NCBI GenBank assembly: GCA_014382695.1
Contig: JACNJF010000136.1
Span: 1 to 38,725 of the forward strand
Direction: 5' to 3'
Source: Gammaproteobacteria bacterium
Lineage (GTDB): Bacteria > Pseudomonadota > Gammaproteobacteria > GCA-001735895
Length of the DNA: 38,725 bases
Part shown: piece after piece, positions 1-38,725 of the stretch
Layout of the letters: each line of letters begins with the position of its first letter
Numbering within the stretch: the stretch's first letter is position 1
The notes under the pieces: generated by a model
The model's database searches: none
Told to the model about the DNA's origin: nothing
The model's input: only the letters and a program-made list of their open reading frames with translations
Made by a program: the position numbers and the translations under genes

Positions 1-548
1 CTAACGAGTAATTGATCGTTGCAAAAAACGTATAACGGCAAAAAACAGTAATGTCGGTAATAGCCGTGATAAAACGTCTTTTCCTGACACCCATGCGTGG
101 GGTCATCGGTGGCATCAAAGTCCAGAATCAGTTCCTCTGGTGGTGCATCAAAAGAGGCGATAAATTGATCCAGGAACACCTGATGTATATCGATCATGGT
201 CTGTCGATTCATGCGATTTTCGAGGCGGCAAAGTGTGGACTGACTGGCCAGCACTTCATCGCGATTCACGGCCGTTTGTAGCGCCGGGTCAAGTCGGAGT
301 TGTTGATGATCGTTAAGATCTTCATAGCCCAGACAGAGACTGTAAACCCGCTGGCTGAGCAAACTCAATTGCGAGTGTTTTATCTGATCCTGGTCACGCG
401 GGTCGGTGAGAACCTGATCAATGGCCTGGAGTAACCCTGGCTTTTTATCAACCCCGCGCAGTAACAGGACGCCACCTGAAAACTCAACCTCAATTTTACG
501 TCGTTTTAAGGCTGGAAATGAGAAGGATTGTTGGGTACAGTTTGACAT
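1..548 (-). CDS. IS1380-family transposase, N-terminal 182 residues (partial)
   Basis: Reading the minus strand from the ATG at 548-546 gives an open frame without stops to the window edge; the rest of the gene lies outside. The visible part starts MSNCTQQSFSFPALKRRKIE. It contains LILDFDATDDPTHG (about residues 141-154), the first catalytic Asp region of this DDE transposase family. It continues with FYHGYYRHYCFLPLYVF and then CNDQLLV, the tyrosine-rich signature that follows in IS1380 transposases. Its role is cut-and-paste transposition of its own element. Family assignment is secure from these two motifs; whether the element is intact cannot be judged here. The start has no strong ribosome site, but the N-terminus is of the usual form. 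Confidence 0.88.
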   Translation of the reverse strand, partial: MSNCTQQSFSFPALKRRKIEVEFSGGVLLLRGVDKKPGLLQAIDQVLTDPRDQDQIKHSQLSLLSQRVYSLCLGYEDLNDHQQLRLDPALQTAVNRDEVLASQSTLCRLENRMNRQTMIDIHQVFLDQFIASFDAPPEELILDFDATDDPTHGCQEKTFYHGYYRHYCFLPLYVFCNDQLLV

Positions 549-675
549 AGGCGGTTCCTTGTTCGATGACAGTGTAAGCAACTGAATTATATCGAAATAT
601 CAGGGAATTGCCTTTTTTATGCGTGAAATATTCAGGTTAGGCCGTCCCTGGCCACCGGGTATAAGCGCGTCCCTG
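1..675 (-). mobile_element. IS1380-family insertion sequence, 5' part, cut by the window edge
   Basis: The element is recognised from its transposase (separate entry), which reads leftward off the window. The outer end must lie between the transposase start at 548 and the terminator at 686-705. I could not fix the terminal inverted repeat because the other end is not visible. The octamer CGTCCCTG occurs twice, at 643-650 and 668-675, and either copy could mark or flank the tip, so the right boundary given is approximate. The insertion lies just beyond the terminator of the neighbouring minus-strand gene, so that gene is probably not disrupted. Confidence 0.7.
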
Positions 676-678
676 TGC

Positions 679-710
679 AAAAAAAATGCACCGCGAGCGG
701 TGCATTAAAA
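679..710 (-). terminator. Intrinsic terminator of the bufA2-like gene
   Basis: A perfect inverted repeat, ATGCACCGC and GCGGTGCAT with a 2-nt gap, spans 686-705. On the minus strand it is followed by a run of about eight T (679-686). There are also A/T residues on the other side, so it may act weakly in both directions. It separates the small minus-strand gene ending at 741 from the insertion sequence. Confidence 0.8.
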
Positions 711-740
711 AGAGGGTATGACGTTTTACTAAGTTGTTGC

Positions 741-995
741 TTATTCTTCGATCGTTCCGCCGTTGGCTTCACAATCGGCTTTGGTTGCTTTTACCCAACC
801 CTGACCTTTACAGGCGTTTTGACCAGTACAGCTGGAGGTTGCTGTTGCACAGGCACTGGTGCCTTTGCAGCTGTTGCCACCGACGCACTTGCCAACTTTA
901 TGTGCTGCTGCTGATGCATTCATCGGAGCAAGAGCGAACATCGTCGCTGCCGCAGCAGCCAGAGCAACACCAGAAATCTTTTTTGCAGTTATCAT
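741..995 (-). CDS. BufA2-like bufferin precursor: small exported cysteine-rich peptide
   Basis: An 84-residue protein with a lysine-containing, alanine-rich signal peptide (about residues 1-30, likely cleavage after NASA). The mature part is short and has six cysteines at 37, 43, 49, 56, 62 and 75, in repeats of the type KCVGGNSCKG, SACATA, SSCTGQNACKGQGW. The pattern of Cys every six or seven residues followed by CKGQGW is that of the BufA2 group of bufferins, periplasmic copper-binding peptides whose cysteines are modified by an MNIO (DUF692) enzyme with a DUF2063 partner. Neither partner gene is present in this window. TGAGGAT at 1010-1004 is a good ribosome site and fixes the start. An RpoE-type promoter candidate lies at 1084-1058. 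The metal role is inferred from the family; DUF2282 (BufA1) has a different Cys pattern. Confidence 0.8.
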   Translation of the reverse strand: MITAKKISGVALAAAAATMFALAPMNASAAAHKVGKCVGGNSCKGTSACATATSSCTGQNACKGQGWVKATKADCEANGGTIEE

Positions 996-1057
996 TAGAG
1001 TTTATCCTCAATTATATTTGGTTAAATTGTGACATGGAATTTGCCATATACAGGGAC

Positions 1058-1084
1058 TTAGAGAGAGCGAATTTTTGGAAGTTC
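1058..1084 (-). promoter_or_regulatory. RpoE/ECF-type promoter of the bufA2-like gene
   Basis: On the minus strand GAACTT (1084-1079) is followed by exactly 16 nt and then TCTAA (1062-1058). This matches the RpoE consensus (GAACTT, N16-17, TCTAA or TCTGA) almost perfectly. Transcription would begin near 1050, giving a leader of about 55 nt. No good sigma-70 hexamer pair was seen in the same gap. The match is visible; the sigma factor that uses it is inferred. Confidence 0.62.
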
Positions 1085-1114
1085 AGTCTCGCATAAAAAA
1101 TTTTTTTAATTTTT

Positions 1115-1630
1115 TTATGTGATTGGTTTTTTGAGTATGAGTATATCGCCCCGTTGTATCAGTTCGATATTTTTCAGAATATTCATACCCAATAGTATTT
1201 CATTGCCTGTTAATCCCGGGTTCAAACTGGCCTTTACCTGATTGAACTCGATCTCGCCCATCTTCAAGCTACTCACTATTGTACTATAGGCTTCGCTAAT
1301 TCCATTAGCAGTTTGTACCGAGAATCGAAGTCCTTTTTCAAGTTGCAGTGCGTTGGCCAGTTTCAGCGGGATACTGGTAGTGGTGGCACCGGTGTCGACC
1401 AGAAAGGTGACTTCCTGACCATTGATTTCGCCATTAAACAGGTAATGCCCCTGACGGTTGCGGGTCAGTCGGACTTCCTGAAAAGTGCCCTGACGTACAG
1501 TCTGAACCGACTGGTTCGGATTCAGCTGATTTTCCAGCAGGCGGTCGAATAACAGAGCGAGCATAAAAAAACCGATAATCCAGCCCAGCCAGGTAAACGT
1601 ATTGCCTAATTTTCGAGTAGAATGTGGCAT
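1115..1630 (-). CDS. Membrane-anchored retropepsin-like aspartic protease (TIGR02281 family)
   Basis: The 171-residue product has one N-terminal membrane segment (about residues 12-29, WLGWIIGFFMLALLF), followed by a single-domain clan AA aspartic protease. The catalytic motif is VDTGATTTSIP at about 78-88, and the second conserved turn is LLGMNIL in the C-terminal part. Such proteins are single-lobed and must dimerise like retroviral proteases; the domain faces the periplasm. An in-frame ATG at 1666 would add 12 residues. I chose 1630 because the charged residues directly before the membrane helix are the usual family start, but neither start has a clear ribosome site. The gene is divergent from aroC. 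Substrate unknown. Confidence 0.85.
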   Translation of the reverse strand: MPHSTRKLGNTFTWLGWIIGFFMLALLFDRLLENQLNPNQSVQTVRQGTFQEVRLTRNRQGHYLFNGEINGQEVTFLVDTGATTTSIPLKLANALQLEKGLRFSVQTANGISEAYSTIVSSLKMGEIEFNQVKASLNPGLTGNEILLGMNILKNIELIQRGDILILKKPIT

Positions 1631-1692
1631 ATTTATACTATCTGTGGTTGTAAGGCCATAATTCAATAGCCCTAATCTTAAAGAGAAGCTAG

Positions 1693-2793
1693 ATGTCTGG
1701 AAACAGTTTTGGAAAGTTATTTGTGGTGACTTCGTTTGGTGAAAGCCATGGCCCGGCGATTGGTTGCATTGTTGATGGCTGCCCTCCGGGCATGGAATTA
1801 TCGGCTGCCGATCTACAGGGGGATCTGGATCGACGTAAACCGGGTACCTCGCGCCATACCACGCAGCGGCGTGAAGATGATGAAGTGCAGATTCTGTCGG
1901 GTGTGTTTGAAGGCCGGACTACCGGCACACCGATTGCTTTGCTGATTCATAATAAGGATCAGCGCTCGAAGGATTACGGCAATATCATGAATCAGTTCCG
2001 TCCCGGACATGCCGACTATAGCTATACCCAGAAATATGGTTTTCGTGATTACCGTGGCGGTGGACGTTCATCGGCCAGAGAAACGGCTATGCGCGTCGCG
2101 GCTGGTGGCATCGCCAAGAAATATCTGGCTGAGCGTTACGGCATTCGCATCCGTGGTTATCTGTCCCAGCTGGGGCCGATCAAGCTCGAACTGAAAGACT
2201 GGAATGAAGTGGCTAATAATCCGTTTTTCAGTCCGGATGCGAGCAAAGTTGCGGAACTTGAGAGTTATATGGATGCGCTACGCAAGGAAGGTAATTCGGT
2301 TGGTGCACGTGTCACGGTGGTGGCGCAAGGAGTCCCTCCGGGTCTGGGTGAACCGATTTTTGATCGCATCGATGCCGATATCGGGCATGCGATGATGAGT
2401 ATCAATGCGGTGAAAGGTGTCGAAGTGGGGGCGGGCTTTGGCTGCATCGAACAGAAAGGCACCGAGCATCGCGATGAAATCACACCTGAAGGTTTTCTGT
2501 CGAATCATGCCGGTGGCACGCTGGGTGGTATTTCTTCCGGACAGGATATCGTGGTGCATATGGCACTGAAGCCGACTTCCAGTTTACGTCTGCCGGGACG
2601 CTCGGTAGATATCAATGGCGAAGCGGTCGAAGTGGTAACGCTCGGACGCCATGATCCCTGTGTTGGTATCCGTGCCACGCCGATTGCGGAGGCGATGCTG
2701 GCGATGGTGATCATGGATCATATGCTACGCCACCGTGCGCAGAATGCGGACGTTGAGTGTACTACGCCGGTGATCCCTGCTGGTCATTCCTGA
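1693..2793 (+). CDS. aroC: Chorismate synthase
   Basis: Catalyses the last step of the shikimate pathway: 5-enolpyruvylshikimate-3-phosphate to chorismate with reduced FMN, in the cytoplasm. The length, 366 residues, is normal. Signature sequences are GESHGPAIG (16-24), DRRKPGTSR (46-54), the conserved His106 in [19 protein letters not shown] (121-131), and a C-terminal GRHDPC region. AGAGAAGC upstream of the ATG serves as ribosome site. It is the first gene of a plus-strand run reaching the MFS gene at 4014. Chorismate made here feeds the trp genes located 15 kb downstream in the same window. Confidence 0.98.
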
Positions 2794-2815
2794 TTCGGCA
2801 CGGCTGCGTTTACTG

Positions 2816-3355
2816 ATGCGATTTTTTATCACGTTAATATCGGCTCTGATACTGCTGTTGAGTGCTGGGTGTAACCGACAGCCGGAATACCAGAGTCGTA
2901 AGACGGAGGTATTTCCAGCGGTGATGATGAAGTATGCGGCGCTGTATCAGGTTGATGGTTTGCCGGTCAGCCCGGCTTTTTTTCAGGGGCAGTGGACGCT
3001 GGTGATCTTTGGTCAGGGCGATTGTCCTGCCACATGTCAGGAAAGATTGGCACTGATAAATAACCTTGAATCAGTGAAAAAACTTTTTGTCATCATCGAT
3101 CTGGCGGAGCCTGATCAGATGCGCAATCTTAAGCGGATGTATCCACAGGTGGCCATCAGTATGGGCACGACCGCTGTTTCCTTTGATCGGTTTTATGCCC
3201 AGTTTAACGATGAGTTTGCCGATGAGGAACAAAAGCAGGCACGTATTTTTCTACTGAGTCCGGCAGGTGTATTGTCTTACTGGTTGTCCGCAGAAGAAAT
3301 AAGTAGTGCTGACATTCAACAGGAAGTACAGATGCTGCTGGCAACCTGGAAATGA
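2816..3355 (+). CDS. Sco-like thioredoxin-fold lipoprotein lacking the copper-ligand histidine
   Basis: The 179-residue protein begins with a lipoprotein signal, LLLSAGC, with the lipid-carrying Cys at 19. After a short linker comes a thioredoxin-like fold: TLVIFGQGDCPATC (61-74), with Cys70 and Cys74 spaced CxxxC exactly as in SCO1/SenC proteins that deliver copper to cytochrome oxidase. The later strand region QARIFLLSPAGVLSYW resembles the Sco segment that normally carries the third copper ligand, a His just before the strand. I see no His there, so redox or scaffold function is as likely as copper delivery. The gene begins 22 nt after aroC, and its TGA overlaps the next ATG (ATGA). Confidence 0.7.
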   Translation: MRFFITLISALILLLSAGCNRQPEYQSRKTEVFPAVMMKYAALYQVDGLPVSPAFFQGQWTLVIFGQGDCPATCQERLALINNLESVKKLFVIIDLAEPDQMRNLKRMYPQVAISMGTTAVSFDRFYAQFNDEFADEEQKQARIFLLSPAGVLSYWLSAEEISSADIQQEVQMLLATWK

Positions 3356-3711
3356 AGATGCTGTTAAGCACTTTACTGGTGCTGATCGCGCTGTTACATG
3401 TCGTCTTTATGCTGCTGGAAATGCGGTTGTGGACACATTCCGCCGGGCGCAAAATATTTAAAACATCGGTTGAATTTGCCGCTTCCACGAAAGCGCTGGC
3501 CGCCAATCAGGGGCTGTATAATGGTTTTCTGGCGGCTGGATTAATGTGGAGCGCTTACTCTGAGCAGACTTCGCTGCAGCTGTTTTTTCTAGGCTGTGTT
3601 TTTATTGCCGGTGTGTTCGGGGCGATAAGCGTAAGCCGGATGATTTTCTGGGTGCAGGCGTTTCCAGCGATGCTGGCACTCATTCTGTTAAGCCTGAATG
3701 GTTGGACCTAA
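3352..3711 (+). CDS. DUF1304 integral membrane protein
   Basis: A 119-residue, very hydrophobic protein with four predicted membrane segments: about residues 3-22, 49-65, 73-92 and 98-116. The loop after the first helix carries FEMRLW-like EMRLWTH and KTSVEFAASTKALAANQGLYNGFLA-type family sequence; the conserved NQGLYNGFLA block (52-61) is the DUF1304 signature. The function of the family is unknown. The start overlaps the stop of the Sco-like gene (ATGA at 3352-3355), so the two are translationally coupled. An alternative ATG two codons on (3358) is equally possible. Together with the next lipoprotein it forms a small envelope cluster. Confidence 0.82.
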   Translation: MKMLLSTLLVLIALLHVVFMLLEMRLWTHSAGRKIFKTSVEFAASTKALAANQGLYNGFLAAGLMWSAYSEQTSLQLFFLGCVFIAGVFGAISVSRMIFWVQAFPAMLALILLSLNGWT

Positions 3712-3713
3712 CG

Positions 3714-3992
3714 ATGAAAAAAATGGTATTGATAGTTGTGGCTGCTGTGTGGATGCTGGGCTGCACCGAAGAACAGCAAAACAAAATTTCACGTTATGGT
3801 GTGACCTGGCTGGAAGGCAATTATAAAGTGACCTATGCCGATGGCAATCATGTCAAAAGCTGGCTGGTGATCGATGGCAAGGTGACCTCGGAAGCAGAAA
3901 AAGGTTACTATTTTTTCTGGGTGATGGAGCAGGGGAAGAGGCGTTACGTGCAAACCCCGATTGCCCGAACCTATATCGAAGAAGTCGAATAA
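3714..3992 (+). CDS. Small lipoprotein of unknown function
   Basis: A 92-residue protein with a lipoprotein signal peptide ending VWMLGC (lipid Cys at 17). The mature part has a short hydrophilic stretch and two beta-like sections (YGVTWLEGNYKVTYADG, then KSWLVIDGKVTS, then GYYFFWV). No domain is recognised. An in-frame TTG at 3702 would add four residues inside the previous gene; the ATG at 3714 is preferred because MKKMVLIVV is a standard signal peptide start. It starts 2 nt after the DUF1304 stop and ends 21 nt before the transporter, so it is likely cotranscribed with both. Confidence 0.75.
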   Translation: MKKMVLIVVAAVWMLGCTEEQQNKISRYGVTWLEGNYKVTYADGNHVKSWLVIDGKVTSEAEKGYYFFWVMEQGKRRYVQTPIARTYIEEVE

Positions 3993-4013
3993 TTTTATTT
4001 AAGGCGCGAGCGC

Positions 4014-5156
4014 ATGCAGATTTTACACTGGCGCCTTTCGCTGTTTTACTTTACCTATTTTGCCAGTCTGGGTGCGCTGATTCCGTTCTGGAGCCTGTAT
4101 CTGGATGATCTGCAGTTTTCCGCGCTCGAAATCGGCCAGCTGATTGCGACGCTGGCGATCAGTAAGATCGTTGCGCCTTATCTTTGGGGCTGGGTGGCGG
4201 ATCAAAGCGGATTTCACATCCGTATCGTACGCATTACTTCCTTATTATCGGTACTGTGCTTTTTGCCGCTGCTCTGGTTTGATGGGTACTGGAGTATGCT
4301 CGGCCTGATGCTGCTGTTCAGCTTCTTCTGGAACGCGTCTTTACCCCAGTTTGAGGTGGTTACGCTCGGCCATCTGGGTAAGGATCTACATCGCTATAGC
4401 CAGATCCGTCTGTGGGGTTCACTCGGTTTTATCGCCACGGTGGTCTTGCTCGGTGCGCTGTTTGTCTGGCTGCCGATCAAATGGCTGCCACTGATCCTGT
4501 TATTCGTGTTTGGGCTGATCTGGTTATCCAGTCTGCTGGTGCCCGAACACATTCAGCATGAGCGTTCCGGCAGTGATATCTGGCAGGTGATCAAACAGCC
4601 AAAGGTGATAGCTCTGCTGCTCACCTGTTTTTTCATTCAGGCCAGTCACGGTCCTTACTACACGTTTTTCAGTCTGCACATGGAAAGCCTGCATTACACG
4701 CGTTTTAGTATCGGCCTGTTATGGTCTCTGGGGGTGCTGGCCGAGGTGATCCTGTTCTTTTTTATGCACCATCTGCTGAAGCTGAAGCCAGCCGGGTTCT
4801 GGCTTTTTATCGCACTGTTATTAACCACACTACGCTGGCTGTTGATGGCATTCTTTTCTGATCAGCTGTGGGTAGTACTGATTATTCAATGCCTGCATGC
4901 GGCCAGTTTTGGAATGTTTCATGCGGCTGCGATTCATCTGGTGCATGATTTTTTCCCACATCATCGGGGTAGAGGCCAGGCGTTGTATGCCTCCTTCAGT
5001 TTCGGGGCCGGTGGTGCGATCGGTAGTTTATATGCTGGATTTCTGTGGGATAAAGTGACACCTGCCGTCACCTTCGCTGTCGCTGCAGTGTTCGCTTTTA
5101 TCGGTATGCTGACGGCGTTGAGGGTCAGCTATGCGGCCGCTGCGACAACCGAATAG
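4014..5156 (+). CDS. MFS transporter of the 3-phenylpropionate permease (HcaT/PPP) family
   Basis: A 380-residue inner-membrane protein with about twelve hydrophobic segments. The N-terminus WRLSLFYFTYFASLGALIPF and the following FWSLYL are typical of the MFS_1_like/PPP family related to HcaT and NupG. The loop WGWVADQSG (58-66) is the conserved cytoplasmic loop between helices 2 and 3. The C-terminal half has FHAAAIHLVHDFFP and RGRGQALYAS, also family-typical. It presumably imports an organic substrate with protons. Substrate cannot be predicted: no catabolic genes for phenylpropionate lie nearby, so the family name should not be read as the substrate. It is the last gene of the aroC run and is convergent with the DUF2914 gene. 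Confidence 0.87.
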   Translation: MQILHWRLSLFYFTYFASLGALIPFWSLYLDDLQFSALEIGQLIATLAISKIVAPYLWGWVADQSGFHIRIVRITSLLSVLCFLPLLWFDGYWSMLGLMLLFSFFWNASLPQFEVVTLGHLGKDLHRYSQIRLWGSLGFIATVVLLGALFVWLPIKWLPLILLFVFGLIWLSSLLVPEHIQHERSGSDIWQVIKQPKVIALLLTCFFIQASHGPYYTFFSLHMESLHYTRFSIGLLWSLGVLAEVILFFFMHHLLKLKPAGFWLFIALLLTTLRWLLMAFFSDQLWVVLIIQCLHAASFGMFHAAAIHLVHDFFPHHRGRGQALYASFSFGAGGAIGSLYAGFLWDKVTPAVTFAVAAVFAFIGMLTALRVSYAAAATTE

Positions 5157-5169
5157 CTGGGTTTATCGT

Positions 5170-5550
5170 TTACTGGTATTCGAAGCTCTGTGTGCGTAAC
5201 ATCGTACCATCCTGATCCAGCGTATTCACGCTCCAGCCACCTGACCAGCCCGGGCTCAGGGCTTTATTGCTCCACACTCTCCAGCGTGGGCCACCCACGT
5301 CGAAGGATTTTTCAAACAGTACCTTATAGTTATAAACCCACTGATGGGTGACGGTATGTCCCTGCAGATCGAGCAGTTCGGTAAAGTAGTTGATCTGGGT
5401 TTGATCGGTACTCAGCGTAATGATTTCATCGACCGGTTCGCGATCGACGATAGCGCTGCTGAATTGTGAACGTCCGACTTCAGCGGCATTCGCTACAGCG
5501 CTTAACAGCAGGGTGAAAAGTAGAAAAATATTACGGTAGATGTTTTGCAT
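5170..5550 (-). CDS. Exported DUF2914-domain protein
   Basis: A 126-residue protein from the ATG at 5550. It has a signal peptide (about residues 1-22, ending AVANA), followed by a single DUF2914 domain. The domain shows RSQFSSAIVDREPVD near its start, then INYFTELLDLQGH, HQWVYNYK and VGGPRWRVWSNK, then SGGWSV near its end. AGGACA eight nt upstream of this ATG is a convincing ribosome site. A longer frame from 5625 would add 25 residues without a ribosome site and would bury the signal peptide. The function of the family is unknown; the domain is thought to be periplasmic or extracytoplasmic. It is downstream of, and codirectional with, the LysR gene at 5656. Confidence 0.83.
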   Translation of the reverse strand: MQNIYRNIFLLFTLLLSAVANAAEVGRSQFSSAIVDREPVDEIITLSTDQTQINYFTELLDLQGHTVTHQWVYNYKVLFEKSFDVGGPRWRVWSNKALSPGWSGGWSVNTLDQDGTMLRTQSFEYQ

Positions 5551-5655
5551 ATGGGTGTCCTGAGGGTAGTGAGGGGATGACGCTAATATAACAACCGGAG
5601 CGGTCTGCTGCAGTGCTTTTTTCATCGATCTGGACTGCTTGAGCTGTGATTTAGT

Positions 5656-6531
5656 TTACGCTTTAAACTGCTGGATCATCTCCAGCATGGCCATCATTGC
5701 CTTCGACTGACTGCGATGCCTGTTGAGTACGATACCAAGCTGACGGCTGGACTGGAAACCTCCGATCTCGAGCGCATGCAGACTGCTGTCGAGCATGCCT
5801 TGCGGCAGGATGCTCCAGCCGAGGCCGACCGAAACCATCATCTTGATGGTTTCCAGATAATTGGTTTCAAGGTTGATCTTAAGTTCATCACGGATTTCGC
5901 TGAGAGCGAGTTCGATGGCTTCACGGGTGAAGGTGCCATGCGAAGGCAGCACGGCGGCATGGTGCACCAGATCCTGCAGGGTGGGGGAGGTGAGTTCGAC
6001 CAGTGGGTGATCGGGCGCACAGGCGATCACCAGGCGGTCATCCCAGACCGGGATCAACTCCAGTTTGTCGGAGCTTGTAAACGGCAGGGTAACGACCGCT
6101 ATTTCGAGCTGGTTTGTGGCAATCAGTTCACAGGCGCGCTCTGAATCCATGAAACTGAGATCGAGCTCCACCTCCAGGTATTGCGCAATAAAGGCACGTA
6201 AAATGGGGGGTAACCGATGCAGGCCGATATGATGACTGGTGGCCATGCTGAGCGATCCCATCGGGCTTCCCTCCAGATCGGCAATCTGCTGCCGCGCGAT
6301 TTCCAGGTCGTGCAGTATCTGACGCGCCCTTGGCAACAGGCTGCGACCACTTTGGGTCAGCTGAAACTGTTTGCCATGGCGATCCAGCAGTTTGCTATTG
6401 AGTTGCTGCTCCAGGTGTTTGATACGCTTACTGATCGCAGGCTGGGTCAGGAAAAGTTGCTGTGCGGCGATCGAAAAAGAACCACTTTCCGCAACTTTGA
6501 CGAAGGCCTGCAGGTTAGCGGTTTCTATCAT
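5656..6531 (-). CDS. LysR-family transcriptional regulator, divergent from leuCDB
   Basis: A 291-residue regulator. The N-terminal winged helix-turn-helix (about 5-64) reads FVKVAESGSF, then AAQQLFLTQPAISKRIKHLE, then LLDRHGKQFQLT, which is textbook LysR. The remaining part is the effector-binding domain (about 92-291, PBP2-like). An ATG at 6543 would add four residues, but has no ribosome spacing; TGGAATG upstream of the ATG at 6531 fits better. The gene is divergent from leuC with about 115 nt between them. LysR proteins commonly control the divergent gene, so leucine-pathway control is a reasonable inference. The protein lacks anything that identifies its effector. Confidence 0.9.
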   Translation of the reverse strand: MIETANLQAFVKVAESGSFSIAAQQLFLTQPAISKRIKHLEQQLNSKLLDRHGKQFQLTQSGRSLLPRARQILHDLEIARQQIADLEGSPMGSLSMATSHHIGLHRLPPILRAFIAQYLEVELDLSFMDSERACELIATNQLEIAVVTLPFTSSDKLELIPVWDDRLVIACAPDHPLVELTSPTLQDLVHHAAVLPSHGTFTREAIELALSEIRDELKINLETNYLETIKMMVSVGLGWSILPQGMLDSSLHALEIGGFQSSRQLGIVLNRHRSQSKAMMAMLEMIQQFKA

Positions 6532-6647
6532 AGAGGTTTGCATTCCATTTGGTAATAATAATCATGAAAAATATGAATTAGAGTTATTTTATAAATGAAG
6601 TTAGACTGCTCTGCAAGTTTAACTGAGTAATCTAGCAAGGTGATTTG
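6532..6647. promoter_or_regulatory. Divergent control region between lysR-family gene and leuC
   Basis: This A+T-rich gap must hold the promoters of both divergent genes. TATAAA at 6590-6595 could be a -10 for leuC, but no good -35 hexamer is found at 17 nt. ATGAA-like repeats (6564-6569, 6573-6578 and 6594-6599) might be part of a LysR site, yet no clear T-N11-A dyad stands out. No leucine-rich leader peptide or attenuator was seen in front of leuC. Confidence 0.4.
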
Positions 6648-8063
6648 ATGGCCGCTTTAACACTTTACGACAAGGTATGGCAGCAACATGTAGTACGGCA
6701 GGACGATTACGGTACTGCCTTATTGTATATCGACCGCCATCTGGTGCATGAAGTGACTTCCCCGCAGGCCTTTGAAGGTCTGCTTATGAATCAACGCCCG
6801 CTGTGGCGCAAACAGTCTATTCTGGCGGTGCCGGATCATAATGTACCAACTACAGCGCGTAATCTGGGGATTACCGATCCGGTGGCTAAGCTGCAGGTCG
6901 ATACGCTGGATCAGAACTGTGCAAGCTTTGGGCTGACCGAATTTAAGATGGATGATCGGCGTCAGGGCATCGTGCATGTGATCGGACCGGAACAGGGCGC
7001 TACCCTGCCGGGAATGACCGTGGTGTGCGGAGATTCGCATACCTCGACTCATGGCGCATTTGCGGCACTGGCGTTTGGCATCGGTACCTCTGAAGTTGAG
7101 CATGTGATGGCGACGCAGTGTCTGATCCAGAAAAAATCCAAAAACATGCGTGTCACTATCGACGGCGCGGTCGGTCAGGGTATTACCGGAAAAGATATCG
7201 TGCTGGCCATCATCGGCAAAATTGGCACGGCCGGTGGTAACGGTTATGCGATTGAGTTTGGCGGTGAAGCGATCCGTAATCTGTCGATGGAAGGGCGCAT
7301 GACGGTATGTAACATGGCGATCGAAGCGGGTGCCAGAGCCGGTATGATTGGCTGCGATCAAACCACCATCGATTACGTCAACGGGCGTCCGTTTGCACCG
7401 CAACAGAAAGATTGGGATAGCGCGGTTGCCTACTGGAAGACCCTGCATACCGATGAGGGTGCCCGTTTTGACCGTGAAGTGGTAATTGCCGCAGATTCGA
7501 TAGAGCCGCAGGTGACCTGGGGTACCTCACCGGAAATGGTGGCATCGGTGAATGCTGCTATACCAGACCCTGGCGCAGAACAGAATCGCCAGAAGTCAGA
7601 GAGTGTGCAAAAGGCACTGGATTATATGGGCCTGCAGGCCAACAGGGCGATCAATAGCGTGTATCTGGATAAGGTGTTTATCGGTTCCTGTACCAATTCC
7701 CGCATCGAAGATCTACGTGCCGCCGCTGCGATCGCCAGAGGCCGTCATGTGGCGCAGAATATCAAGCTGGCACTGGTGGTTCCGGGCAGTGGTCTGGTTA
7801 AACAGCAGGCCGAGAAAGAAGGTCTGGATCAGATTTTTCTGCAGGCAGGGTTCGAGTGGCGTGAGCCGGGCTGCTCCATGTGTCTGGCGATGAATGCGGA
7901 TCGACTCGAATCCGGTGAGCGTTGTGCTTCGACTTCCAACCGTAATTTTGAAGGACGCCAGGGACAGGGCGGTCGCACCCATCTGGTGTCTCCGGCGATG
8001 GCTGCTGCCGCGGCCGTATGCGGACATTTTACCGATGTGCGCACGCTAGAATTATTAAATTAA
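6648..8063 (+). CDS. leuC: 3-isopropylmalate dehydratase, large subunit
   Basis: The 471-residue large subunit of isopropylmalate isomerase, an aconitase-family enzyme of leucine synthesis in the cytoplasm. Iron-sulfur cluster ligands are Cys348 (GSCTNSR) and Cys409 and Cys412 (GCSMC). [13 protein letters not shown] and the ATQCL stretch are family hallmarks. A TTG at 6645 lies directly before the ATG; AAGGTG upstream fits the ATG at 6648, which gives the standard N-terminus [11 protein letters not shown]. It is the first gene of leuC-leuD-leuB-asd-usg, and works as a heterodimer with LeuD. Confidence 0.98.
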
Positions 8064-8128
8064 AGATTGAAGTGAATGATGGATAAACGCTGCAGTGATC
8101 AGACTATTGATTGAGTTTGGAGGAAAAC

Positions 8129-8764
8129 GTGGAAAAATTTCAGAAATTTACGGGTATTGTCGCACCGATGGATCGAGCCAATGTCGATACCGATGCGATC
8201 ATACCCAAACAGTATCTCAAGTCGATTAAACGTACCGGTTTCGGGCCTAATTTATTCGATGACTGGCGTTACCTGGATTCGGGTGAACCGGGTCTGGACA
8301 ATAAGGAAAGGCGGGTGAACCCTGCTTTCGTACTGAATAAAACGCCGTATAAATATGCCCAGATTCTACTTGCTCGTGAAAACTTTGGCTGCGGATCATC
8401 GCGCGAACATGCGGTCTGGGCACTTGCTGACTTTGGCTTCAAGGTCGTCATAGCGCCCAGCTTTGCGGATATTTTCTTTAATAACAGTTTTAAGAGCGGC
8501 CTGTTACCGATTGTGCTGAGTGTAGCGGTGGTCGATCAGCTGTTTCTGGAACTGGCCGAACACGAGGATTATCAGCTGTCGATCGATCTGGAAAGGCAGA
8601 TTGTGAGTAATTCGGCCGGTATGGAAGTTCCGTTTGAAGTCGATGCTTTCCGCAAGCATTGTCTGCTCAATGGGCTGGACGATATCGGTCTGACGCTACA
8701 GCATGCTGATCAGATTAAGGCATTCGAACAACAGTATTATCAACAGTCCCCGTGGCTGGCTTAA
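8129..8764 (+). CDS. leuD: 3-isopropylmalate dehydratase, small subunit (GTG start)
   Basis: The 211-residue small (swivel-domain) subunit that completes the active site of Leu[15 protein letters not shown] (15-28) and [11 protein letters not shown] (85-95) are the family signatures. The frame stays open upstream to a TTG at 8111, but TTTGGAGGAAAAC directly before the GTG at 8129 is a very strong ribosome site, and [13 protein letters not shown] is the standard LeuD N-terminus. I therefore assign the GTG start. The gene follows leuC after 65 nt and precedes leuB by 16 nt. Confidence 0.96.
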
Positions 8765-8780
8765 TCGAGGTTAACGAGTA

Positions 8781-9866
8781 ATGGCAGCAAAAATTGCAAT
8801 TTTAGCGGGCGATGGGATCGGCCCGGAAATCGTTTCTGAAGCGGTTAAGGTGCTGGAATGTCTACAGCAAAGCTATGCGCTGGATATCGAACTGGAACAG
8901 GCCGTTATTGGCGGTGCCGCTTATGATGAGTCGGGCAATCCATTACCGCAAAAAACCCTGGATTTATGCAAAGCAGCCGATGCGATTCTGCTAGGGGCTG
9001 TAGGCGGGCCACAATATGAAGCGCTGGAGCGAGATCTGCGTCCGGAAAAAGGCTTGCTCGGCCTGCGTGCGGAGCTCGAACTTTTTTCCAACCTGCGTCC
9101 GGCGCTACTCTATCCACAGCTGGTGAATGCTTCCAGCCTGAAGCCGGAAATCGTGTCTGGACTGGATATCATGATCGTACGAGAATTAACCGGTGGCATC
9201 TATTTTGGTCAGCCAAGAGGGATACGCACGCTGGAAAACGGTGAAAGACAGGGCTACAACACACTGGTGTATGCCGAGCATGAGATCGAGCGTATTGCGC
9301 GTTCTGCTTTTGATGTGGCGATGAAGCGCAGTAAAAAAGTCTGCTCGGTGGATAAGGCAAACGTTCTTGAAGTGTCTGAACTGTGGCGCGAAGTGATGAT
9401 CCGTGTGAGTAAGGAATATCCGCAAATCCAGTTGTCGCATATGTATGTGGATAACGCTTCGATGCAACTGGTAAAATGGCCGAAACAGTTTGATGTAATC
9501 GTGACCAACAACCTGTTTGGCGATATCCTGTCGGATACGGCTGCGATGTTGACCGGTTCTATTGGCATGCTGCCTTCGGCTTCTCTGGATAAAAACGGTA
9601 AGGGCATGTATGAGCCGATTCACGGATCAGCACCGGACATCGCCGGCACCAATACGGCGAATCCGCTGGCTACCATCCTGTCGGTTGCGATGATGTTGCG
9701 TTATAGTTTGAATCAGCCTGAACTGGCCGTTTGTGTGGAGCAGGCCGTCAGTGCTGTACTGGATCAGGGTATTCGCACACAGGATATAGCCGATGGCGGG
9801 TCCTCGGTGAGTACCCGTAAAATGGGTGAAGCGGTGGTTAGCGCATTACAATTAAAATCAAAGTGA
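8781..9866 (+). CDS. leuB: 3-isopropylmalate dehydrogenase
   Basis: A 361-residue homodimeric NAD-dependent enzyme that oxidises and decarboxylates 3-isopropylmalate to 2-oxoisocaproate, the third step of leucine synthesis. The N-terminus [12 protein letters not shown] (7-18), [19 protein letters not shown] and [10 protein letters not shown] (about 243-252, metal-binding aspartates) and the [14 protein letters not shown] block (NAD site) are all present. Length is typical. Its TGA at 9864-9866 lies 8 nt before the asd ATG, so the two are translated from one message. Confidence 0.98.
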
Positions 9867-9874
9867 GACAACAA

Positions 9875-10996
9875 ATGAAAAGAGTCGGTTTTGTAGGTTG
9901 GCGGGGTATGGTAGGTTCGGTGCTGATGCAGCGCATGTCTGAACAGAATGATTTTCAGAACATTGCGGAACCTGTTTTTTTTACCACGTCTCAGGTAGGT
10001 GCTGCAGGTCCGAATATCGGCAAGCCGGTAGCGGCGTTGAAAGATGCATCGAATATCGATGAACTCAAGGCGATGGATGCCATCGTTAGCTGTCAGGGTG
10101 GTGACTATACCAAGCAGGTGTATGAGGCGTTACGCACGACTGGCTGGAAAGGTTACTGGATCGATGCGGCGTCTGCGTTACGGATGAAGGATGATGCGGT
10201 GATTATTCTTGATCCAGTCAATCGGAATGTGATCGATCAGGCGCTGGATAACGGCAAGAAAGATTTCATCGGCGGTAACTGTACCGTCAGCCTGATGATG
10301 ATGGCGCTGGGTGGGCTGTTGCAGAATGATCATATCGAGTGGATCAGTGCGATGACCTATCAGGCGGCTTCCGGTGCGGGTGCCCGCAATATGCGTGAAC
10401 TGATCAGCCAGATGGGTAGTATCGAGCATTCTGTACATGATTTACTGCAGGACCCGGCTTCTGCCATCCTGGATATAGATCGTAAGGTGGCTGAGCATAT
10501 TCGTTCCGCCGCTTATCCAACCGATCAGTTTGGCGTTCCGCTGGCCGGTAGTTTGATCCCCTGGATCGATGTGCAGCTGGAAAATGGACAGAGTAAGGAA
10601 GAATGGAAAGGCGGCGTCGAGACCAACAAGATACTGGGTAGGACCACAAATATGATTCCGATTGACGGCCTGTGTGTACGCATCGGCGCGATGCGTTGCC
10701 ATTCGCAGGCGCTTACCATCAAGTTGCGGAAAAACATTCCTCTGGATGAAATTCATGACATGCTGGCGGCCGCGAATGACTGGGTAAAAGTTATTCCGAA
10801 TGATCGTGCCCAGAGTATGCGGGAGTTAACCCCTGCTGCGGTTACTGGAACTTTAACCGTACCGGTGGGCCGTCTGCGTAAACTGGCGATGGGAGATGAT
10901 TATCTATCCGCGTTTACGGTCGGTGATCAATTACTGTGGGGGGCTGCAGAGCCGCTACGTAGAATGATCAATATTCTTCTGGAAAGAAACAGCTGA
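9875..10996 (+). CDS. asd: Aspartate-semialdehyde dehydrogenase
   Basis: A 373-residue NADP-dependent enzyme that reduces aspartyl phosphate to aspartate semialdehyde, the branch point to lysine, threonine, methionine and diaminopimelate for cell wall. The N-terminus [13 protein letters not shown] (5-17) is the dinucleotide-binding loop of the proteobacterial type. The catalytic nucleophile is Cys136 in [20 protein letters not shown] and the [12 protein letters not shown] segment (substrate-binding and catalytic His) follow. A GTG at 9863 overlaps the leuB stop; I chose the ATG at 9875, which gives the standard N-terminus. Confidence 0.98.
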
Positions 10997-11019
10997 ACAA
11001 CATAGAGCAGAAAAAATTA

Positions 11020-11973
11020 ATGCAAAAAGTAAAATTCGCACTGACCCATGCCAGCGGAATGCTGGCAGAGGCGTTGCTGGAGCGTATGGCCGATGCCGGT
11101 ATCAAATCTGAAAATATTGTTCTGCTTGATCAGGAGCAGCATGAGGGTGAGCGTATATCCTATGCGGGCAGCTTTATTACGCTGCAGGATCAGGACGCCT
11201 ACGATTACGAAAACCTGACGGCGGTATTGCTGCTGGAGTCGGATCCGACTCTGCAGGGTCTGCTTCAGCATGCGGATTGTTATGTATTTAGTCATCAATT
11301 TGATCCACAAACACCGAATGTCCTGAGTGCAGAAATGTCGGAGCAGCATGCCTGGCCAGAGGCACCCTGTTTTATCCGGATGGCGTCTGCTGAACAGGCA
11401 ACGCTGATTCCATTGTTAAAGATCATTCATACAGACTTTGGTTTAAAGTCGATAGATGTGGTGAATGTGGAGACGGCCGCAGCCTATGGCAAGGCCGGGG
11501 TAAAAGATCTGGCACACCAGACCATCAGCCTGTTAAATACCCAGGATGTGAAAAGTTCCGTATTTCCATTAGCGCTGGCATTTAATATGATGCCGCTAGA
11601 GGTTGAGGATGATGTTGAGTCAAGCCTGCTAACTCATCTACAGCTTGCGGGGGTTAAATGCAGTGCGCAACGGATGCTGGTAGCGGCATTTCATGGCCTC
11701 GCTATTTCGGTAATGTTAGAAACCGATCACGAAATCAGCATCGACGCGTTATCTCAGCAGTTTGGAACCTTATCAGGAGTAAAGGTATCACAGCAGTCCG
11801 TGAGTCCGATGACTGACTGCAAAGAAGGCTTCGATATCCATATTTCCGGACTCAGGCATCCACAAAAGGATGTTAAAAGGTTACAATTCTGGATAATAGC
11901 GGATTCGGTAAGAAATGGGCTTGTGCAAAATTATCTAAATACGATGGAAATTTTGCTAAAATCTCATTTGTAA
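11020..11973 (+). CDS. usg: Usg-type paralogue of aspartate-semialdehyde dehydrogenase, probably non-catalytic
   Basis: A 317-residue protein 23 nt after asd. It resembles the Usg-1/Asd family: an N-terminal dinucleotide-fold-like start (ALTHASGMLAEALLERM) and a mid region VNVETAAAYGKAGVKDLAHQT that aligns with the asd segment [13 protein letters not shown]. The position where ASADH has NCS reads as MASAEQ (about 124-129), so the catalytic Cys appears to be lost. The dinucleotide loop is also degenerate. Usg proteins sit between asd and fimV or truA in many gammaproteobacteria; their function is not established. Assignment rests on synteny plus weak similarity. Codon use looks like that of its neighbours, and the frame is intact. 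Confidence 0.75.
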   Translation: MQKVKFALTHASGMLAEALLERMADAGIKSENIVLLDQEQHEGERISYAGSFITLQDQDAYDYENLTAVLLLESDPTLQGLLQHADCYVFSHQFDPQTPNVLSAEMSEQHAWPEAPCFIRMASAEQATLIPLLKIIHTDFGLKSIDVVNVETAAAYGKAGVKDLAHQTISLLNTQDVKSSVFPLALAFNMMPLEVEDDVESSLLTHLQLAGVKCSAQRMLVAAFHGLAISVMLETDHEISIDALSQQFGTLSGVKVSQQSVSPMTDCKEGFDIHISGLRHPQKDVKRLQFWIIADSVRNGLVQNYLNTMEILLKSHL

Positions 11974-12044
11974 TCTATAGTTACGGGTACTTGTGAAAGT
12001 GCTTTCTTTAAAGTAAATTCTCTAACATAATGCTAGGTGACTGT

Positions 12045-12073
12045 TTGACAGGCTGTTAAATAGCGCTTAAATA
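12045..12073 (+). promoter_or_regulatory. Candidate sigma-70 promoter of fimV
   Basis: A perfect TTGACA (12045-12050) is followed after 17 nt by TAAATA (12068-12073). The -35 is ideal, while the -10 matches only three of six positions. It lies in the 133-nt gap between usg and fimV and would give a leader of roughly 27 nt. Confidence 0.45.
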
Positions 12074-12106
12074 ATTAAATCCGGTGGGGAGTTTGGGAGA
12101 CTAAAC

Positions 12107-15100
12107 GTGCGTAAATTGGGACTTATATCATCGCTTTGGGCGGCGTTATTGTTTTTTCCGTTGACTGGTAATGCCCTTGGTTTGGGTGAAATTGAAATCA
12201 GTTCATTTTTGAATCAGCCTTTAAAAGCAGAAATACCCGTCATTTCCGCCCGTCCGGGTGAGGTCGATGATCTGTTGATCAGTCTGGCCAGTCGTGATGC
12301 TTTTCAGAAGGCAGGTTTAGACCGTCCTGCTGAGCTATCCAAACTACGTTTCAATGTAGAGAAATCAGATGATGGCCAGAGTGCCAGAATTCTGGTTTCA
12401 ACTAAAACACCGGTGGTAGAGCCCTTTCTGAGTTTTCTGGTCGAGGCCGATTGGGCCAAAGGTCGAGTGCTTCGAGAGTTTACCGTGTTGCTCGATCCGC
12501 CTTCCTTTGCTCAGCAGGCTGTGGTGCCCGCGGCTCAGCTAGCACCCGAGCCACAGCAGCAGCAAGAACCTGCTTCAAATTTGATTGCGCGTAAAGCCCC
12601 TGCGCAGCAGCAGACCGCTGCTAAACCCGCAAATTCTCAGCAACTGGCTCCCGAGCCTATTGCGATGACTGCGGCGGCCACTGGATCAATGACTTCCGAG
12701 CAAATCCCTCTGGAATCAGCTCCTGTAATGTCTGCCAGTATGGGGTCTCCTTCTCAGGTCGTGGTCAATAGAGGCGATACCCTGTGGAGAATTTCATCTA
12801 ATCTGAAAGATAAACAGCATAGTGTCGCGCAGATGATGCTGGCTCTACAGATGATGAACCCCGATGCCTTCGGCAATGACAATATCAATAATCTCAGGAT
12901 TGGATCGGTACTTCGAATTCCTGACAGGGATATGATGAACAAGCTGAGCAAACAGGAAGCTCACGCACAGGTGCTCGATCAGAATGGTTTATGGGATGAT
13001 TATCTGGCCAGAAAATCTGGCTCGACATCAAAGGGTACGCCTGGAGCGGTTGCTGGTGCAACATCTGGCGCAAAAAAGAAACCCACAGGTCAGTTAACTC
13101 TGGTAGCGCCAGGTGATGGAAAGTCAACGAATGCGAGTCTTAGCAATGAAGCCAGCAGCACTAATAGTAATCAGCTAAGAAAAAAACTGGCACTGGCCGA
13201 AGAAGAGCTTGAGGCTGCACGCCTTAAAAATAATGATCTCAACTCCAGAGTAGGAATACTTGAGCAACAGTTAAAGAAGTTTGAAGAGTTACAGAAGCTG
13301 GTTCAGATTCAGGATAATAGTCTGGCTCAACTGCAGCAATCAGTCTCCGACCCCGCTTCCGTCAAGATGCCTGAAAAAATGGCTCCGGTCGTAAAAGATA
13401 TGCAGAAACCTCTGCCGGCTGAGGATGAAAAACCCACCAGTAAAATGATTACGGCTGCTGGTGAAATGATGGCGAATGATGGCCTGGTGAAACCAGTTGA
13501 AGCTAAACTCGCTATCCAGGATGGTGTCAAACCCGAGATGCCACTGCCACCGGTTAAAGCTGCTGAAAGTGGAGTAGTGCCTGCTCCAATTATTGTGACA
13601 GAAGTTTCGGGTCCGGTAATCGATGAAGGTTTTATGGATATGCTGCCCTCACTGGATGAACTGCTAAATGACCCGGTCATGCTGGGTGGATTAGGCGGTG
13701 TGCTGGCACTGTTACTGGGATTTCTTTTTCTGAAGAAAAAGAAGTCATCTGCTGATGAGGCCAAGAAAGGAATCACGCTGGAAGAACCTGAAGATCTTAC
13801 TGACGATGACCCGACACCAATACATGTTCCTTCTGTTGCGGATGATGCAAATCAGGAAGACATGGGAACTGGCGAAACAGCGATCACACAAACCACCAAA
13901 TTTAACGCTTTGGCAGACCTGCCCGAGTCAGAAGAGGCTGAAGAAGAGGAAGACCAGTTTGCTCGCACCGCCATTATCTCAGCAGAAGATATGCCTGAAA
14001 TGGAGGATGCAACTGCAATTGCAGGTGAACAGGATGACGTGCTAAACGAAGTCGATGTTTATCTGGCCTATGGCCTTTACGACAACGCTGAAGATCTGCT
14101 CAAAGAGTCACTGGAAAACAGTCCGGACCGGGCAGATTATCGTGCCAAGTTGCTGGATACCTATTTTGCCACCAAAAATAGCGCTGCATTTGTAAAGGAA
14201 GCGACCCTGTTAAAATCTCTGGGAAAAGCGGCAAATCGTTTCTGGGATCGGGTTCAGGTTATGGGGCATGAACTGGCGCCCGAAAATGACCTTTTTTCTG
14301 GTGCTGAAGGCAAGCAGGTTTCTTTAGAAGAGCTGGCCTATGCCAAGCCAGCCAGTGCAGACTTTGATATCAGTTCAGATGACGACGCGCTCAACTTTTC
14401 AGAAACTGATTTCGATCTAAGTGGCGACAGTCAGACTGACAGTTTCGATCTTTCCGCTACCCAGCTAATCAAATCCACTGAAGGAGAGGAATCACCGGTT
14501 GATGAACTGGATGTCATCGATATAGATTTCCCCGAGCTGGATGAAGACGAAGAAGAGGATATTTCCGAGATAAATGATTTGTCGGGGTTATCGGATGAAC
14601 CCGTCGAGTTGGAAATTGATGACTCAGATTCGACTGCCAGCATAGAAAATGTCGAGCAGGAGCTTAAGGTCGATGAGCTGGGTGACAGTGACGATCTTGA
14701 TGGCTTCGATCTGGATGATGAAATTGCCGAAGAAGTTGAAGAAAAGCTAGCCGAAAAAGTAAACCCGGATGAAATTGATTTTTCTGATGAATCACTCAGC
14801 TTTGATCTGTCCGAAGAAGTTGATGAAATCGATGATGGTTTTGTTAATGTTGAGGATGTGACTTCTGACGACGAAGAAATTGATTTAACCGGAGAAGATG
14901 TTTCAGTCGTAGAAGAAATTGATATAACAGGAGAGGATGTTTCGGTTGTAGAAGAAATTCAACTTGACCCAACCCTTGGAGTGCCGTCTGTGGCAGGGGC
15001 ATCTTTAGTGCAGCCTGAAGGAGATTCAGCCGAAGATATCGACGATGACGAGGTTGAATTCAGTTTTAATGACGACGTTTCTGAAGCTGTAGAAGTCGAT

Positions 15101-15688
15101 GAGGATGAGTTGGATAATGCAACTCAACTGATGACAGCTAGCGATTTAACCACAGAATCTGGACTGGATGATGAAGATATCGGGGCCGAAATTCCGCTCG
15201 AAGAGGGACTGGATTTTGATATGTCTGATATCGATGAGGATGATCTGCAGACAGGTGGCTACACGCCTTCTGCTGAGGACACCTTATCTGAAGTCAAACT
15301 GCATGCAGATGATATTACCGAGTTTAAGCCGGCAGATTTTACGGGTGAGTTTGGTGCCATTGACGACCGTTTAGATGATGCCGCTATTGAAGTTGATACC
15401 CTGGCAGGACTGGATAAAACAGGTACTTTTGCTCCTGGCGACTTTAACGAAGAGTCTACTCAGGAAACTGCTGCAGCAGCCCGCAGGGAAATCGATGAGA
15501 TCGATGACATCGAGGACTTGATGTTACCGGACGATGTCGATGAAGTTGGCACCAAGCTGGATCTGGCCAAGGCATTTATCGATATGGGTGATGTGGAAGG
15601 TGCGCGTAGCAGTCTGGAAGAAGTTTTAGTGGAAGGCACTGATGAGCAAATTGCCGAAGCAAATGAGTTAATCAGCCAGATCAATTAA
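12107..15688 (+). CDS. fimV: FimV/HubP-family polar hub and pilus assembly protein
   Basis: A 1193-residue inner-membrane protein. Order: signal peptide (1-23, ending GNALG); FimV N-terminal region LGEIEISSFLNQPLKAEI (25-42); peptidoglycan-binding LysM-type domain VVVNRGDTLWRISSNL (about 219-234) to about 272; coiled coil (about 350-415); one membrane helix GLGGVLALLLGFLFL (about 529-543) followed by KKKKS; and a very acidic cytoplasmic part of roughly 640 residues. A TPR-like stretch AYGLYDNAEDLLKESL lies near 650. The conserved C-terminal TPR (KLDLAKAFIDMGDVEGARS) ends the protein. FimV/HubP proteins organise the cell pole and type IV pili. The GTG start is supported by GGGAG 8 nt upstream. 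Two 13-residue repeats occur near residue 925. Confidence 0.95.
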   Translation: MRKLGLISSLWAALLFFPLTGNALGLGEIEISSFLNQPLKAEIPVISARPGEVDDLLISLASRDAFQKAGLDRPAELSKLRFNVEKSDDGQSARILVSTKTPVVEPFLSFLVEADWAKGRVLREFTVLLDPPSFAQQAVVPAAQLAPEPQQQQEPASNLIARKAPAQQQTAAKPANSQQLAPEPIAMTAAATGSMTSEQIPLESAPVMSASMGSPSQVVVNRGDTLWRISSNLKDKQHSVAQMMLALQMMNPDAFGNDNINNLRIGSVLRIPDRDMMNKLSKQEAHAQVLDQNGLWDDYLARKSGSTSKGTPGAVAGATSGAKKKPTGQLTLVAPGDGKSTNASLSNEASSTNSNQLRKKLALAEEELEAARLKNNDLNSRVGILEQQLKKFEELQKLVQIQDNSLAQLQQSVSDPASVKMPEKMAPVVKDMQKPLPAEDEKPTSKMITAAGEMMANDGLVKPVEAKLAIQDGVKPEMPLPPVKAAESGVVPAPIIVTEVSGPVIDEGFMDMLPSLDELLNDPVMLGGLGGVLALLLGFLFLKKKKSSADEAKKGITLEEPEDLTDDDPTPIHVPSVADDANQEDMGTGETAITQTTKFNALADLPESEEAEEEEDQFARTAIISAEDMPEMEDATAIAGEQDDVLNEVDVYLAYGLYDNAEDLLKESLENSPDRADYRAKLLDTYFATKNSAAFVKEATLLKSLGKAANRFWDRVQVMGHELAPENDLFSGAEGKQVSLEELAYAKPASADFDISSDDDALNFSETDFDLSGDSQTDSFDLSATQLIKSTEGEESPVDELDVIDIDFPELDEDEEEDISEINDLSGLSDEPVELEIDDSDSTASIENVEQELKVDELGDSDDLDGFDLDDEIAEEVEEKLAEKVNPDEIDFSDESLSFDLSEEVDEIDDGFVNVEDVTSDDEEIDLTGEDVSVVEEIDITGEDVSVVEEIQLDPTLGVPSVAGASLVQPEGDSAEDIDDDEVEFSFNDDVSEAVEVDEDELDNATQLMTASDLTTESGLDDEDIGAEIPLEEGLDFDMSDIDEDDLQTGGYTPSAEDTLSEVKLHADDITEFKPADFTGEFGAIDDRLDDAAIEVDTLAGLDKTGTFAPGDFNEESTQETAAAARREIDEIDDIEDLMLPDDVDEVGTKLDLAKAFIDMGDVEGARSSLEEVLVEGTDEQIAEANELISQIN
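14873..14959 (+). repeat. 39-bp tandem repeat inside fimV
   Basis: The nonamer GAAGAAATT recurs at 14873, 14912 and 14951, exactly 39 bp apart. The two units between encode EEIDLTGEDVSVV and EEIDITGEDVSVV, differing mainly at third codon positions. The repeat keeps frame and adds 13 acidic residues per copy. Confidence 0.9.
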
Positions 15689-15706
15689 TAGTTAACAAGA
15701 AAATTT

Positions 15707-15739
15707 AAAAAGCCTGTTATGCAAGTAACAGGCTTTTTT
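15707..15739 (+). terminator. Intrinsic terminator after fimV
   Basis: AGCCTGTTA (15711-15719) pairs with TAACAGGCT (15726-15734) across a 6-nt loop, followed by five more T. A-run upstream means it could also stop transcription from the other strand. It isolates fimV from truA, whose start is only 30 nt downstream. Confidence 0.92.
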
Positions 15740-15768
15740 ATTTGCTTGACAGATTCTCAGGTTTAAAT

Positions 15769-16554
15769 GTGAATTACAAACTGGTGCTGGGTATCGAGTA
15801 CGATGGTTCGGCTTACTGCGGCTGGCAAAGACAGATTCATTGCCCATCGGTGCAGGCGGAACTCGAAAAAGCGTTAAGCTTTGTAGCCAATCAGCCAATC
15901 GAATTATTCTGTGCCGGACGTACTGATACCGGTGTGCATGCCTGTGAGCAAATCGCTCATTTTGAAACAGCAGTCGAGCGTAGCAATCGCTCCTGGGTGC
16001 TCGGTGCCAACTGCAGGTTACCAAAAGATATCCGCATAAGCTGGATTCACCCATCCGAATTAGATTTTCACGCCCGTTTTAGTGCGATTGCACGCAGTTA
16101 TCGCTACATTATCCAGAATAGCGCGGTACCGAGTGCCTTGTTTCATAACAAGGTGAGCTGGGAGCACCGTCAGCTGGATGATGTTATCATGCACAGTGCG
16201 GCACAACAGTTGCTGGGTGAACATGATTTTAGTGCCTTCAGGGCATCAGGCTGCCAGGCACATTCTCCGGTTCGTAACATCGAGTTCCTGAACATTTCAC
16301 GCCAGGGTGATCTCATTTATCTGGATATTAAAGCGAATGCTTTTTTACATCATATGGTTAGAAATATTGCGGGTAGTTTGATGGCGATAGGGCAGGGGCA
16401 ATACTCTGTTGACTGGCTGCAGGACGTGCTTTCATCGGGAGACCGTCGGCTGGCGGCAAAAACAGCTTCCGCAGCCGGGCTGTACTTCGTTCAGGCGTTT
16501 TATCCAGAACGGTTTCAGTTGCCGCAACAGGAACGTAAGCCTGTTCTGTTTTAA
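15769..16554 (+). CDS. truA: tRNA pseudouridine(38-40) synthase (GTG start)
   Basis: A 261-residue enzyme that converts uridines 38-40 in the anticodon arm of many tRNAs to pseudouridine. The N-terminal GIEYDGSAYCGWQRQ (8-22) is diagnostic. The catalytic Asp53 lies in AGRTDTGVHA (49-58). The second half has ARSYRYII and the MVRNIAGSLMAIG stretch. The frame runs upstream to a TTG at 15742, but that overlaps the fimV terminator's tail; GTG at 15769 with CAGG upstream gives the standard start NYKLVLGIEYDG. It is the first gene of the trp-acc-fol run. Confidence 0.95.
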   Translation: MNYKLVLGIEYDGSAYCGWQRQIHCPSVQAELEKALSFVANQPIELFCAGRTDTGVHACEQIAHFETAVERSNRSWVLGANCRLPKDIRISWIHPSELDFHARFSAIARSYRYIIQNSAVPSALFHNKVSWEHRQLDDVIMHSAAQQLLGEHDFSAFRASGCQAHSPVRNIEFLNISRQGDLIYLDIKANAFLHHMVRNIAGSLMAIGQGQYSVDWLQDVLSSGDRRLAAKTASAAGLYFVQAFYPERFQLPQQERKPVLF

Positions 16555-16591
16555 ACTGAGCTCAATTATCCTACTAGCGACTAAATAATTT

Positions 16592-17242
16592 ATGTTTTCA
16601 CCTGAAATGCCAAATCGAACCAGGATTAAAATTTGTGGAATCAAAAACGTGCAAGATGCGCTGCTGGTGGCGCGTTGTGGAGTCGACTCAATAGGGCTGG
16701 TTTTCCATCAGGCCAGTCCTCGCTTTATTGATATCGTCAGGGCCAGCGAAATCCGTCATGCTATCCCTGCTTTTGTGACGGTAACGGCCCTGTTTATGGA
16801 TGAGAACAGTGAGTTAATCGAACAGGTGATTGAGCAGGTTAAGCCAGATTGCCTGCAGTTCCATGGCAGTGAGTCGCCCGCCTTTTGTGAGAGCTGGCTG
16901 CGGCCTTATATCAAAGCGATTCCAATGGGTGGAGCGATTGACGTTGAAGCCTATGCACAGTCCTATCCGACTGCGCAGGGTTTTTTACTCGACAGTAATG
17001 TGGCTGGACGTCAGGGGGGCTCGGGTGATACATTTGACTGGTCGAAGATCCCTTCATCGTTTCAATTTCCGCTTATCCTGGCTGGTGGTTTAACTCCGCA
17101 AAACGTGGCTGAAGCTATTTCGCAGGTTCATCCCTGGGCTGTAGATGTGAGTAGCGGTGTGGAAAAAATCAGAGCCGTGAAGGATGCCGACTTAATCAGA
17201 CAATTTTGTAAAGAGGTTTTACGTGTCGACTGTGAGTACTGA
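16592..17242 (+). CDS. trpF: Phosphoribosylanthranilate isomerase
   Basis: A 216-residue TIM-barrel enzyme that rearranges N-(5-phosphoribosyl)anthranilate in tryptophan synthesis. The general base Cys15 is in RIKICGI, and the general acid Asp134 in [26 protein letters not shown] and [11 protein letters not shown], then VDVSSGVE, are the phosphate-binding and barrel signatures. A second ATG at 16607 would remove five residues; neither has a strong ribosome site. The 3' end overlaps trpB by 20 nt, in another frame. Confidence 0.96.
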
Positions 17243-18449
17243 ATACATACAAGATTACTATAGCTATCCGGACCAACGTGGCCATTTTGGTAAATTTGGC
17301 GGGCTGTTCGTTGCAGAAACGCTGATGGGGCCGTTACAGGAGTTACGTGAAGCCTATGAAAAGTATGCCCAGGATGCAGACTTTCTGCGCGAATATGATG
17401 CCGATCTGAAACATTTTGTAGGTCGCCCCAGTCCGGTTTATTTTGCCGAGCGTTTAACTAGCAAGATTGGCGGTGCCCAGATCTGGTTAAAGCGTGAAGA
17501 CCTGAATCATACCGGTGCGCATAAGGTCAATAATACAGTCGGTCAGGCGCTTTTGGCTAAGCGTATGGGTAAAACCCGCATCATTGCCGAAACTGGAGCC
17601 GGTCAGCATGGCGTTGCTTCTGCTACAGTCGCCGCCCGCATGGGTCTCGAATGCGTCGTCTATATGGGTGCCGAAGATATCAAACGGCAGACGGCTAACG
17701 TTTACCGCATGAAGTTGCTGGGCGCCACAGTGGTGCCGGTAACATCCGGTTCTAAAACCCTCAAAGATGCGCTGAATGAAGCGATGCGTGACTGGGTTAC
17801 CAATATCGATGATACCTTTTATATCATTGGAACTGTTGCCGGTCCGCATCCCTATCCGGCAATGGTGCGTGATTTTCAGTCCATCATCGGTCGAGAGGCT
17901 CGCTCACAGATGCTGGAAGCGGCGGGCAAACTGCCGAATGCGCTGGTCGCCTGTGTTGGCGGTGGCTCTAACGCGATCGGTCTGTTCCATGAATTCCTGA
18001 ATGATCGTGATATTGAGCTGTATGGCGTAGAAGGTGGTGGTGATGGTATCGAAAGCGGTCGCCATGCGGCTCCGTTGAGTGCCGGCGTGCCAGGCGTACT
18101 GCATGGCAATCGCACCTATCTAATGACCGATAAAGATGGTCAGATTATAGAAACACACTGTATTTCGGCTGGTCTGGACTATCCGGGTGTAGGCCCCGAG
18201 CATGCCTGGTTAAAAGAAACTGGACGTGCAATCTATACCTCGATTACCGATAAAGAAGCGTTAGTTGCATTCCATGAACTGACCCGAATGGAAGGCATTA
18301 TTCCTGCACTCGAATCTTCGCATGCGATAGCCTATGCCACCAGGCTGGCCAGGGATAAATCACCCGATGAGATCATACTGGTCAATTTATCGGGTCGTGG
18401 TGACAAGGATATACATACCGTTGCCGAACTGGAGGGTATTACCGTATGA
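17223..18449 (+). CDS. trpB: Tryptophan synthase, beta chain
   Basis: A 408-residue PLP enzyme that joins indole and serine to tryptophan. The PLP-binding Lys101 is in GAHKVNN (98-104). [14 protein letters not shown] near the start, AETGAGQHG and the phosphate-binding VGGGSNAIG are family hallmarks. The GTG start is supported by AAAGAGG 7-8 nt upstream, and lies inside the end of trpF. Its stop overlaps the trpA ATG (ATGA), consistent with equal synthesis of the two subunits that tunnel indole. Confidence 0.98.
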
Positions 18450-19261
18450 GTCGATTAAAAACGCTGTTTGATGCGCTCAGGCAAAAAAAAATAAAAGCGT
18501 TGATTCCCTTCATTACTGCGGGTGACCCTCAACCTGATTTCACCGTCACCCTGATGCATGCAATGGTTACGGCTGGAGCATCCATTATTGAGCTGGGGGT
18601 GCCATTTTCAGATCCGATGGCGGATGGCCCGGTGATTCAGGCAGCGGATGAGCGTGCTCTGCTACACCATGTCAGCCTGCTGGATGTAATCGAAATGGTG
18701 AAACAGTTCCGGCGGGATGATGTGCAAACCCCTGTGGTTCTGATGGGCTACCTGAATCCGATTGAAATCCTGGGATATCAGCGGTTTGCAGAACTCGCCT
18801 CGGCAGCTGGTATTGACGGTGTTCTGATCGTAGATATGCCGCCAGAAGAAGCCGAAGAATTTACTGCATTAATGACCCAGAACTCGATCAATACTATCTT
18901 TCTGATTTCACCCACGACAAGTGCAAAGCGGATCGAAAAAATTTGCCAGTTTGCTTCCGGCTACCTGTATTATGTGTCACTCAAAGGTGTGACCGGAGCG
19001 AATACGCTGGACGTCGATTCGGTAGCCCGAAAATTAACTGAGATCCGTTCTATCACTGATTTGCCAGTTGGTGTAGGCTTTGGAATTAAAGATGGGGAAA
19101 CTGCCCAGGCGGTATCCAGAGTGGCCGATGCGGTGGTTGTAGGTTCTGCACTGGTCAAAAAAATGGCTAAATATCAGAACGATCAGGATCTGATGAATCA
19201 AAAAGTGTCGGGCATCCTGCGCGAAATGCGCAGCATGATGGATGCGGTATCGGAAAACTAA
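18446..19261 (+). CDS. trpA: Tryptophan synthase, alpha chain
   Basis: A 271-residue TIM-barrel enzyme that cleaves indole-3-glycerol phosphate to indole and glyceraldehyde 3-phosphate, passing indole to TrpB. Catalytic Glu49 and Asp60 are present in [16 protein letters not shown] (47-62). PFITAGDP (21-28) and the phosphate-binding GFGIKDGE and VVGSALV segments are in place. It overlaps trpB by 4 nt. The trpEGDC genes are not in the window, so the trp pathway is split on this chromosome. Confidence 0.98.
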
Positions 19262-19288
19262 TTTAATACTTTAAATACAGATATATCT

Positions 19289-20149
19289 ATGAGCTGGTTC
19301 GAAAAATTACTACCTTCAATTCGCCCGAGTAGCAGTAGCGATAAAAAGAATGTGCCGGAAGGGCTGTGGGCCAAATGTAATAACTGCGATGCGATAATTT
19401 ATCGCGCCGAGCTGGAACGTAATCAGGACGTTTGTACCAAATGCGACCATCATATGCGTCAGCCTGCGCGACGTCGGCTGTCGCAGTTTCTGGATAAGGA
19501 AAATAGAATCGAGATAGCCGCCAATATCGAGGCGGAAGATATCCTCAAATTCAAAGATGATAAAAAATACCGCGATCGACTCGCCGCCGCACAGAAAAGT
19601 ACTGGCGAAAAGGATGCGATGGTGGTGATGAAAGGCTCTGTTAAAGGCGTAGAACTGGTTGCTGCGGCTTTTGAGTTTCGCTTTATGGGCGGTTCAATGG
19701 GTTCAGTGGTTGGGGAAAAATTTGTACAGGCGGTAAATACCTGTCTGGACAATAATATACCGCTGGTATGTTTTTCCGCCAGTGGTGGCGCGCGTATGCA
19801 GGAAGCTCTGATATCGCTGTTTCAGATGGCGAAAACCAGTGCTGCATTAACCCGTCTGTCACGCCGTGGTCTGCCATTTATTTCAATTCTTACGGATCCA
19901 ACCATGGGCGGTGTTTCTGCCAGTTTTGCGATGCTGGGGGATATCCACATCGCGGAGCCCAAGGCATTGATTGGTTTTGCCGGTCCCCGCGTTATCGAGC
20001 AAACGGTTCGAGAGCAATTGCCCAAAGGCTTTCAGCGTAGCGAGTTTTTACTCGATCATGGTGCTATCGACATGATTGTCGACCGGCGTGAAATGCGTGA
20101 TAAGGTCAGCTCGCTGTGCAGTATGTTGATGAATAAACCCGCACCCTGA
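19289..20149 (+). CDS. accD: Acetyl-CoA carboxylase carboxyltransferase, beta subunit
   Basis: A 286-residue subunit that, with AccA, moves the carboxyl group from biotin to acetyl-CoA, starting fatty acid synthesis. The N-terminal zinc ribbon has Cys30, Cys33, Cys49 and Cys52 (KCNNC and CTKC). The crotonase-like core includes [25 protein letters not shown] and [12 protein letters not shown]. Length is normal. Placement between trpA and folC is the common gammaproteobacterial arrangement. Confidence 0.98.
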
Positions 20150-20152
20150 TCC

Positions 20153-20341
20153 ATGTTTCTACAGGCGTCCAGTCTCATTCTGTTAGCACTGGGAATCTTC
20201 GTATTTGTCTATGTGGGTCATGTGATGGCCCGCAAGAAAGGCCTCAATCCAAGGTTCTGGGGTGTCATGGGTGGCCTGCTGGGTCCTCTGGTGATACCAC
20301 TCATTCTATTCTCTAAACCCCACAAAAAGAATTCAGAATAA
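20153..20341 (+). CDS. Small hydrophobic membrane protein of unknown function
   Basis: A 62-residue protein starting 3 nt after accD. It has two hydrophobic stretches, ILLALGIFVFVYVGHVM (about 8-25) and FWGVMGGLLGPLVIPLILF (35-53), joined by a positively charged turn (ARKKGLNPR) and ending with a basic tail. The glycine- and proline-containing second helix resembles other short membrane proteins, but I recognise no family. Its ribosome site is weak, so it may depend on translation of accD. Tight position and well-formed topology suggest a real gene. Confidence 0.6.
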   Translation: MFLQASSLILLALGIFVFVYVGHVMARKKGLNPRFWGVMGGLLGPLVIPLILFSKPHKKNSE

Positions 20342-20395
20342 TACGGCGATGGTCTGTTCATCTTATCCGGAATGGCTGTGCGGAGTAAAAGATTG

Positions 20396-21652
20396 ATGCG
20401 TTTTGAAACCCTGCAGGGCTGGCTTGACTGGCAGCAAGGTCTGCACCCGAAAAACATTGAGCTGGGGCTTGAGCGTGTACAGCAGGTCTACCGGCGATTT
20501 CAGACCGGTCGAATTGCAGGCAAGGTTATTACGGTCGCCGGTACTAACGGTAAAGGCTCCACCGTCGCTTATTATGAAACCTGGCTGAAGCACGCCGGTT
20601 ATAAAGTGGCCAGTTATACCTCTCCCCATCTTCTGCTTTACAACGAACGCATCAAACTGGATCTCGCAACGGTTTCCGATCAAAGCCTGTGTCAGGCATT
20701 TTCGGTTGTGGATGAGGCGCGTGGGGATATTTCACTCACCTATTTTGAGTTTGGTACGCTGGCCGCGTTATATCTGATCAGTCAGTTCCAGCCGGATGTG
20801 GCGATTCTGGAGGTCGGGCTTGGCGGTCGTCTGGATGCGGTCAATATCATTGATGCGGATCTGGCTCATCTGACCCCGATCGGGCTCGATCACCAGGACT
20901 GGCTGGGGCACACGGTCGATTTAATCGGGCGTGAGAAAGCCGGTATTCTGCGGCCTCAGGGGATGGCGGTCTGTAACTGCCCTGAACCTCCAGCGAGTGT
21001 CGTTGAACAGCTGCAGCGACTGCACTGTGACTACCTGATGTTTGGGCGGGACTATCAATACCAGCGGGTGAGCCATAATATCGTTTGCTGGAGCAGTAAA
21101 AAACGTCAGTTAAATATCAGCGTACCTTTAACCGGCGAACACCAGGCATTGAACCTGAGTGGGGTAGTGGCTGGCTTAGAACAGCTGGGTTTTCTGGAAG
21201 GGAAAGACGACGTTGCCCTGAGTGCAGGATTTGCTGCGGTCAAATGTGATGGACGCTTCCAGAAAGTCGAAAGTGCTTATCCGTTTCAGCTGTATCTGGA
21301 TGTTGGGCATAATCAAGATGCCGCCAGAGTGCTGAGCCAGACCCTGAGAGACTTAAAGCCAGCGGGACGGGTGTATCTGTTACTGGGTATGCTGGACGAT
21401 AAAAACCCGCTCACGTTTACTGCTGAACTGGCCTCTGTGGTTGATGAGTGGTGGTTGCTCGGACTGGACGGTGACAGGGGTATGTCGGCGTCTCGACTGG
21501 CGCAGAAAATTGATGGGCTGGCAGGCGTTACGCACCAGTTTGATTCGGCCGCAAACGCCTTGCGGGATGCCGTGTCAATCCTCAAAAATCAGGATATACT
21601 GCTGGTCACCGGATCTTTCAGAACGGTTGAAGCCGTGGCTTCAATACTTTAG
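20396..21652 (+). CDS. folC: Folylpolyglutamate synthase / dihydrofolate synthase
   Basis: A 418-residue Mur-ligase-like ATP enzyme that makes dihydrofolate and adds glutamates to folates. The P-loop is AGTNGKGST (48-56). SPHLLLYNERIK follows, and the Mur-ligase segment LEVGLGGRLDAVN and DHQDWLG are typical. The C-terminal domain includes DVGHNQDAA. An upstream ATG at 20372 would add eight residues without a properly spaced ribosome site; GGAG at 20382-20385 serves the ATG at 20396. Confidence 0.96.
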   Translation: MRFETLQGWLDWQQGLHPKNIELGLERVQQVYRRFQTGRIAGKVITVAGTNGKGSTVAYYETWLKHAGYKVASYTSPHLLLYNERIKLDLATVSDQSLCQAFSVVDEARGDISLTYFEFGTLAALYLISQFQPDVAILEVGLGGRLDAVNIIDADLAHLTPIGLDHQDWLGHTVDLIGREKAGILRPQGMAVCNCPEPPASVVEQLQRLHCDYLMFGRDYQYQRVSHNIVCWSSKKRQLNISVPLTGEHQALNLSGVVAGLEQLGFLEGKDDVALSAGFAAVKCDGRFQKVESAYPFQLYLDVGHNQDAARVLSQTLRDLKPAGRVYLLLGMLDDKNPLTFTAELASVVDEWWLLGLDGDRGMSASRLAQKIDGLAGVTHQFDSAANALRDAVSILKNQDILLVTGSFRTVEAVASIL

Positions 21653-21684
21653 TTTTACCCAACCGATTTAGAATTCAGTAAAAA

Positions 21685-22353
21685 ATGGATCAGCAATTAA
21701 AGCAGCGACTGGTAGGTGCAGCAGTCATTTTCTCTCTAGCAGTGATTTTTCTTCCGATGTTGCTGGATGGCTCCGGAAGTCGCAATAAGACGCTCAAAAA
21801 TGACATGCCACCTGCGCCGGATATCGGCTCTTATGAACTGGTGGAAGAAAAAGTTATTGAGCTTAAACGCAAGGCAGAAAAACTACCCCCTCTGGAACCG
21901 CTGATTGTCGATGAGGTGAGTGATCCTCCGGATATCCAGATTGCGCCAGCATCGGTTGAAGCTGAAACAGTCGTTAAAGCGGTGGTCGAAAAGGTGGTCG
22001 AAGTGAAACTTAAACCGCTCGTGTCAAAGCCGCCAGCTGCCGCTGAAACAGTCGTGGAACCGGTAGTAGAGCTTAAAGTGCCCGAAGTCATCGCCAGTAA
22101 ACAGACGGGGGGCGAAAGCTGGGTGATTCAACTGGGCAGCTTTAGCGATAAAGACAAGGCCTATTCGTTGCGCGACCGAATGAAGAAGTCCAGTTTTGGT
22201 CCTGTTTTCACTGAAAAATTTCGCCATAATGGCATTCTCAGTTACCGGGTTCGAATTGGTCCTTTTATATCCAGGGATAGTGCCAGTGTGATTAAAAATA
22301 AGGTCGCTGCCAAATACAATATTAAAGGCATCGTGATGCCTTTTGAACAGTAG
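21685..22353 (+). CDS. dedD: DedD-like SPOR-domain cell division protein
   Basis: A 222-residue bitopic membrane protein. The N-terminus has a short cytoplasmic tail and one membrane helix (about 10-28, GAAVIFSLAVIFLPMLL). A variable Val-, Glu- and Pro-rich periplasmic linker (about 55-135) follows. The C-terminal SPOR domain (about 145-222) begins WVIQLGSFSDKDKA and includes SYRVRIGPF; it binds denuded septal peptidoglycan. folC-dedD-cvpA-purF is the conserved gene order. Confidence 0.93.
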   Translation: MDQQLKQRLVGAAVIFSLAVIFLPMLLDGSGSRNKTLKNDMPPAPDIGSYELVEEKVIELKRKAEKLPPLEPLIVDEVSDPPDIQIAPASVEAETVVKAVVEKVVEVKLKPLVSKPPAAAETVVEPVVELKVPEVIASKQTGGESWVIQLGSFSDKDKAYSLRDRMKKSSFGPVFTEKFRHNGILSYRVRIGPFISRDSASVIKNKVAAKYNIKGIVMPFEQ

Positions 22354-22489
22354 TGTTGCTGTTATCCTGCATGCCATGGTTTTAATCCAGTGCATGTATC
22401 TACCAACAGTCGTTCAGATTTCACTATTCCATAGTGTTAGTTTAAGGCTGCGTGTTAAAATATCCGATTTGATCTGTTAGGGGAATTGA

Positions 22490-22978
22490 ATGGCCTGGTT
22501 TGATATTGCTATTTTGGCAGTAATCCTGATTTCTACGTTAATTAGTCTGGTGCGCGGGTTCGTCAAGGAATCGATTTCTTTAGCGACCTGGATAATCGCG
22601 GGTTTTATCGCCATTACCTATTATCTGGTATTGTCTGATTACCTGCTGCCCTATATCGACTCACCCACCATCAGTCAGGCGGCAGCTTTCGCAACATTGT
22701 TCATTTCAACTCTGATCGTCGGCGCCATTATCAATTATATGGTTAGCCAGCTGGTTTCAAAAACTGGCCTGAGCGGAACCGACAAGATGCTGGGAATGAT
22801 TTTTGGTGCTGCGCGCGGCGTGCTCATCATTTCGATGATCGTGCTGTTTGCAGGGTTAACGCCGATGCCTTCTGAAAGCTGGTGGCAGCAATCGATTATG
22901 GTTGAGCACTTCAGAGAAATAGCGCTCTGGATTCAGGAGTGGATGCCACAGGATCTGGCTGGTCGATTTAAGTTCTAG
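22490..22978 (+). CDS. cvpA: CvpA-family membrane protein
   Basis: A 162-residue inner-membrane protein with four hydrophobic segments (about 4-22, 28-48, 62-83 and 100-122). RGFVKESISLATW after helix 1 and DKMLGMIFGAARG before helix 4 are the CvpA signatures. In E. coli it is needed for colicin V production and influences envelope stress; the exact role is open. It lies 44 nt before purF, with which it is commonly cotranscribed. GGGGAATTG upstream of the ATG supplies a ribosome site. Confidence 0.95.
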   Translation: MAWFDIAILAVILISTLISLVRGFVKESISLATWIIAGFIAITYYLVLSDYLLPYIDSPTISQAAAFATLFISTLIVGAIINYMVSQLVSKTGLSGTDKMLGMIFGAARGVLIISMIVLFAGLTPMPSESWWQQSIMVEHFREIALWIQEWMPQDLAGRFKF

Positions 22979-23022
22979 AGCACTGGAAAGTGATCTTTTC
23001 ATCCCTATAAAGAGTTGATTCA

Positions 23023-24534
23023 ATGTGTGGAATAATTGGTATTGTAAGTAAGCAACCGGTCGCCCAGGTTATCTATGATGGCTTACTGGTGTTACAGCAT
23101 CGTGGTCAGGATGCCGCAGGTATGGTGATCTGTGATAACAATAAATTACATCTGCGCAAGGACAATGGTCAGGTGAGTGATGTGTTCCAGACCCGTCATA
23201 TGGTCAAGTTGACCGGTAATATGGGTATAGGGCATGTGCGTTATCCAACGGCCGGCTGTTCTTCTTCTGCCGAGGCCCAGCCTTTCTACGTAAACTCTCC
23301 CTACGGTATTTCACTTGCGCATAATGGAAACCTGACCAATGTAGAGAAGCTAAAAGCCGATCTCTACGCGGAGGATTTACGTCATATCAATACCGAGTCG
23401 GACTCCGAAGTGCTGTTGAATGTACTGGCACATGAGTTACATATCTGTGCCAGTCTTAAACTCGAAGTCGATGATATTTTTAAGGCGGTAAAATCCACCC
23501 ATAAACGACTGGAGGGTGCCTACGCGGTCGTTGCGCTGATTACCGGCAAGGGTATTCTGGCTTTCCGTGACCCCTGTGGTATTCGTCCGGTGGTTTACGG
23601 GAAACGTCAGACCGACAGTGGTGTTGATTACATGGTGGCCTCCGAGTCGGTAGCCCTGCAGACTTCTGGGTTTGATCTGGTGGCAGATCTGAAGCCGGGT
23701 GAAGCCATTTTTATCGATAAAGAGTCGAATGTGCATCTCCGGCAATGCGCAGAGAACAGCCGTCTTTCACCCTGTATTTTCGAGCATGTGTATATGGCCC
23801 GGCCGGATTCCGTGATCGATGATATCTACGTCTATAAAGCGCGCCTCAGAATGGGCGTGAAGCTGGCACAAAAAATACTCAGGGAAAGACCGGATCACGA
23901 TATCGATGTGGTGATTCCGATACCGGATACCAGTCGACCTTCTGCGATGGAGCTGGCGTTTCATCTGGGGGTGAAGTTTAGAGAAGGCTTCATCAAAAAC
24001 CGCTATATCGGTCGAACCTTTATTATGCCCGGTCAGGTGCAGCGCGCACGTTCGGTCAGGCGCAAGCTGAATCCAATTGAAATAGAGTTTAAAGGTAAGA
24101 ATGTGCTGCTGGTGGATGATTCCATTGTGCGCGGAACGACCTCTCAGCAGATTATCGAGATGGCGCGCGATGCAGGCGCTAACAAGGTCTATATGGCATC
24201 GGCCGCTCCTGCAGTGCGTTTCCCGAATGTGTACGGCATCGATATGCCGGCGGTTGAAGAGTTGATCGCGCATAATCGTAGCGATCAGGAAGTGGGTGAG
24301 TTAATCGGCGCGGACTGGATCATTTACCAGGATCTGGCTGATTTGATTGCTGCGGTGCAAAAGGGCAATCCAAAGATCACCGAGTTTGATTGCTCCTGTT
24401 TTAATGGCCGCTATGTGACCAATACGGTGAGTATTGAGTACCTGGATAAAATCAAGGCAACTCGGAATGACTCTGCCAAGAATCAATCCGAAGCTCAGCT
24501 GGTGGCCGGTATGGATTTACATAATAATGCCTGA
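23023..24534 (+). CDS. purF: Amidophosphoribosyltransferase
   Basis: A 503-residue enzyme for the first committed step of purine synthesis: glutamine and PRPP to phosphoribosylamine. The N-terminal glutaminase nucleophile is Cys2 (MCGIIGIV), exposed once the Met is removed. RHRGQDAAG-type [10 protein letters not shown] follows. The phosphoribosyltransferase signature [13 protein letters not shown] is at about 361-373. No propeptide and no iron-sulfur cysteines: the E. coli-type enzyme. No PUR box was identified upstream. Confidence 0.98.
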
Positions 24535-24552
24535 TGCTGGAAGCTGAGGCTA

Positions 24553-25098
24553 ATGCTCTGGCATTCAATTCAACACAAACTGGCTGATATTGATAATTCT
24601 CAGTTTTCAGTCGCTAATAATCGGCCGGTCGTTTATATCGACACCCAGCATCAGTTACTTTGCTGTGTTTCTGAACGGGATAGTGTCACTCAGTATTATC
24701 CGGTGTCGACCTCGCGTTTCGGGCTTGGTCAGCAACAGGGTAGTTTCAAGACACCGGGTGGAATTCACCGGATCGCGCAGAAGATTGGTGCCGATGAACC
24801 GCTCGGTCGTGTATTTAAGTCACGTGTACCGGCTGATGACATCTGTCTTGCGGAAGATTTTAGCGCGGAAGACGACGATGTAATTACCAGTCGCATCCTG
24901 TGGCTGGAAGGTCTGCAGCCGGGCTTAAATCGTGGTGCAGAAGTCGATACCTATCAGCGCTATATCTATATTCATGGTACGGCCGATGAAGCGCATATTG
25001 GCCAACCGGCTTCCATCGGTTGTATCCGGATGCGTAATATGGATGTGATAAGTCTGTTTGATCTGCTTGAGGTTGGTGATCTGGTCGTCATTGAGTAA
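24553..25098 (+). CDS. YkuD-family L,D-transpeptidase without a signal peptide
   Basis: A 181-residue protein whose C-terminal half is a YkuD domain. The catalytic motif has His141 (HGT) and Cys157 with Arg159 (SIGCIRM). The N-terminal strands VVYIDTQHQLLC and the YYPVSTSRFG and FKTPGG segments fit the fold. L,D-transpeptidases form 3-3 cross-links in peptidoglycan or attach proteins to it, from the periplasm. Here no signal peptide or membrane segment is visible at the N-terminus (MLWHSIQHKLADID), so export is unexplained. It follows purF after 18 nt, with GAGG before the ATG. Confidence 0.87.
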   Translation: MLWHSIQHKLADIDNSQFSVANNRPVVYIDTQHQLLCCVSERDSVTQYYPVSTSRFGLGQQQGSFKTPGGIHRIAQKIGADEPLGRVFKSRVPADDICLAEDFSAEDDDVITSRILWLEGLQPGLNRGAEVDTYQRYIYIHGTADEAHIGQPASIGCIRMRNMDVISLFDLLEVGDLVVIE

Positions 25099-25147
25099 TT
25101 TCCCTTTATTACCTGGAATAAGGTCTCGCCTGATTACAGCTACGCTC

Positions 25148-25169
25148 TAAAGTCTGCTAAAATCTGCCC
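25148..25169 (+). promoter_or_regulatory. Weak sigma-70 promoter candidate of the yqhA-like gene
   Basis: TAAAAT lies in the sequence CTGCTAAAATCTG shortly before the yqhA-like start, with TTACAG about 18 nt upstream. The -10 matches five of six positions and the -35 four of six. The limits given are approximate. Confidence 0.35.
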
Positions 25170-25189
25170 AGTTTTTATCAAGGTGGTGT

Positions 25190-25687
25190 ATGGAAAAATT
25201 TGTAGAATCGATATTTTATGCAAGCCGCTGGCTATTGGCGCCGGTTTATTTTGGTCTTTCTCTGGGGCTGATACTGCTAACATTGAAATTTTTTCAGGAA
25301 GTCGTGCATATCCTGCCGCTGGTGTTTACCTCTTCCGAAGCCGATCTTGTGTTGGTGGTTTTATCCTTGATCGATCTGTCACTGGTGGGTGGTTTACTGG
25401 TGATGGTGATGTTTAGCGGTTATGAAAACTTTGTATCACGAATCGATCTACACGAGTCTACCGACAAGCTGTCCTGGCTGGGTAAGCTCGACTCCGGTAG
25501 TTTGAAACAGAAAGTAGCGGCATCGATTGTGGCCATCTCTTCCATTCATCTGTTGAAGGTCTTCATGAACGCCCAGCAGGTGGATAATGATAAGTTGATG
25601 TGGTACGTGATTATTCATATGACCTTCGTGTTGTCGGCTATTGGCATGGCGGCGGTGGATAAAATGAATGTGAAACACTATTCCTGA
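25190..25687 (+). CDS. YqhA/UPF0114-family membrane protein
   Basis: A 165-residue inner-membrane protein (TIGR00645 family) with about four hydrophobic segments (8-30, 54-78, 105-125 and 137-155). [14 protein letters not shown]-type [16 protein letters not shown] at the N-terminus and [13 protein letters not shown] after helix 2 are diagnostic, as is the [16 protein letters not shown] stretch. The function is unknown. AAGGTGG before the ATG is the ribosome site. The gene ends 52 nt before the metZ riboswitch, and appears to be its own transcription unit. Confidence 0.92.
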
Positions 25688-25693
25688 TAGTAA

Positions 25694-25722
25694 TTGACAG
25701 CCTTTACTCTAAACTTTACTGT
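25694..25722 (+). promoter_or_regulatory. Candidate sigma-70 promoter driving the metZ leader
   Basis: TTGACA (25694-25699) and, after 17 nt, TACTGT (25717-25722). The -35 is perfect and the -10 retains only the key T, A and final T. Transcription would start near 25729, about ten nt before the riboswitch, which is the expected geometry. Confidence 0.5.
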
Positions 25723-25738
25723 TTTGAAAATAAGAAGT

Positions 25739-25796
25739 ACGCGCTGATTTGTTTCTCGGCTTGCAGGCGCATTATAAGTATTGCTAAAGAGGGGGG
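25739..25796 (+). promoter_or_regulatory. SAM-II riboswitch in the metZ leader
   Basis: The stretch contains, in order, the conserved parts of the SAM-II aptamer. P1 is GCGCT (25741-25745) with GGCGC (25766-25770). Loop 1 begins GATTT (25746-25750), whose uridines bind SAM and form triples. TTGCA (25761-25765) closes the loop, ATAA is at 25774-25777, and the 3' strand is GCTAAAGAGG (25783-25792). The pseudoknot can form from CTC with GAG, TT with AA and GC with GC. SAM-II elements control methionine genes such as metZ, metX and metA, mostly in alphaproteobacteria. Here the G-rich 3' strand is some 70 nt from the metZ ATG. Identification was by eye against the remembered consensus. Confidence 0.87.
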
Positions 25797-25857
25797 TTAG
25801 GCGCTGACGCCAGACCAGCAGTTTTATCTGCACCCTCCCGAGCTTATTTTTTTGGGG
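25791..25857 (+). promoter_or_regulatory. Probable expression platform between riboswitch and metZ
   Basis: GGGGGGT (25791-25797) can pair with ACCCTCC (25832-25838; one G-U). Inside lie two small hairpins, GGCG-CTGA-CGCC (25800-25811) and GCAG-TTTTAT-CTGC (25818-25831), giving a three-way junction. The C-tract CCCTCCC (25833-25839) can instead pair with GGGG (25854-25857), the metZ ribosome site. The two pairings exclude each other. A 7-T run (25847-25853) follows the stem but only after 8 nt, so an intrinsic terminator is unlikely. Confidence 0.5.
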
Positions 25858-25863
25858 AATATT

Positions 25864-27036
25864 ATGTTAGATGAACTGCTGCACTTTGATACTCTGGCAA
25901 TCCGTACTGGACACCAGCGCACGGCAGAAGGCGAGCATGGGGAACCAATCTTTCCGACCTCCAGTTTTGTATTTAGCTCTGCGGCTGAAGCTGCAGCACG
26001 CTTTTCCGGCGAAAAACCGGGAAATATTTACGCACGTTTTACCAATCCCACGGTTAAGATTTTTGAGCAGCGACTGGCTGCACTGGAAGGGGCCGAAAGC
26101 TGTGTGGCGACCGCATCCGGCATGGCCGCGATACTGTCAGTCTGCCTTGGCCTGCTGCAGGCCGGCGATCACATTGTTTCATCACGCTCCATCTTTGGTA
26201 CCACTTCCATTCTGTTTGATAAGTATCTGGGCAAATTTGGTGTGGCCACCAGCTTTGTCGATCTGACCGATCTGGCGGTTTGGGAGCAGGCGATAAAGCC
26301 GAATACGCGCCTGCTTTTTCTGGAAACGCCGTCTAATCCCTTAACCGAGATTGCCGATATTTCCGCGCTGGCCGATCTGGCGCATGCGCATAACTGCCTG
26401 CTGGTGGTAGATAACTGTTTCTGTACACCAGCCCTGCAGCAACCTTTAAAACTGGGGGCCGATATTATTGTGCATTCTGCCACCAAATACCTGGACGGGC
26501 AGGGACGTATCATCGGAGGCGCCGTAGTGGGCAATCAGGAGCTGGTCGGTAAAGAAGTTTTTGGTGTGATCCGAACCGCAGGCCCCAGTATGAGTCCTTT
26601 TAATGCCTGGATTGCACTCAAAGGCCTGGAGACACTTTCCCTTAGAATGAAGGCGCATAGCCATAGCGCCATGCGGCTGGCGCGCTATCTTGAGCAGCAC
26701 CCTTCGATAGAACAGGTGTTTTATCCTGGTCTGGAGTCGCATCCACAACATCAACTGGCAAAATCACAGCAGAGTGACTTTGGTGGTATCGTCTCGTTCA
26801 AGGTCAAGGGCGGTCGTGAGCAGGCCTGGCGCCTGATCGATCAGACCAGACTGCTGTCGATTACGGCTAATCTGGGCGATACCAAATCAACCATTACCCA
26901 TCCCGCCAGTACCACCCATGGTCGCTTGAGCGATGAGCAGAAGCTGGCCGCCGGAATCAGTGATAACCTGATCCGGGTCGCCGTCGGGCTGGAACATCTG
27001 GACGATATACAGCGCGATATCAGCCGCGGCCTTTAA
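25864..27036 (+). CDS. metZ: O-succinylhomoserine sulfhydrylase
   Basis: A 390-residue PLP enzyme of the Cys/Met metabolism family that makes homocysteine from O-succinylhomoserine and sulfide. The PLP lysine is Lys208 in HSATKYLDGQGR; FPTSSFVF near the start, RFTNPTV, and the GDTKSTITHPAST loop are family features. The sequence GEHGEPIFPTSSFVF and the position after purF are those of proteobacterial metZ rather than metB or metC. GGGGAATATT before the ATG is the ribosome site. A CTG at 25804 is in frame with no intervening stop and could give an extra 20 residues, but the family start favours the ATG. The SAM-II riboswitch upstream implies feedback by SAM. Confidence 0.95.
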   Translation: MLDELLHFDTLAIRTGHQRTAEGEHGEPIFPTSSFVFSSAAEAAARFSGEKPGNIYARFTNPTVKIFEQRLAALEGAESCVATASGMAAILSVCLGLLQAGDHIVSSRSIFGTTSILFDKYLGKFGVATSFVDLTDLAVWEQAIKPNTRLLFLETPSNPLTEIADISALADLAHAHNCLLVVDNCFCTPALQQPLKLGADIIVHSATKYLDGQGRIIGGAVVGNQELVGKEVFGVIRTAGPSMSPFNAWIALKGLETLSLRMKAHSHSAMRLARYLEQHPSIEQVFYPGLESHPQHQLAKSQQSDFGGIVSFKVKGGREQAWRLIDQTRLLSITANLGDTKSTITHPASTTHGRLSDEQKLAAGISDNLIRVAVGLEHLDDIQRDISRGL

Positions 27037-27051
27037 GCCGGCTTCAGGTCC

Positions 27052-27852
27052 ATGTCAGCTTTACTTTATGAGCGTATTTATCAGGCCATTATGGAGCCAG
27101 ATCCCGCGCGTAAATGTGCGCTAAGCGGGCAGCTGGTTAAGGACTGGGGCAGTCAGCGGTTGCAGCGACTGGATGATGGCTGTATCGAGGCGATCGAGAT
27201 ACCGGGGCGACCGTCCAGGCCGCAGCTGGTGCATGCGCGGCAGGTGCCGAAGCGTTCGCTGGCGACAGAGCAGGGACGTCAGGTGCTGCTGCATTCGTTT
27301 GCGCATATCGAATTTAATGCGATTAATCTGGCACTGGATGCGGCCTATCGGTTTCGCCAGATGCCGGATGCCTATGTCACGGACTGGTTACAGGTGGCGG
27401 CTGAGGAAGCCAGTCACTTCAGTCTGATTGCCGAGTATCTGACCGAGCTGAGCTCTTCTTATGGCGCTTTTGAGGCGCATAACGGGTTGTGGGATATGGT
27501 GTGTAAAACGCGCCATGATGTGCTGCATCGGATGGCGCTGGTTCCGCGGGTGATGGAGGCACGCGGACTGGATGTGACGCCGGGCATGATGGATAAATTT
27601 GCCCAGATTGGCGATCAACGTTCAGTTGCTATTCTGCAGATTATCTATCAGGAAGAGATCGGTCATGTTGCGATTGGTAATCGCTGGTATCACTATTGTT
27701 GTCAGCAACGCGGGCTGGAGCCGAAAAAAACCTTCCGCCAGCTGGTGGATGATTATTTCCCTGGCAAACTGCGCGGTCCGTTTAATTGGCCGGCACGACT
27801 GGCCGCGGGTTTTGAAGAGGATGAGCTGGCTGAACTGGAAAACTACCTGTAA
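27052..27852 (+). CDS. DUF455 ferritin-like (possible di-iron) protein
   Basis: A 266-residue, mainly helical protein of the DUF455 family, related to the ferritin-like superfamily that includes MiaE. Candidate metal ligands are Glu87 and His85 (HSFAHIEFNA), Glu119 and His122 (AAEEASHF), and Glu202 and His205 (QEEIGHVAIG). This is the repeated ExxH arrangement of di-iron carboxylate proteins. No signal peptide. The enzymatic activity is unknown. It begins 15 nt after metZ and is probably on the same message, hence possibly under the same SAM control. Confidence 0.88.
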   Translation: MSALLYERIYQAIMEPDPARKCALSGQLVKDWGSQRLQRLDDGCIEAIEIPGRPSRPQLVHARQVPKRSLATEQGRQVLLHSFAHIEFNAINLALDAAYRFRQMPDAYVTDWLQVAAEEASHFSLIAEYLTELSSSYGAFEAHNGLWDMVCKTRHDVLHRMALVPRVMEARGLDVTPGMMDKFAQIGDQRSVAILQIIYQEEIGHVAIGNRWYHYCCQQRGLEPKKTFRQLVDDYFPGKLRGPFNWPARLAAGFEEDELAELENYL

Positions 27853-27864
27853 ACCGGAGTGATG

Positions 27865-28590
27865 ATGAACAAAATTTGTTTGGTTTCCCTACTGTTATTG
27901 CTGCCAGGCCTGGCTCCACTGCATGCGCAATCCGCCGAATCTGCCAATACGCTCATGATGACTGAAGTGCTGTTCGAGCAGAGTGAACCGGGGATAGCGC
28001 CTTATCGGGTACGTATGTTATTCAACGCCAGTTATCTGCGTCTGGATGATGGCAATGATGATGATGCGCAGGGTTATATTCTGTATGACCGCAGCAGCCA
28101 TGAGATACACAACTTTAATCATGAAGACCAATCGCATCTGCTGATGAAGCCGTTGGCGCATACCCCAATCGAGTTTAAGCTCAACTTCCGGGTTGATAAA
28201 ACAGGGCTCAAAGATGCTCCGCGCATCAAAGGCGAAGTGGCGCTTCAGTACGATTATTATGCGGATGATCAGCTGTGCAAGACTTCGGTCAATGTGGTGG
28301 GGCTGCTGGTCGATCTGACGGCGGCGTTAATCGATTATGAGCAGGCACTGGTGGAGCAGAATAAACAGACCCTGTCAGAGATTCCGGGTAGCGTTCGTAC
28401 GGCCTGTTATATGGCGAATAACTATCTGCATGCCAGTGATTATCTGCAGACGGGGTTTCCCCTGCATGTGATCGATGATCAGGGAAAGCAGCGGCGCTTA
28501 GTTAGCTTTTCTCAGGTCAGTAAGCCAGCCGCATTACTGCAGCAGATAGCGGGTTACCGGCTGTATTTTGCTAATCCAGCCAATCTGTAG
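27865..28590 (+). CDS. Exported protein of unknown function
   Basis: A 241-residue protein with a signal peptide (about 1-22, ending PLHAQS). No domain is recognised with confidence. The mature part is rich in Tyr, Asp and beta-type sequence (YRVRMLFNASYLRLDDGND, then EIHNFNHEDQSHLLMK, near 48-100). This might be a DUF4412-like or other beta-rich periplasmic fold, but I cannot say which. It has two cysteines in the mature part, separated by some 60 residues (LCKTSV and ACYMAN). Three starts (GTG 27859, ATG 27862, ATG 27865) stand in tandem; GGAG at 27856-27859 fits the last best. It follows DUF455 after 12 nt and is convergent with lpxH, with only 5 nt between stops. Confidence 0.7.
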   Translation: MNKICLVSLLLLLPGLAPLHAQSAESANTLMMTEVLFEQSEPGIAPYRVRMLFNASYLRLDDGNDDDAQGYILYDRSSHEIHNFNHEDQSHLLMKPLAHTPIEFKLNFRVDKTGLKDAPRIKGEVALQYDYYADDQLCKTSVNVVGLLVDLTAALIDYEQALVEQNKQTLSEIPGSVRTACYMANNYLHASDYLQTGFPLHVIDDQGKQRRLVSFSQVSKPAALLQQIAGYRLYFANPANL

Positions 28591-28595
28591 GATGC

Positions 28596-29312
28596 TTAAA
28601 CGCGTGGGTCGATCAGGCTGAACTGTCCATCTTTCCAGCTCAGATAGCTGGCCTCCGGATTCCAGTCTCCGAGTACGATGCGCTGTCGATCGGGTGCAAT
28701 CGAATGCAGTGCCGGACGATGGGTGTGGCCGTGGATGATTGTATCGACACCCAGTCGGTCGAAGCTGTCCGCTACCGTCTGCGCATTGACATCCATGATG
28801 TGATCGGATTTTTCTCGCATCGCCTGTCTACTCTGCCGACGTAACTGTTTAGCAATCGCCTGCCGTTCAGCCAGTGTCTTTGCCAGATACTGCTGCTGCC
28901 AGTCTAACGATCTGACCTGTGCGCGGAATGTCTGATACTGGGTGTCATCGGTACACAGTTGATCGCCGTGCATCAGGGCGACCCGATGATGACCAAGCTG
29001 GATGATGGTGATTTCCTGCAGTAACCGGGCACCCAGTTTATGCAGCAACTGTTCACCGACCAGAAAATCCCGGTTACCCTGCACGAAACAGATGCGGCAG
29101 GTGGTTGATAAATGCTTAATCGCAGCAAACAGCTCAGTGAATGCTTCGGCGCCATCGTCATCACCCAGCCAGGCTTCAAAAAGATCTCCCAGAATATACA
29201 GACCCCGGGCCTGTGCAGCCCGGATTTTTATAAAGCGTAGAAAATTCTGGGAAATTTCCGGTTTATCCGGATCCAGATGCAGATCCGAGATAAACAGGGT
29301 TTCGGCGTTCAA
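28596..29312 (-). CDS. lpxH: UDP-2,3-diacylglucosamine pyrophosphatase
   Basis: A 238-residue, peripheral inner-membrane manganese enzyme that hydrolyses UDP-2,3-diacylglucosamine to lipid X in lipid A synthesis. The metallophosphatase motifs are complete: SDLHLD (9-14), GDLFEAWLGDDD (42-53), QGNRDF (78-83), MHGDQLCTDD (about 114-123) and HGHTHRP (about 195-201). Length is normal. It is downstream of the exported cyclophilin by 12 nt and very probably cotranscribed; ppi-lpxH divergent from cysS is a known gammaproteobacterial arrangement. Confidence 0.97.
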   Translation of the reverse strand: MNAETLFISDLHLDPDKPEISQNFLRFIKIRAAQARGLYILGDLFEAWLGDDDGAEAFTELFAAIKHLSTTCRICFVQGNRDFLVGEQLLHKLGARLLQEITIIQLGHHRVALMHGDQLCTDDTQYQTFRAQVRSLDWQQQYLAKTLAERQAIAKQLRRQSRQAMREKSDHIMDVNAQTVADSFDRLGVDTIIHGHTHRPALHSIAPDRQRIVLGDWNPEASYLSWKDGQFSLIDPRV

Positions 29313-29324
29313 GAGCGAACAGGA

Positions 29325-29933
29325 TTACTGTTTTTTGACACCGGTGATGGTAATGGTTTCGGCGGGTACATCCTGATGTCCACCTGTGTTACCGGTTCTG
29401 ACCGCAGCAATTTTATCCACCACATCCATGCCTTCGGTAACCTTGCCGAAAACTGCATAACCCCAGCCCTGCATGCTTTCGCTGCGAAAGTTGAGGAAAT
29501 CATTATCCTTGTGATTGATGAAGAACTGAGAAGTGGCCGAATGTGGATCGTTGGTGCGTGCCATCGCCAGCGTGCCACGGTCGTTCTTGAGGCCGTTGTT
29601 GGCTTCATTCTTGATGGGCGCGCGCTTGCTGGGCTTGTCTTTCATGTCTGCAGTGATGCCACCGCCCTGAACCATGAAATTCGGGATGACACGATGGAAG
29701 ATGGTGTCGTTAAAATAACCGTCTTCAGCGTAAGCCAGAAAGTTGGCGGTCGAATTGGGGGCGTTTTTCGCATCCAGTTCAACGGTGATATTGCCCATGG
29801 TGGTTTCAAGGATTACAACAGGGTTGCTGGAGGTTTCATCATTCATTGGTTTTTCGCCTTTAACAGTAGTAAATAAAACAAGAGAAAGTAGGGCTACCAA
29901 TACGGTAGAAAAAGAGCTTAGTGATTTTTTCAT
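29325..29933 (-). CDS. Exported cyclophilin-type peptidyl-prolyl isomerase
   Basis: A 202-residue protein: a 36-residue N-terminal extension with a signal-peptide-like start ([21 protein letters not shown]) and a cyclophilin domain (about 38-200). [13 protein letters not shown], the GTLAMART segment, SATSQFFIN (active-site loop) and GYAVFGKV are intact, so the catalytic core looks functional. It catalyses cis-trans isomerisation of prolyl bonds. The usual occupant of this place next to lpxH and cysS is the cytosolic ppiB of about 165 residues; this version appears to act in the periplasm, or membrane-anchored, like PpiA. An internal Met at residue 30 could start a cytosolic form. The promoter is given separately. 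Confidence 0.9.
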
Positions 29934-29965
29934 CGACTTTCCGAACGGGATTAATAAAGCGCACG

Positions 29966-29994
29966 ATTCTAACTGATTTTATGCGCGTTATGAA
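29966..29994 (-). promoter_or_regulatory. Sigma-70 promoter candidate of the cyclophilin-lpxH unit
   Basis: On the minus strand TTCATA (29994-29989) and TAGAAT (29971-29966) are 17 nt apart. Each hexamer matches four or five consensus positions. The start site would be near 29959, about 26 nt before the ATG. Confidence 0.45.
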
Positions 29995-30100
29995 AGGGCA
30001 TCTGGCATGAACTATTGTTATGCAATCTTTTGTCAGTGATTTAAACTGCATCCCCATTAGTTTTGACTAAATTTTCCGACAACCGATTAACGATATTCCA

Positions 30101-31477
30101 ATGCTTAAAATTTATAACAGTTTGACCCGTCAGAAAGAAACCTTTGTACCCATCGAGCCCGGTAAGGTACGCATGTATGTCTGCGGTATCACCGTGTACG
30201 ATTATTGTCATATCGGCCACTCGCGCGTTTTTATCGTCTTCGATATGGTGACACGTTTTCTGCGTTATATGGGCTACGAAGTGACTTACATCCGTAATAT
30301 TACCGATATCGATGACAAGATCATTCAACGCGCGAATGAAAACGGTGAAGACTTTCATGCGCTCACCGAGCGCTTCATTCAGGCGATGCATGAAGACTTC
30401 GACAAGCTGGGTGTGCTAAGACCCGACTTCGAACCCAAAGCAACCGATAACATCCCTGCTATTTTGCGTATGATTGAAACCCTGATAGAGAAAGACTATG
30501 CCTATCAGGCGGAGAATGGCGACGTGTATTTTGCGGTAAACCGGTTTCAGCAGTATGGCGGGCTCTCGGGTAAAAAGATTGAAGATCTCAGGGCCGGAGA
30601 GCGGGTCGAAGTGGATACGCACAAACGCGATCCGATAGACTTTGTACTGTGGAAGAAAGCCAAACCGGATGAGCCGTCATGGGAGTCTGCGTTCGGAAGC
30701 GGGCGTCCGGGCTGGCATATCGAGTGCTCAGCGATGTCGACCGAAATGCTAGGGAATCATTTTGATATCCATGGTGGCGGGCAGGATCTACAGTTTCCGC
30801 ACCATGAAAATGAGATTGCCCAGAGTGAGTGCTGTACCGGCGAAAGATTTGTCAATTACTGGATGCATAATGGCTTTGTACGTGTGAATGAAGAAAAAAT
30901 GTCCAAATCGCTGGGAAATTTTTTCACCATACGAGATGTTTTAAAAGAGTATCGCGCAGAAGAGATTCGATTTTTTATCCTCAGCAGTCATTATCGTAGT
31001 CAGTTGAATTATTCTGATCAGCAGCTGGATCTGGCGCGCAGTGGGCTGATTCGACTGTATAGCGCGTTACTCGATATAGAGCCGCAAGTGTCGGCGGAAA
31101 GCGAGTATCAACAACGCTTTGATGCTGCGATGCAGGATGATTTTAATACGGCGGATGCGCTGGCTGTTCTGTTTGATGTGGCAAGAGATTTAAATCGGGC
31201 GAAAACAGAGCAAAGCTCTGATGCGCGATTGCTGGCAGGGATACTCAGGAAGTTAGCGGGCATACTGGGCTTGCTGGAAGCGGATGCGGCAGAGTACCTG
31301 AAGTCGTCGGTTACCAATGATGGTCTGAGTGATGCGGCGATAGAGCAGATGATTGCCAGTCGCCAACAGGCCAAGTCGGATAAAAACTGGACTCTGGCCG
31401 ATCAGATTCGGAATGAATTAACTCAGGCCGGGATTATTATCGAAGATAGTGCGGATGGGACGCGCTGGAGAAGATAG
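30101..31477 (+). CDS. cysS: Cysteinyl-tRNA synthetase
   Basis: A 458-residue class I synthetase that charges tRNA-Cys. The zinc-binding Cys28 is in [16 protein letters not shown]; the HIGH signature is at 37-40. [10 protein letters not shown] near 266-275 is the second ATP motif. WHIECSAM and [10 protein letters not shown] (zinc and adenylate contacts) lie between. The C-terminal domain is complete. It starts with no strong ribosome site and directly follows an A+T-rich divergent gap. The four-tRNA cluster follows after 116 nt. Confidence 0.98.
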
Positions 31478-31535
31478 TGATTATGCGCCGGTTGAATTAA
31501 TTTTTAATTTTTATGAATTTTGTCCAAAAGGTTGA

Positions 31536-31564
31536 TTGACGGGTACCAGTGATTTGCGTATTAT
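31536..31564 (+). promoter_or_regulatory. Strong promoter of the tRNA cluster with GC-rich discriminator
   Basis: TTGACG (31536-31541), 17 nt, and TATTAT (31559-31564), one mismatch to each consensus hexamer. It is followed by TCCGCGCC, a GC-rich discriminator of the kind that makes stable-RNA promoters sensitive to ppGpp. The first tRNA begins about 30 nt downstream. Confidence 0.8.
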
Positions 31565-31593
31565 TCCGCGCCTCGCTGGTTGATTCAGTGATT

Positions 31594-31670
31594 CGGGGTG
31601 TAGCGCAGCCTGGTAGCGCAACTGCTTTGGGAGCAGTGGGTCGGGGGTTCGAATCCCTCCTCCCCGACCA
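31594..31670 (+). tRNA. tRNA-Pro (anticodon TGG)
   Basis: A 77-nt cloverleaf with encoded CCA. The acceptor is CGGGGTG with the matching 3' strand, and the T-loop GGTTCGAATCC is canonical. The anticodon stem ACTGC/GCAGT encloses TTTGGGA, so the anticodon TGG is at 31628-31630. Confidence 0.97.
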
Positions 31671-31718
31671 AATTTGAAAGTGAAAAATCGCTGTGACAGG
31701 AAGGTTTGCAGATGATGT

Positions 31719-31763
31719 TTGACCGGCCAGGAAGTTAAGTCTCCAGGTCTTCTTTTCGGTCAA
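31719..31763 (+). other. Hairpin in the tRNA-Pro to tRNA-Arg spacer
   Basis: TTGACCG (31719-31725) pairs with CGGTCAA (31757-31763) around a 31-nt interior, which itself holds GAAG/CTTC. The spacer of 181 nt has no gene. A second hairpin, TCCTAT/ATAGGA, precedes tRNA-Arg (about 31809-31827). They are likely processing structures of the tRNA precursor. Confidence 0.5.
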
Positions 31764-31851
31764 CACAAGTATTCAGCCGTTTCGGTTGTGAGCATGGAGC
31801 TCAAAGTATCCTATTTAACAGATAGGAGCGCACGCGGAAGGTGTAGTTTCT

Positions 31852-31928
31852 GCGCCCGTAGCTCATCAGGATAGAGCATCGGCCTTCTAAGCCGAGGGTA
31901 GCAGGTTCGAATCCTGCCGGGCGCGCCA
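31852..31928 (+). tRNA. tRNA-Arg (anticodon TCT)
   Basis: A 77-nt cloverleaf with encoded CCA. Acceptor GCGCCCG pairs with CGGGCGC, with discriminator G. The anticodon stem TCGGC/GCCGA encloses CTTCTAA, with anticodon TCT at 31886-31888. The T-loop GGTTCGAATCC is canonical. Confidence 0.97.
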
Positions 31929-31935
31929 TTTTTAT

Positions 31936-32012
31936 GGTGGGCGTAGCTCAGTCGGTAGAGTGCAAGATTGTGATTCTTGTTGTCGTGGGTTCGATCCCCA
32001 TCGTCCACCCCA
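31936..32012 (+). tRNA. tRNA-His (anticodon GTG)
   Basis: A cloverleaf with encoded CCA and the extra G(-1) at 31936, opposite discriminator C at 32009, the identity mark of tRNA-His. The anticodon stem CAAGA/TCTTG encloses TTGTGAT; anticodon GTG at 31970-31972. It is 7 nt after tRNA-Arg. Confidence 0.97.
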
Positions 32013-32023
32013 TATTAATAAGG

Positions 32024-32058
32024 CCGGTAAAATATAACATAAAGTATTTACCGGTTTT
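32024..32058 (+). terminator. Terminator-like hairpin after tRNA-His
   Basis: CCGGTAAA (32024-32031) pairs with TTTACCGG (32047-32054) across a 15-nt A+T-rich loop, followed by TTTT. The long loop and short T-run suggest a weak terminator or a processing site. A second tight hairpin, GCCTTC-CTGGT-GAAGGC (32066-32082), stands directly behind it. Confidence 0.5.
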
Positions 32059-32162
32059 AAAATCAGCCTTCCTGGTGAAGGCACCTGACAGTCAGCATAG
32101 TCAGGCAAATCAACTAAATGAAGGCAAGTTTGCTGCTTCAACAACATCTTAAAAAGCCATGT

Positions 32163-32247
<85 letters not shown>

Positions 32248-32286
32248 TTTTTAACCCTCATATCAATTAAATTCACGAGTTTTATC

Positions 32287-33597
32287 ATGCAAGTATCTAT
32301 CGAATCCCTGGAAGGGTTGCAACGTAAATTAACCGTAGAAGTTCCCTCCGAAAAGATTGCGAATGCGATTGAGAAAAAGCTGAAGCAGATCAGTAAAACG
32401 GTAAAGATGGACGGTTTCCGTCCCGGCAAAGTGCCCGCAAGAGTCGTGAAGCAAACCTATGGTGCGCAGATCCGCCAGGAAGTGATGGGTGATATGATCG
32501 AGTCTTCCTACCGTGAAGCCATCATTCAGGAAAAATTACGTCCAGCTGGAATGCCACAGATACTGCCTCTTAAAGATGCTGCTGATAAAGAAGGGCTGGC
32601 CTACAGCGCGACCTTTGAAGTCTATCCGGAAATCACAGCTGTTGAAATCGAATCGATTGAGATTGAAAAACCGGTTGCCGAGGTTTCTGCCGAAGATCTG
32701 GATAATATGATCAAGAAGCTGACTGAACAGCGTAAAGAGTGGGTCGAAGTGGAGCGTGCTTCTGTGACTGGTGATCAGGTTGTGTGCGATTTTACTGGCA
32801 AGATTGATGGCGAATCTTTTACCGGTGGCAGCGGCAAGGATATGTCGGTTGAAATTGGTGCCGGTAAAATGCTGAAAGAGTTTGAAGAAGGCCTGGTCGG
32901 CATGTCCAAAGGCGAAGAAAAAACCATTGATGTCCATTTCCCTGAAGATTATCACGGCAAAGATGTTGCCGGAAAAACAGCCCAGTTTAGCCTGACAGTC
33001 ACTAAAGTATCCGAATCTAAAATTCCTGAACTGAACGAAGAGCTAATTAAGTCTTTCGGCGTGGAAGATGGAAACCTGGAAACCTTTAGACAGGATATCA
33101 AGCAGAATATGGAAAAAGAGCTGGCGCAGAAAATTCGTACCGGTTTGAAGAATAAAGTAATGGTCGAGTTACTGGCTAAAAATGAAGTGCTGGCTCCTAA
33201 AGCTCTGGTTGATGATGAAATCAGAAATCTGAAGGCCCAGATGGCCCAGAATATGGGGCAGGAAGGCGCAAAAATGAACCCCGATAGTTTTCCTGATGAT
33301 ATTTTCCAGGAAGAAGGTGCGAAGCGCGTCAAGCTTGGACTGTTGGTGGGTGAATTTATAAAAATTGAAAAAATTAAACTGGATCAAACGCGTTTAAATG
33401 AGGCGTTACAGGAAATGGCAGCATCTTATGAGCAGCCTCAACAGGTGATTGACTATTACACCAAAAATAAAGAAGCTCGGGCCAATCTGGAAGGTATGGT
33501 GCTGGAAGATCAGGTGGTTGACTATATACTGGATAAAGCTAAAGTTTCAGATAAGACCTCCAGCTTTGATGAGCTGATGAATAGTCAATCCAGATAA
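32287..33597 (+). CDS. tig: Trigger factor (ribosome-bound chaperone)
   Basis: A 436-residue chaperone that receives nascent chains at the ribosome exit. The N-terminal ribosome-binding domain has the signature GFRPGKVP (43-50). The FKBP-like PPIase domain (about 150-245) has VVCDFTGKIDGESFTGGS. The rest is the chaperone C-terminal domain. The open frame runs back through tRNA-Leu, but the standard start MQVSIESLEG is the ATG at 32287. tig-clpP-clpX-lon-hup forms a protein-quality block. Confidence 0.98.
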   Translation: MQVSIESLEGLQRKLTVEVPSEKIANAIEKKLKQISKTVKMDGFRPGKVPARVVKQTYGAQIRQEVMGDMIESSYREAIIQEKLRPAGMPQILPLKDAADKEGLAYSATFEVYPEITAVEIESIEIEKPVAEVSAEDLDNMIKKLTEQRKEWVEVERASVTGDQVVCDFTGKIDGESFTGGSGKDMSVEIGAGKMLKEFEEGLVGMSKGEEKTIDVHFPEDYHGKDVAGKTAQFSLTVTKVSESKIPELNEELIKSFGVEDGNLETFRQDIKQNMEKELAQKIRTGLKNKVMVELLAKNEVLAPKALVDDEIRNLKAQMAQNMGQEGAKMNPDSFPDDIFQEEGAKRVKLGLLVGEFIKIEKIKLDQTRLNEALQEMAASYEQPQQVIDYYTKNKEARANLEGMVLEDQVVDYILDKAKVSDKTSSFDELMNSQSR

Positions 33598-33619
33598 CGT
33601 ATTTCAGGAGTAGTAATCT

Positions 33620-34240
33620 ATGAGCACGACTTTTAATCCACAGGCAAATCTTGTTCCAATGGTCGTAGAGCAGTCTGCCCGGGGCGAGCGTGCCTACGAT
33701 ATCTACTCCAGACTTCTCAAGGAAAGAGTCATTTTTGTGGTCGGTCAGATTGAAGATCATATGGCCAATCTGATTGTGGCTCAGCTGCTGTTTCTTGAAT
33801 CAGAAAATCCGGATAAAGATATTTCACTCTATATCAATAGTCCCGGTGGCGTGGTCACTGCTGGACTTGCCATTTATGACACCATGCAGTTCATCAAGCC
33901 TGATGTGAGCACCCTTTGTGTAGGTCAGGCTGCCAGTATGGGAGCCGTTTTACTGGCCGGCGGTGCTGCCGGGAAGCGTTTTGGTTTGTCTCACTCACGT
34001 ATTATGATTCACCAGCCACTGGGCGGTTTTCAGGGCCAGGCCAGTGACTTTGAAATTCATGCAAAAGAAATACTATCTACCCGTTCACGGCTGAATAAAT
34101 TACTCGCCCATCACTGCGGTAAAGATGAATCTGCGATTGCGATGGATACCGATCGTGATAATTTTATGAGTGCTGAGGAATCGGTTAGTTACGGATTGAT
34201 TGATAAAGTTTTAAGCTCGCGTGCCGAAACAACCAGTTAA
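33620..34240 (+). CDS. clpP: ATP-dependent Clp protease proteolytic subunit
   Basis: A 206-residue serine peptidase that forms the double heptameric chamber served by ClpX. The catalytic triad Ser106 (GQAASMGA), His131 (MIHQPLGG) and Asp180 (DTDRDNF) has the normal spacing. [15 protein letters not shown] is conserved. The first residues are probably a self-cleaved propeptide. CAGGAGTAG precedes the ATG with good spacing. It lies 22 nt after tig and 102 nt before clpX. Confidence 0.98.
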
Positions 34241-34342
34241 CAGGGCAATCTGTTAAAAAACCACACACCTTTATGGTTGTGTTAACTGGAATGGTCTAAT
34301 AAGATTAAGGCATAAAATTTATTAAAGGCAGCGGGTTAATCA

Positions 34343-35623
34343 ATGAGCGACGATAAAACAAAAGGCAAAGATGAGAAATTACTATACTGTTCATTTTGCG
34401 GTAAAAGTCAGCACGAAGTAAAAAAACTGATTGCGGGTCCTTCTGTTTTTATCTGTGATGAATGTGTTGATCTGTGTAATGACATCATTCGTGAAGAGAT
34501 TCAGGAACATAAAGAGTCTGGCCAAAACAAGCTACCCACTCCGCACGAAATCTATAAGGTGCTGGATGACTACGTGATCGGTCAGCCGAAAGCCAAAAAA
34601 GTTCTTTCAGTAGCCGTTTATAATCATTATAAGCGCCTTGAAGTCGGCCATGTTAAGGACGATATCGAATTATCCAAGTCTAATATTCTGCTGATTGGTC
34701 CTACCGGATCCGGCAAAACCCTGCTTGCTGAAACACTTGCCCGCATTCTGAACGTTCCCTTTACGATTGCTGATGCCACCACGTTGACGGAAGCCGGTTA
34801 TGTTGGTGAAGACGTCGAAAACATCATCCAGAAGTTATTGCAGAAATGTGATTACGATGTAGAAAAGGCGCAAACAGGCATAGTCTATATCGATGAAATC
34901 GACAAGATTTCACGTAAGTCAGACAATCCTTCGATTACTCGCGACGTTTCCGGCGAAGGTGTTCAGCAGGCATTGCTAAAACTTATCGAAGGTACTATCG
35001 CTTCGGTACCTCCGCAGGGTGGAAGAAAGCATCCGCAGCAGGAATTTCTGCAGGTCGATACCAGCAAGATTCTGTTTATCTGTGGTGGTGCATTTGCCGG
35101 GCTTGATAAGGTCATTAAAGACCGTTCCGAGAAAGGCGGCATTGGCTTCTCTGCGGATGTTAAAACCAAGGATCAAAATAGTCAGTTTGGTGAAGTGATC
35201 GCCGATGTCGAGCCGGAAGATTTAATTAAATACGGCCTGATCCCTGAATTCATTGGTCGATTACCGGTTGTCACCACACTGGAAGAGCTGGATGAAAGTG
35301 CGCTAATCAAAATTTTGACTGAACCCAGAAATGCAATTACCAAACAGTATCAGAAAATGTTTGAAATTGAGGGCTGTGAAATTGAGTTTAGACCCGACTC
35401 ACTGAAAGCCGTTGCTATCAAGGCGATGAAGCGTAAAACGGGTGCACGTGGGTTAAGAACTATTCTTGAGAATATACTGCTCGATATCATGTATGATTTA
35501 CCTGAAATGGAAAATGTGAGCAAGGTCGTCGTCGATGCAGCGGTGATAGAAGGCGATGCCCAGCCCTATATAGTCTACGAAGGTGGAGAAATGCAAAGAG
35601 CGGCAGCCGATAAAGCTTCCTGA
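34343..35623 (+). CDS. clpX: ATP-dependent Clp protease unfoldase subunit
   Basis: A 426-residue hexameric AAA+ unfoldase that delivers substrates to ClpP. The N-terminal zinc domain has Cys16, Cys19, Cys38 and Cys41. Walker A is GPTGSGKT (about 119-126), Walker B is VYIDEIDK (about 183-190), the sensor region includes the RGLRTI stretch, and the ClpP-contacting IGF-type loop is present as GGIGFSA (about 268-274). Length is normal. Confidence 0.98.
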
Positions 35624-35651
35624 CTTATTACCCGTCGTTTAATTATTACGG

Positions 35652-35679
35652 GTTGAATTACTAAGCTTTATCCCCACCT
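35652..35679 (+). promoter_or_regulatory. Sigma-32 (heat-shock) type promoter candidate of lon
   Basis: GTTGAAT (35652-35658) and CCCCACCT (35672-35679), with 14 nt between TTGAA and CCCC. This fits the heat-shock consensus CTTGAA, N13-17, CCCCATNT, with small deviations. Transcription would begin about 25 nt before the lon ATG. In E. coli, lon is a known sigma-32 gene. The hairpin CCCGT/ACGGG just upstream might be a weak terminator of clpX. Confidence 0.6.
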
Positions 35680-35709
35680 ATTCCTGTAATTAAAACTATT
35701 GAGGCTTTT

Positions 35710-38148
35710 ATGTCTGATCAGGAAAACATCTCTTCGCTGAGTGAAAACAGCCCGCAGCTTGTGCCCGTTTTACCATTGCGTGATGTCGTGGTATACCCTC
35801 ACATGGTTATTCCCTTATTCGTCGGTCGTGAAAAATCGATCGAAGCACTCGATGCGGCCATGCAGGACAATAAAAAAATTCTGCTACTGGCACAGAAAAA
35901 TGCCGAAGTCGATGATCCTGCACAGCAGGACTTATACAAGATCGGTACGCTATCTACTATCTTACAAATGCTTAAGCTCCCCGACGGTACGATTAAAGTA
36001 CTGGTAGAGGGTGGTGAGCGCGTTATGGTCGACAGCCTGCTGGAAACGAATGGCTATTTTTCTGCTTCGGTACAGAAGCTTGAAAAGGCTGCGGTGATCG
36101 ATGAGCGTGAAGCGGAAGTGCTGGTACGCTCAGTACTCAATTTATTCGACCAGTATGTCAAACTGAATAAAAAAGTACCGCCGGAGATTCTTACCTCCCT
36201 GTCAGGCATCGACGATCCCAGTCGACTTGCCGATACTATTTCTGCCCATATGTCATTGAAGCTGGATGAAAAGCAAGAAATTCTGGAGATCCGGGATCCG
36301 CGTCTGCGTCTTGAGCACATTATGAGCAAGATAGAAGGCGAAATTGACCTGATGCATATCGAGAAACGTATCCGCGGCCGGGTCAAGCAACAGATGGAAA
36401 AAAGCCAGCGCGAATACTATTTAAATGAGCAGATGAAGGCGATCCAGAAAGAACTGGGTGAAATGGATGAAGCGCCAAATGAAGTCGATGACCTGCAGAA
36501 CAAAATCGTAAAATCGGGCATGACCGGTGAGGCCAGGGAAAAAGCCGATTCCGAATTAAATAAACTCAAAATGATGTCACCGATGTCAGCCGAGGCCACG
36601 GTGGTACGTAACTATATCGACTGGCTGGTAAGCGTCCCCTGGAAGAAAAGATCCAAGATTCGGCGCGATCTGTCAGCTGCTGAAAATGTACTTGAAGCGG
36701 ATCACTATGGGCTGGAGAAGGTTAAGGAAAGAATACTTGAGTATCTTGCCGTGCAGCAGCGCGTACGCAAACTCAAAGGACCGATCCTATGTCTGGTTGG
36801 TCCCCCGGGTGTGGGCAAGACTTCTCTTGGGCGCTCTATCGCGAGGGCTACCAATCGTAAGTTTGTGCGTATGTCTCTCGGTGGGGTCAGAGATGAGTCC
36901 GAGATAAGAGGTCATAGGCGCACCTACATAGGATCGATGCCGGGTAAAATTATCCAGAATTTATCCAAGATCAAAGTCAGAAATCCGCTCTTCCTGCTCG
37001 ACGAAATCGACAAGATGGCAATGGATTTTCGTGGTGATCCTGCCTCGGCTTTGCTCGAAGTTCTAGACCCCGAGCAAAACAGTAGTTTTAATGATCATTA
37101 TATGGAAGTCGACTTCGATCTTTCAGATGTCATGTTCGTCGCGACTTCAAACTCAATGAACATTCCTGGGCCGTTACTCGATCGCATGGAAGTCATTCGC
37201 ATTCCGGGTTACACCGAAGATGAGAAACTGAATATTGCGCTCAAATACCTGGTGCCAAAACAGATCAGGGAAAATGGGCTTAAGGATAAAGAGATTTCTA
37301 TATCAGAAGGCTCTGTGCGTGAAATAATTCAACGCTATACCCGAGAAGCGGGTGTGCGCGGACTGGAACGTGAAATTTCCAAGATTTGCCGTAAGGTGGT
37401 GAAAGATATTCTGCTCAACCCCGGCCAAAAGAAAGTCATGGTATCTTCCAAAAACATTGAAAAATATCTCGGTGTAAAGAAATTTCGTTTTGGTTCAGCG
37501 GAAGAGAAAGATCAAATTGGACAGGTTACAGGGCTTGCCTGGACCGAAGTTGGTGGCGAGTTGTTAACCATCGAATCGGCTATAGTGCCGGGTAAGGGCA
37601 AGTTTACCTATACCGGACAACTTGGTGATGTGATGAAAGAATCTATTCAGGCTGCTCTCACCGTTGTTCGGAGCAGAGCTGATGTACTGGGTATCAATTC
37701 AGAATTTAATGAAAAGAAAGATATCCATATTCACGTTCCTGAGGGTGCCACTCCAAAAGATGGTCCAAGTGCGGGAATAGCGATGTGCACAGCGCTTGTT
37801 TCTGCGTTAACCGATATTCCGGTAAGAGCAGAAGTAGCAATGACTGGAGAAATAACATTACGTGGTGAAGTGCTGCCCATCGGTGGTTTAAAGGAAAAGC
37901 TTCTGGCTGCTCATCGTGGCGGAATCACAACCGTGATTATACCTTCAGAAAATGAAAAAGATCTGACCGAGATACCCGATAATATTAAAGCCAAGCTCAA
38001 AATAATTCCGGTCAGGTGGATTGATCAGGTGCTGGAAATTGCTCTAGTGCATCAACCGACTGCACTGGTTGCGGCTGAAGTACCTGCTGCGACTGAAACT
38101 AAGGTAAAAGCAAAGTCCAAAAAAGCAGCAGATATTCGGGCTCATTAA
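35710..38148 (+). CDS. lon: ATP-dependent protease Lon
   Basis: An 812-residue LonA protease, with an N-terminal substrate-binding domain (about 15-210), the AAA+ module with Walker A GPPGVGKT (about 364-371) and Walker B FLLDEIDK (about 427-434), and the C-terminal peptidase domain. Catalytic Ser687 (PKDGPSAG) and Lys730 ([10 protein letters not shown]) have the E. coli spacing of 43 residues. A short Ala- and Lys-rich tail ([16 protein letters not shown]) extends past the family end. ATG is supported by TTGAGG 7 nt upstream. It degrades damaged and short-lived regulatory proteins. Confidence 0.98.
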
Positions 38149-38154
38149 CAGCGG

Positions 38155-38281
38155 AGGTTGACCGAAGTGGGCTTAATAGAAAAAAAATTCTTTTTTAGCT
38201 CATTTTAGGTTGACCGTTTAGCTGGCTATTGGTATAAATTCGCAGCTTAACAGAGAGGGTGGTAAAAACGGAACCGAAGTG
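38155..38281 (+). repeat. Short direct repeats in the lon-hup gap
   Basis: AGGTTGACCG occurs at 38155-38164 and 38207-38216, and ACCGAAGTG at 38161-38169 and 38273-38281. The second AGGTTGACCG supplies the -35 of the hup promoter. The repeats may be a partial duplication or a protein-binding site. Nothing else is visible in this 228-nt gap beyond the promoter. Confidence 0.7.
38210..38238 (+). promoter_or_regulatory. Sigma-70 promoter of hup
   Basis: TTGACC (38210-38215) and TATAAA (38233-38238), 17 nt apart, each with one mismatch. Transcription would start near 38245, leaving a leader of about 130 nt before the hup ATG. Confidence 0.75.
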
Positions 38282-38376
38282 TCTGATTTACCTGGAACAG
38301 ATAATGTCTAGTACTTTTTATAAATACCGGCCTTAATTTTTCACAATATAATTTTAATTAACAATGGATAATACGA

Positions 38377-38649
38377 ATGAATAAATCTGAACTCATTGAA
38401 GCAGTGGCAAGTGCTGCAGATCTTACCAAGGCAGACTCAGCGCGTGCAGTAGACGGTGTGATAGCAGCAGTGACAGAAGCCCTCAAATCAGGTGATCAGG
38501 TCACTGTAGTTGGCTTTGGAACCTTTTTAGTTCGCAAGCGCGAAGCACGCACTGGACGCAATCCACGCACGGGTGAAACCATTCAAATAAAAGCTTCACA
38601 AGTTCCTGCATTTAAAGCTGGTAAAGCATTAAAAGACGCTGTAAACTAG
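38377..38649 (+). CDS. hupB: Nucleoid protein HU, beta type
   Basis: A 90-residue histone-like DNA-binding protein that bends DNA and compacts the nucleoid as a dimer. [11 protein letters not shown] at the start and [20 protein letters not shown]-type arm ([17 protein letters not shown], about 47-63) are family hallmarks; the Pro in GRNPRTGE that intercalates DNA is present. Its place after lon is the standard position of hupB. Length is exactly that of the family. Confidence 0.97.
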
Positions 38650-38671
38650 CGCGCCTTGTTACACTGACACT

Positions 38672-38725
38672 GGGTGCTTAGCTCAGCTGGGAGAGCATCG
38701 CCCTTACAAGGCGAGGGTCGCAGGT
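38672..38725 (+). tRNA. tRNA-Val (anticodon TAC), 3' end outside the window
   Basis: The first 54 nt of a cloverleaf: acceptor GGGTGCT, D-arm AGCTCAGCTGGGAGAGC, and anticodon stem TCGCC/GGCGA enclosing CTTACAA with anticodon TAC at 38705-38707. The T-arm begins at the window edge (CGCAGGT). It lies 22 nt after hup. Confidence 0.93.

Follow-up and report, generated by a model that had tools for sequence, protein, structure and literature searches.

The systems closest to the leader described here are the SAM-II riboswitch (SAM_alpha; RF00521), SAM-II with long loops (RF01726; PMC2864571) and SAM-V (PMC6061858). The usual expression platform of SAM-II is a terminator (PMC1273637, PMC6061858). 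The S. meliloti metZ SAM-II leader ends in a terminator, whereas the SAM-II before metA of the same organism controls translation, the P2 strand GAGG being its Shine-Dalgarno (SD) sequence (PMC9373788). SAM-V is also a translational control and has P3 right after P1, while SAM-II is described as being without P3 (PMC6061858). A survey published in 2014, with about 200 genomes, described SAM-II in alphaproteobacteria, and in betaproteobacteria a 'metXZ' RNA element is known, a pseudoknot before metX/metZ with terminators (PMC4239095); the latter may be SAM-II. In gammaproteobacteria SAM-II has been on record since 2007 (PMC2258182, PMC2704228). In the open literature searched, no SAM-II with metZ was found for gammaproteobacteria, the few papers on SAM-II in gammaproteobacteria leaving metZ there untreated.

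The window analysed here (38,725 nt; contig JACNJF010000136.1 of the Gammaproteobacteria bacterium assembly GCA_014382695.1, a marine organism) carries before the methionine-synthesis gene metZ an element that shares with SAM-II (RF00521) P1, GAUUU, UUGCA, the GCUAAA core, the H-type pseudoknot, a promoter closely upstream and a metZ/metY target; metZ is also the target in S. meliloti (PMC9373788). It differs in lying under the Rfam cut-off, in the family-specific L1 UUUCUCGG and P2a GGGGG, and in having a predicted RBS hairpin about 60 nt downstream in place of the terminator. Unlike that of S. meliloti metA, its SD is a separate downstream site, and whereas the SD of SAM-V is in or beside P2a, that of the window lies 58 nt past the aptamer. 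The translational control proposed below for the window would be a likeness to SAM-V; at the place of SAM-V P3 (PMC6061858) the window has a 12-nt unpaired linker, whereas leaders of a sister genus have a stem-loop. The latter also resemble SAM-II with long loops in their extra loop sequence, the window being without a long loop.

Features of the metZ leader

25694-25722, plus strand: promoter, -35 TTGACA (25694-25699), 17-nt spacer, -10 TACTGT (25717-25722); 9 of 12 consensus matches
25736-25797, plus strand: SAM-II aptamer; RF00521 34.3 bits over 25731-25808; model R2 61.9 bits, a somewhat circular score
25741-25745, plus strand: P1 5' strand GCGCU, pairing with 25766-25770; covariation at 5 of 6 P1 pairs in alignment A2
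25746-25750, plus strand: L1 GAUUU, predicted by homology to be the third strand of the SAM pocket; near-invariant in 68 leaders
25753-25757, plus strand: P2a 5' strand UUCUC, pseudoknot pairing with 25791-25795
25761-25765, plus strand: UUGCA
25763-25765, plus strand: P2b 5' strand GCA, pairing with UGC at 25782-25784
25766-25770, plus strand: P1 3' strand GGCGC; RF00521 match and covariation in A2
25774-25777, plus strand: AUAA
25783-25792, plus strand: GCUAAAGAGG
25783-25796, plus strand: 3' pseudoknot strand GCUAAAGAGGGGGG; GCUAAAGAGGG invariant in 27 leaders
25833-25842, plus strand: putative switch element CCCUCCCGAG, a conserved block within a linker that varies elsewhere
25836-25857, plus strand: predicted RBS-sequestering hairpin, UCCCGA (25836-25841) with UUGGGG (25852-25857)
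25854-25857, plus strand: Shine-Dalgarno GGGG, 6 nt before the ATG at 25864; relatives have SD-like GGGAG/GGAG
25864-27036, plus strand: metZ, O-succinylhomoserine sulfhydrylase, 390 aa; NF006003 702.8 bits, TIGR01325 581.6 bits

Elsewhere in the window (31594-32244) four tRNA genes are clustered downstream of cysS.

Identity of the aptamer

All of the aptamer parts named in the initial annotation were found at their positions when the sequence was read, among them the pocket core GAUUU, UUGC and GCUAAA, which is near-invariant across 68 leaders. The covariance search with RF00521 matched over the whole model length (34.3 bits, E=2.6e-6 against all Rfam families) and this was the sole match in the 4-Mb genome (E=8e-6). 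The Rfam gathering score of this family is 36 bits, so that the prediction of a score above it failed narrowly, by 1.7 bits; an element under the gathering score is not called at default settings, and annotation would thus miss it. When the region was compared with all of Rfam at E<=1, RF00521 alone matched, with neither RF01726 nor SAM-V found. Model R2, a covariance model made from 68 class leaders, gave 61.9 bits (E=2.9e-15), a value that is somewhat circular because the element of the window is one of the 68 training rows.

The RF00521 cut-off is too strict for the elements of this class, since seven of the eight genomes of the genus gave a match and six of those were above it; in the eighth (G005) metZ is cut by a contig end or start. 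The cut-off is an operational limit and no structural feature. The element of the window possesses all the testable structural features of SAM-II and, judged by its sequence, is a genuine SAM-II riboswitch with predicted ligand binding.

Conservation, promoter and regulated gene

Using model R1 the leader was found in 35 of the 41 family genomes. Alignment A2, which contains 68 class leaders, had 97.5% of its P1 cells paired and two-sided changes at five of the six P1 pairs, and its P2a contained one pair with eight two-sided changes; both P1 and the pseudoknot are conserved in related leaders, the latter as the initial annotation had required. P2b was nearly invariant, and pairs that never vary are uninformative on covariation. 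Within the family P2a and P2b were 93-96% paired. For the whole structure the covariation score was 0.209; shuffles gave 0.102, none of 500 equalling the real value, and slid versions of the structure reached at most 0.086. Sequence and covariation together document that an H-type pseudoknot aptamer with its promoter is conserved before metZ across the family.

The identity of metZ was upheld, both NF006003 and TIGR01325 scoring over their curated cut-offs. The candidate promoter also recurs: of 27 related leaders, 25 have TTGACA followed by a spacer of 17 or 18 nt, and in family leaders the second hexamer generally ends some 9 nt (6-18) upstream of P1. The promoter of the window is missing from the output of a generic sigma-70 scan because its -10 TACTGT matches at 3/6 positions only; since the filter of the scan misses the site, it was judged by conservation. 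The initial annotation had set the element against the MetJ and MetR control of well-known gammaproteobacteria, and a search that detected the E. coli control found no MetJ in any of the 41 genomes of the family. That SAM feeds back on sulfhydrylation may reasonably be supposed.

Expression platform

In most members of the class, GCUUUAGC lies downstream of the aptamer and is complementary to the aptamer 3' strand GCUAAAGC; a GC stem and T-run come after GCUUUAGC, and the platform is a terminator/antiterminator. In the family of the window (27 leaders) this is replaced by the conserved block CCCUCCCGAG, then the SD and start codon. Since the block and the RBS hairpin take the place of the terminator, translational OFF control is inferred, acting some 60 nt past the aptamer. 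CCCUCCCGAG is complementary to the P2 3' strand (GAGGG), to the L1 strand (CUCGG) and to the SD region. We consider it fairly probable that this SAM-II riboswitch would turn metZ off at high SAM by masking the SD. SAM would close P2 (UUCUC with GGGGG), leaving CCCUCCCGAG free to form the hairpin that masks the SD, through UCCCGA/UUGGGG in the window and CUCCCGA/UUGGGAG or GAGUUUUUC/GAGAAACUC in relatives, and translation of metZ would stop. Without SAM, both P2 strands would pair with CCCUCCCGAG (GAGGG/CCCUC and CUCGG/CCGAG) and the ribosome site would be freed. What appears less usual here is that the switch would block the ribosome rather than transcription.

In the family the upstream complement of the RBS region beats shuffles (mean Z 1.79; 13/27 at p<=0.05) and has 7 two-sided compensatory cells. 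It takes two forms, CUCCCGA:UUGGGAG and GAGUUUUUC:GAGAAACUC, and compensatory changes occur in the latter. Constrained folding of the window with the aptamer held folded raised the expected anti-SD:SD pairs from 1.6 to 6.6 and lowered the unpaired probability of the SD from 0.30 to 0.08; over the 27 leaders, free and bound folding gave no significant difference in SD accessibility (p=0.09). The platform's complement to the L1 strand is mildly above shuffles in the family (mean Z 1.32), and pairing of the platform with the P2 3' strand, being no better than shuffles there (mean Z -0.35), was rejected. The complementarity of CCCUCCCGAG to both P2 strands, not clearly above chance per sequence, suggests how the SAM-free state might free the SD. 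A class-wide rule by which both P2 strands swap to the platform was likewise rejected, because across the class the complement to the L1 strand hardly exceeds shuffles (mean Z 0.52, 15/129). In genome G003 (L009/L225) a MITE-like insertion of about 300 bp with long terminal inverted repeats (TTAGGGCCTGTTAACACTAATTG...) lies between the platform block and metZ.

Distribution in the class

The survey covered 369 genomes drawn evenly across the GTDB class, which takes in the former betaproteobacteria. RF00521 gave matches in 117 of these, of which 87 missed the cut-off and only 30 were over it; R2 found the element in 181 of the 369 genomes and 131 of 271 genera. Among 142 class elements examined, the downstream gene was metZ-like in 97 cases and metK in 14 (111 together), the others including tandem leaders, a few wrong-strand reads and contig ends. 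Members before metZ include those of tubeworm symbionts (L025, L038, L051), Sedimenticola (L041) and a Chromatiales MAG (L074). R2 found the element in 43 of 60 genomes from the order to which one metX-associated member (G258) belongs, where it stands before metZ, metX and apparent metH starts (metX / metH-like starts: L279, L294, L301; L289, L297, L299).

Genome G281 has ten SAM-II matches by R2, of which RF00521 lists five. Tandem leaders, composed of SAM-II, a terminator and a second SAM-II/SAM-V-like aptamer, were seen in L006, L013, L015, L105, L114, L195, L200, L217, L219 and L222; that of L015 precedes a metK-like gene.

Alternative explanations

The same SAM-II riboswitch might act through transcription termination, as most do, with GGGGGGU (25791-25797) pairing with ACCCUCC (25832-25838), or UCCCGA with UUGGGG, and a T-run near 25847-25853. 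A terminator is the common SAM-II platform (PMC1273637, PMC6061858), other class members show strong pairing of the antiterminator type for the aptamer 3' strand (mean Z 2.04, 76/129), and the window has a T-run of seven and one terminator-like site listed by the scan. In that listed stem, however, the T-run occupies the loop and first arm instead of lying 3' of the stem, and a stem built on the P2 3' strand would be expected when SAM is absent, which is the wrong direction. The seven U that follow the platform block are not conserved: congeners with the same element are without this T-run, and a terminator in the window was rejected for this reason. Termination is thus unlikely, though it deserves more weight than the two explanations that follow, and masking of the SD is preferred.

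That the aptamer is a chance resemblance with no function could be argued from its score under the gathering cut-off, but the genome-wide E-value of 8e-6, the right gene, strand and distance, and the retention of the element with covariation in 35 of 41 relatives make this hardly credible. The initial annotation had regarded SAM-II as unusual for gammaproteobacteria and had suggested horizontal gain of the control element. Recent gain from alphaproteobacteria would agree with the description of SAM-II in that group and with its occurrence in gammaproteobacteria first being thought sporadic, for which transfer was suggested (PMC2258182). However, 181/369 class genomes and 35/41 family genomes carry the element, mostly before metZ, and its L1 and platform sequences are family-specific. 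The absence of the element from genus g2 fits loss equally well; there (L231, L239) metZ without a SAM-II leader directly follows another coding frame, which points to loss or rearrangement within the family. As the element is widespread (131/271 genera included) and was reported earlier (PMC2258182, PMC2704228), neither 'unusual for the class' nor horizontal gain is supported, and recent gain is very improbable.

An additional hairpin in the sister genus

Fourteen metZ leaders of the sister genus g3 matched neither RF00521 nor the rest of Rfam (E<=1); their membership of RF01726 or SAM-V was rejected on this ground. The element is the same in these leaders, except that an extra, variable hairpin separates P1 from AUAAAUUUGCUAAAG. 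This hairpin shows two-sided changes at 7/7 pairs, and the inserts have a mean folding z-score of -2.0. In the leaders concerned (L229-L252), which Rfam does not detect, SAM-II is thus joined to a covarying hairpin sited where SAM-V has P3. Other members of the class also carry such inserts at this site, upstream of metZ and of metN-looking genes; in L267, L268, L277, L278 and L281 the gene is metN-like (methionine ABC transporter ATPase), a naming based on N-terminal sequence only.

It is conceivable, if somewhat short of an even chance, that the family stands between SAM-II and SAM-V as a lineage, its SAM-II aptamer having exchanged transcription termination for a separate downstream RBS hairpin and, in g3, acquired a covarying P3-like hairpin after P1 that hides the leader from Rfam. 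If so, SAM-II and SAM-V would grade into each other.

Significance

The element of the window is a copy of the known SAM-II class whose platform, as modelled here, is probably translational, and the wider family merits attention over this single copy. The leader set could reveal a shift of the SAM-II platform from transcriptional to translational, as well as the origin of the SAM-V-like P3. Most gammaproteobacterial members fall under the SAM-II cut-off of Rfam, which 30/369 genomes pass, against 181/369 found by the class-specific model. Since so many genomes carry the element, methionine control in MetJ-less gammaproteobacteria may be largely riboswitch-based.
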